DNA from: Lepisosteus oculatus
Taxonomy: Eukaryota > Chordata > Actinopteri > Semionotiformes > Lepisosteidae
Length of the DNA: 64,000 nt
NCBI RefSeq assembly: GCF_040954835.1
Contig: NC_090706.1
Location: 38,883,148 to 38,947,147, forward strand
Direction: 5' to 3'
Below, piece by piece: positions 1-64,000 of this stretch (position 1 is its first letter; the number at the start of each line of letters is the position of its first letter). A program made the position numbers and the translations under genes. The notes under the pieces were generated by a model that saw only the letters and a program-made list of their open reading frames with translations, searched no databases and was not told the DNA's origin.

Positions 1-499
1 TGAGAGCCAGTTAAACCACAATGATTATGAAACAAAGTGTAAATTAAGGGTAATTAACTAATCTCAGGAAATTAAGGAATGTGGTTGGCGTATACAACAG
101 GAACAGAAGGAATATAAGCGAGGCTTCTCATGTTAAAAGATGGATGTTTTTTTTTCATTTTGTCTAGGCCCACAGGCTGTTTAAATACGGAACAATAATT
201 TTCGGGTTATTGCCACCAACAGCCATGCCCATGGCTGCCTGGTGCTGCTAGCAGGACCACCCAGGGTGGTGGGCACGGAGGTGAGCTGCCAGACACGAAG
301 CAGCCCTACACCGCAGTGGAGCCAGCGGGAGAGAATTCGTGCTTCGCGATGGCTGTGAAGGAAAATGAAGACTCCACTGGCAGAGGAACCACAGGTGTGT
401 CAGATCTTCTGACCCCCGGCCACACGTTTCTCCACACTGTCAGGTGGATCCCCAGCATCCAGTATCTTCGCAATACTCCTAACACCCATGAGGCCTAGT
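1..499. other. noncoding, nothing recognised
   Basis: Mostly AT-rich at the left with a GC-richer part from about 220. No exon or known repeat was recognised. Confidence 0.4.
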
Positions 500-762
500 G
501 AGTCCAGAGGCCACATCACATCTGGGCGTCCGTGGCGATAAGTGGATTGGAGATCATGTGACTCCCCGTGGACGGGGACACTGGTTCTTCAGAGGGATTT
601 ATCCCCCAGCAATTCTGGTCCTACTCACCCAGCTGGACGGACTGGAGCCCCTGGGGTACAGCACCTCACTCAAGGTACCACAGCAGTGTCTGCAGCAGGG
701 ACTCAAACCCACAGCCTGCCAGTTATGAGTGCCGAGACTTGCCCACGACACTGTGCCACCCC
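500..762 (+). repeat. interspersed repeat, family D, copy 1
   Basis: It shares cccctggggtacag, acctcactcaaggtac, cagtgtctgc and gagttatga-type blocks, in the same order, with the sequence at 11184-11370. Nothing coding is supported, although short frames are open through it. Confidence 0.55.
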
Positions 763-2149
763 TGTGCATGTTATACTATATGATAGCACAGTATCTATAC
801 AAATATCAACTACTGTATGTGCCCATGAGTATGCATGAGATTTAGTTAAGCCTTCAGTCTCTGAAAGGTGAGGAGGTGTTAATCCTGAATTAAATTAGCT
901 GGCACTTTACAAATTATGAGACAATTACACGGATAATTATTCCAAGACTGCATTATTATTAACATAATACAGTCTTCGCGCAAAGAGCTACTTAAACTGT
1001 GCAGGTGTGGCCGCTTCACGTCCCTCTATCACGAGCTCTGTGAAGAGCTAATGTGAGTCAGTGAGAGCGCGTCTGAGAGAATTCTTTATTCTTATAACCT
1101 TGCACCTCTGACAATTAATCCCCTGTTCCTAGCGCATATATTCTGGACGAAACACAACTGATCTGGCAGAAACAAAGCAATTGCTGGTTGTGCTTGTGTC
1201 TCCCAAAGATGCTTAACATGCTATTATAAGGCAAAGCCTAATAACAGCTCTTAACTATATTCCTCTAGACGTATAGCATAATGGGACCTCTCTGTGTGTG
1301 TACACTTGTAGATTAGATCAGAAGACCTTTATTATCCCAAAACCTGGGAAATCATTAGTGCTTGTGCGTGTCTCATTAGAAACAGATTTATTGCTGAAGC
1401 TGAGTTTACAGAGGTAGTAAATATCTGCTAAACTATTTCTAAACTTTCTGCATCCACATCTACGTGCTATGGGGATTATATTGAGGTCATGGATAATTTA
1501 ATAATAACTCCATGGATATGGATTCATTTTTAAATATGAATATTGTTAGTACCAGATTCCTTCCTTTATACAAATGAGCATCTATCCTGAAACAAGGTTT
1601 TACAAAACCCCCTTCAATAAATACATTGAAATAGATACTGCTAAAGCACACACAAAGGCTATTGTTCAGACGTGTATACACATAGCAATCAAAATATTAT
1701 AATTTGGAGCTCTAGACTTCTATTTTTAATCTGATTTGCATTATCCCATTTACAAAGGTAAGTGCCATCATTAAGTTATAAAAGAATCACAGATGATAGC
1801 ACCACCCCTGTAATTACCACCTCGAAAAACCACCAGCTTGGCTTGATTCATTAGCAAGACCACAATTATCTTGCCTAGAAAAAATACAGCCCATGAAACT
1901 GTCTCCATGACTTACAGTCAATTAAAGTGTTTTAGGTGACATGTGCCAAAACAAATACAACACATATTTCCAGTTATTACTATCTCCTAATTGCTTAAAT
2001 GAAGGTTGCAGAAAAGCAATAATAGCTCCTATGATAATGTTCTGCTCTGTTCAATACCATAAACAGCCCTACCATATTATAATCAGAATTCACAAAACCT
2101 GCAGTGCTCTCACAACAGTGCTCGACTCTCACATGAATATTAATAATAA
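763..2149. other. noncoding, TAAT-rich part at 1770-1930
   Basis: No coding sequence recognised. 1770-1930 has balanced composition with several TAAT and GATTA cores (ctgtaattaccacc, cttgattcattagc) and looks like a possible conserved element. Confidence 0.35.
944..976. other. imperfect hairpin
   Basis: Arms aagactgcattat and ataatacagtctt pair over 13 bases with one mismatch around a 7-base loop. Confidence 0.55.
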
Positions 2150-2652
2150 TGATTCTTTACACCTATATAGCGCTTTTCTGGACACTCCACTCAAAGCGCT
2201 TTACAGGTAATGGGGATCCCCTCCACCACCACCAATGTGCAGCCCCGCCTGGATGATGCGACGGCAGCCATAGGGCACAAGAACACTCCCCACACACCAG
2301 CTCTCAATGGGGAGGAGAGCAGAGTGATGAAGCCAGTTCATAGCTGGGGATTATTAGGAGGCCATGATTGGTAAGGGCCAATGGGAAATTTGGCCAGGAC
2401 ACCGGGATAACACCCCTACTCTTTTCGAGAAACACCCTGAGATTTTTAATGACCACAGAGAGTTATCCGAATTAACAGTGCTTTTTTACAGTATAGTTTC
2501 CCTGTCACTGTGCTGGGGCATCAGGACCCACACAGACTGCAGGGTGAGCGCCCCCTACTGGCCCCCCTAACACCAGTTCCAGCAGCAACGTTAGTTTTTC
2601 TCGGGAGGGCTCCCATCCAGGGACTGTCCAGCCTCTTACCTGCTTCAGTGGG
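2150..2652 (+). repeat. interspersed repeat with agcgcttt-type head (family C)
   Basis: It starts around tatagcgcttttctggacac and carries gatgatgcgacggcagcc, ggattattaggaggccatga and ttcgagaaacaccctgagat, ending near ctcccatccagg. I recognise this as a widespread fish interspersed repeat but do not name its class. It contains the motif gcgccccctactgg. Confidence 0.6.
2548..2561 (-). promoter_or_regulatory. CTCF-like motif inside repeat family C
   Basis: gcgccccctactgg is the exact complement of ccagtagggggcgc, a near-ideal CTCF core. It is part of the repeat body, so it may exist at many repeat copies. Confidence 0.38.
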
Positions 2653-5164
2653 CTACAGTTGTGAGTTGTGTTTTTGTGTAGGGCCATGTATGATCCAAAA
2701 TGCCAAACCTCCTTTTATGCTGACGTTGTTTGTGTCTGCTCCAGTTTGCTCTTGATGTTGTGCTGCATACATACTGTCCATCCATAAATGCTGCCTATTT
2801 CATGTGGAGTGCTTTGAGTGCAGTGTTTGGTAGCTGCTGTAGATCTTACTGCTGGATTTCCACTGATAACAGGTTAGCTGATAAGTGGGAGCAGTTGTGT
2901 CCTATTAAAATCTATGGCAGAAGACTTGACCGGAGAATGTGCTTGTGTACATTGAAAGGAAATTACAGCAATTAATTTAATTCTATGCCCTGTGAAGAGT
3001 AGGATTCAAAACGTCAGGCAAATATTCATATTTCGTTTTCTATCTTGGGGAATAGCAAAAAGAATTGTTTCTTGATGAGAGCATTAACACATGGAAATTA
3101 ATTCACCCTTCAAATGATTTAGGTTTAGGGTTAAAGTTCAGCTTTACCCTTTTCATCTCTGTGGCAGTGGATAACATGTTTTAAAATGATTGGCCAGAGT
3201 TACAGAAGATGGCCTAGAAGAAGGATTTTTTAAAATAATTGAAGTCCTAAGTTTATCTTCGTTTTCACGAATTCAACACAAAACTGTTGTTTTCGTCAAT
3301 TTACATTGTAATGGTTGCTTGATCACATCATCCAAATAACCTCACAGCTGATACATAAGGAAGATCATGCCATGTCCTCCAAGTCAGTTCTTTCACGAAG
3401 ATTAATAATCATTTCATGCAGGTTTACAGACAATTGGTATGATCTCACATCTAAATATTCCTGTATGTACTTCACGAAATCAACTTCAAAGTGATGAGAC
3501 TCTCCTCATTGATTAATTAAATATCACAGGCAGGAGAAAGAAAACTTGATCATTAACAAGATTTCGTTAGAGAGAATGGGACCCAGCTGGCTCGTTTAAG
3601 CACGTCAGTGCTCACAGTTTAATGTGCAACGAGATACTTTTTGGGAAGAAAAGCCAGTACCTTCTGTTGAAACAGTACATTTGCTGATCCAGAGCTCAGC
3701 GCAGGTGCAGCCTTGTCTCTTCAACTCTTGTGCAGCAGACATGGAATTCCTTTGGAAAACTGTCATTCGGTGTCTATATCTGTGCGCTGATAGACAGCAA
3801 AGCACTCAGGAGCCCCCGAGCAGGTAAAAAGGTTTTTCAACATTATCGCATGACAAACACTTTCTGTGATAAAAGACACAGTAGCCAAAACTATGAAAGA
3901 GAGCCCAGACATGCCCTGGCATCTGTATCTGTTTGCCAACAGGAGGTCTTTCAATGCACTTATCAATCCAGAATTAATACTTCCCTCTTTTTCTTGTCCT
4001 TAATGCTTAATAGATACCATATTGATACACCTTGTATTTTTACACTATACTGCATGTTCAACTGAGTTGTGGGCCATCATGTGTTAGACTGCTTTGTTCG
4101 ACAGCTATTACTGAAATTTATTGAAGGAAAAAGACCTCAATGCTATGGGGATTGTGCAGTCTCAGTGCTGAGTATGGTGATTGTGCAGTCTAAGTGTTGA
4201 GTATGGCAGTTAAGTTGTGTTAACTTTTTACCACTTTGTTTTCTGTTCACTGTACTCACCAGTGCTATTCCCATACTTTGATACTTGCTAGCCTTGCATA
4301 CTGCATGTGACTATGACAACGGCATACTGAATGTTTAGAAGGTTTTGTGTCAGACAACAGCCTCGTGTCTGAGATCTTCAGATCCTGGATTGTCTTTATC
4401 CAGTGTGCCATAGCACAGTGAGAGCAATGCACAATGCAGGGGATTCCGGATACAACAAGAAGGGAAAAGAAACTCATAGTGTGAAATTAGCAAATTAACC
4501 ACGGAAAAGCTTTCACTAGGAATCCCAGATATACATTGCACCAATCATCAGTTAAACATATCCTTTATTTGTTAACTGCAATTAATTGTTTTACATTAGG
4601 TAATATAACATATTTGGATAATGAGGGCCTGCTTGTATTAGCACTGTTTAATAGGGCTCTGAACACCACTGCATGCTTAATAAAGCACAATTTACACTTG
4701 TTAAGTGGCTTGACTTTTCATTCTGAAGTTCTTGCTTTTTAGAACATATTCCTCTGGGAAATGAATGCCAATTAGCATTAATGCATGTTCATTGCCATTC
4801 AGCTGACTCGAAGTGCGGGTTCTCATAAATATACAATTCTGAAGTGTAGAGCCGACATGCTCATTACAATCTTGTGCACATTTGATGACTCTTGAAAATA
4901 AAAACGTATGGTTTCTCATTCTGTTTCGTGAATATTAATACACAGGTATTTTGCGTGTATGTATTTCTGTACATATGTTTTCTGACTGCAGTGGTGTTCT
5001 TGTTGATTCGCATCCACATATGAAGAAGGCAGACTGACTGCTTCCCTTTCCTTCCCTTGACCCATAAGAATATGGCAAATTATATTATTAATGATATTAT
5101 TGAATTGCCTGACAGGATTTTCTCCTAACACACCTTACAGGGGTTTGGTGGATGACTTGAAGGT
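2653..5164. other. noncoding, nothing recognised
   Basis: Short open frames only. One at 3624-3827 ends in a donor-like cag|gtaaaa, but it resembles no protein. Confidence 0.4.
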
Positions 5165-5617
5165 GGCATGGTGGTGTGGTGTTTCGTGCTGTTATGCCAG
5201 TACCCTTGGATCCCCGGTTCGATTCCAGAACTATTGGCCTTCTGTGTGCATGTTCTCCCCCATGTGCCTGTCCATCTTTTCTGTGTGCGCTCTGTCCTCC
5301 TCCCTAGGTTAATGGGCGCGTGTCTGATTGAGCCCTGCCTCGGCCTGGCCTCCCATCCCGAGGGTCACATTGCCATGAGCCTCGTGCGTCTGGGACAGGA
5401 GGTTTCCTGGTCATGCAGGGATGGACTTGCAGCTTCGGACTGTCCGGCCATTTTACTGCGCTCGACGAGTTAATAAACACCGGCCCAGGTGTGAGTGTGT
5501 GCGTGTTTGTGGTCCACCCCCTTTGAGCCTGCTGCTTGCTGGGCTAGTGGGATAGGCTCTGGCTCCCCCGCGACCCTGTGCGGAATAAAGCAGGCAGGAA
5601 ATGGGTGGATGGATAGA
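5165..5617 (+). mobile_element. SINE family B (ggatggatgg-tailed) with internal insertion
   Basis: The head has a B-box-like ccggttcgattcc. The middle has tgtgcatgttctcccc, and the 3-prime end has gggataggctctggctcccc and gggtggatggatag. Compared with the copies at 34041 and 43024 it carries about 161 extra bases (5314-5474) bordered by GTTAAT on both sides. The family resembles the fish Mermaid-type SINE; the name is from memory and not checked. Confidence 0.65.
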
Positions 5618-8093
5618 CAAGTGATTCTCACTAATAATGCTGCAGCGAAGTGTTCTCATACCCCTGCGGTACGTGTTTAAACCAAAACTTTCACCCGCTC
5701 ACCAGCTGCAAACTCTACACCGCAAACGATTCAATGGCTGGTTTCCATTAGGCTGGAGAAAGAAGTGGCTGATCAGAGAATCCTGGAGCTAGGCGAACTG
5801 GTGATCACATCCAGCCTTTCCGTGAAAGAAGTCAGGGTATCAGGGCTGGGGGCACGTTCTCCATTTGCAGAGCATCCCATTCTCGATCTCAGAACCCATC
5901 CCCTGGAATTTCCCGCCGCTGATGATTATAACTAGTATTCAAGAACTGTACGTCGAATTTCTTTGGATCTCCTGCATCTTTACATCTGAAATTGTACCAC
6001 TTTTCTAGTATGATATAACCCCCTGCCCGTGCTTCGGGTGATTGATCAATTTGACGACGTTACAATTGCGACCCCCGTGGTGAGATGCCCTCGTTCTCTT
6101 GTTTCACGGCGAACAACCTGCAGCAGCTGGAAATAAATAGCGAACCCATGTGTTTCGTGACTGGGCATATTGGAAACACGGAGCCTGTCCTCAGCCAGGT
6201 GTTTGTCTGTGCTGTTCTGTCCAAATGGCTCCCTGCAGGCCGTGAAGGAGATATGACTCCTTCACTGCCAGGTCCTCCCCTTTCAAGCAAAGAGCAGGTG
6301 AGGACATCATTAAACAAAGGGTGACTTCGTTTCTTGACAGATATCATTCCATTATGAGCGATTTACTGTAAGAACCCAGCTCCAACTCGTTCCAAAAATG
6401 ATTCTCATATACTGAAGTGCAAATGCTCTTCTCTGCAAGGCTTTTTTTTTCTTCAAACCACGGAGATTGGATTCTCAAAAATCTAACAGAATGCCAACAG
6501 CATTCTGTCCCTGTTTGTCAGGAACAGGACCATAGCATCAGCGCGGCTACAGTGGCCAGGCGCAGTAAACAATATCTGTTACAATTAATTAAGAAACAGC
6601 ATTTCCCCCTTCGTATGTAGCAGATTTGATTGCTTAAGAAAAGCTGTTACGAAATTGCTGCTCAGAAGAGTTTTATCTCCTTAGAGCCACATAAAAAGAA
6701 TAAATTAAATCAATGTGAAAATGAAGCACCCCCTTAGGTACTTAGAAAGTGTGCCAAGATGAACCACAGAATGCAGTTTGATAAAGTGGATTTGGTATGA
6801 GTTCTGAAATTTTTCCTGGACCTGTCATTGATGCTTATGTATTAATAATCAACAATAAATTTACAAAAAATACGTATGCAGGTAAATTTTATTTATCCCT
6901 AAACCAGGATTTAGGAGCACGCTTTTGGATTCTGTCTTTTCCTATCCCTATCTTGTCAGTCTGTGTTTTATCTAATCACTAAGAGTACACACGCTTTAAG
7001 TTGTACCCATTTTTCTTTGCAAAGGAACATCCACATTTCTGGAAACTCTAATGAAAATGAAGCCATCCTGAGGCACAGAATTACTTTTTTTTATCCAACC
7101 ATTACAATCTTTCCAAATTTTGTTTTATGTGAGGATGGGCACAGAATGTTTTCATGATGCTCAGATAGGAATGTGAAACTGTATCTTCAAATGTTTGAAT
7201 CTCAGTGGTACAATGTGACTATCCATTATGAATAAAACAGAATGCTCATTGTGAGAAGATGTTAGGGCACAATTAATCAAGATTAGGGTCCAAAGACATA
7301 CTGCAATAGGCTTTCTCTGTTGAGATACATTAAAGACTAAGTACCCTGTGCTACCCTACACACTTTTTAAAGATTTAAAAGCAGCAGTTGAACAAGAACA
7401 TTACTCACATTTCACAGCACATGCTGGAATTGATTGTGGACTTAAAATAGGGTACGAATATACAATGTTTCAAGATGATTTACAGGCTGACCTGGCTAAA
7501 ACCTACTACATTATACAAGACTGATAAAAAGGTGGTTTTGTTAAGGTAGGGTTGAGACACAGTACTTTATGAACGTCATATCAAGTATATAAGCTCATCC
7601 ATCCTGGAACAATCTAACCTTTTGGAGCAAAGACAGATTTCCATTGCAATTTACAGTTTCATCAATTAAAATGTACACTGGGACCAATAAGGATACCATT
7701 TCATTAGGTCATGCTAATAAAAAGCATAGGAGTAGTTACATGTAAACTGTTTTTGAAATAGGACTATTAATGTCCACTCACACTCTCTTATTTTTTTGTT
7801 AAAACCTTTCAAGCCCATTTTAATTGTTTTCATGCCCGAGGCTAAAGGGTGTGACTCAGACAGGAAGGTACCTGCCAGCAGACCTATAAATTGTTTCTGA
7901 AAACAGATTGCAGTGATTGGGGTGGGGGGTTAAAACTAATTTCTTTGTACTGAAACAGGAGGCTTGAAACATAGATTATAAGGGACTCGCAGGCAGCTCA
8001 ACCTGAAACAGTACTGCAGTACAACCTTGTGACATCATGCCATGACACAACTAAAGTGGCACAACACCTTGCTAAAAGTACTGTGGCACCACT
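5618..8093. other. noncoding, nothing recognised
   Basis: AT-rich sequence without recognised exons or repeats. Confidence 0.4.
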
Positions 8094-8247
8094 CTGTTGA
8101 TATCACTATTTAAGCACACTGCCATGATGTCACTACTGAAGCACAATACCATGATTTCATTACTGCAGCCCAATGCCATGACGTCACTACTGCAGCACCA
8201 CGCCATAATATAACGACTAAAGCACAACACCATGATGTCACTACTCG
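8094..8247. repeat. 27-bp minisatellite
   Basis: About five to six diverged units of 27 bases with the pattern gccatgatgtcactactg plus agcacaata; clear unit starts fall at 8121, 8148, 8175, 8202 and 8229. One unit contains a perfect CRE palindrome TGACGTCA (8179-8186). Confidence 0.8.
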
Positions 8248-9325
8248 TAAAGGACATTTACAGTTTTGGTAAAGGACATCAAAGAATTTTTAGGCTGAAA
8301 CTGAAACATTACTTTTCACATTAACAAGAAGGAGGCTAACACAAGGATCACTTTTAGGGAAGTTGCTCGTATTCCTTCTTTTTATATGGTAGAATCTGCT
8401 CACATCGTGCCAACCTATCAGTCACACACCTCCATCTCGGAGACAATAGCATGCGGTCCACACTTTTTAAGAGATGTTTGCCTGGGTCAACCTGTAATCA
8501 TACACATGGAAATGTAAAGGGTAGGCAGGTCGTGTTGGTGATTCGAACCCTGGTCGCTGGGAAGACAAGCAAGCGGACTCATGGCCAAGGTGTGGATGAC
8601 CTGGTGATTCCTCGTGGAAACACGGTGCCTTTCCCACGTGTGTCCATGTGTTTCTGTACCCAGAGTCCTTCAGACAACCATGCCTCTTCTAACCATGTAT
8701 TATTTTTTAATTGTTGACTTCTTTTTCTTTTTTATTTGGAAAGACAGGAAGTAAGATATGTTGTCTCCTTCCCCGCAACTAATCAAATACCTCCTAAGAA
8801 GAGGACTTAAGCAATTTTATCACATATTACTCCCTTGAGATGCTCTTGCAAATGAAGACCTGTTGCACGTTGACTGGGCATTTCATAATGAGCAAGGTTT
8901 TAATTACCGAAAAACAAAACAAAAGTCTTACACCAAGTCACACTACAGAAGTGTTAATGATCTTGTTTTGAGACATAGTGTTTTTTTCCTTGCTGCAAAG
9001 CTGCTAAAACTGATGCAATGGTGAACATGGTAATGAATGGAGACATTCTCAGCCCGAAATGGTAAGCAGCAGATCTCATCCCTGTAGCCCGTGTTGAATC
9101 CTGCTCAGGAAGCCAAACCACAGTATTCTGGATTTCTTGGTTGCTGTTTGATGCTTTGTCTTTTGCCCAGAGGCCTTAATGAGTCCTGGCGGTTTTTAAA
9201 AAATGAAAATCAGGTTTTCTGCTCTTTTCGAGCGCTTCAAGCTATGGAGCAGCCAACTGAAAGAAACAGGTGATGATTTTCAGCGTGTAGTCTACCCGTA
9301 CAACACAGAAGATGGTACAAAAACT
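8248..9325. other. noncoding, nothing recognised
   Basis: No supported feature between the minisatellite and the GC-rich insert. Confidence 0.4.
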
Positions 9326-9657
9326 GTCACACCCTCCACAGCCGGAGGGCGCTCCTGCTCTCTCCTGTTCCTAGTTGCCCTGTGCTTTCCTTGTACGTCT
9401 GGTGTGTCCTGTGTCTGGGGCATTATATTCCCGGGTCTCCCTGTCCTCCTCGCTCGGCATTGGGATCGGTTGTGGAGAGGCTCGCCTCATGAGGTCGCCC
9501 CACGTCTGCTGCCTGAGGGCTCATGTCTCACCCCGACTCCGCCCGATACCTTGAGCCCAGACCAACCCCGTGTGTTTACTCCATTCCTGCTGCTACCTAC
9601 AGGGTCCTCCTGTCTCGTCAGTCCCCGGCTCCCCTGACAAAGACAGGTTCTTGTGAC
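9326..9657. repeat. GC-rich insert of about 330 bp, unclassified
   Basis: A GC-rich block stands out in an AT-rich background. It begins with gtcaca and ends with tgtgac, a perfect 6-base inverted terminus. It is probably an interspersed element; the frames open through it are not like any protein I know. Confidence 0.3.
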
Positions 9658-11183
9658 TTGGAAATTTGCTTGTTGCTCATTGCTGGTCTCTAGCAATTGC
9701 TTCCAAATCAACCTCCCTGCTTCTCCAGAAAAGCCGCAAAATCCCAGTATTGAAACATTACAGGAATGAAAAGCTCAGCATCAACGAAAATAGTAATGAA
9801 AACAATAACAGTCATTATCGGTGGTATCAGAGAAAACTTTGTACAAGAGATTATAGAATAACATAGCAGCATAAATATTTTCTGTATCTGTGAGATTTTA
9901 ATGGATTAAGAACAAGTGTTCTGTTTAAAGCTGGACTGATCCACGAATGCTAATTTATGCAGGACACAGAAGCAGATTCCAGAAAGATGTAGGCCTTCTG
10001 GTGTGTACAGTCTATACCAACAGAAGTTTTTTTTTTTCCTTTTCAAACAACTGTGACTGTTTTAATTCTGCCCGCTGATTAAAGCGAATCAATTAAAAAC
10101 ACCATGCTGGGCCTAACACCACCTCAGCATGGGGCTCTTTAGACCACATTCATCAGGCCGGGCCACTTAATCACGTTTTAATTACACCCTAGGACTTGTG
10201 GGATGAAGCACGAAAATTTGTAAGAGACAGCTTTTTTGCGCCAAGGCAAAAACCGAGATGAAAATTAGCTGTGAAAAGCTCTGATGTAAAAATTTCTCAG
10301 GGGCGTGTCAGTCAGTGAGCTAAGCTTTTCAGAGGGCACAGGGTTTAGTGCTTCAGGAGCTGTACTTGGGGATCTCTTCAGAATAGAATGGATGCTCTGC
10401 ATATGCAAGAGAAACTGTATAAAGATGACCTGAAGGATGATAAGATAGAGTACTGTAATGTGGAGCTGTGTTGCGTGCAGGGATAGATAGCTGGTTTTGG
10501 GGAAAACTATATTTCCCAATCACGTTTTCAATCAAGTTTTTTTCCACAGTACATTTGAATGCACATACTTATCATCTGGGGAAGGTACTGATATTCAAAA
10601 GTCAAGAAAAAAAGAACAGGCAGTAAAGGATTTCAGCTTTGCTCGCAGACTTCCTGTTTCACACATAGGGCAGGTGGCTGTAATTAAAGATTTTAAATCT
10701 TTAAGATGCGTGTCACTCGTGGAACAGGTATGGTAATTTAAATCAGATCAAAATCATATCACTGTTGTGACACTAATTGTTGTTACAGTCTTCATCCATT
10801 GTTTGACATTGCTGCACATGGTGATCTAGACTTTTGTTCCAGAGAAAACAAAAAGCAAGATACAACCATGCAATGATAAGGGAGGAACAGTGTTATGATT
10901 CCCAGAATGAACAGATTTTGTAACAGGCAGACTAAGGTTACATTGTGTACTGCATCACCCTGAAACTCCTTGTGCTCTGTACCTTGGAAGAGACATAAAA
11001 CAGGGCCCTGTCTGATGTCACTCTCTAAGTCTCATTGTGTTGATAACACAGTCCTGTCCTAATGTCTCTAAAGTGTTTTGTGTACATGGATTAAGTTGAA
11101 GACTAATTATTGTTAAAGGTAGAGTCCAGATCAGTAGCATAGAGCCAGACTTCATCACAGTTTCTATAGCAATAAGAGGACTG
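9658..11183. other. noncoding; regulatory-like stretch at 10060-10210
   Basis: 10060-10210 contains tttaattctgcccgctgatt, gaatcaattaaaaac and cacttaatcacgttttaat, a dense set of homeodomain-type cores. The rest shows nothing recognised. Confidence 0.35.
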
Positions 11184-11370
11184 GAGTGCACATGACTTCC
11201 TCCCTGGATGGGACCCTAGTCCACCACCCCCAGTAATGCTGGTCCGGACTAGTGCCCCTGGGGTACAGTACCTCACTCAAGGTACAACAACAGTGTCTGC
11301 TGGGGGGACTCACACCCACAACCTGTGAGTTATGAATCCAGAGATGTGCCCACTACATTAAGCCATCCCT
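11184..11370 (+). repeat. interspersed repeat, family D, copy 2
   Basis: This is the second copy of the repeat at 500-762, in the same orientation and clearly diverged. The best shared block is gcccctggggtacagtacct. Confidence 0.55.
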
Positions 11371-14300
11371 GATCATTAAGAAGAAGAAGTATTCAGTTTG
11401 TATCGACTTGCCTTACAGCATTGGAATGTATTGGAATGGATTCTTCTACCGTAGCAGTCTTCACAGCATCGGGTAACCTGAAACTCTGGTTTATCCCCTG
11501 TTGCTATCAATAATGAAGCTTTTACAAGGAAAAAAATTTACTTTGGCGGTGAAATTAGTAAAGAATGCCTTCCTCTAATGAAATCAGTGCTAGTCTTACT
11601 AATCCCCTTTTAAAATGGAAAAATAGGGAAAAGTGCATCACTTTAATGGTATCTAATGACGTTAGCTGATGAATAACCCCATACTGCTGGGAACAGCATA
11701 ATCCAGCCTGCTTTCTTTTCTACTACCAGCGTCAGATTTAGAGGGTTCTCCCTCCCTCTCCTAAACTGTTCTCAGTCACTCTGTACAATAGACGCCTGCA
11801 GGAGATCTGTGCAGACTGCTAATGTCAAGGCCCTTTAAAAAAGTGTTGCATCTTTATCCTTTAATGAGACAGAGTGGGACATATTATCTCCTTAAATTAG
11901 TGAAGCTCACACTCGCAGTTTTTCCCCCTTCTGTTACTGGAGACTCACCAACTGTGCTAGTTAAACAGCAGAAAAGGGACATTTTAAAACAAAGAGCTGC
12001 TTTGCAATCATGAGATTTAAACGGCGATATGCATTCTCATCTTCAGCTAATTTCATTTTTAAATGAACAGAGCTTAGGCAGCATGTTGTTACCCGGGACA
12101 ACAAACTGCGCGCCAAAACACAGAACCATGCAATTCCTCTCAACTTTGGGGACGAACATGCAGGCTGAAATTCAGAATCTTGGGCCTCGGTTTACAGACC
12201 CAAGCTAAAGCAAAACCTGGCTTGGCTTCCCCGACACCTTTCACATTTCGCTTTCACCTTTCTTTTTAAAGAGTCAGCCATGGAAAATAAGAAGCCCCAC
12301 CCCCCTACACACCGCTGGGATCCTGCTTGGGGGCCCTTTCAATTAGCGCAGACAAGCGGTTACTGATGAAAGACCCAGCGCCTCGCAGTTCCGCTCTGCA
12401 TTGTCTCCTCCATCCTGAGGAATCAGAAACGGGGCTGGGGTGGGATTGAGTTATGAGGTACAATACAGCTGCCAGGATGTCCACACAGAAACTGTTAGGG
12501 ATAAGGGGATAACACAACCAACTCGCTGTCGTGTGCCTGGAACTTCTGGCCCGATACTGTCTGTTGACTTATTTATCTGCAGTTATGCAGTGCCATCAGC
12601 GAGCGTTCTGCCTCTTCGTTGCTCATAGAGACCCCTTGCTAATTAAAAAGGCGGTAAATGAGAACTAATCAAAGGTTGTTGTGGATCCATAAGGTGCTGA
12701 TGCACGTAAGAGCGAAGACTGAAACACAGGCGTGTAAGAGTTCACATCAGGATATACGAAAGGTTGCAAATGAGATCATGAATCCAAGGGTCACATCCAG
12801 GGTCTCGGCTTCAACGTTTGGGCTGGGCTGTTTGTTCCAGACCCCCGCAACTCTTTGAGTGGAAACAGTGCTTCCTGTTTTCGATTTGTGGTTGAGGCGA
12901 AAAGAGGGATTTTCAAATTCCACTTCTCTCCCTTCAGCTTATTCAGGGTCCACAGTATACAGGGGTTAAGGGTTCGGTTCAAGTTTCAACAGTCTTGCGT
13001 ATCCCATCCAAATAGTACACTATACAATATACAGTATCATTATTGACAATATTCTGTCATTCAAAACAGCGTGACTTTTAAAGCATGCTGTAGGGAACAC
13101 TTTTCTGTTTTTTATGTCTGTTATCTGTTTTTGGGTGCATGGCAACACTACCATCAGCTTCTTAAAAGACGGGAATGAGCAAAGCAATAGTAACTTTACA
13201 GCTGGCGTTCTTTAATGGCTCTTGAACATACACCCAACAAGCAATCAAAGCACATGGCTGTGCACAGTGCCCACATTTTCCCATGTGAGCCGAGCTGGTT
13301 ATGGGATTTACTATACGTGTGCTGAAACACAGTGGTGACTGTCCTGAGGGTTACGTGAGATCATATCCTTACTGTCAAGGAGCAGTATTTATTGACTTTG
13401 TTTGCCATTTTGTCTGTGTTGTGTGTCAGAGACAGCAGATGAAATCTGAGATCTGACTGCATAAATGCCTCCTTGCAGCACTGCCATGCTTACTGTGCAA
13501 GAAATTAAAATGCATGAGATACTGCGATGTGTCTAATGTGCATCTCCCAAAAATGTGAAAGGTCTGTGACTATGACTGCATCTGGATATTATGACATTTT
13601 TGAAACGCTTGTCTAAAGGGAAAGGGTAATGTTTTGAAAGATCAGAACTGCACTGAAGTGTCAGAGTTTCTGGAGACAAAGACAAAGGCTCAAACATAAC
13701 TTCTCTATTATTTTGGCAAATCGCTGACTTTCCTCAACAAAGTACTTGAAGGGAGGTAGAATGAAGAAGGAAAAAAAATGAATAAAAAGAAGCTGCCAAG
13801 AAACCGGTAGAAAAGAGAAGACAAAAATTGGACAGATGGCCGTATGATTTTAAAAAACGGTGTGCCGCAGTTAGCATCCAAAAGATTCTGAAGCTATTTT
13901 ACAGTTTGTGAGAAGTCAGGAGAGAGACAGATGCCATTGCATATGGTTTTCTTCAAATGATGCGGTAAGTTCTGCTTCTTGGAGAGAAAAAAAATGGACA
14001 TTTTGAAAGTTTTTTTTTCTATTTGGGGCTTTAGGGTCAGATGCCCAGATTTCCGAAAGAGGATAATTTTAACTACAACGAGTGTTTCAGAAGAACATCC
14101 TAATAGAAACAGACAGGCCATTAATTAAGCAATTAGTCTTCACAAAGTGGGCGTTCATATCCCCCCGGAGTCCCTCATTAAGACTGGGTAAGTAGCTGAC
14201 TAACTCGGTGACCTTTTGTTGTCTTTGCTTACCAATATCCATTCCCCTGCTATTTGCAAGTAGAGTTTGCTGTTCTATCCCTGAAAATGGACATTTGCAA

Positions 14301-16736
14301 TATCATATGTTTAATGATTCCTGTGAACTGGATTCGTACTCCTTATAAAGGAATATCGAAATGCCTCTCATATGAGATGCTAGTGGAACTGGAAAACATC
14401 CTTCCAAACTGATTGGTTCTCAGTCCAAAAGGATCCCTCCAGAATAAAATGAGCAAGTTTATTTTTGCATGGTAACACTAATACAGATAATGCCCTCACA
14501 TACAGATGAGCAAAACTCAACACATGGAAAACATGAATGAATTTCAGTTTGTTGAGGGTTTTAACATCAGCATCTTACTTTGAATGAGTAAGTACAAATG
14601 TTGAATAGAGAATTTCTTAAAATTTTAATGCCCTGTCAGGAGCTGAATAGCAACCTTGGTAGATTCAAACATACATTCAAATAGAAGCAAAAAACAAACA
14701 CAAAGACAACAATTTCCACCATGTGAATAAAGTGACATAAATTGTATAACTTTACAGAGGTGAGCTACTGACTGAATAGAAGTTAAATGCCTAATCAAAT
14801 GAATTTATACATTAAATCACTGCTCTTACATGCAGTAATGACAAACTCTGCTGGTATAAAATCAGTCCTGCTACTGTAAGAGCCAACACGCAAGGCGGTT
14901 AATGAGAAAACAATGAACCTAATGAGTTAGATTTGCATTTGAGAAAATCTCTGTTATTTTGAAGTTTGATTATGTCGTCCAGAGCTCCATGTCTGCCGCG
15001 TCATCTACCGCTGACCTGTCACTTCTTTTTAGAGCGTGGGGGGTGGCTTTAATTTGAAAAACAAATAGAAAATAGAATGAAAAAAAAAAAAAGAAAAAAA
15101 ATCTGCAAAGGAGAGAGAGAGAAAAAATCTAATTGGGCTCCCTCACCAGGCAAGAGTACTTCTTGCCGTCAGCGGTAGGTAGCTGAGGCAGGAAGGTGAT
15201 CAGGGAGTAGGTGCAGTGACAACGTCTTCCTCTGCCTGCCAAGAGTGACAAGCCCAGGAGGAATCGGGGCTCGGGGCTCAGCGGCTCTCGACTGAGCAAA
15301 CCGTCTGTCGTGACAACCACACGGCACCTTCATTAACGGCTCGTACCCCCACCCTGCCCCCGCAGCCCACACCTTCTCCTCGCTGGGGCTGCCTGGCAGC
15401 TGAGGTGCCAAGGCGAAGCAGTCAGGAGCCCCACGGCACCCTGGGATTGGGCAGTCCTCCTGGTTCTGACTCTGGTCCCAGGTGCTGGCACGCTGCGAGC
15501 CACGTGGCACTGGAGGAGGAGGGCGAGGAGGAGGAGGAGAGATCCTGCAAAATCATGGCTGCGCTGGCTGTTTTACAAATGCTCGCTGAAATCGCCGAAA
15601 GGTCCTCTGGTCTTAACGTTGCAAAGTTTTGTCTCAGGTTATGTTCCCTTCGGGCTTTGGGAAGTTAAACAGGCCCCGTCCTCCACTCTTGGTAATGTTT
15701 TCATTCCATGTCAATGATTCCTTTCCTTATCAACTCCTTTCGGCCTTCAAGATTTTTCTCTGAATAGATTGCTTAAGAGCCATTATGCCAGACCCCAAAG
15801 TCAGCACTGCAGGGCTGTGTGCACTGTGCAGGGCCGGACGCAGACAGTCACAGAAGTGTTATTTCTCACCCCCTCTTATTTGTTTCAGGAAGTGCTTGTC
15901 TGAATTAAGCAGAGCCACTCTGAATTTTGCGCTCAAAATGACTAGAATATGCACCATCGGGATGACAAGCTGAAAAGTACTGGGAGACGCTTGTTAAACG
16001 GTTATTTTCATGGGGGATAATGTTCATTTACCAATTATGTTTCATGTGAAATACCCTTTCCCGGGGCAGGAGCAAGATCTTATTTGACATCTGTCAGCCC
16101 TTGGAGAATAAAAAAAGGGCGTGTTGTTTTCAACAGTGTCCCAAATGAGTCTGCACAAACAAGACAGAAAGGGAGAGGAACCGCCGAGTTCCTGAGTACC
16201 GATCACAAGACGTAATGACGGACATGCTGACACTTTCCTGATTCTTTCTTCTCCTCTCCCTCGAATGTCTCTACACCCCTGGGCCTTTCTTATCATCATT
16301 CCAACACACGCATGTTTCACGAATGCTGGGAAAATTACACTTCTGTATTATCTAATATGTTCACCCACAGGAAATTACATCAATCTCTGAAATAATTAGG
16401 CAAAGCTTTTAGCATCTTTGACAAAATTTCAAAGATTTTGGGGGGCTCCTTTAGTGACTGCTGTCAAATATAAGTGTTAATATTTTTCATCATCCCACAG
16501 CATCAGCTTATGAAAGCTAATTAAAACCGTGTTTGTGATGCGAAGACAACAAACACCCTCTCTCAAACCTGCTGGAATGAACGGCAACAATGCAGGAATT
16601 CTGGGAAGACGCATTCAATGTCCTCCGCCTGTTAAATTAACAGGATTAGCGCTCGTGACAAGTGTGATCATCAAAGTGCTCTGAGAACTTGAAAGAAGAA
16701 CCACAAAACGAGGTCAGAGCCATCTTCTCAAGCCGC
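11371..16736. other. noncoding; regulatory-like stretches
   Basis: No coding sequence recognised. 14880-15040 (gcggttaatgagaaaac, acctaatgagttagattt) and 16490-16690 (aaagctaattaaaaccg, ggattagcgctcg) look like enhancer candidates. 15080-15110 is A-rich; 15500-15545 is a GGA-rich run. Confidence 0.35.
16628..16644. other. palindrome CCTGTTAAATTAACAGG
   Basis: Two perfect 8-base arms flank a single central base. It lies in a TAAT-rich noncoding block and resembles paired homeodomain half-sites. Confidence 0.5.
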
Positions 16737-16805
16737 GCAGGACAGGGAGAGGAGGAGAGAGAGAAAGGAGAGGGGGAGGAAAGAGGAAAAGAGAGAGAGA
16801 GGGGA
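16737..16805. repeat. polypurine (GA-rich) tract
   Basis: About 65 bases made almost only of A and G on the + strand, such as gagaggaggagagagagaaa. It is a simple-repeat tract. Confidence 0.85.
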
Positions 16806-16945
16806 TGGACAAGCCCCGGGGCTGTGCAGGTGCAAGAGACAGGAAACGAGACAGACAGCCAGCAGGTTGTGTTGACAGGAAAAAAATCTCAGTAAAGCAA
16901 AACAAAAAACACAGAAAAAAGTAAAGTTGCTTGCAGGCTTTTCCT

Positions 16946-16974
16946 GGGGGTGGGGAGTGGGGTTGGTGTGGGGG
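16946..16974 (+). other. G-quadruplex motif
   Basis: Four G-runs of 5, 4, 4 and 5 are separated by loops of 1, 3 and 7 bases, meeting the usual quadruplex pattern. It lies about 140 bases from the polypurine tract. Confidence 0.55.
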
Positions 16975-18651
16975 AGGAGTGGGACCTTTTAAAAATAGTT
17001 CTCAATTTGCAAATTCCTTGCCTTTGAATCAAAGCGAGAAAGAATCGTAGGGAGACGCATTTTGGGAGCCTGTCCTCCCCTGAGCCCCAAGGAAAGAGTG
17101 TGAAGGTGTTGAAGCAGAAAAAAGAAAGAAAAATCAGCAAAACTCCTCCAGTTAGCTGCACACTGGAGCCTCACTGACTAATTGCCTCAGTCTGTTAAAG
17201 ACGGCTCTGAAGGCCGTGTGGTGGCTACCTGCTGCCTGCCGTGTTCCTCACACCTCCGATTCCAGCTCGCGGCACAGGAGAGCAGAGGGCTCCGCTGGGA
17301 AAGACCGGCCTAACGGTGGAGCTGCCGAGGCTGGTATTTTTAGGATGTGCTGCAGTGCTTTAGAAAATCACTGCTCGGTCCCAAAAAAATATCAATTATC
17401 AGGTCCTAGGAGTGAGCTGCTGATTATCAGTAATCACTTTGCTGTGTTGCTTGTAGTTTGGTACGTTTAAGCATCCTAATGCACTTAATGCGTTATCAGG
17501 CAGCATAATTCATCCTTTCTGGAAGTCACAGGAGGCATCACCACACCATCCCACCTCCCGCGGCCTCCCTTAGAGGTCCAGTCCCAGCACTGACACGAGC
17601 AACTGTATCAACTCCCACAGGGGAGACATGCAGAAGGAACTGCCTGCTTCTGTTGAGGTTCCCAATATTATCACAAGGTGCCCCATCAAGTCAAGTCCCT
17701 AAATTCACTTGGTACCCATAGATTGATATCATATAGAGATTCCAATACAAACCCTTGATCCCTGCAGATTTCTTTCCATTCCACCAGGGTTGACCGGGAA
17801 ATGGTTGCAGAGCTTGTCTGCTGTTCACGAATACAGTATGTATCGCACTGATGGGACTGTTAAACGTCTGCTTGTCTCTGGCTTTCTTGTGACCTATGAC
17901 AAATAGATCACAGCCGTCTACTTTTCCCATGACCAAAAACATGTTAATAAAGATCATTTCGGGGATTTCTTATTCTTTCCCAAAATCTATCTCCCCCCCT
18001 CCAACATTCCTCCCCCCAGTGAAGTATCACAAAATAAAGAAATTGCAGTAGTGCTTGGGTGCGTCAGATCATTCAGAATTAAATACATATTAATAAAGCT
18101 TAAATGTTTTCTTTTTTTTGTTTGTTTTACTGGTGTTTTACACCTGAGTCCAAACCAGGGTTAGCGACCCGGACTGTTGTGGGTTTGACTAGTTACTTCT
18201 TAATTGTGTCTAAAAAAGGAGGGTCAGCTTACCTCACCTGAGCGTGCACACAATCACAGTATTTCATTGGGAAGCCCCTTCCAACTTGCCAAGTTGCACG
18301 AAAGGGGCCATAGAAATCAAACTCGATTGGACTTCCTGTTTTATGACAGTGTTCTCAGGATAGCAGCTCCTCTGCCGTTCTGGAAGCTGTCAGCAAGTGA
18401 CCTGCGACTCAGAGACCTCAGCTCGACACCACGCCTCTCCTCTGCACTGAGCTCAGGCCTGTGACTGCTGCGCAGACGCTATTATAGATTTGTTTGTACA
18501 TGCATGGATTTTTAATAACATCCATATTATTAAGATATGTAATGCATATTTAAAAGTGTTATGTAGAAAATCTAATTTTGCAAACAAGGCAACGGAATAA
18601 GAAGATGGCATTAACATATAAACATATTCATATTTAGGAACCAGTAATACA
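16975..18651. other. noncoding; TAAT-rich at 17385-17515
   Basis: 17385-17515 holds atcaattatcaggtcc, ctgattatcagtaatcac and gtttaagcatcctaatgc, a candidate regulatory patch. No exon recognised. Confidence 0.35.
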
Positions 18652-18721
18652 GTAGGTTTATTCCCTCCTGAAAAGAGAAGAAAGAAAACACAACGTTTCG
18701 GCCGTGGAGCCTTCTTTTGCA
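18652..18721 (-). repeat. repeat 3-prime tail with hammerhead-like core, copy 2 (damaged)
   Basis: This - strand copy of the tail at 22467 has the same GGC stem and gaaacgttgtg. The start of the core reads caaaaga instead of ctgaaga, so a ribozyme here would be inactive. Confidence 0.55.
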
Positions 18722-20979
18722 GCCTATGCATGCGGACGCAGCTACCCACCTGAAATATTGATATTTCGACTCTCTCAATGAGGTGATCGTTAAGGAAGAT
18801 TACCTGGTTTTTTGTTCGGTAGATATGCTTTACCTATTTCATACAGGAGCATTTTCATATTGTATCCTCAGCGCTGACTGAGAACTGGATTGGTTTTACC
18901 TAGATTTGCAGCTTAGTTTTTTGTCTTGAAATTCAATAAAAACTCATTAAATTCACAGAGTGTTCTACAGGCAAAAAGTAGAACACATTGCAGATACTTG
19001 AATACATAAACAATAAATTACCATAAACAATGCACTAATAAAACACATTAAAATATGGAGAAGTCACAGACTAATTATGTGCAATCAAAGCTCAACATTC
19101 AAATAGCCTAGCTTTCAGTACTTGCAATCACATAACATAAATTATTATTTCAGTACTGATATCAAGAAAGTGGGAAAAAAAACTTCACTTCCTACAAATG
19201 TGTTTTGCTGCTAATTACAAAACAGTGTCACAACACAAATGCCTGAGACAAGCCTGTCTCTTTCCTGTTGGTAAGTGTTAAATGTCTTCTCAGTAAAAAT
19301 GCTTCCATTTCATATTCTCACTTTTCACAAATAAACAGTGTCGCTTATCTGGCGATGGGCAGTACCACTTCTATGTAGCCGTACCTGAAACATTAAAAAT
19401 GGAGAAAAAAAAATATCCGATCATACATCTGGAGGGACAATGTGCGTTGGGCAACTGGTCAATGACAGAGGTCTTAGTTTAAAAAAAAACCTCGAACTCA
19501 GAACCAGTGATAATAAATACAAAAAGGCCCGTTTTCTCAAAGTCCTTTCGTCGAGCCGGGACAATAAAGTAAGACTCTTTGCACGCCATCTGTCCTCCAT
19601 TCTGACGCTTGCTGTAATTACTGGTAACTCCCTTGGCTAATGCTTGCTCATTAGGCACGGGGAGCATGTGCGATCGACACAAGCACCGTTAAATTTGCAC
19701 TAAAAATGCTAGCTGGAGCTGTAATGGGATCAGAAAATCTGTCTAGTGCGAAAGGCAATTCACACTCATGGCTAAACGCTCATTTTGCTTCTTTCTTCTG
19801 TCTGAGACTTGTACATCATCCACCACAAACAACATTGTTCCGGTATCAGGCGCCCGGCGCCGAGCCGAAGCGCCGCACATGGTACGCGCGGAGCCAGTAG
19901 CGCCGCTCACACCGAGGAGAGAAGAGAAAAAATTGAGAGAAAGGCACCCGCTTCACAATATGCCCGCGTAGGCTAATAGCTCCCACATTTCTTTCCCTGC
20001 TGCTAAGGCAGAATACAGAGCTACTGATTTTATATTGACTGCAAAACACAAAGACAAACAGACTTAACTCGCTTACATAAAACGGTTCACCTGTTCCTGC
20101 TGTATGGTGAATGTTGAGTGCGGACTGAAAAGAAAAAGGAGACGGTAAAAGATTGTTCAATCCGTCTTGCTGTTTTTTTTTAAATTAAAAATGGAATAAA
20201 TTTCCATTTATTACAAAACCGGAAATCCCAGTTATCCATATCATTCCTACTGAAAAATCTGGATGCTCACTGGATATTCGCAAGGGGAGGTGCTGTTTGG
20301 AGACAGATGGTTTATCAGGGCACTGGAAGAATTTTAACTAGTGACCTGTTAGCTCTGGGCTGCCTCCTCTTTAGGCTTCTTAAAATGTTGTAAAACCTTT
20401 AAAGGAAGTCAAGTCAGAATGTGTTTCTACCTACTTCAAAAGCTGGTATTCTGGAGGTTGAGACCTTCAAATCCAGTGATTATATTTGTTGACCACAGGC
20501 ACCAAACCTCAGACATAATTGTTCAGCTAACCTGGGCCCAACACACCACTACCAGACACTGGTACAAGGCAATAATTACGCTCTTGATATTTCTATCTAA
20601 AACACATTAGGACTTGTTAATGAGTGCCAGCAGGGCACACAAACCAACAGCCAGGCTGCCTGGGTTTCCCGGCCATTCAACACTGTTGTTTTCTAGGTCT
20701 CTTGAAATCTCCAGCTTCTCAAGAATTTGCCCAATTAAAGAAGTAATGAGTCTAATTAAGCAATTAAGGGCTCAGGTGGAAGAAGACATCTGGCCCTGCA
20801 GGACTTGAGTTGTGCTGCCATGCTCTACACACAGGGTGTTGATAAGCATACCCAGCTCTGAAGCACGTGCACCAAGGATAAAGATGTGATATTTGGTTCA
20901 CTTCGAAATGGGACCTTAGGGAACATCTTGCCAATGGACAAAAAGAGCACACTCTAGAGGGCATAACCACCACTGGTGT
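18722..20979. other. noncoding; regulatory-like at 19535-19705 and 20690-20770
   Basis: 19535-19705 (gctgtaattactggtaact, gctaatgcttgctcattag) and 20690-20770 (caattaaagaagtaatgag) have the look of conserved noncoding elements. No coding sequence. Confidence 0.35.
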
Positions 20980-20995
20980 CCACTAGGGGGCACTG
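20980..20995 (+). promoter_or_regulatory. CTCF-like motif
   Basis: ccactagggggcactg matches the CTCF core consensus (CCA, pyrimidine-AG, G-rich, GGC, purine). It is outside the recognised repeats and about 3.6 kb upstream of the Rab11-FIP-like exon 1. Confidence 0.4.
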
Positions 20996-21868
20996 TCATC
21001 ACTGGAGTCAACCAGAACCAGGGCCAGCATGACCTCTGCCCCCAGGACTTCGGTTGAGTGTGTGTCTGTTGTGATTAGTTGAGGCTGGAAATGGCAGTCC
21101 AATATTATTATCACATTTGGAGAGAGAAGAAGAAAAACACCAAATCATCTTTCACCATTTTTGGTTAAAAGGAGGAACATACTGGCGACACATCAGATCA
21201 TTAAAATTTCAGATGGAACGGGAGATAGAAGACCTTGCAGCGTTTCGTGACCTTGGCTGTGTGCACCTTCTCTGCTGTGGTGACAGAAATGGGTTAACAG
21301 GTGACTTTAGGCAGGCCAAGTACAGACTCGCTTTGTTATTCAGTCAGATTTCTCCAAAGCAACCAGATGTCTTTAAAAACAAGCTTTAAATATCAAAAAC
21401 ACTTATGCTAGTTGCTTAACAGCTTGAGCCGTCTATTATTTTGATTAGCACAAACACCTTCTTACAAAGTTGTAAGAGCTTGCGCTATGGATCCAGTTAC
21501 TTTACTTGTTATTGCCAAAAAATTACTTATGGAGATTATTTTGTAATTCTTATATTATTTTATCCCAAAATGCTGAGCCATGTTCTGGGTCCTGGAAATT
21601 TATGTTGTTTTAAGAGGGGATCATATCCCATTAGTGATAATAGGGGTTATTCTATCCATTTTTAGTTTGGTAATTCCCACTGCGAATTGCATTATTGTGA
21701 ATGGTTCTCAGAGTTTCAGCATAAGAAAACTATCTTAGATATAGTCAAAGACTGAATTATAGTATAACTATGTCATGTATGTTATGAGTTACAAAGTGTA
21801 GATTGCAAGGTCAGTGTTTCCCAGTTCTTGTCCCTGGTGTCTGAAATTCAGACTTTCTGTGTCTCCCA
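20996..21868. other. noncoding, one unsupported open frame
   Basis: A 90-codon open frame at 21117-21389 has no recognised family match or splice context. Nothing else seen. Confidence 0.35.
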
Positions 21869-22112
21869 GGTGGTGTGGTGGCTCTGTGGCTCAGGATCTG
21901 CGCCTGTGGCTGGAAGGTTGACGGGTCATATCCTGCGTCCGGCAGAGGAATCCTACTCCGTTGGGCCCCTGAGCAAGGCCCTTAACCCCAGCTGCTCCAG
22001 GGGCACCGTATAAATGGCTGACCCTGCACTCTGACCCCCAGCTTCTCTCCCCGTCTGTGTGTCTCATGGAGAATAAGTTAAGGTATGCAAAAAGACAAAT
22101 TCCTAATTCCGT
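21869..22112 (+). mobile_element. tRNA-derived SINE, family A
   Basis: The head reads like a tRNA promoter (gtggctcaggatctg as A box; the B box is degraded to gggtcatatcc). It is followed by a body with ggcccctgagcaaggccctt and a tail ending near cctaattccgtatc. It matches the elements at 25022, 25491 and 38764. The family is common in ray-finned fish; I do not assign a Repbase name. Confidence 0.7.
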
Positions 22113-22432
22113 ATCTTCTTAAGTTATAGGTGCTCTTCACTTGGGAGAAGTGTTTCATGGATCCAGCTGAGATTTACCTGGACCAGTTAACCCCTTCTCT
22201 ACAGCCATAATCGGCCAGCAATTGAAAGAGGTATAGAAAACCGACTTAGACACCCTGAGGACTATAAGTGGGAGCCCCTGTTGTACAGTAGGTAAACAAT
22301 TAAACATTGAATTTAGTGCAAGAGTCTCAAACCCCTGTTCCTGGAGGGGCTAGTGTCTTCTGGTTTTTTATGGGGGCTGGGTCTCAGTCACATAGTGGGC
22401 CTAATTATTTGAAGAAACACATAACTTGAATA

Positions 22433-22460
22433 CTCATAACTCATAACTCATAACTCATAA
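22433..22460. repeat. four tandem CTCATAA heptamers
   Basis: Four exact copies of ctcataa lie directly before the hammerhead-like repeat tail. One more ctcataac follows that tail at 22544-22551. Confidence 0.8.
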
Positions 22461-22466
22461 CCCTCA

Positions 22467-22540
22467 CACCTGAAGAAGGCTCCACGGCCGAAACGTTGTG
22501 TTTTCTTTCTTCTCTTTTCGGCATGGAATAAACCTGTTAC
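22467..22540 (+). repeat. repeat 3-prime tail with hammerhead-like core, copy 1
   Basis: It reads ctgaagaaggctccacggcc then gaaacgttgtg, a T/C-rich stretch and ggaataaacct. The same string occurs on the - strand at 18652 and 58746. The core C-T-G-A-N-G-A, short GGC/GCC stem and G-A-A-A-C fit the hammerhead ribozyme pattern. Confidence 0.55.
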
Positions 22541-22551
22541 ATGCTCATAAC

Positions 22552-23648
22552 TAGGCTCTGTTATGGGTAACCATACCTTTTATGAAATTAATATCTTGGG
22601 TAATCAATGGCAAAAGGCATGAGGAGAAATCTAATGCAGGTCTAAAAATATGAGATTCCTCAGGTCGGGACAAAACACAGCAGATTCTAGACCCTTCAGG
22701 ACCAGGTCCAGGACCCGATTTAGCGTGCATAGAGAAAAATAAGACCCCTCTTAGTCTCAGCCCAAATTATAATGGAGAAAACCTGTTACCTCATCCAGCA
22801 CCACCTCTCCTTTAGAAAGCAAGGAAAAAGGTATAAATAGAGGATCATCCACAGTAAACAATTGCTCAATCCATCACCAGAGGCTTCTATAACACTGCAC
22901 ATTCATGTCTCCAGGAGTTTTACGCAGCTTAAAAAAACATAATTAGAAAGAAAATCACTTACATGCCTTGTCAAACAAGAAAGGCTTAACTCTTTTAAAC
23001 AGAAGACAGGCCTGTCTGTCACAGGGGTCCTCCCAAAGTCTCAGGGAAGGGAGCTCCAGAGGGCTGGGAGTGCACATGGGAAAGAGTGAGCCCCAGACGT
23101 AGCTGTGTGAAATGAAGAGATGTCTGGTAAGTCAGGTCGGTCCAGCTCGATCATGGACTGAATCCCAGAAATTGGAGGGTGTCAGACCATGTTGATCCTT
23201 GAGCTAGTTGAAGTGAGGGCAGCTTATCATGGAGGGTAAGCCTTTGTAAACAGGTTGAGGATTCAAGTGTGCACTGTAGGCACTGGTGTTGTACTCTTGA
23301 GGGCACCTCAGTTGCTTCACACAGCTACACAAGTAGGAATCACCATTGTTTGGATGGAAGGGTGAATCCCTGCAGTGGACCAGCGTCACATGACCAAGGA
23401 GCCATGTGCTTTCTCGTGTGATTATCACCATGGAAACCGGGTGAGCTCTTGACCAATGAGGCTCTGAGGTGGGCGTTACCTTTATTCCAGGGAGAGCCAA
23501 TGAGTATGTGACAAAACGGAATCTCTACTACTTTCACAATGATTTGAGCTATACAGCAATACTATAACAAGATCAAATAATAAAATGAGCCATCACATAC
23601 TTTAAAACATTAGATTATTATTACTACTTATAATTGAATACTATCTAT

Positions 23649-23714
<66 letters not shown>

Positions 23715-24439
23715 GGCTAAAATACTGTTCTCCAAGCCTATAGTTTCCCCAAACAGCACTTTACACTTAATTTATCAATCTGCAACACGTGGTTCCTTTC
23801 TATCGATGTGTGTGCGGTGCAAAACAATAGCTCTTTTCCAGGTGCCTGCAGTGGGCCAAGCTTTGTCCTGCACTGTCACCCCTTGTGACATAACTATGAC
23901 ATCGCTGGACCTATAATACATCAGCTTAACTGTGTGACAAGGACTGGGAACGTCAAACACAGGTATGTCAACACCTCTGCTACTATTGAGACTTAATATT
24001 TAATTGCTTTATTTTTAAAGAAGACATTTGTATTCTAAACCTGACTGTTTAGTGTTACCTGCCTGTTTTGCCTTTACTTTTTTTTATTTGCTCGCAAAGA
24101 CAATGTTAAAAGGGTTTTTTCCCCGTCAAGGTCTCAGCTCCATGGGTGGTCTATTCTTTAATGAGCTGGATAGTTGTGATACCGTGCTCCTGATACTACA
24201 CTAACCAGGCAACACGGTGTGTTAAGACATGGTAATCGTACCTACCAGGTGAATGCCCTGGGTGCTCAGCTGCAAAAGACCTTAAGAAAATACCTAAAGC
24301 ATTCAAATAAAATAATCAGGTTAATTAAACACTTGACTGCTCCAGTTAGAACTGTAATCATGAGACAGGTGCCTCATGGGTGAAGTTTGACGAATGTTAA
24401 CTTTTTTGAAACACTTCAGACTGAAATGCGCTTACGAAT
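22552..24439. other. noncoding, upstream of the Rab11-FIP-like gene
   Basis: Contains the (TAA)n run and otherwise no recognised feature. 22970-23300 has a repeat-like feel but no second copy in the window. Confidence 0.35.
23648..23714. repeat. (TAA)n microsatellite
   Basis: An almost perfect run of about 22 TAA triplets. Confidence 0.95.
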
Positions 24440-24965
24440 CAGAGCTCGTAGAAGCTCCCGTGTCCGAAGGCACGTGGCTTACAGCGCAGACAGAGCTCAG
24501 GTAATGGCAGCGGTCCGTTGTCTCCGGCCGGACAGGGCGACCGGCCGAGCTCCTGCGGGACAGCCTGTCCTCTGCCGGCGGATGGGGACGGCCGCCGCCG
24601 AGTGGATGCCCACACACGTCACCGTGCACGTGCACGGGGCCCGGGGCCTGAGGGCCAAGGGCCCGGCTGGGAGCAGCAACCCCTACGAGGTCATCCAGCT
24701 CTGCGAGGCGAAGTACCGCACGGCCGCGCTGGAGGCCACCACCGCGCCCGCGTGGCACGAGGAAGTCACGTTCCCGCTGCCCGCACGCCCGCCGGGCGGC
24801 CGGGGGCCCGAGCTGACCCTCAGGGTCATGCACCACAGCCCGGCGCGGGGCGCGGCCGACTGCTTCCTGGGCAGAGCGGCCATCTCCCTCGGCAAGCTCT
24901 ACGAAGACGAGCTAATGAGGAACAACAAGTACGTTTTCCTCCGAGCCCGCAACGTCTGTTGACAG
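24440..24965. other. CpG-rich block over exon 1 (probable promoter CpG island)
   Basis: The sequence changes sharply from AT-rich flanks to very GC-rich DNA with many CG dinucleotides, covering the upstream leader and the C2 exon. This is what is expected at the 5-prime end of a vertebrate gene. No TATA box was identified. A gtaatg directly after gagctcag at 24501 also resembles a splice donor, so a noncoding exon ending near 24500 is possible. Confidence 0.55.
24582..24928 (+). CDS. Rab11-FIP class I-like protein, exon 1 (C2 domain)
   Basis: This exon encodes the N-terminal C2 domain of a class I Rab11-FIP (RCP/FIP1, FIP2 and Rip11/FIP5). In known members this domain binds acidic phospholipids and helps place Rab11 recycling endosomes at the plasma membrane. 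Seen here: a short leader, then WMPTHVTV at about residues 8-15, ARGLRAKG, PYEVIQL, KYRTAALE, a WHEE motif, LTLRVMHH, and CFLGRAAISLGKLYED near residue 100. This is the family order without gaps. The family Asp in the S-D-A-Y turn is replaced (SNPY). Translation runs to the donor AA|gtacgt at 24929; unspliced reading stops at 24960-24962. The start at 24582 gives a family-like short leader. An in-frame ATG at 24504 in a better Kozak context would add 26 residues. The exon is GC-rich and CpG-rich, unlike its surroundings. Family call is strong; the exact paralogue is unresolved. Confidence 0.82.
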
Positions 24966-25021
24966 CGCTGCTTATAGCCTACAATAGACATGAAGACAAA
25001 TAAAACTTTGTATTTAATGTT

Positions 25022-25283
25022 TCTTTATTAGCCCTATACAATTTCTTGCATTAGGAATTTGTATTTTCGCATACCCCAGCTTGCTCTCCATGAGACACAG
25101 ACAGACAGGGAGAGAAGCTTGGGGTCAGAGCGCAGGGTCAGCCATTGTACAGCGCCCCTGGAGCAGTTGGGGTTAAGGGCCTTGCTCAGGGGCCCAACGG
25201 AGTAGGACTGCCGCCCGCGGGACTTGAACCGGCAACCTTCCAGTCACAGGCGCAGATCCTGAGCCACAGAGCCACCTCTCCGT
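25022..25283 (-). mobile_element. tRNA-derived SINE, family A
   Basis: This is a near full-length copy on the - strand with a good B box (ggttcaagtcccg on -). The body and tail are shared with the 21869 copy, and it ends with the - strand sequence cctaat ... ttgtatagggctaataaag. It lies inside intron 1 of the Rab11-FIP-like gene. Confidence 0.75.
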
Positions 25284-25490
25284 ATGACCTGAGATGGTGA
25301 TGGCAAGAATCATCCATCCTGGCTACAGCTGACGTAGCTTTTTTTGTTTTCCGAATTAAAAGTGGTAGAATTGTTACGTAAGGCTACAATAGCAGTTACG
25401 TAATAAGAAGATGGTTATTACTGGTTGTGCATTAGTGCATTGACATCCTGTGTAACAACACAGAGAACACGGAGCTACATGTTCGCTGCG

Positions 25491-25615
25491 CTGGCTGACC
25501 CTGCGCTCTGACCCCCAGCTTCTCTCCCTGTCTGTGTGTCTCATCGACAGCAAGCTGGGGTCTGCGAAAAGACACATTCCTAATACAGGGAATTGTATAG
25601 GGCTAATAAAGTGAT
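25491..25615 (+). mobile_element. tRNA-derived SINE, family A, 3-prime half
   Basis: This is a 5-prime truncated copy starting at ctggctgaccctgcgctctg and ending in ttgtatagggctaataaag. It is the inverse complement of the tail of the 25022 copy and lies about 210 bases beyond it in the same intron. Confidence 0.7.
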
Positions 25616-25985
25616 CTTATCTTAAATGCAGCGTCAGGAAGTATTTTCACGGTTTATCACTTGAGCAAGATTTGTAAGAGGATAAACATTGGCTTTTCAT
25701 TTTGAGAACCAAATTCGAATTCGATATTTGCCGAGGCTATGTGGAATTTTTCTTGATTTAACCTATCATTGTCTGGATCAGTCTCATTATGTATACTGGA
25801 GGTTCTGGGCCACAAGTCTTTGACTTTTTTCCAAAGTTACATCAGCTGGTGCCTGTGGCCATGTATGCAAACCAGACCTTGTCCAACATAATTGGCTTGT
25901 CTGGGAAATCAACCTGTATATGTTCATATCACGGAACATTAATTCAGTAGTTAAACTTTGCCGTTCTTTGCTGCTTCTTTCCCAG

Positions 25986-26217
25986 GTGGTTTACACTTTG
26001 TTCGAAGCCCTGGAAGAGGAAGAAACACCGAGGGCAAATTGAGCTCTCTTTCCTCTTTTTTAAGATGTCAGGGAACCTCGAGGCTCCAGTCAAGAAGACC
26101 TCCAGGTCCTTGTCTTCGATCCCTGAAAAAAAATTATTCTGGAAAAGAGACCGAATTGCATTCTGCTCATGGAGGACTAAGAAAAATGTAACCCTCCCTG
26201 TTTCTTTTCATATTTGA
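25986..26217 (+). CDS. Rab11-FIP class I-like protein, exon 2 (post-C2 basic linker)
   Basis: This exon continues the gene from 24582 across a 1057-base intron. The acceptor is a pyrimidine stretch ending in ttcccag. The split codon AA+G restores a Lys, followed by WFTLCSKPWKRKKHRGQIEL. That matches, position by position, the family segment in which a Trp-Tyr-x-Leu leads a Ser-Lys-Pro, a basic run and R-G-E-I-E-V directly after the C2 core. The phase 2 junction falls just before the family Trp, so the two exons support each other. After this the frame stays open but is poorly conserved (PVKKTSRSLSS, then EKKLFWKRDR) and stops at TGA 26215-26217. Read to that stop, the joined protein is 192 residues, far shorter than the usual 500 or more. 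A weak donor at 26188 (AAT|gtaacc) could instead lead to more exons. No AATAAA was seen soon after the stop. Confidence 0.72.
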
Positions 26218-26693
26218 ATGGAGAGAATGTGACAAAAATACCCTCATTAAGAAGAAACTTTTGTGTTGGGGATATATATTTTTTATAAGATGGCTAAATG
26301 CTTTTTCATGGAGCTGGAACCTATAAAGCGTTAATCTCTTAAAGAAGACCATCCTGCCTCCTGGCCAGGAGGGCCACAGGCCAGCAAACCAGGGAAACCT
26401 GTTAACGAGGGTTCCCGAACAGTAAATGACAAGCTCAGCTGGAAAATAACTTTGGGAACCTAGTGGGGTGTTATAAAATAATGTGTGAGCATGGCAGGCT
26501 GTGTCAGTGTCCATTGTGGGTAGAAATGAGACAGAATTCACTGCTTCACTTGGATTAAGACAAAGCAGGCAGCCATGGACAGGCTAGACGATTTACAGGG
26601 CTATTTTTATATTTCTGGGGTTAGAAATAATCAGCGTTGACGAGTGCCCTTCAAACCACAACGAAAGTAAAATGTACACATTTACTTGTGAAA
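26218..26693. other. noncoding after Rab11-FIP-like exon 2
   Basis: No poly(A) signal and no further exon recognised. Confidence 0.4.
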
Positions 26694-27205
26694 CCTCCAA
26701 TTTACAACACCAAACAGACAACATTTCCAGGTATGCGCAGTGCCATATTCTACAACTCAGAACAAGGCAACAAAACCTACAATGCCTTATGACACTGTAA
26801 ACCAGCAGGCTTGTGAATACATCTCTTTTGATCCTCTTGATACAAGTCTCGATTTTGAGATGGTTTTACTACTTGTTAACTCTGTGTGCGGATCACAGAT
26901 CATTTCTGCAGTGAAGTGTCTGCTGCACAACCTGTCCTTATTTGCTTGTACATCACAAATTAGTCATCACAGTGACTAGTGAACAGGAAGGGCGGCCTCA
27001 CGTCACAATTCGTGGGAACTCTCACTCTCATCCGAGACGAGACCAGGGGTTTGTGACAACATGGCGTCTTACAGCACTCACATAAAGTTCACAATTTTGT
27101 GCTTCGTTCAGAATCTGTAAAAGGTTTCTCTACCGTCAATGAATGGATTCTTTTTTTTTTAACCAACATTTAATAACCAGTCTGGGAAATCAGGACTGTA
27201 TATAC
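26694..27205 (+). repeat. interspersed repeat, family E, copy 1
   Basis: It aligns along about 500 bases with 54207-54722, starting at cctccaatttaca in both. Shared blocks include ctgctgcacaacctg, catcacagtgactagtga, acaggaagggc and attcgtgggaactctc. No long open frame and no recognised protein; the class is unknown. Confidence 0.6.
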
Positions 27206-27837
27206 AAGTTATACGAGCTTTGTAACCTCATTATTAATTGGATCGTACTATAGATTGTACTAAGAGAAAGATCCTTTAGATATCTGCCCAGTCATACCTC
27301 AGAAATTCTCTAAGGTGGAACAAAGGTGTGTCATTTGTCTGTAACAGGTTTTAAAATACGGGGAGCCAAGTTCGTCACCTTGTGCGCTGGACCCAGAGCC
27401 TTCTTCCTCAACATGTGTACCTGTTCGCTGCCCTGACCCGGGAGCTGGCACTGAGAGACCCTGCTCTAGCGACGGTACAGAACCGGGATTTACTTCTCAC
27501 ACCCGCCGTGCTTTTTGTAAAGGTTAGGCGGCCGCCTGTAAACACATTTCAGAGGGAAGCTGCCGAACCCTACCCAAAGAATTTGCTCGGATGACGATTG
27601 TGGGTTAAAACCTGCAAAGGGTGAAGGGAAGGGGAGCGGATGAAAACGAAAAGAAACACGGGACAATGGCAAAAGCAGCAGTACAAAAATCCACAGCAAC
27701 GTTTCCAACAATATGCTAAAAAGTAACAAAAACAACAACAGCAATAATAGGTTTTTACAAATATTTTGCATCAAACAAAAATTGTTTGCCGCTCTTTATT
27801 GTTGTTGAGGTGACTGCTGCTTTCTTGTGTCTTGATA

Positions 27838-28250
27838 CAGAAGGTTCCCCGGCAGGAATGGCAGTCAGCTTGGGGGAGGAGGCAGAGAGCAAGGCAGCGG
27901 ATGTGACTGGCCAGGACCCCGGGGAAGGCTCTTCTGTGAGGCTGGTGCAGAAAGGCAGAGCAAGCGCAGAGGCTGGACAGGACGGGCGCACCTTTCTGCT
28001 GCGTGCGGGCAGCTCCGGCTCCGGCAGGAGGAGAGTTTTTTTCACCTCCGGGCGCCTGCCCTTCGGGAGAGAAAGAGCAGGGGGGATCTTGGGCCGCCGG
28101 TCTTTAAATACCTCTCCGGGGGCGTCCACACGCGCAGCGTTCCCCCCAGTGTGTCTTAAAGACACGCAGTCCCGCCCCCTGGAGGCAGCCTCCTCTATGA
28201 AGAGAGTGTGGTGCTGTGTTTCCTGGGGGCGCTGCTGCCCCTGCTTGTGA
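27838..28250 (+). other. GC-rich block with possible further exon of the Rab11-FIP-like gene
   Basis: A GC- and CpG-rich segment starts right after a strong acceptor-like sequence (a pyrimidine run ending gatacag at 27831-27837) on the + strand. One + frame stays open from 27840 to about 28250, reading GSPAGMAVSLGEEAESK at first. The - strand is also open through this block, as expected in GC-rich DNA, so openness alone proves little. The reading resembles no part of known Rab11-FIPs that I can recall. If the weak donor at 26188 were used, phase 0 joining would hit a stop within about 22 codons here. Confidence 0.22.
28172..28185 (-). promoter_or_regulatory. CTCF-like motif
   Basis: ccgccccctggagg on + is the complement of a good CTCF core (cctccagggggcgg). 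It lies in the GC-rich block downstream of the Rab11-FIP-like exons and faces the motif at 20980. Confidence 0.38.
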
Positions 28251-29610
28251 AGGACAGCACAAGGGCCCGAGGGCCTGCCGTTCCAGGGAAAGGCAAGCAC
28301 AGATCACAACGGGGCTGAGACATCTAACCCAGCACCCCGAAAGACCCAGCTTCTTCCCCGGAAGCAGTCCCATGGCCAAGTGCCCTTCTGTCCCCAGAAG
28401 ACAGCACTCACATTAAAGTCAACAGCTGACCGTTCTGATAGAACAGTCCCGGTATTCAAAAGATTTACTCTGGCTGTGTTGCACTAGGTGTTTGTTTGTT
28501 AACCTTCACAAGAAAAAGAAAAATCACCATGAAGTTAGCGCTTAAAGTTTGCATGCACACAGACTGGAACAATTCGCTTCATATCCACAGCCCAGGTAAG
28601 GTATAATACTGAGAGCTTTGTTATGCCTCAGAAAACAGCAGGTGTTTTGTTCTGCCAATTAGACAATGTTTCCACACCTGAAGTGGCACAGGTTTTACCC
28701 CTTCAGCCCTGCCAAAAGTGTTAAGATGATAACAATACTCGGTTATTCTTAGACAGTGCGTTCGCTCCAACCAATCAGTTCGTCTCGTGCCAGGTATCAG
28801 CCACAGCTTCATTAAGGATGCAAAAACCTTCAATTTAACTTGTGTAACATCTCCAAATGAGAAAGTAGAGTTTCAAAATCAAATAATACAGGGGGTTGAG
28901 GGAAAAAATGTCAAATATGTGAACAGTAAAATATGACACAGAGGATCTAAACAAGCTCTTATTTTTGCATGACTGACAGTGAAGTTCTACAGGGGCTAGG
29001 ACAGCTAAATTAACTGGCCAGCCCTCATGGCATTTGCCTAGTCGAACCTGCAGTGAGCGAATGACCGAATGAGCAGTGAAATTCATAGTCCCCTCACTAG
29101 GACACTTCAACCCTCACTTATATTGGGAGAATCTCACATGTAAGACCAGTTCACGAGAAGGGCGATGGAATGGAATCAGGAAGCTAGTAGCTATCAGACC
29201 CATCAGCCATGCTGTGGTTCCCAGTATAGTTACGTATATGAGGGTCACAGCCACGTGAACAGCAAACTGTGGCATATTAAAAGACTGGATGATTTAGAAA
29301 AGGGAGTTCTTGCGAAACATGCTAGAAATGCTCAGACTTGTTAAGAGACCTCAGGATAGCACTGGAGCATGCGGTGTGGTACAGATCAATTGGCCTTGTG
29401 CCACATGCAGAACCAAGTACATCAGAAATACATCAGAAAGAACACGATGAGAGGAGGCCCTGAGGCCCATCGTGCACACTTGTCCTATTTCTCTACCGCC
29501 CCAGAACAGGGTCCGTTTGTACTGCTTTGGAACCAACACCCCCACTATGAAATTCCCTCAATGAAAAGGATAGTTTACAGTAGCCAGCCAAACCTTAACC
29601 TGCAAGACTC

Positions 29611-29748
29611 CTGGAAGTGGGAGGGAACTGGAATAAACACAAAGAGAGGTGGAACATGCAGATTCCACACAGACAGGCACACCAAGCTGGAATCAAACCC
29701 ATGATCATGGGGATGTGAGTCAGCCTTGATAACCACCAAGCAAGCCTG
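29611..29748 (-). mobile_element. SINE family B, 5-prime fragment
   Basis: A - strand fragment recognisable from ggaacatgcagattccacac and ggaatcaaacccatgatc, which are the complements of the family head and B-box region. The 3-prime half with the ggatgg tail is missing. Confidence 0.5.
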
Positions 29749-29871
29749 GTGAGAGAATCTGTAACCCTGCTTTCATCTGATGAAGTGGACCGCCATCAGG
29801 ACTGCTGCGTGGGTCTTCAGTAAACAGCTCTGTTTTTTCCATGATACATATTAAAAGGAGAGAAACATGTA

Positions 29872-29893
29872 GGGTGGGGTGGGGGGTAGGGGG
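29872..29893 (+). other. G-quadruplex motif
   Basis: G-runs of 3, 4, 6 and 5 are separated by loops of 1, 1 and 2 bases. Confidence 0.55.
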
Positions 29894-32800
29894 CAGGAGG
29901 GAGATGCAAATGCTGTTTACCTCTTCACAGCTCTGATGAGAGCGACAGAGAATTGAATTCATACTGAGAATGTAATAATTGACTTGGATGCCTGCCATGT
30001 TCTGAACATCTGTTGGGTCGAGAATTACATCACCACACCTTCTGCTGAAAGAGGAGGGAGGTGGCGAAGTGGAGCGACTTCTTATAATTTTTTACATCTC
30101 TCCTGTAGTGTGTGTGCATGCAGGCAGGTGTATATATACAATGTATACTGTTTATATGACATGCATACACCCAGAGTAGCTTCACATGCGTATGTAGACA
30201 CATACATCTAGTGTATAAAATCTATTTGTAGACAGTTTGTGAAACAAAGTAGTTTTAATGAACAGTTATTTTCTAACTGACGCAAGCTCACGTGAACTAA
30301 AGTCAGAAATCGTTTAAAGATTTTTGGGGGTTGAACACCCATAATTGGAAGGAAGTTCTGAAATGTATTGCTCACTAGTCATCTGGGCAGGTCCAATCAG
30401 TACAATCCCATCTCGAGATTATTCCTCCCCCTCAAGTGGTGGGAGTCGGAGGGCAGGTGTGAAACCAGGCCAAACGCTTCAGTGATGAAGACTGAACCCC
30501 CTAGTGTGTTGGAGGTGTGTGATTGTGTAAATTTGGAATATCAGCATTTCTGTAGACAGTGAGGCGTAACTTCTGTAGAATGAATACAAATTAGTGCTCT
30601 GCCATTTCTGTTTAGCTGGGAGCCCTAAAATAAAAATCTATTCAACTGTCAACTTTCAACTTAAGCTCGATCTGTTCTTTCTTAAATGACACCTCTTCCA
30701 AATTGCCTACATGTTCTCATATTTAACTGACTTGCAGTTCTGGTACTGTCTGCCTACTTCACAACCTCGATTTATTGGCTCACAAAAAGGCTCCAGGGTG
30801 AAAATACCGAAATTGTATTAAACCCATGTAAGATACTGAATTTAACACACTGACCTCAATGTGTGTCCAACTGAAGGATGTGGAAAAATAATTGCCTGGT
30901 AAAATGCCCCCTTCACAGTTTATTAAATGTTCCGTTGCGACCTGTGCACATTAATGTTACACTATTGTGTTAAATTGTGAATTAATAGTGCTCTGAGGCA
31001 CTGGTTGAGTTGACAGTAAATGACCCAATTCGAATTTTTGTTCTAAATGAGGAACTTTCTGTCAGCACGAGAACCTGCAGCGTCACACTGACTTGAAAAG
31101 GCTTATCTGAAGAAAACAAACGAAAAAAAAAAAAAGCGAGTCAAGACTCCTTTTTCTTCTAAGCCAAAAAAATAAAATCCACTCAGGCTGTGAACATCGC
31201 GGTAACACGATGAATCACTGTGACCAGGAAGGTGTGCTGGCAGAGCCCCGGCTGTACAAGTAAACACAGGTACTTGGTGCAGTCCCCACATATCTGTGGG
31301 AAGAATCCAGTCTGGAGAAATGTTGTGGGATGTTTACTGCTGTAGATAGATATGTTTAACCTGAAAGGTTCATTATCCACAATGATGAAAGAGGCTTAAG
31401 CACAATACTGCAGTTCAAGCCCACCCTACCCCCTACCCTCCAAGCCCCTCTGTTTAAATTGCCGAATTGGTAAAAGCCAGCTCTGTGGCACTCTCGTTTA
31501 AAAAGTGAGAAATTATAATTATCAGAATTATGCTTTTAATGATGCGTTAATTAGACTCCTAGAGTGAGATTAGCGAGCGCTTATGAATTATTAACTGTCG
31601 AATCTTTCCTGCCGACATTTTATCACAAGAATTGGAGTTTTTTTTTTCCCCGTTCGTGAGAAAAAAAACTATTTTCGTGTTGCTGAGTGATTCATGTGAT
31701 CTGGAATAGCAGAACAGCCTGTTCTACATATGTTTATGGCTAATTATGGCTTTTTTTCCCTGTAACCTCATATTAGATTTCAGAAATGATTTAGCCTGTT
31801 GTCTTGAGATTATTACTTTGTCAGGTGTACTAAATTAACCTCAGGCTACCAATAATGTAACATTTTATTAAGTATCTGGCAGATGAAGATACAACTTATT
31901 TCTGTTTAAATACATGCAGACACACCTTGCCACACATCAAATACGTCTGAGAATAAAATGAGCTATTATCACACGTACAGTAGATGAACTTCATATACAC
32001 AATGATATACGACTTGCTAAGTACTTAATATTTCAGTGTTTGCATGGAACACAAAGATATAAATACATTAATTGTATTTTCAAACATATTGAGGAGAACC
32101 AGCTACCAATCCAAAATATTTTATTTGTTTGCCCTTGTCCATATCATTGCATGCCCTGGACAGCATTTGTCCAGTACAGTCGTAACCACAGGCATTTTGC
32201 TCAAAATGCTGCTGAAAACAAATCAAACCTCATCTTTGCTCAAGTTCAAACCAGCGATTACTCCTAAATTATGTTTTAGCTGAGTTAAACAAACACCAGG
32301 GTCAACAAACATCACTGCCACTCCGACTTCAGGTAAAAAATTAACAGAGCATGGGGGCAGGATTTGAATAATCCCTCGCTGTGATCACTTTCTTGCTGGT
32401 TTTGAATTTCTAAGAGCCCCTCTTGGTTAAGGCCACATCGGCCTTCACAGTCGTCTTGACGGGGCAGAGTCACGCTCTTCCACCGGCTGTGTAAACTCTG
32501 CGATGGAAATCAGCCCTGCTGATTTGCAGAAAGTCAGAACCATTACCTGCCCATCGAGCGCAATTTGCAGACGGGGCCATCCTGACATGGAGGCCTTTCA
32601 GATGTTTCACAACGTCACAGTCCCTGTCTCAGTCCTGCACAGAAACAACAACAAACCCCCCTGCTTCCTGGTGCTATGAGCTCTGTACATTTTACATTTT
32701 TAGGTGAGCAATATTTCACAACATAACAAGCCGATTCCAAAAACAGAACAAGATTGTCTTCGCCAGTCTCCACACTGGTACCCCTCCATGTTTTGTAACA

Positions 32801-34040
32801 AAGGACCACAGAAATCCACACTCCTCGCCCAGCTGTGACTTCTTCTTACATTTCCTTCAGCTGCGTCTCCTTCCCCTCGCTCGTCATGAAACGTCCTATT
32901 CAAGAACATACGTACAGTTACAAGCACGAGCCGCCTATAAAGCCGTTTTCTGTTTCAAACAAACGAATTAAAGGGTTAAATGAACGTTTGTTGATGGTAT
33001 ACACATCACAGAACATGATTCTGCTCCAGGAAAATCTTTGATTCCCATCTGTCAGAGCTGTAGACTTTCAATGTTAAGGCCATCTGAATTTCAGTGTAAT
33101 TCCCCTAATCTCTGCTGATGTGCTGTGGTACATTTCTGAAAGGGGGGCTTTTCTCCAGTTAAACTTGGCTTTGCTGGTGAATGCAAGAAAGGTATTAGGA
33201 ACGTCACATATTTCTTTTTCACACATTGAACTTTAAAGTCTTTCAAGTGTGGCTGATTCTCCCAGTCAAATCGTTGTCATCTTTAATGGGGCCTGTCTTT
33301 CTCTATGGTGTCAAGTTGCAAGATATGTTAAACCTGATTCCAAAATGTTCCATTTGTTGATTTTTGTAGCCTCAGCCCAAAAGACTCTGTAGCAGGGTTC
33401 AAAATGCAGCTTTATACTTCTTCTGTCTTATTTTGAGAGCTGATTTGATCCCCTTTGACCCCTAGTGCAAGAACCTTTTTTCTAATCTGCTTAACAGATG
33501 AGTGCTTTGCATTTGCTGTTCTTTGACTCATTATGGGTCATTATTGCTGTGCTGCCAGGTTAGAGTAATAATACCAAAAAAGCCCTATCCAGAAGAGGAC
33601 AGAGCGCACAACTCAACCTTTAAACACAGGCCACGGCACTTTGAGAAATAAGCAGGGAACCAGACACAGGGAAATGTAAAGCTTCTTTAAAATGCAAGAT
33701 TACAGCATTACACTCTAGTGCAACGATAGATCATGATAGATAATATTTTACTGCATCCAATATGAGTGACTGCAATTAGCAATTAACTGACATCTGAACA
33801 GGTACTGAGAAAACCTTTGGAAAACATGGACAGAAAAGTGTATATGCAGCATGTGGATTGCCTGCAGTTTACCCTGCTGGAATAACAGTGGTAGAACCTA
33901 CACTGATGTAAACTACAGGATTGGACTAAGCACAGGAGGAACAACGCATCACATCTTTACAATGTGACCCCTGCAAAGACATTTGAATATCCCTTGGCCT
34001 GTTACTTATACTGACACTACTGATGTAGTGTAGTAGCTCT

Positions 34041-34351
34041 GAAGGCGGCACAGTGGAGCAGTGATTAACATGGCTGCCCCTCGGCATTTAGGCCCAGACC
34101 TGGGGTGCTGTCTGCGTGGGGTTTATATGTAGCCTGGGTTTCCTCCAGGTGCTCTGTTTTCCTCCCACAGTCCAAAAACATATGGGTTGATTGGCTTCTG
34201 GAAAACTGGCCCCGGTGTCTGTGTGTCTGCCCTGCGGTGGACTGGTGTCCCGTCCCAGGGGGTACCCTGCCTTGAGCCTGTTGCTGGCTGGGACAGGCTC
34301 TGGCTCCCCTCGAACCTGAATTGGAAGAAGCGGTTAGGAAATGGATGGATG
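34041..34351 (+). mobile_element. SINE family B, near full length
   Basis: It starts ggcggcacagtgg, contains cctcccacagtccaaaaaca and gcctgttgctggctggga, and ends at aaatggatggatg. This gives the family length of about 310 bases. The B box is poorly preserved. Confidence 0.72.
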
Positions 34352-37300
34352 TAGTCCAGTACATCCCTCGGTGACAGAACCATAGTTTCTACAAAAACCC
34401 TGCCATTAGATAGTGCCATGTTTGAATTTCCATTTGAACTTGGATGGCTGAGAATCTGTTTTACTACAGAGGGTACATCTGAAACACTCACAATGAAACA
34501 TCTTGGCCCACAGCAGTGTGCTTTCCATGAAATGCAAATGCCTGAACCTTAAACCTTAAAATGAAGGACATGAAGCAACTGCCACTTGTACTGCAGATTT
34601 TGAGAGGACAGTACAGTCCCGTGTGAGTCCCAGGCCAAGCTGTCAGGCCTGTGGAAGATGAAGGGGGAGACCTGAGTTGAGGATGTGGGTGTGAACAATC
34701 ACCAGGAGACGCCTAGAGGTGTTTCAGGTAGCCAGGGCCCAGTGCCGTCACGATCCGAGATCTCAGTTCTTCCCTAGTTTACAAAACATGCCTTTAGTCC
34801 TGCTGAGGACTGGGTAAGGAGCCGCTGGTTTCAATTTCATTGCAAGACACAACTTTTCCTGGTTGCCAATTTGAAATATTTTCCATCTGGCATGCTGCGA
34901 AGACATTGCTTCGCCTCTTCCGAGCTTTCCTGTGAGTTTGCAGTCTTTTTCCTCTGGTTGGGAACTTCAATCTGTGTCGCGGGTTCTCTTCATTTCAAAC
35001 ACGTTTTGTGGAGTAAGACAATTAAGTATGAAAGATTTGCAAACGTGCAGAGGATTGCTGAATTATTCTACAACCAGAATATCTGAAGAGGAGGATGAGC
35101 TGATGACATGAGGAGTTTTCTGCGTTCCCATTTCTTCCTGTACAGCTATGACAGGTCTCCTGCCTCCTCTCTAAACCTATGGGCAACCTCGGATTGACGC
35201 TTCAGCATTATGTCACAGTATCAGTTTTTCAGAGGGCGTTGTCAGGGGACAGATCATCTGAAATGAGGACCAAAATAGTTACTCCTACCTATTCTACTGG
35301 GGGAAGGCAGAAACAAACAGTTACTCACAAGACCTTGAAAGCTGCCTCAGCTCGTCGCTTGCTGAATGCTCCTTGTGTATAAATGCAAGCCAGAGATATC
35401 GATCTTCAACACTTTACTTAACCCAAAACTTAACCCGAGGGCTCAACCCCATGTGAATGGAGGTGCGTTTAAGCATGGTGTTAACATTTAAGGCCTTTTA
35501 AGGTCTGATTGGGAATTGAGCTTTAATTGGGTGATACAGGACTGTTATTGTCATTTTCAATCTTGTGCTCTATTTCTGTAAACCAGTTTCTGTAGTGATG
35601 CCTGGAAGGGAGCAAAGTCAAATCCTTCAGATGAACTATTTTATCTAGCTTGGTGCAGTAACCTCATGATCAAATTAATCAGTAAACAAAATGACGATAC
35701 AAATGCATTGCTTTTCCACAGAATCACAACATTCTCCAATACTTTGCATCATCCCTGTGGATAATTATGGATCCCGGATATAAATACCTTCACTCACACT
35801 TTCCAGACCATGGGAAGACGGCCGTTTGTGACCATCTTAGCCCTGACCCGCACTGACCGATTTTTTTAAATCAATTTTACAGATGAGTCAGAGAATGTAT
35901 CAATCTGTTCTGCGATACCCTCTTAGAATATAAAATGTTAAGTGGAGATTGTGTACTGCACATTCTTGAACACCTAGAGATTACAACTCAAAAATGACAG
36001 GTGAGCAGCGTAACGTTAAACACTAAGAACACGCAGAAATGATCCAAGCGGATGAATTTACACCCACTTAAGTCTTTTTGGAGCTATTCTACTCTGGTGT
36101 GTAGGTCTGACATCATGCGATGATTTTATTTGTAGTGGGGGAAAGGTTGTTTCTTATTTTTAATGCCTTGGGTTTATTTATAGCTGGATGCTTAAGTCAC
36201 ATTATGAAACACAAAGACAAAACTCCAGAATCTACTTTAAGCCAAGTGCTTTTGCCCTTAAATTTAATTGGTTTGAACTCCACAAGCTATTACTATAGGA
36301 CCCTTCACAAGCAGCTCAGCCTGGCTTGGACACTCATTTGCATGTCAGCTTCTATCGGATTCTGGCTGGTAATTTTCCATCCTTTTTAACACTCTAGTTA
36401 ACATAACATGAGAGGAATGTGACACTCTTTATCGAGATGGTGGTTTTATGAATGAAGTAAAAGACCTTTACCATGCCTAAGGGGGACATGTGGACATTCA
36501 CTTCCACCTGTTTAAACAAAAAACTAAAGAGCAACAACTGCATGCTAAAGATGAGAAAGGTACAATTAAATGAAACGCATTCCACATTGAATTTCTGTCT
36601 TGTCATAATTTAATCTGTAAGTTATTTTAATGTTGACTTTTCTAAAATATTGAATCAGAAGCAAGCACCTTTTGTAATTACACAAAGGGACTGGCCTTGT
36701 CTGTTTGCTGCCATAGTAACTGGAGTCTTTCCTGGAGCATAAAAAAAGCTCCTCTTCAGTTGTTGGGTGAATTCCAAGCCAAGCATAATGAATTCACCTC
36801 CAATCAACGGTGTTTTTTTCTTTAATTTACAATTAGCTATCATCTTAATCAATTTTTCCTGCCGCAAGCTTTTGGTACATAGCTGCCACTGAACAAGAGT
36901 GCCGTGGTGTAAAAAAGCCTAGGAGAAATGAAAACAACACAATACGAGCAGAAACTCAGCTGAGCTCTCAGCTCCTTGCAGACAGTTTGTTTTTGCACAG
37001 GTTATGTAAATTAGCCAACGTTGACTTACTTTCTTGTTATAACATTAATTAACACAGTGCTACCTTGTTCAATATTTGGTAACAGAGCCAGTGTCTGCGG
37101 ATGTAAAAATTTACAGGATTCCGGTTTTTAATGAGAAAGTAAAGCACAGGTGCGTTAACGAAGAAGGCAGCCTCATTTAAATAAAATCACCCTGTTTAGA
37201 GGAAAATTAATTAACAGTGCTGGAGTAAATGGTGACACCTCTGAAAAGAAAAAGGTGAAATTAAGCCATAATGGGATTTTTTTGGGGGTTTGGCAATCAA

Positions 37301-38763
37301 TATTGGGTTATAATACCATAGCTACTGAGGAGCGACTTCCTTTTACAATAACGTTATTCATGTTTTTCAGAACAGAAAAAAAGAAGCAAGTGAAATTTCG
37401 TTACACCGATCAGACTTTCCAAGTGCACAATGAACACAGATATTAATAGTGAAATAAGAGAAACTTGCTATCAGCTTACTGACACTGAAGTAATAGGCTC
37501 TTTGTGTTATTGTGGGTTTTACAAGGTCTATACATTAAGTTTTTATAGGAACCCCCTGGTCACCTTTAAAACTGTTGTTGGTAGTTGTGCAAGTAGGGGA
37601 TATTTACTATTTATAGCTCCTTTATTCATTGTCCTGGCAAGGGATGCAAGGTGGTCAAGGTTTTGCTTATTATGGATCTGAACAGTTTGACCAAAAAAAA
37701 AAATGGAGGGCAAGCCAGCACATGAATGAGCCACCTGACATGAATCAGATGGACTGATGTGAAACTTGACCACCTGATGGACAAAGGGGAAGCCTCACCA
37801 GCACACAACACAACTGCCCGATCCCCATTAGACAGACTGACAGCACAGCTGACCAGCTCACAGGACACACCCGACTGTCTGATACTCCTCCGATGGGCCA
37901 CTTTGAAGCGTGCCAGCCCAGGCCTTGGTGGCCCGTGTCACAGCTTGACCGACCACGCGGGCCGAACCACAGTTTGCGACCCGCTTGTGCGGACAGTGGT
38001 GAAACTGGGGAGGGCGTTTCGTTCACATGGGAAAGAGCTAAAGTGCTTTAACAAGGGAACTGTGATTAAAATTGAGCCAAGCAGAATCATGCCCAAACAC
38101 CACTGCCACAAGGCACCTATGACCCAGGAACCACTGAGAAAATGGTAATATAACGACATAAGCACTGGCAGCAGCTGGTACAGAGGTATTCAGGGTCAAC
38201 AGAAAGATTTTACTCAGAAGACAAATGTGAAGACACTTACACTTACTTGAGATTACAGTTCTTCAGTGTGAAATGATGAATCGTGCCGGTGGTTTTCACC
38301 ATTTAAAAACTTTTCAATTCAAACTTCTTTTAAAACTTGCATAAGCAACCAACCTCTACGCGACACAACACACAGGCTAGAACACTACGACAATCTGAAC
38401 AAAAAATTAGAACACACAAAGGCGGGAGGTGCCATCCTCTGGAAAACAAACCAACACAGTATCAGTTCAGTTCAGACGAAGCCAGAGTCTAGAGCGCGCA
38501 TAAACTGCTGCAATGAGCACACCATCTCTCATTACTTTTACAGACACAGCGCCAGCGGGTTCCAGTTCTGGAAAGAGCTGGATTGTGGGTCTCATGGGCT
38601 GCACCAGTGCTGCGTTCATTGCCATAGTCATTCATTCAAATGGAAAAAACAAATAAAGCTGTTTGGGTCCTTGAGTGAATGCAGGCAGATTTAAACTGGT
38701 AGCTTGTTTTCCAGTGAACTTTACGGAGGATGAATATATTTTCTTGCCTTATAACATCACTTT
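34352..38763. other. noncoding; regulatory-like at 36655-36880 and 36990-37240
   Basis: 36655-36880 and 36990-37240 combine balanced composition with TAAT and bHLH-like cores. A GC-richer stretch at 37750-38020 is open in several frames without a recognised product. Confidence 0.35.
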
Positions 38764-39008
38764 ACAATTTCTTGCATTAGGAATGATCTTTTCACATACC
38801 CCAGCTTGCTTTCCATGAGACACACAGACAGGGAGAGAAGCTGGGGTCAGAGCGCAGGGTCAGCCATTTATACGGCGCCCCTGGAGCAGTTGGGGTTAAG
38901 GGCCTTGCTCAGGGGCCCACCGGAGTAGGATTCCTCTGCCAGCTGTGGGATTTGAACCAGCAACCTTCCAGCCACAGGCGCAGATCCTGAGCTACAGAGC
39001 CCCCGCTC
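38764..39008 (-). mobile_element. tRNA-derived SINE, family A
   Basis: This - strand copy shares the body, the B-box region (gggatttgaaccagc on + is its complement) and the tail ttgcattaggaatg with the copy at 25022. It is nearly full length. Confidence 0.72.
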
Positions 39009-42000
39009 CGCCCCGAAATCCCCTGGGGATGAAATCGTATATTTACGCGATGATAAAGGAATTCAGGAATATCAGCTGACAGGGCATTGTAAGCTATTAT
39101 TTTGGAAGCTGTTCTCATTGAAATGGTATTGATAATTTTAATAGTACAATGAAATTCTATATTACGAAAGTTGGTCCTTGGTTACATGAGCATTAACAAC
39201 AGTAGAACAGTAGGTGAAAAAAAGTGTCTGGATTTCGGATCTTCCTAGGTTTGAAAAACCAAATTAGGCGGTCTGCACCTCAGGCCTAAAATTAAATAAA
39301 AGACCTCTGAAGTATCAAGCAGCAATTAGCTGCTTTTTTGAAATGAGAAGATGAAAACGGAAAACGTTTCTCACTTGCCAACTGAAAGCTTAACACTTTG
39401 AATTGTCACTTGGGGCAATTTTTTTGGGTACAGGTATGCTTCTTATCTGAGGAATTTTTTGTCCCATAAATTATTTCTCTTGATAAAAAGAACCAAAAAG
39501 TCCTCACTTGTCTATCTCTTGCCTTTTTTACCACTCTCATACCAGGGGGTAGGGAACCACCTGATAGAGCAAAGGTTTTTTCCAACATGGGCCTGGTTAG
39601 ACAGCAATACAGAGGGCCCCAGCCTTCAGCAAAGACACGTCGCTTTACTGCAGTGCAAATTAATAACAGTGTGCATGAGAAGAGATTTGCCTGTAGAGGT
39701 ATACCAAATCTTGCATCATCCATGCCTATGGCCTAATCACCTTGGAACATGTCAGATCCTAGCAGGCAAACAGATCTGGCCTTGTCAGTGCATGGCTGAT
39801 TTGGCAATCAGATCCTCAGTCTAAAGGTGTTCACGCCATCTCACTGGAGCGATCGCCTGCGTTCTTATGTCCTTACCTGGCCCCTGTAAGTTTGTGGGGA
39901 TAATTTAGGGATCAACAGCTAACTGCAGTTAAAGTGTAATATGCATATGACAAGGCTGTGGAGAAATGGTTATACTCTTCCACCTTACTGCATTGTTTTG
40001 CAGAAATTGTTTTTATGGTAAGATGCGCATACAGCTAGATTACAGCATGGTCAGATATTTTCCATCCCCTTCCGAATTCATCTGATTCTATCCCGTTGGG
40101 TTTCCATATTTTGTTGCTTTTTTGTTTTCGTTTCTAAAAATATCATTAAAATTGTTAGAAAAGAGTCTTTAAGATCTGTGATATTCAGAGCTCAAGCAGA
40201 TTGCCAGAGACAGATTTTCTTAGCATTGAATTAGCTGCAAAGTGTAGGACTACCGGAATTTAGACAGGGTTTTCGCTGGTTGTCTAGTTTGTGGTGGTAA
40301 AAGGTCTTAGGTGACTCAGCACCTTCAATGAATCGACGTTCAGGTTTCGTCTTTAGATCCAGAGAAAATGAACAATTTCACAGATCGGAGAGAGAAAAAA
40401 TATACAGCAGAGCAGCCTAGCGCGGCGAAATGAACGTGGAAAAGGAATTCATGACACGACTCAAGGAAACCTGCTTCAAGTGTTTATTCTCACAGTCTTC
40501 TAAGTGCCAATGTGAGCTGTACATTAGTCGTATAACAGTGCCCAAAGGAGAGGCGTTGGCAGGAGAAGAAAGAGTCTCATCAATGTTTATTAATCATCAT
40601 CATGATATGATAATGTAATTGCTGTGTTATTTTTAAACCAGCAAAAAAAAAAAAAACCCACAAGGCAGTTTTGGCTACAGGCACACTTGATTTAATTAGT
40701 CACACACATCTGCGTAAAACAACGCGACTGTTTCTGCTATAAACAAGAAAGCAAGTAAGCAAGCAATCAATATGTCAAAGCAGGTCACCTACCTCGCTTT
40801 TGTTGTTTTGCAGTATACTTCATGACAGAAAAAAAAAACTAGGCATTGAAACTCTAAAGCGAGTCTGTGATGGGAACTGCATTTGCTTTGTATAACAGTA
40901 GAATTTATTTAATCTTTATATTATTACAAGCCAAGGGAAGGCAACTTTAAGCAACAGAACATAGGACTGCAGTTTACATACTTGTGAACTATACAAGTTT
41001 TCACCAGGATCCCTCTTTCGAGAGTAGCGTCTCCCAGATTAGACCGACTCTTAAAGATAAGGAAGGGCCTCAGACCATTCTCCACTCTGCAAATGAGGGT
41101 TTGCCTTTCAGAGAACACAAACCTGAAGGGACTAGTTGTAGTTCTTCCCTTATGTATTTCAAACCTGGATCCCCAGTCTGCAGCAGAAAGCACAACAAAT
41201 ACAATCTGACATAAGGATTAGCATATTATAAAAACAAGCCTGACTACACTGGTAAGCATCTTACTTCTCTGTTATAAGATATTCACCAGTCTTTTTTTTA
41301 ACTATGTTGTATTCAGTAAAAGAAAATTGACTCAAATCTCTCATTGCAAAAATAAATCGAGCATCTAGACTGATCTAACCTTCATTAAAATGCAGACTGA
41401 AAATGAAAAAAAGTGGATTGGATTACATCCCCAGAACACATCCCATTCATTGCATTATCTAGGATACTGAATGTATATTTCTCCCCAGCGCATCAATAAT
41501 AGCTATAAAAAAGAATACTTTTGGGGAAAAAATTTAATATGTTCTTTTTATGCAAACTCCAGTTTTGATTCACAAAATCAGTCAGTTATGACTCCCTCAC
41601 TTGAATGGCAGCACCCTATAATTGTGATTGTTTCTCAAGGACTTCCCAGCCAATCTATGAAAAGCAAACAGGTGGCCGCAAAGGAAACAAGCTCTTCCAC
41701 TCTGTAAAACAGGCTAACTAGCTCCTGCCACTTGCCAGGCTGCAATTATCATATCATTTGTGTTGTAAATCACGCTGGCTCTTGTCATGTTATCATCAAC
41801 CACACAACAATTATCTGCCATGAATCAACCTGATCTGTTTGCAGACAGAGCTCTGTAGGATCCCAGGACACAGAAGACTCAATGGTAACACTTTCACCAC
41901 TAGGTTCATGGACACAACACGGAAGCCGATGTGAATGAAATATTTGGGGCTTGACTGTTTAGGGCCGCTCAATGCCTAAAAGGTTGTAAAGGTGCCTGTT

Positions 42001-43023
42001 GCCTGTTAAATTCACACTGGGCGTTGTCTCAACTAGTGTTTAGACACATAGCTTTAATGGGGAATATCAGTTTGCCAAGAATTTCCAACCCATGCAGGAT
42101 ACAAGTCTTTTACAAACAATTTTAAATTAGCTTGCAATTATACAGTGCATTTCATTAGATGATGATTTTAAAAAACCAAAGCACAAATATCGATCTAGTT
42201 TTCTGAGGTTTTATCCATATTTAAGATGGCAATTAGAAAACAGTTAATTAGTGACCATTTAGTTTTTTACAGCTGAAGAAATGGGAATTTTGATCAATTG
42301 CTGAATTAATATCAGTCATTCGTCTTTGACAACAGTTCATATTACGTGGAGTACTGCATCATGATCACAAATCCAGGAAACTTTAGATAGAAAACTATTG
42401 TGTTATGTGCTGAAGAGGTTGTTTTTTAAGAGAATAGTTGTTCAGCCACAGGAGCACAATATAATCTAATTTCTATTCAAATTCATGCTATTCAAGTATT
42501 ACTAATACAACACATTTCCGTATGTATTCCTGTGTTTGCAAATGATCTTATCATATGCTAACTGCTGGACATCCGTGAGATGATAGATCTCATGGCCATT
42601 TTAGTATTGTGCTGTTAGATATTTTTATACATGCTTTAAAGTAAAACAAGTAAAAAGAGTGAGACAGGTGCAGTGTCTGGTTTATTTCGAATCGTGGTGG
42701 TACAGATTTTGAAATTTACATTCCCAAACTAAAAGTGTATTTTTCTAGGACAAACCCAAGCAACGTAATAACCCTGCCAAGCAAGTAGCTGCTTATTCAC
42801 AAGCATATCGATACTGTGTGTCTTTCGCATAATAAACAACCTGTTGGAACACATATCATAGCAGCATGAGAATGTGGTTTATGTCCACACCCCCAGAAAC
42901 TTCAAACGTTGCACGCGAAAAAAAAGCTCCAGAAAACAGAACGACAGAAAGTGCAGTGCACACTGTAAAGGGTTCGGCTTTGACGCTCTGGCCTGCGTTT
43001 CTTTAACACTGCATTGGAAGCTA
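39009..43023. other. noncoding apart from the 5S-like relic; regulatory-like at 41700-41860
   Basis: 41700-41860 (ctgcaattatcatatcattt, aacaattatctgccatgaat) is a candidate conserved element. No exon recognised. Confidence 0.35.
39724..39802 (+). pseudogene. 5S rRNA-like relic (5S pseudogene or 5S-derived SINE head)
   Basis: It begins gcctatggcctaatcacc, close to the 5S rRNA start gcctacggccataccacc. It continues with gatctggccttgtcagtgca, matching the 5S internal promoter and following region. About 10-15 bases appear deleted between them. It is too diverged to be functional. A 5S-derived SINE (SINE3 class) is an alternative. Confidence 0.42.
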
Positions 43024-43329
43024 CAGGGAGCCGCATAGTGATGCAGTGGTCAGCATTGCTTCCTCACTGCGCTGGGGCCCTGGGTTCAATTCTGCACCTG
43101 GGGGTGCTGTCTGTGTGGAGTTTGCATGTTCTCCCCAGTTAGTGTGGGTTCCCTCCAAGTGCTCCAGTTTCCTCCCACAGTATGGAAACATATAACTGGC
43201 CCTAGGTGCGAGAGTGATGGACGGGTGTCCTGTCCAGCAGTATCCTGCCTTGTGTCTTTCCTTCCTGGGATGGGCCCCAACTCCCCCATGACCCTGAACT
43301 GGAAGAAGCAGTGAGTAAATGGATGGATG
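43024..43329 (+). mobile_element. SINE family B, near full length
   Basis: The head is gccgcatagtgatgcagtgg with B box gggttcaattctgc, then tgtggagtttgcatgttctc, and the tail is agtaaatggatggatg. It is well preserved across its length. Confidence 0.75.
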
Positions 43330-44738
43330 TTACAGGCAACTGTAAACCAACCATACTGAGACAATGAGAGAGTTGAGAATCTCATCTTAAATCTCATTTT
43401 CACGGAACGGCATGTTATAATATGCAAATACCATCGGGGGTGGGTGGAGGCACAATTAATGTACTTCTACAGTTTGGTCTATCCTTTTCCGGCCTATACA
43501 TAATTGTGCAGAACTTGGCAACCTTTTTTTGTCTTGGAAGATGCTATAAAAATTAATATTGTATTTTCACGTATGTGTCTTAATCCAGTATTAACAGCAG
43601 CTGACACAAGTGCCTTTACTTATACCTGCCCCAGTCTCAATTCAGAGCATTATTTTTCAGTTTCTTAAGACTTACCATTGAGTCCATTTAGCTAAGTCAC
43701 TGAACAACATTACCAGGCGTCTTCCATCAGACTCTCACAGATTCCATCAACAAAACCGATTTGTTTCTGATGTTTTGAAAGCAAGCTGTGATTTGTATCC
43801 CTGCAAAGATAGATTGAATATGAATATACAGATCTGGTCCTAATTACATCATTTTTAAAAAAAAAAGAGGCTGTATATTTAAATAAAACACTACTTTAAA
43901 TGTGTTCTTGCGATCAGCAAAAAGTTTTGTTGAAGCACTAAAATATGTGTCATAGCACAATGACAAATGTGCCCATAAATTAAACAAATTTTCCATTTTA
44001 TTGATGGAAGTGCAGATTTGTTCCTGATAATTTATGGGGTTCTGGGGCCTGTCTGGAGCTGCTGTCACATTGTACAACAGCTCAGAAACATTAAGAGCTT
44101 AACCCTTGAGTCACATACAAGTGTTTTCAGAAACCAGGATTTGTCATCCATTTAGCCTGTGGAAACTGCTTCCACCTGGTCTACAAGCAAATAAGAGAGT
44201 CTATAGTACATCTGCAAGGTGCTTGCTGTCTGTATATAGGTCATGTTAAATTACACAAAATTACAAGATATGGGCTGCCAAATTCAGGTGCTTTTTTATT
44301 TGGCCATAATCCGCATTCAGGACCGTGTTATTGATCAAGATCTGTAGTTATACTTGCTGAAATGAACTTGAAAAGACAGAATCAAAATCCAAATACGTGA
44401 TTACTCACGTCCACTATGAAAGCTTTGTCAAATCCTGCAAGTTTGTGTCTCCCATCATAACTTCTCCTTTCTGTTTCATATCCAACAAAAGAAAGTAAAG
44501 GGTGACTTTTGATATGAATTGTATTAATCTAACATGAAAATGAGAAGAAACAGCCCAGAAACCAACCAACCTCCTGTTTTTTTAAATTACACCATAAAGC
44601 GAGCACTTAAAAAAGTGTTCATTCTGAAATACTGCATTCAGTGTGTGGAATTCTGCTCCAGCTGTGCAGAGAAACATCTGTAGAGAGTTGTGAGTTTGTG
44701 ATAACTGGCTGACTAATCCTAAATGCCTGTCTTGGCAG
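43330..44738. other. noncoding, nothing recognised
   Basis: AT-rich. No upstream partner exon for the candidate at 44739 was identified here. Confidence 0.4.
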
Positions 44739-44955
44739 TGGTCTGTTGATGGTTTCGCCTTTCCCGGAGAATTGTGGAAAGACTAAGTTCTTTGATTTCC
44801 AGGACAGGCATAACTTGGTCAGCCCTATTGAACCTATTGAAAGCAACTTCTTTTCCCGTTGGGATACTTACAAGTTTGAGTATCCCAAGCTAACAAGGAC
44901 ATCACTGAAGATTTACAGGGAGAAGCTGTTACAGAAGATTACTGTTATATATTGA
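44739..44955 (+). CDS. unrecognised candidate terminal coding exon
   Basis: I do not recognise this protein. An acceptor-like tgcctgtcttggcag precedes an open frame of 71 residues in phase 1 ending at TGA. Its composition is protein-like rather than low-complexity, with FPENCGKTKFFDFQDRH, then IEPIESNFFSRWDTYKFEYP and KIYREKLLQK. A consensus AATAAA at 45020-45025 lies about 65 bases past the stop, which fits a last exon. The aromatic, Pro-containing short style recalls small axonemal or sperm microtubule proteins, but that is only an impression. No upstream exon was identified. It may instead be a chance open frame in conserved noncoding DNA. Confidence 0.3.
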
Positions 44956-45019
44956 GTGAAGGTAGAAGAATGCATGTTGATCATGTTTTGAAATAGTATG
45001 TGGAGTTCCAATGTTTAAG

Positions 45020-45025
45020 AATAAA
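45020..45025 (+). terminator. poly(A) signal after the candidate exon
   Basis: A canonical AATAAA follows the candidate terminal exon at 44739-44955. Chance occurrence is common in AT-rich DNA, so it counts only together with the acceptor and open frame upstream. Confidence 0.25.
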
Positions 45026-48000
45026 TTCTGGACTAATTTGATTTATCTTATTATTAAAATATAACTCCGTGATTTTAGGTTAATTGTAATATTTTGGTTA
45101 TCAGTTAAATGATTTTAGCATTAATTCACTCATAATTCATGACCGATCGGGATACAATCGACTAACTTGGACTATTGCATAAACATTAAATCTCCTCATT
45201 AGTGAGAGAGCTGATTGGTGATGAGGTAATTTAACTAGTTTAATGGTAAACCTGGAGAAAATCAAACAAGACCTATCAAGAGGACAATGCCTTTGTGTCA
45301 TCTGTGATTTGGAGGAACACCTCAGGTTGGTTCGCCAGCTGTGGAGACAAAGCCTATTTGGAGATGGAGCAATGTTTGGTGTAGAGACCACCCTGGAGGA
45401 CATCAGCAGGTATGGTCCAGGTTTTCTCATTGCTAATGTGCTAATCGTTGTGCACAAGTGACCTTTCCGTGGAGAGATCCAACCGCGATGGTCTGTGCAG
45501 GATGGCTAGTCACTGCAGAGGTCAACCTGTTGTCTCTGTGTGCAGCCTGACAGGACAGCGCGACACTGATCAAGTCCTAGGGCCTCACTGGCTGCCCTGT
45601 GAAATCATGTGCTGCTTCACAATTTCATGATATAAAAAAAATCAACAAATTTAATCATTCCTTTTTCTATTAGTTTTTTAGATAATCATTTGATGCAAAT
45701 TAGAGGTCTACAGCCTTCAGCTCCCCCATTTTCCACAGAGTGCTAATAGTCTTTAAACAAGGGAATTATCATTTATCTCCTCTAGTATAATATCAGCACT
45801 CATTAAAGCGATCATAGCAACCTTTGATGATGAGGCTTCTAACTCAAACACTCCACAGAGGGCCAGGTTTTCTAAACGGGCAGTTGTCATGGTTCCTTCA
45901 GCTGGGCTTGACATGCTGCATGTGAAGGGAGAAACAGGTTAATTCCACGCTGAAAAGTAAAACAAATGAAGTGTGAAGTGTCGTTCAGATGTTTCAGACT
46001 CTTGACAGGCTGATATCCCATATGCCACAGGCCCATTTTTGTCAGACACTGTACTGTTCTTATCTGGCCCGTTAGATGTCGTCATCAGAAACAAAATGAG
46101 GTTTAAATGTCTTTTTAGCTCACACAGTTTTAGCAATTAAAATAACAGTTATTCCCGGTGAGAACAGATTATTTTGCTAATTTTACACGCAGGAACATAA
46201 GAATTAAGAAAACTATTCGACTCAATAAATGACTAAAGAATTATTTATGCCATTTTGTGCCTTCATTGTTACAAAAGAGGAAGGACTCACTCATTGTATA
46301 TGACAGAAAAATGGCTTCATTCACACCACCACTGCAGAGGGTGAATCAGGTGTCTGAAACATGTGCTTGGAGTTTCTCTCATGCACAATGAGGTTTCAGA
46401 ACTCATCTTCCTGGAGTCCATAGACCTCTCCGGTTCATGCTACAAAAACCAGCAGCCTCATTTAAAACTCTTCCCCGAATAAGCGGGCTAAGACCATCTC
46501 TTCTGAAACGAGACTGACAATGTTAACCACGATGTTACTGGGAAGTTAAGACCACGACAGTCTGGTTTGGGCCCAAAGGAGTCCTCAACACTCGCAAAGA
46601 ATCGCCTCAAAGCAGCACAGAGACCCCCCCGCTTCTTACACCTAGGATTCTGTTCTAATTTTGGGAAAGCTCTGTTTATGTCTGCTGTCTCATTATGCTC
46701 TGTATTGCCCACTAGGGGAACAATACATCAAATCTTTTGGGATGTCAATCAAGCGATTAATGGAGATGCGAGTGTGTCTTCTAACACTATCAGTTTCAGC
46801 ATGCACATGAGGGAGCTCCAGCATGAGAAGTGTTTTAGGGGAAAGCAATCACCTTGCCATAACCCGGATCCATCTGACAGGCCCCATCAAAACAGCCAAC
46901 AGCTGGATCTCTTTTGGTAAATAATCCCAGCTCAGGGCGGCAGTCTGGGTTTCTGGAGACCTTCCTGTCCTCTTCAGACGATCTTGCTGCCACCTCTACC
47001 TGACATGGAGCTCCCTGGGGACGGCGCTTACAAAACCAAGCGCACGCAAAAGGTTAACGTGCAGAGCAGCTGTGCGAAGGAGAAAGATCTGATTTCAACA
47101 CAGTCATTCAAACCCCGCCCGAGGCTTCCTGGTGTGAAATGTGTCTTCTTTACAGACCGTAACACCCATTCTGAAACAGGAAAATCAGCACGGGGCAGGG
47201 CAAATCCCCAAACCCTTACAGTGCTTTTTTGTTTAAAGAAATGTACTTGTCAGTTCATTAAGGAAACCATTTCAACATTTTTTTTTTACTTCTGTAAGGT
47301 TCAAACCACGAAACCTAGAATTACAAATTGGGCTACAGGTGTAAACTTTCTTTTGTATTTACTGTTGCAATAAACTACTGAGAATGAGGAGCACTACAAA
47401 CATGCAGTAAGCACTCCTGAGGAACCTAGCAGTAAATGCAATTTAAATGAAGTACATTAGCTGTGTTTATTATCAATAATACATGAAAGTGCATAAACTT
47501 AAGTTGCACAATTAATCCATTTTAGATAGGGCTTTTAATAAACCAGCAAAAATAATAGTCCTGAAGCACTGAACAGAGATGAAAATAAAAATTAAAAAGG
47601 AACACAAATCAAATCAAATTCAAGGAAAACATGCAAATAAAAACTCTATGCAAGTGAATACAGGGCATGATTATATCCAAACTAACCATTCAGGAGAGTC
47701 GGTGCTCTGAAGGCCATGTTTGAAAATGGTATTATGATGTGACTTTAGAAACAGGGACAAGAGGAGCCTTCCTTCCAAATGATGGCAAATGATTTAAAAG
47801 ATCAGGAGCTTCAATAGCAAAAGCTCAGCCATCTCCACAACCTCAGAACACAGAGCTGCATTCTGGGACAGGCGACACTGACGTGGAATGCATGGAATAA
47901 ACACATTTTTATCATGTGGAGCTTTTTGTCACAGGCAGGATCATAAAGCCAGCCCTGAAACAATCAGGAAGGTAGAAGAGTTGAATAAATCTTAAATAAT

Positions 48001-48100
48001 GTACTCAGTCGGGATTATATTTCACTGCATTAACTAAATGAACCCTCTTGCGGAGAACCGACAGGAAGTTTTCAGAAACTCTTGCTTTTTCTTCTGATTT
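45026..48100. other. mostly noncoding; open stretch at 45243-45461
   Basis: A 72-codon open frame at 45243-45461 with a donor-like cag|gtatgg at 45411 is unrecognised. 45640-45860 looks like a conserved noncoding element (aaatttaatcattcc, gataatcatttgatgcaaat). The rest shows nothing. Confidence 0.3.
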
Positions 48101-48421
48101 TTCCAGCTGCTTTAACCAGTTCATGGTCGCAGGGGAACCACAGCCTGTCCCAGCAAGCATGGGGTGCAAGGCAGGGTACAGGCAGTCCATCACAGGGCAC
48201 ACACACTCACACCAGGAACCATTTTCCCAGAAGCCAGTTCACCTGCCAGCATGTTTTGGGGCTGTGGGAGGATAGGACCAGAACACCTGGACGAAACCCA
48301 TGTGAACACAGGAAGAACCATCAGTACAAGCTCCACACAAACAGCACTGCAGGTCTGGAATTGAACACAGGGCCCCAGCACTCAGAGGCTGCAATGATAA
48401 CCACTGTGCCAGCATGCCACC
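48101..48421 (-). mobile_element. SINE family B, near full length
   Basis: This - strand copy contains the complements of the family blocks: gtccatcacagggcacac, gggctgtgggagg and tggaattgaacacagggcc. The last of these covers the B box. The ggatgg tail is eroded. Confidence 0.68.
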
Positions 48422-50189
48422 CAAATCAACAGCAACATGCTTATGTTATTCCACTACAGTGAGCTATGAAAAGACCTGCCAGGCCCCTGTTCCTGGCACC
48501 CTGTTAAAACGTGCCTTAAAAATCACCCGACGCTTTCCTCTGGCACACACAGGAAGGAAACGTTACAAGACATCAGAAGACACCTGCCTCGTTTGTTTTT
48601 CTGTCAGAATACAGCCCGTTCCAAGCTGCGATAAAGGTAATGAGCATTTTCCATTCTGCGCGGGTCTGCTACGGTGGTTGGGTTTCACAGCACCCTCACT
48701 TAATTGCTCTAAACATGTAACCATATAATCAGCGCTGAACTAGCATAAACACTCGTGGTTTTAGAATACCACTGGCACCCCATTAAACCAGAGTAACAGA
48801 CACACCTGACAGGCTGCGGCACTATTATGTCACTTCAATGTATTTCTGTCTTGTAGTGGAGAGTGGGAAGGTAAAAAACGATTATTAAATGACGTCAGCC
48901 CTGAGGCAGAATAGAGGCTTATCGAAACACTCTCCACAGGGGAGAGTACAGAACGCTTAAAGACAGGATGATGGTGGCCCTGTCGCTGGGTGTAACAGCT
49001 GTTTATTTACCACAGCTGTCTTGATTGAGTTAAATATACACAATACTCCCTTAAGATGTCTTCCTGAATTAGTGCCACCTCCCTGCATCCTTATGAAGAT
49101 CATTATTTGTAATGAAGAGACACTGTAATTAGCTGTGGAAAGGCTTTGAGACTCGGAAAGCATTCCAAGTTGTTGCTGAGGTTGAGTAAAGTCAGAGGGT
49201 TGCAGGGACTTCAATTATTGATGTCTGTCTGTCTTGTACGCTTTGCAATGATTGCTTGTCCTTCTAGGAAAGATTAATAAAGAAAGTTCAGGAAAGTCTC
49301 ATATTATTTACGTACATGGTTTTCAATCCGTCCTACAAAGCATTTGTCTGTGAGACAGGCTGCATTGTAAACATATAATTAAACCATTAAACCATCCGCC
49401 CGTTTTTTCCAAGCAATTCTGTTATTTTTATTTATTTAAACCCCAACCCTACGGGAGAGGAAACAAAGAAGCAATTACAGAACAAACCGGAGCACTGACA
49501 CAGAAACAAAACAGAGCACTTCTGGAGATACACAGCGCACATCACAGTGTTTTGGTTAAAAAGCAAAGGAGAAAGAAAAGAAAAATAATAGGGAGAAACA
49601 TACAGACAGACAACGAACCCGAAACATCGCATCACCAGTATCACAATAGTATTTTCAAGGATACTCCATGAGGGTTTAGAGAAAGTAGATCTTTGTGAAG
49701 ATGGATAATGGGTAGGAAAAAGAGAGTACAGTTAAGGGGTGAATGTTCAAAATGGAGTGCTGTTATGAGCGGAGTACTAGAGGGATCTGAATGGGGACCA
49801 TGCAAATGTAAAGTAAATTGAAAAAGATTCAGACAAAACTCAAGACTAGTCTAATACCTGGGAGCAGACATTTAATTCAGACAAATACAAAATGTTACAG
49901 AGGAAGAAACATAAACTCCAAATATAATATAGAAAAACACTCAGGTTGAAGAAACTTGGGTATTTATGCATTCACATCAGTTTTTATTTTCTAGACTATC
50001 TGGAGAGTAAAAAACAAATAAAAACATTATATTATAAAGATAAAAGTGCAGACATTGAATCAAGGTATGTTACATTAAAATCCTAAAATACAGTAACAAG
50101 AGATTATTTAGTAAACTGTGCATAACCGTGACCCCCAACACTACAAGAAACATACTGATGAATTAGTAATGGACTACACTGACAAAAAA
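48422..50189. other. noncoding, nothing recognised
   Basis: No recognised exon or repeat before the LINE fragment. Confidence 0.4.
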
Positions 50190-50455
50190 AGACAGCAAGG
50201 GGGCCTGATTCAAATATTTAAATTCCTCAAAGGCACTAACCAAGTCAGTGGGAAAGGGAAATGCACTTTGGACTGAGAACAGGAAGCGCTCCTTTACACA
50301 AAGAGAGACAGGAGGATGGAACACACTACCAAAAGCTGTCGAATCCAGTGCCCTGACTTCCTTCAGGAAACTGTTGAACAAGATCCTCAGACCAATTAAC
50401 TAATATCAACTTCAGAAGCTAGACTGGCAGTATGGCCTCCTCTCGTTTGTTTGTA
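50190..50455 (+). mobile_element. LINE (CR1/L2-type) 3-prime fragment
   Basis: Across two + frames the sequence reads GLIQIFKFLKG and then SFTQRETGGWNTLPKAVESS followed by LTSFRKLLNKIL. This matches the conserved C-terminal end of CR1/L2 ORF2 (the hydrophobic lead, W-N-x-L-P and the final F-K helix). A frameshift and a stop in between show it is dead. It ends with ggcctcctctcgtttgt, a typical 3-prime tail. Confidence 0.62.
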
Positions 50456-53400
50456 ACCTTGAAAATGAATAGTATTTTTACAGAACAAAAAAAAATGTGC
50501 ACCTACAAGCAGCAGCAGCTCTGCCAAAAAGGTTTTAGAAGGCTTAACCTCTCTCAGCTTAAGAGAAAGCCACTCCGTTTTTCAAAGCAACTGCAACTGC
50601 CTGCACTGTGTAGCTTTACCCAGAAAGTCAAAAGCGAAATGAGGAAGTAAGAGGAAGTCTAGAAGGGAGACCCCTCCTACAACCCATTACCATGACCAGT
50701 GTACCTCTACAGACATACCCTTACTGAATCCTTCACAGAGAACTGGGGCATTTCTATAGAGACCTGTAGGTGACCTTCTTAAGCGCTCCCCCAGGAAACA
50801 AACTTGAAAAAACTCCTCCAGCCCTCGAACCTGAACCAGGCTGGCACCATCCTCCTTAATTGGACAAGACCAATATGCGCAAAATGAACATAAAACGAGA
50901 TATAAACAAACAGATCTCAACACATTCCTCTTAGTGAGAACAGCAGAAATACGGGGTTTGTTTAACTCGAGGTTTATCCGTTCCCTGCCATCTCTGAGCG
51001 CAAAACAGTGCAATTGTTAAAACACCTACGTGCACCCAACCATCTGCTACTCTGTTTACACCTCCCGGTTTCCAGGACGACGCCAGGGAGGCAGGTAGGA
51101 TTAAGTGTTGCAGCAGTGAAGGAGCAGAAGTGACCGACAGGATGGAGGACACAAAAGGGACCTGTTTAGAAAACAGCGCCCGTTCCGTTCAGACGTGTGA
51201 AAATAAAAGAATATCCGAAGGGTCGGAGTACACCTCTTTTCATGCATGTCAGACGGGCAGACTTAAACGTGCAGGCCTTAAAGGGCAGTATCAGGCAGAG
51301 TAGCAGACCTGATCCCAAGCTTACACTATTGATGTAAGAGATAAATTGCTGTCCTACGAATTATACTTACAAAATATTCCCTTAGGTTTGAATTGTATAC
51401 GATTTAAATGTCGAATGCAACGTATACGTAGACACATTATAAATGCAAACACAAATGAGTATTGGCTCCAGGGGCATTTGCTGAAGTTTTAGTGCCTCTC
51501 CCCATATACATATATACTGTATACACTTATTTCATCTGCGTAGAGAATTACAGTCAAGCATACTGGTACTGCGAGATGTCAGTAGAATGAACTACACTAT
51601 TTCTGCTCTGACCTGCATGAACACTCGGTGTGGAACAGCGGGACATTTCGGGAAAGGCACTCGAAATAGAGTGCAAACCACACAGACACAATCTTAGCAG
51701 TAATGTGCTAAATTGCAGCAAGGCTGCTTATCACTTGCACACAATATTTTAGGTTGCACACGGTGCGCTAACGTTAGCACACGAGATTGAAGATAAACAG
51801 ATCTGTAATTTACAGGAACACATTAAACTCGCCCAAAACGCTTGTGCTACCTTTCTTGAACTGTACATTATATTTGAGAAAATTAACCATTTCCCTACTG
51901 TGGTAAATAAGGCATCTCAATTACCTTTATTACTGTCGGGTTTGGATACAGCAGACCCTCATTGTCTGTCTAACAAGAATGGTTTGCACAGACATTTTAT
52001 TTCACAGTTTATGTGCAGAACAGCTGATAATGAGACTTTCTATTGTGAAAAGGTGAGGAGAATGTTGCAAACTCACACCTCTACGTAGCTCCAGGCTTGA
52101 AAAATTAGCAGGTGTGGATCACAGTGCATAGATGCGTGAGGTATTAATTCTCCAGCTGGTATAACCAATGGCCTCCAACCCTAAAATCGTTCTACATGAT
52201 TAAATAACATATGCAGATATTGGCATCCACTGGAAAATCAAATTATATTGCATTTAAAATGGTCACAGTGATATGGAGTGGAGATGTCTCACTTGAGGAC
52301 TGACTTGAAAACGATTTGTCGGCATACAAAATATGATCACCAATACAAACATCCTTCTCAGACATAAGTGCTAGATTGGAAATGACTACACAGAGCAGGA
52401 CATGTCTGCCATTCTGTTTACAAAACTTTGGTCAATGGTTAATGAAAGATACATTTGTGCGATTTTTGTGCCACATATGACAGAACAAATGGGGTGAATG
52501 TTGATCTCCCTGACTTGGTAATTTCGATAACTTTAGTATGTATGCGAGTATATACAACATTATTCAAGTTAGACAAAAAAAAAGATACTTTTATCGCGAA
52601 CTATTTTTGAAAGCTTAAATGATTAAATATTTAGTCCAAACTTTTTTAATATGCTACTTTAATTTGAAAGTAATTCACCAATATAAGCAACGGATTAATT
52701 ATAATAATAAATACAGTAATGAGTACTGTGTTTCATTGAACTATACGGATTTTCCATTGCCATGTGGTCTACATGTAAAATACAAAGTTCCCTAAGTTTC
52801 GACGGCTGAAAGTAAAAAATGACATAAAAAAGCCGCTGAAATTTTTAATTTAGATCTGGAAGACTCACTCACGAACAATATTTAAAATTTTATTTATTTT
52901 TTTGTCACAGCATGGGATTTTAGGCGTGCGTGCATACATACATTCAGCGACCTCGTGGGGTTTTATTTCACTCAGGTGTGCGGTCGTGCACCCCGGAAAT
53001 GCAGTTGCACGTGTAAACCGGCGCTAAACGCGCAGGCCAGTGTGGCTGGGATCAAACACCCCGCTCCTCACCTGACATCAGCAGGGATCACTACAGGTGC
53101 TGGGATAAGACCCGCTGATCCGGGTGTTTGAAGAGCACTAGGTGACAAGCAGCTGTGTTCAAGGTGAGTCCTCGAGTGGGAGTGTCTGACGGAGCTGGGC
53201 CCTTGTACGCATATTTTTCACCACGTTTTCTTTTCGAGTTTTACAGAGAGACGGTGGCTTCTTTTCTGTGCCGGATAATCCCCTAATGAATTTTTTTAAG
53301 TGTTTTTTTTTCCCGCAAAGGTGCCTTGGTGCAAGCTGACCAGAACGTTACAGAGACAACGTTCGCGACGCAAAGCTAGTGCCAAAAAGCACCAGACGCT

Positions 53401-54206
53401 CACCTTCGTGCGCCATTGATGCTCACTGCGTTGTGGGAAAACTGGATATTTCAGCCATGTCTGGGGTCACTCGTAACACGGCAGGGGTGCGGTGGGTGGG
53501 AGCTGTGTCCGTGCGCGTTAGCTGCAAAGGAACGGCGTAATCTGTAAAAGCCAAAACATTGTGCTTCATCTTCCCACTTTTTGAGTGTGGAATTAACCTT
53601 TACTCACCTCTCCTTAGGGTGGCAGGGCTGCAGAGTTGGGAACTGACTCGAGATTTTGAAAGCCTGGGCTCAAACTCGCACGTCCTTAGTGCTACTTCCC
53701 TCAAAACAAAATCTTCGATTTTTTCTTTGGCAAACGATGAACACAATTTTGTTTTAAGAACAGAAAAGAAAAAAATGTTATATATAAGAAAAGTAATCAC
53801 AGTTGCTGTTTAAGAGTGGCTAGCTCATTTATTCTGAAAGCAGATGAAAAGAGGTTTTAAAGTCAATAAACTCAAACCAAGGTGTCTATCCTGATAGAAC
53901 TGTCATAGTATTCTCACTAAGAATCTCACAAATATACTAGGGTCTGATTTATCTCAAATATGACAACAATATACGAAAAACATACCAAGACCTCTTTATA
54001 TACTATAAATACTGAGGACACATTTTTATTTTTTCTGTCCTACAATGTTATTTCTCTTTTTGTCCCTGTCATATGAAGAGATTTTGACTTTTTTTTTCCA
54101 CAGCTACGTAAAGGAGTCACTGACCTTGACTCATTTTTTGTCCAAACGAGAAATAAAGCTGAGTAGCACCCAGAGTGACCTGACAGGTAATGAACATTCG
54201 CCTTAA
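50456..54206. other. noncoding, inverted repeat at 53052-53131
   Basis: AT-rich to 52900, then CpG-richer to about 53550. No exon recognised. Confidence 0.4.
53052..53131. other. 80-base inverted repeat with 10-bp perfect arms
   Basis: tcaaacaccc and gggtgtttga are perfect complements 60 bases apart in a locally CpG-richer stretch. Confidence 0.45.
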
Positions 54207-54722
54207 CCTCCAATTTACATCCCAAAATAGATTAAATGTCCGGTATGCGCCGCTCCATAGTCTGCAACTGAGAACGAGGCAACACAACATCCGGTGACTT
54301 GAAGCGGCCATATTACATTGTAAACAATCAGACTAGTGCATCTCTTTTAATCCAAAAGAAACATCGCTCTCGATTTTGAGACAAATACTACTCGTTAACT
54401 CTGCATGCAGATCACATTTCTACGGTTGATTGTCTGCTGCACAACCTGTAATTATTTGCTCCCACATCGCATTACCTTAATCATCACTGTGACTAGTGAG
54501 CAGGAAGGGCCGTATCAAGTCGCAATTCGTGGGAACTCTCGCCCTCGCCCGTGATGAGACCGGGTGTTTGCAACAACATGGCAACTTACTGTATTTTTAC
54601 AATGTTCACGATTTTGTGCCTAATTCGAAATTTGTAGATGTTTTCAATAAAATCATTGAATTTATTTTGATACTGAGATTTAATAAACCTGTCTGAGAAA
54701 TTGGCACTGCAGTTTCCCTTTA
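54207..54722 (+). repeat. interspersed repeat, family E, copy 2
   Basis: This copy has the same orientation as the one at 26694-27205. It ends with ggcactgcagtttccctt, a terminus of the kind seen on short non-autonomous DNA elements, but no clear terminal inverted repeat was found. Confidence 0.6.
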
Positions 54723-55180
54723 ATGAGGGAGTTTTGTAAGTGGTAAAGAACCTTCTTTCAATTTTAGAGACTGAAATATTATTGGATTCATGTTTTGTTT
54801 TACAAGAACATTAGAGAAAGTGTAGCACTTGGCATCTAGTGTCAGGACCGCACACGTCTGGCAGGTCTACTATGGCAGAAGAATCCAGTAACATAGTAAA
54901 CAAAACGTACAGTACATAGAAACCGTGGGGAACTATCGTAAAGCAAAGTAAATACGTAGTTATCATCACGCGAAAACTTCGACCAAGCCCTTTAAGATTT
55001 CCCACGGTCAACTCTCATAAAGGACAAAATCGAAATCGCTCACTTAAAACACCCACATAACATTTGATCATAAAATCGCAGGGGTCTTAAGAAAAACGCA
55101 AGAGAGGTCGGACCTCAGTGTAAGGCCCACACGGCCCTCTCTCACAGCAGCCCGGGTTGCACCGTGCACCTCAGAAGAAA

Positions 55181-55195
55181 CAGTGCCATCTACTG
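55181..55195 (-). promoter_or_regulatory. CTCF-like motif
   Basis: cagtgccatctactg on + is the complement of cagtagatggcactg, close to the CTCF core. It lies between the Emx exon and the rest of the window. Confidence 0.32.
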
Positions 55196-55869
55196 ATCTA
55201 TAAATACCTCCGTGTGCAACCCCGGAGTTTCCCTGGGGGTCTACCACGCTGCCCATTGCCACTGCAGTCTCCGAATCTGCGTGAAGTCGAGGTATTTGGA
55301 CGTGCCTGCCAAAATATTAACAGAGCAGAGCAACACCATGCGCCGAAAACAGCGCGGCGTTTTCTTACAACACCTACACACGGACCGTGCGTATTTATAG
55401 CACCGTCTTCCTACACGTTCGGCACGGTTTTAAAAGCGCTTCCTTCTAATAAATGGTGAAATGTGAACACGTTTGGCGCTTTTTTACCCCTGTTATTTTA
55501 TAGATGGGCATAGAGGATTTGAACGTCACACTTCCAGCCGCAACATTAAAGACGCCAGCACACGTATACCAGAGATGCCCACCTCTTATCACTGGGAGAC
55601 CAACTGGGCTGGAAGTTCCTCGTTACACGAAAGCAGTGTAGATCTGGCGATTATTACATACCTGAAAGAAGATCGCCGGGCGGGGGGAAGTGGGCTTCGT
55701 TTGATGAGTAACCGTAGTGTAGCCAGTCTGTGATTTTATTTTTCAAACGCTCACTTTTTAAATGATGGCCAGCACATTCCTTCCCAAACGTAAAACAAAA
55801 TACCGACCGAAAGGTGAGTCAAATGGACGATATTTAAAAGGCGTTTCTTTTTTTTCCCACAGCCCAGCA

Positions 55870-56150
55870 CACGCTGCAGAGAAGCAACTTCGCAACAGTT
55901 AATCCCGGAGCCCCAGGAGACGCGCTTAGCTCGGTGCGCCCGGGTCTCCCCGGGTAATGAGGATAATAAAGGCTGCGAGGTTTCCTTTTGCAGGAGGCTG
56001 ACTGCGAGCCGGGACCTGCAGCTGACGGCTTTGTATGGAAAATGACCCGACACGATCCCATTCACTCGCGGAGGAGAGGGAATTACCAGCTCGGCATTCC
56101 GAAACCGTCCTGCTCCGGAGCTGTAGCGGCCGTCCTGGTGCTTTCGAGCA
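55870..56150. other. CpG-rich noncoding patch
   Basis: It has a much higher density of CG dinucleotides than its surroundings (for example ggtgcgcccgggtctccccg). No recognised exon. A - strand frame is open through it but looks like no known protein. It may be a promoter of an unseen transcript about 5.5 kb downstream of the Emx stop. Confidence 0.3.
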
Positions 56151-58745
56151 GGGGATTCAGAGCCACAGCGAATAAACACTTAGCACCCAGACACGTTGAC
56201 AGCAAATATGTCATATAAGACATAAAATGACCGATGCATTTAAAGCGATCAAAAACTAAACAGGGCATTTTACAGTTTATTGTATTTAAAATAGATATTT
56301 CAGTCGTCAAACGCTATCATTGTCTTGAATTCGAATTATGCGTCAAATCCGATTTTTTAGTTTACTTTCGCTGCGTTTTTCTAGGTTTATCTATTTTTAA
56401 TTTGGATAATGTTTGCAGAATTCGTCGTATCCTTGTACGTTGGTTAGATTAACGATCTGCTTCTCACGTTTTTTATATTTTTTATGAGGCGCTGCGTCAA
56501 AACACGAATAGGTACAAACGTGCCTGTTGTCTGTACGTTCACATCGGATCCTGGTGTACAAGTTAGACAACGTGAAAGCAAATTAAGACCGCTTATTACA
56601 GTCTTCACTACAACACAATCTATTAGATGATATGCAACAATATTTCAAACCATTCCATGAAAATCAAAAGCCATTACTTGATTCCTATATTTTTACCAAT
56701 TAGAAATTAACTATTTAACGGTTTAGTGGTGGAGGGCACTGTGGGGTCGTTGGTGTAATTTGGACCTGAAAGTCTTTTAACTAAGATGGAATTTTATCTG
56801 TGAAAATAAGAAAGATGAACTCTTCCCCCACACATTTTAATTTCACAATGAATACACATGACAATGGAACGATCATTCTGCAAAGTACAACAATCAAATG
56901 CTTAATTCAATCCTGAAGATGTACAGTATTGATAATCTCCGATGAAGAATTCGGAGTAGGTCCACACCTGAAACACACGTGTGATTCAGTCTGCTGACAC
57001 AATCGACTGGGTTTTAAATGTTGAAAAGGGAACAAACTTTTCTGAATCTGCAACAGAGTATTTGGATAAATGTCTGAATAACAAAGAAAAAAAACTTGTT
57101 GCCTGAACAACAAATAGTTGAAATCACAGATTCAGCATCGGTGTCAGAAAACGAATATGAATACTTTTAATTGGCGCGGTCGGTTTTTGTCGCTGTAGCA
57201 CGCTGTACTTTGTAAAAACATGCACAACCCTTTTCTAGTATGTGCATGCATTTCAAAGCTCTTCGAGATGTCGCTGATCTGGAAAACTGCTACATTTCTT
57301 ATGGAAAACCAAAACTAATTGGAGCCGACTTCACAGTTTCCAAAGGAAGGCTGTCTGCCCGATTGGTGTATACGAGTGAATTATCCCCACACGCTAACAT
57401 TAGAGAAACCTCTGGAGTTCACCTTGTCGTTTCAGACTGCAGCTCTCTGTCGTGCAATCTTAAATCGCCTTCTGTATGAAAAGCGCACTCCCGTGTTTGG
57501 ACAGCACACACGCAAAAGCCTGAGGCGCAAAGCCGGATTGACACATTAGCCCAAAATATGAAAGAGCAGTTTCACAGAGCTATCTGAAGCCTGGCGTTGC
57601 TGAGGTAAATGGTACTGTAAATCAAATCACTTGAATTGCTGTAAGTCTTTCAGATGAAGAGTGTGCTGCGAGTTTAGCTATTTATAAAAGAGATACGTAT
57701 GTCTCTAACACACCTTAGTTCATTTCGCTAAATATATCAAATACTGGACTGATTTTTGGTACTGTACTTTTTTTTTATATTTAAGCGTACAGGCCAACGC
57801 CACCACGTTATTCATTTCCCAAATATATGTTCTTTTGAAAAACGCTAGCGTTCTGGCTGGTTGGCGCAGAACAAACCAAAACTTAAACTACGTTTTTTAA
57901 ACTACATTGCAAAAGAAGCTGTTGATAATTAGCATAACAATATTACCTAACAAAGCAGAAGGGCGTATAAAAAGGGCAACGGGGTTTTTTGTGGTTTAAA
58001 TATATTCCAATATTTCAGCACCTGATAATCATTAGCGCGCCGCCGCAATTCCAGTTTACTGGGGTGGGTTTGAACAGCACGAAAATAATCACACATAAAT
58101 AAGTAAAAATGGACCTTTATTGTATTATTAGCTGTGGACTTAAGCTAAGCACGCGAGGTTAAAGCTTCTTTTAAAATTGTAACTGTGTTCTTAAACGTAA
58201 ACACCCCGGTTTTGAGGCTTTAGAGACAGTGACGCGGGTCAGGTCTAGTACCTGGGGTCGCAGGTGCAATTCGGAGTCGCGGCTCAGCGGAACTGCGTGA
58301 CGTTTCACAAAACCAGCTGCGAAAAGACACTTCACCACCTGCGCAGGAGAGCAGCCTAAAGGAAACTTTATAAGACAAAGTTGAATGTAGTTGGCGAGGG
58401 GATTCAGGTAAGGCACCTGGAATTTCAAACACCCTTTACAGACGTCAGTTATGCGGATCTCTGCTGGCCAACAGGTAGTCCTCCCCGGAGTTGAAGGTAG
58501 TGATGGCCTTTTGCTATCGACCCCTTTGGTCCCAGATTGTTCGGTGGCCTACTGAGCACCCACGCAGTACGTTACCATTAAATGCAACAGGAATATTATT
58601 ATTATTAAGTGCATTTCCAGAAACAAACGTCAGTGTGCTTGATTTAATTTGCCTTTAAAACAAATATATTAATAGCATCTCGTGAGAGTCTGAAATGTAA
58701 CAACATACCAAACATATATACTACTATATGGGAACAAGTAATTTT

Positions 58746-58820
58746 TAGGTTTATTCCCCGCTGAAAAGAGAAGAGAAAAAACACAACGTTTCGGACGTGG
58801 TGCCTTCTTCAGGTGTGGCT
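58746..58820 (-). repeat. repeat 3-prime tail with hammerhead-like core, copy 3
   Basis: This - strand copy has ctgaaga at 58812-58806 and gaaac at 58792-58788. The intervening stem carries a mismatch (ggc against tcc). It ends in the same aataaacct as the other copies. Confidence 0.55.
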
Positions 58821-59289
58821 GGTCAGTCGATCTCGGAAAGGTGAGGGATTCTGGCACCTGGGTGATTTGATTTGAGCCAAAACGTCGTATTCCCCCGCCG
58901 AGGTTTTCAGTATTTTCTGTTTGTACCTGTGACGTCCCGGTGATTTTCATGGCGGTCGTGAGCGCATGAAGCCTTATTTCGGACAAGTACGGGTTAGGGT
59001 TGTCTTCTCCGCAGCGTGAACAGTGTATATCCTTTTATTTATTTGTCCTAAATCTGAAACACAAAGGAATAGGTGTCCTATTCTCTGTCCTATCTTCCGA
59101 GACAGAGCTACATCTTCAACCAAGCAGTCGAGCTTGTCTCCGGCCTTCTTGTTTCGGGCGTGTGGCCAGAATTGTGATCGTAACAGATGTTTGAGGCAGA
59201 CTAGTTTGCTTTATTCGATAGAAGGTAAAATATGTCAGTTTACAACGTCAGTACAAGTCGATGCACAAAGCCTCTTACCTTTCCTGTAA
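58821..59289. other. noncoding, nothing recognised
   Basis: No supported feature between the repeat tail and the AT-rich region downstream of Emx. Confidence 0.4.
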
Positions 59290-61473
59290 ATCATGATCAT
59301 AAATATTACTTTCTATGTAAGCAATAACTAAAATTGTGTTCAATTATTAGATATCAATGGACTTATAGACCTAGTAATTGGAAGCAGCAATACTATTGGG
59401 GTAGTATTTTAATCTTTACCGTACTCATTTCAAATATTCTTGTCTTGCTGCCAATTTTTAATAATCAAGGTTTTACAAAATGCAATCAAGACACATTTAA
59501 TAAATGTAAATACGTTATGTTTAGTAGCTCACTTCTGATGTGTAATGTTAATCTCCAGACAGGAAATCTCATTCAGACAAAGTTTTATTTTCTTAAAAAC
59601 AAGATAATTCCATGTATTATTCCTGTTAAAGACCACATGGTTCTGTTTTAGAAAACAACAAAAACATGAAAGTATAACATTTAAAACAGAAAAAATATAT
59701 ATTTTACATCCAGTTCTTACAAAAAAATAGAATACACACACAACTCACATTTTATATGTACATCATATCAGCAATTTTATTTAAAACGTTTTTTCTTACT
59801 GTATTAATTTTCTTTTGTCAAAGAAGCTTTCAGGCAAATTTTAGTGAGAAGAATCAGTCTATTATTGGTCTAAACAAATGCTTTTCTCAATGCATTTTTT
59901 TTTTTCATAGGAAGTTCATGAATTTCTTCAAACAACATCTAATGTATTGCTCCATTTGCACAGGTTTTAAAATAGGAATGGTTCTCAAATGCCCTTTCAT
60001 TTCAGTGCAGCTAAGCGGACACCTAAATAAAAATATTAAAAAAATATCAGAGATCAAGATTTCTCACACTGATGTCTAACAGGACAGCATTTCATATTTA
60101 TGTATATCAGCTATGCATGTTGATTTTAAAAAAAATCTTACTGGAAATCTTTAAAAGACCTCCAAGAAGTTAACATTTTTACCAATATTTCTATCTTTGT
60201 GAACATAGGATGTTTTATATGAAGACATATGCTATACCCACGAACAGGTCATTTAATCTCAAAGGGTCCAGTTGTGGGATATTGGTCATAATTTTCATTT
60301 TTCCCAGTCATTTGCATTCTGGGGCATATCATAGTTTTCATTTTTTGCATTTCATGCACACATCAGAGAAATGCAAGGTGACAGGCAACATGTTTTTTTT
60401 GTTTTATCTATGCTTCTTAAAAAATAAATTAGATAACCAAAATTATTACTTTTCACCTTACGATGGGCATGGTGAGTTCGATACATTGATTTTTTTTCTA
60501 TGTTCTTGTTTATTTTTACTTTTTATTTCAGATACTATGAACTTACTATGCACACCCTGAGATAAAAAAATCTTCACTTCAAGCCACCTGTTTATTATGG
60601 TTTGATAAATAAAACGAATGCCAAGAGAAAAAAATGCACAATTGTATGTTTCACATTGAATTTTGTATTTACCCATCTTTTCTGCATTTTTAAACTGTGA
60701 TACATCTTTTATTCAAACATTTCATGCTCATGGACAAAAGTGGAAGAACTGTAGTCAAATCGAACTTTTCAATGACATACATATGTAAAAACTGTATGCT
60801 AGCGACATGGTTATTGAACAGATTGAAAATTGCATAGACATTTTTAAGAAAAGCTTTGTGTATTAATCCGTCACCTGCAGCATGCTTTGAAGACGAGTCC
60901 AATAACAATGGCTTATATTCTGACCAGACTGAACATTCCTTTAGGTTTAATGATCATGGGTACAAGAAACCCCAATAAAAAAAGAACCTCAAGAAAATAT
61001 ATTTTCAGCTAAAAGAATGTATTAAATAAGAAAAGGTAACATCTAGAGTTCAGGCAAGCAGATAACCAGCTTCAGCTAAAGAGAATGCGCGTGTTTTCTG
61101 CAGAGATTTCTTTTTTTTTATCGAGCACAACTACGCCTGCATTGCCACAATACACGCAGAGCTGCATAATAGAAAAGTACCTTCCCTGCAGACTATCACG
61201 CGTTGGACTCGTGTTGGGCTCACCGCAGATAAACCGCGTTTTGTGATTCGGCATACTTCATTAATCCTACGCGACCGAACGCGTTCTTTTTTTCTTTTTT
61301 TTTTTTGAACGGTGACAGTCTTTGTCCTCCGACAGCCTCAGTCGGGAAGGTGGTGCAGTGCTTTTCAAATAGGTGCGCCTGTTTTTTATTCCTAGTGAAC
61401 GTTGTAAGAGGGCTGTTTTTATTTTGTGATTGACGGCAGCCTGGTGGGCTTTCAGGGTCCGGAAGGTATCGTT
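59290..61473 (-). other. probable Emx 3-prime UTR and downstream AT-rich sequence
   Basis: This stretch follows the Emx stop codon on the - strand. It is very AT-rich, contains no recognisable coding sequence, and has several AATAAA hexamers on the - strand (tttatt on + near 59583, 59775, 60590 and 61413). Emx genes have long 3-prime UTRs, so part of this is probably transcribed. The cleavage site cannot be chosen from sequence alone. Confidence 0.4.
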
Positions 61474-61641
61474 TCAGTCCTCCGAAATGACATCGATGTC
61501 CTCAGGGCTGCCCTGCCTCGTCGCCACCCTCCACCGGTTGACGTGCTGGTTCCCTTTGCGTTTCTGCTGGGACTCGGGCGCTTCTTCCTCCAGTTTCTGC
61601 CTCTTGTGTTTAGTCCTTCTGTTTTGGAACCAGACTTTGAC
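61474..61641 (-). CDS. emx3: Emx-family homeobox protein, last coding exon (partial gene)
   Basis: Emx proteins are homeodomain transcription factors that pattern the dorsal telencephalon and urogenital tract. This exon encodes 55 residues plus TGA. It opens at a cttcag acceptor in phase 0 with [20 protein letters not shown], which is homeodomain residues 45-60 and the following acidic stretch, including W48, F49, Q50, N51 and R53. It ends with [15 protein letters not shown] and EDIDVISED, the C-terminal signature found only in Emx proteins. An intron between homeodomain residues 44 and 45 is the usual Emx position. Residue 56 is His, whereas EMX2 has Phe and EMX1 has Tyr there, so a third paralogue (emx3) is the best guess but not proven. 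The preceding homeodomain exon was not found up to the right edge, so the gene is cut by the window. Emx identity is certain; the paralogue number is inference. Confidence 0.93.
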
Positions 61642-63484
61642 CTGAAGAGAACAGGAAAGGTCCGCGTTAAGAAAGTGGATTTTTGCAGACTTCACATATA
61701 CTGAAAGGCTCACTTCCCATAAGCTTCTCAAAAGTAGTCCGAGTCACTTATTTATTTTTTTTGCCTTAAGAAAACAGAGTATTTGAAACCATCAAAGTTT
61801 GATCAGAGATGTGAATCTAAGAAAGGATGCCACAGTATTTGAAGTACAAACATTTGAGTATCTCATTCATAGCCCAACATAATACTGTAACACTGGGTGT
61901 TAGTGTCCTCGGAAAGTCAGAAATGCCACATTCTTCATGGGGAAAATTGAGTGATTTATGTTTCACTAAATCTGAAAGCACTAAATATCAAACCCCCTCA
62001 TTTTTCACAAGCAGGTCTAAGCATTTCAGAAGAAAGAATTTTTCCATTTATGCGTTGTAGCAAAATGTGATTCAACAGCACTTTACATGCAGACATTCAA
62101 TAGGATTAAGAAGTAAATTATTAATATACTCACACAACAATTACCGAGAGTTTAGGAGATTCCAGATTATATTCCTTTCCAAAATAAACATATTTTCATT
62201 TATTACAGGTTCAGGTTGCAATTTTTAAATCTTTTATTTATAGTTTTAAGTAACAATCAATCTTTTATGGTGGTACCAAGTGATTGCTTGTCTAAATTAT
62301 AGCTGTCTAGTCTAAAGTGCGACACTTATTTGAAGTGAATGTCTCTATCATTACATTATCTCGGAGTGTCCCGAGAAGACTTTTTATTTGTTTCACAGTG
62401 ATTCCATTTGGGAGAGCAGTGTTTATAATTAAGTACCCAGCAATTTAGAAAGTCAAGAACTATGTAATTTAAAATTTTAATATATATATATTGCAAATAC
62501 CAAAAGCAAACAACAGATATGTTCCAGTTGAAATTCCCTTTTTACAGTTTTTTAAGGTAACATAGTTTCCTCTAAACCAAATAAAACAAAAAGATTAAAA
62601 TGACTAAATCTTCACCCGAGGCTTGAATGTTTTCTGCAAAGTATAATCACTGTAATATATGTTTCTCTTAACTTTTAAAATAGAATGATCTTATTACCAT
62701 AGAATGTTTCCATCCTGTATAATAATGATGTAAAGCCCCAACAAAAGTAACTACCGGTACATTAATATTCTTTTCAAATTGACTGCCAAGCACTGCTTTG
62801 CCTAAGGCTTCATATTATACAGTCTGCTGAAGTATTACATTTGTCAGCTTTGGGGAAATATCTTCTGCAGACTTCAGTATTCATACAAGTGTGTAAGGTC
62901 TATACAGTACGTATTCTCCCATTTCTTTTTTCTTTCTTCTGTAGTTTATTGTATGTTGTGCTTTTTTTTATAACACATTGAGTTTGTGGAAAAGCACCTG
63001 TAAAAATCATTGTATTATGTCGTTTTATAATAATCTTCCATTAGATATCTTTCTGCCACTCTTGTGCCATCTTAGTGCAGTGTCTTGTCAGTTCCTAAAA
63101 CTCCATGCAAATTGTGCAATTTTGAAATGAGCACAAAATTCAGTCTTTATGTCAACATGGCATTACTGTATCTGGTGGCCTGGGTCTGAGCAGGGCATAG
63201 GGGCTCTTGGAGACCGGTGATATTTAAACCCCAAGCGAGAATACTGGACAGGAGTTGCTTATTTTTGCAGGGAGGGTGACTGTCACATATCAGCATACTA
63301 CTCTCTAGTAGGTCTGTTGCCGTCTTTATTACTACACCAGGTGCTGTTTTCTTCTAGGATGCCTTAATTACCCATACGTGCGTTTTCAGTAACCATATTC
63401 AGCCTCAGAAGATCACAGTGAGCCTCAGAGGAACTCTAACTCAGCAGACACAGGACACAGGTTTAACTGCACTGCAGAGTAGAT
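61642..63484 (-). other. Emx intron (partial)
   Basis: This sequence lies upstream of the last Emx exon on the - strand. It begins with the pyrimidine-rich acceptor cctgttctcttcag. It is AT-rich with short AT runs near 62480, and no homeodomain exon was recognised on the - strand. It is taken as the intron that splits the homeodomain between residues 44 and 45. Confidence 0.65.
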
Positions 63485-63711
63485 GCCAGAACAGTGCAGG
63501 GCACAGACAAACACGCATACACGGGGCAATTCAGTGATCCCAATTAACCTGGACAGGAAGTCACTGGACTCTGATTGGAAACCGAAGCACCCAGAGAAAT
63601 CCCATGCAGACACAAGGAGGGACATGCGAACTCCACACAGAACGTATCCTAGTTCAGAATCAAACCCTGGACCCAACAGCTCTGATGCAGCAGCCACTAC
63701 GTCGCCCGGAC
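63485..63711 (-). mobile_element. SINE family B inside the Emx intron
   Basis: This - strand copy is recognisable from aagcacccagagaaatccca, gaactccacacagaa and aatcaaaccctggac (B-box complement). It lies in sequence taken as Emx intron, in the same orientation as the gene. Confidence 0.65.
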
Positions 63712-64000
63712 TTTAAATGAGTGCAGATAAAGGAAAAGAATTTAAAATAATTGAATCGGAGGCCTGATTACAAGACGGGAACAAAAAAAGCACTGCTGAA
63801 GAAATGCTTTCCTTTGAGGACCTAATGATTGTTTCACAATTGTTTAGCAACGAAATTAGCCCAGTGAAAAATAAACAAAATGCAAGTTAACATTTATAAG
63901 GTACTCGCGCCTTCTCATTTTCTTTCAGTGACTCATTTCCTAAACGTTTGCGAAGCCTGCCCTAATGTGCTCTCTGGGCGCGCTGCGTTAGCGTGCGATG

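Follow-up and report, generated by a model that had tools for sequence, protein, structure and literature searches.

In the retrieved part of PMC4678287, class I Rab11-FIPs are described as three in number and combine a C2 domain that binds phosphoinositides and phosphatidic acid with a C-terminus that binds Rab11 and dimerises, and the double substitution R52A/K54A nearly abolishes phosphoinositide binding by FIP5. Two of these three membrane-recycling genes lie next to brain-patterning EMX genes in vertebrates, FIP5 with EMX1 and FIP2 with EMX2, each as a convergent pair. According to the retrieved part of PMC4464114, Emx1, Emx2 and Emx3 arose before the cyclostome-gnathostome split, Emx3 is retained in marsupials, amphibians and bony and cartilaginous fishes and absent in eutherians, birds and reptiles, and Rab11fip5 is one of the genes flanking Emx1. 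The same portion of that paper, which was the sole one containing both emx3 and rab11fip among the open-access PMC texts searched, places no FIP at Emx3, and we found no description of a fourth class I FIP in open-access PMC texts, mostly represented by their titles and the start of their abstracts.

The window analysed here is a stretch of 64,000 nucleotides (C11:38883148-38947147) in a genome of 1.2 Gb and 813 contigs. It holds a two-exon gene (Table 1), for which the sequence-only reading had proposed a join in phase; the joined exons indeed form 192 codons in a single frame, with the stop codon TGA at 26215-26217 and splice sites as that reading described them. The donor of exon 1 is AAC AA/GTACGT and the acceptor of exon 2 CCCAG/G TGG (the slash marks the junction). 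Among all GT and AG sites of the window, scored with a weight matrix, the donor stands at the 96th percentile and the acceptor at the 99.7th. Both anchors recognised earlier, K-W-F-T-L and R-G-Q-I-E-L, are present in the joined product, and the reported loss of the Asp of S-D-A-Y is seen as D33N, in a column that is invariant across the three FIPs of this genome and their three human counterparts. The product shares with the class I Rab11-FIPs FIP1/RCP, FIP2 and FIP5/Rip11 the W-x-P-T-H-V start and the C2 domain, but differs from them in its length of 192 residues, in its own short basic tail and in the N for D at SD-Y. The 78 bases upstream of the start (24504-24581) exhibit no codon periodicity (p 0.62), and a single-sequence structure model of exon 1 has a mean pLDDT of 44.5.

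Table 1. Positions of the features discussed, in window numbering
Feature	Position	Strand	Description
Possible in-frame N-terminal extension, or 5' untranslated	24504-24581	+	upstream ATG at 24504, frame open
Exon 1	24582-24928	+	start and nearly all of the class I FIP-type C2 domain
Intron 1	24929-25985	+	GT...AG, phase 2, 1057 bases
Exon 2, first 26 residues	25986-26063	+	last strand of the C2 domain
Exon 2 tail	26064-26217	+	about 50 basic residues, then TGA
CpG island, probable promoter	24451-25050		three overlapping 300-base windows over exon 1
SINE-like repeat family	21880-22107, 25034-25282, 25492-25611, 38760-39010		87-91% identical between copies
Last coding exon of an EMX gene (EMX3 candidate)	61474-61641	-	homeodomain positions 44-57, 2e-4 (Pfam)

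The Pfam C2 domain matches the open frame of exon 1 with an E-value of 5.2e-15 (1.7e-15 counted from the ATG), and no domain is matched in the open frame of exon 2. In tblastn on the window, human FIP1, FIP2 and FIP5 match exon 1 with E-values of 5.7e-21, 8.7e-22 and 2.4e-13, respectively, and reach 0.001, 0.035 and 0.002 for exon 2, with the matches to the two exons collinear and on one strand. For neither exon did any of 1000 shuffles score as high against any of the three human proteins, and the 192-residue product is 43%, 39% and 40% identical to FIP1, FIP2 and FIP5 over the whole alignment. The similarity of exon 2 to FIPs ends about 26 residues past the junction, just where the C2 domain ends. 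A profile built from six canonical exon 2 sequences matches these first 26 residues (E 1.2e-7, with two sequences searched), and the start of the exon matches the genome's own FIP2 exon at 1.9e-4 (tblastn); the remainder of exon 2 does not rise above shuffled sequence, its score against the three human FIPs being reached in 751, 788 and 916 of 1000 cases.

Extended synaptotagmins, Munc13 and PKC have the C2 fold in common with the window product, although their similarity to it is far weaker than that of the FIPs. The best PDB match is Extended synaptotagmin-2 (2.6e-6), within a set of 21 matching sequences that includes no Rab11-FIP. According to the sequence-only reading, a FIP would be contradicted if an unrelated C2 protein matched best; when this was checked within the genome itself, the first non-FIP C2-like match reached only 0.016. 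The PDB and own-genome searches together rule out an unrelated C2 protein.

Searching the genome with the 192-residue product returned 11 matches at E<=10, namely exons 1 and 2 of the window gene, the first exon of one locus each on contigs C1, C2 and C4 (2.4e-17 to 4.8e-14) and six matches from 0.016 upward. The class I C2 loci of the genome are four, these three and the window locus on C11. The three FIP matches that follow the self-matches are 40-50% identical to the window product, and the lack of any close copy in the genome rules out a recent tandem or segmental duplication. The loci on C1, C2 and C4 were named FIP5, FIP1 and FIP2, respectively, from their similarity to the human proteins. 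FIP2 is the clearest assignment (81% in exon 1), whereas the locus on contig C2 was named FIP1 through its other exons and by elimination, because its exon 1 resembles human FIP2 (63%) more closely than human FIP1 (56%).

Intron 1 interrupts the W codon in phase 2 at an identical site in the window locus and in the genome's own FIP1, FIP2 and FIP5, where the donors are GA/GTAAGT, GA/GTAAGT and GA/GTAGGT and the acceptors CAG/G TGG, CAG/C TGG and CAG/G TGG. The intron itself is about 7.8, 16.9 and 33.6 kb long in these three genes, compared with 1057 bases in the window locus, where it holds an inverted pair of SINE-like elements (25023-25144 and 25492-25611). Since the ancestral intron site has been kept, a retrocopy is excluded, as is a chance join of two exons, against which the splice-site ranks and the shuffle tests also stand. 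The window gene is a member of the class I Rab11-FIP family by descent. The earlier proposal of a class I paralogue apart from the three other loci of the genome stands on the own-genome search and the intron site; that it encodes a working Rab11-FIP does not, since the conserved exon-2 block and the Rab11-binding domain are missing.

The right-hand part of the window contains the end of an EMX gene, a neighbour absent from the earlier note that places the locus among the ohnologues of the two genome doublings (2R). Human EMX1 matches positions 61477-61698 together with two exons just past the right end of the window (4.2e-26); these outer exons lie at 64109-64294 and 80115-80477 in window numbering, giving a gene of three exons on the minus strand. 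Its homeodomain is split at 43/44, with positions 1-43 in the second piece (64109-64294) and positions 44-57 in the last exon (Pfam). Both the open-frame and the splice-frame scans of the window missed this last exon, which was found only via the neighbouring exons.

With the second EMX exon as query, three EMX loci are found in the genome at E<=1e-10, on C11, at C1:28861138 and at C4:32396121. Because the other two lie near FIP5 and FIP2, we take the C11 gene to be an EMX3 candidate, an assignment made by elimination and not by a tree. The distance from FIP to EMX on C11 is about 35 kb from stop codon to stop codon; between the EMX exon-2 match and the RBD match it is about 61 kb on C1 and about 157 kb on C4. 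In all three pairs, EMX1-FIP5, EMX2-FIP2 and EMX3 candidate-window gene, the two genes stand tail to tail, and the class I FIP that has no EMX match is FIP1 on contig C2. The arrangement therefore resembles the convergent EMX1-FIP5 and EMX2-FIP2 linkage of vertebrates, but here a third EMX is involved, and its FIP partner is distinct from FIP1, FIP2 and FIP5. We consider it very likely that the window gene descends from 2R as the fourth class I FIP ohnologue, and this origin rests on position next to EMX rather than on the tree, in which the pairing described below may reflect composition bias. In the simplest history, one ancestral FIP-EMX pair would have been doubled twice to give four FIPs, of which FIP1 lost its EMX; the fourth locus with its EMX neighbour would complete the quartet expected from the two genome doublings.

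Trees were built with five, seven and eight sequences, human references among them, and a composition bias in them is likely. The unconstrained seven- and eight-sequence trees pair the window locus with human FIP1, with ultrafast bootstrap support of 66 and 77. The branch leading to the window locus is 1.3 substitutions per site long, whereas those of the six canonical sequences measure 0.15-0.36, in keeping with the strong divergence that the sequence-only reading had noted. The pairing, together with a best local match to FIP1 (ARGLRAKGP), would fit a later duplicate of FIP1, or a true FIP1 orthologue with the gene on contig C2 as the extra copy. Furthermore, one pairwise test of six ties the exon 2 tail to the genome's own FIP1 exon 2 (score 45, 1 of 1000 shuffles as high), whereas 342 to 844 of 1000 shuffles score as high against the five other FIPs and the tail ranks 654th of 981, not above shuffles, against the six-sequence profile; an origin of the tail from a later FIP1 block via internal deletion is a lead only. 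However, exon 1 of human FIP1 and that of the window gene are both extremely rich in Ala, Gly, Pro and Arg, which can draw them together, so that the pairing may be a bias, and an AU test of eight fixed placements rejects one (next to the genome's own FIP2) and retains seven, fourth-lineage ones included. In addition, the EMX neighbour is common to FIP2 and FIP5 but not to FIP1 on contig C2. A FIP1 affinity of either kind is thus unlikely.

ZNF703, ADGRA2 and ADRB3 are FIP1 neighbours. At the FIP1 locus on contig C2, an open frame (L012 7376-8923) lies beside FIP1 that we take to be ADGRA-like, with no match from Pfam, and a search for Ala_racemase_N (PLPBP) in the synteny check of this locus gave no match, which is uninformative for a spliced gene.

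The similarity to FIPs at the window locus does not extend beyond the C2 domain. Canonical class I FIPs carry an SMFDLSMKDK-type block after C2, and the window product is without it; the corresponding pattern R-N-N-[ML]-[TS]-A-S-M-[FY]-D-L-S in exon 2 occurs at the loci on C1, C2 and C4 only, and an 80-residue piece of FIP1 that runs from the junction and includes the block likewise finds these three loci only. The Rab11-binding domain RBD-FIP (PF09457) has seven matches genome-wide at E<=0.001, none of them on C11. Searches for 3' exons covered window positions 26064-64000 plus 20 kb, and 1-24500 plus 10 kb, with 94 kb read in all; exons 2 and 3, the big exons and the RBD exons of the genome's own canonical genes gave nothing below E 0.5 around the locus, and the RBD exons no match below E 0.8 in the flanks. 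Four further RBD-FIP matches lie outside class I, on C9, C19, C7 and at C4:63.9 Mb. Human class II FIPs are two (FIP3 and FIP4), and the RBD-FIP matches outside class I here number two more.

A full-length fourth Rab11-FIP, with C-terminal exons that are more distant, have diverged beyond recognition or are absent from the assembly, is conceivable insofar as canonical introns reach about 34 kb, only 94 kb of window and flanks were read and RBD matches were considered only at E<=0.001. Against it, none of the RBD-FIP matches falls on C11, the exon 2 frame has no usable donor (the highest-ranking one, at 26188, reaches the 87th percentile) and the EMX gene, on the other strand, follows about 35 kb downstream, and we regard a full-length gene as highly improbable. 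No AATAAA occurs between the stop codon and 29632, with weaker variants nearer, and because the next AATAAA is only at 29632 the 3' end of the gene is not defined. That 94 kb hold no remnant of later exons suggests that the 3' half was lost long ago while exon 1 stayed open. The lack of 3' remnants next to a still open exon 1 is a better argument for function than the open frame, although a single large deletion could also explain it.

Within the C2 domain, human FIP5 R52 corresponds to E42 of the window product, at a position occupied by K or R in all six canonical sequences, and K54 is kept as K44. One of the two mapped lipid-contact residues is therefore charge-reversed and the basic patch is not intact. 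From the residues at this patch, weaker or altered phosphoinositide binding would be predicted. The computed pI is 10.1 for the whole product and 10.7 for the tail (residues 143-192).

Across the 64 kb, only the windows of the CpG island over exon 1 combine GC >0.55 with a CpG observed/expected ratio >0.65; this ratio reaches 0.97 in 24401-25000, compared with 0.50 in the window as a whole. The first exons of the genome's own FIP1 and FIP5 fall in similar CpG windows at a looser threshold of GC >0.5, and that of FIP2 does not. The GC content of exon 1 by codon position is 0.67/0.55/0.94 (periodicity p 1.7e-10); no codon periodicity is found in the intron (p 0.84), and none that is significant in exon 2 (p 0.2 and 0.14). 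Exon 1 retains 30 of the 40 residues that are invariant in the six canonical FIPs, and exon 2 retains 13 of 31. Novel residues in exon 1 occupy 10 of 40 invariant columns as opposed to 31 of 63 variable ones (p 0.012), and their rarity at invariant columns indicates that the C2 core of exon 1 stayed constrained on the window lineage. The constraint is clearly looser than in the canonical FIPs, because these change 0-4 of 40-44 invariants each, and it is absent from the exon 2 tail, where 13 of 18 invariant columns have changed.

In neutral simulations, which comprised substitutions only, without insertions or deletions, 328 of 1000 runs at the GC of exon 1 itself (45% identity) left this exon open, as did 73 of 1000 at GC 0.42, and both exons remained open in 30 of 1000 (45% identity) and 58 of 1000 (60%). 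Since neutral sequences often stay open, the open frame of exon 1 alone proves little. Its survival by chance in one third of the runs at its own GC would also suit the main rival reading, a decaying relic, that is, a fourth ohnologue that has lost its 3' half and its function and whose exons are recognisable because the decay is recent or slow. The long branch, the absence of the RBD and of the best-conserved block of exon 2, the charge reversal in the lipid patch with the lost SD-Y Asp and the unconstrained tail are all consistent with such decay, but both exons are open and their splice sites intact, the CpG island is intact, exon 1 exhibits codon periodicity and a pattern of constraint, and remnants of the 3' exons are absent although exon 1 is open. 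A relic is possible on this evidence, though we doubt it, and a working C2-only gene is favoured over it. Given 2R descent, a working C2-only protein is likely from the sequence features described; the complete reading, a fourth 2R class I FIP ohnologue that lies beside EMX3, was cut to two exons and encodes a working C2-only protein, is somewhat less secure but probable.

Such a gene would be transcribed from the CpG-island promoter to give a protein of about 192 residues consisting of the C2 domain and a short basic tail. The product is predicted to be a soluble or peripheral membrane protein, with the C2 domain acting on acidic membranes or lipids with changed specificity. It could neither recruit Rab11 nor be recruited by it, nor could it dimerise via the C-terminal coiled coil, which it lacks, and its most likely action would be on the lipid side only, as a membrane binder uncoupled from Rab11. 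It might thereby compete with FIP1, FIP2 and FIP5 for membranes, work apart from them or serve a new membrane. More tentatively, the EMX3-linked FIP could be a standing Rab11-free C2 protein of dominant-negative-like or lipid-only action within the recycling machinery, kept together with EMX3 and lost together with it in eutherians, birds and reptiles, a reading that we consider doubtful at present. The locus offers a clear example of an ohnologue losing its effector half while the membrane half stays open and, if translated, a natural separation of membrane binding from Rab11 binding that makes this division testable.

Elsewhere in the window, 20 of the 55 open frames of at least 100 residues were compared with Pfam and none passed the curated cut-off, two weak hits among the 20 (E 0.03 and 0.05) being disregarded; a splice-bounded frame scan of the window gave 50 candidates, none recognised by eye, and no Rfam family or tRNA was detected in the window. 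At 27720-28303, long overlapping open frames occupy both strands of a GC-richer segment with no Pfam match above cut-off. A repeat pair of about 425 bases (26692-27102 and 54205-54619, 75% identical) has one copy just behind exon 2, and a second short interspersed repeat is found at 18613-18716, 22465-22535 and 58702-58817 (83-95% identical between copies). The window also contains a 27-base tandem repeat of 5.5 copies at 8098-8245 and a pure (ATA)21 microsatellite at 23650-23713.
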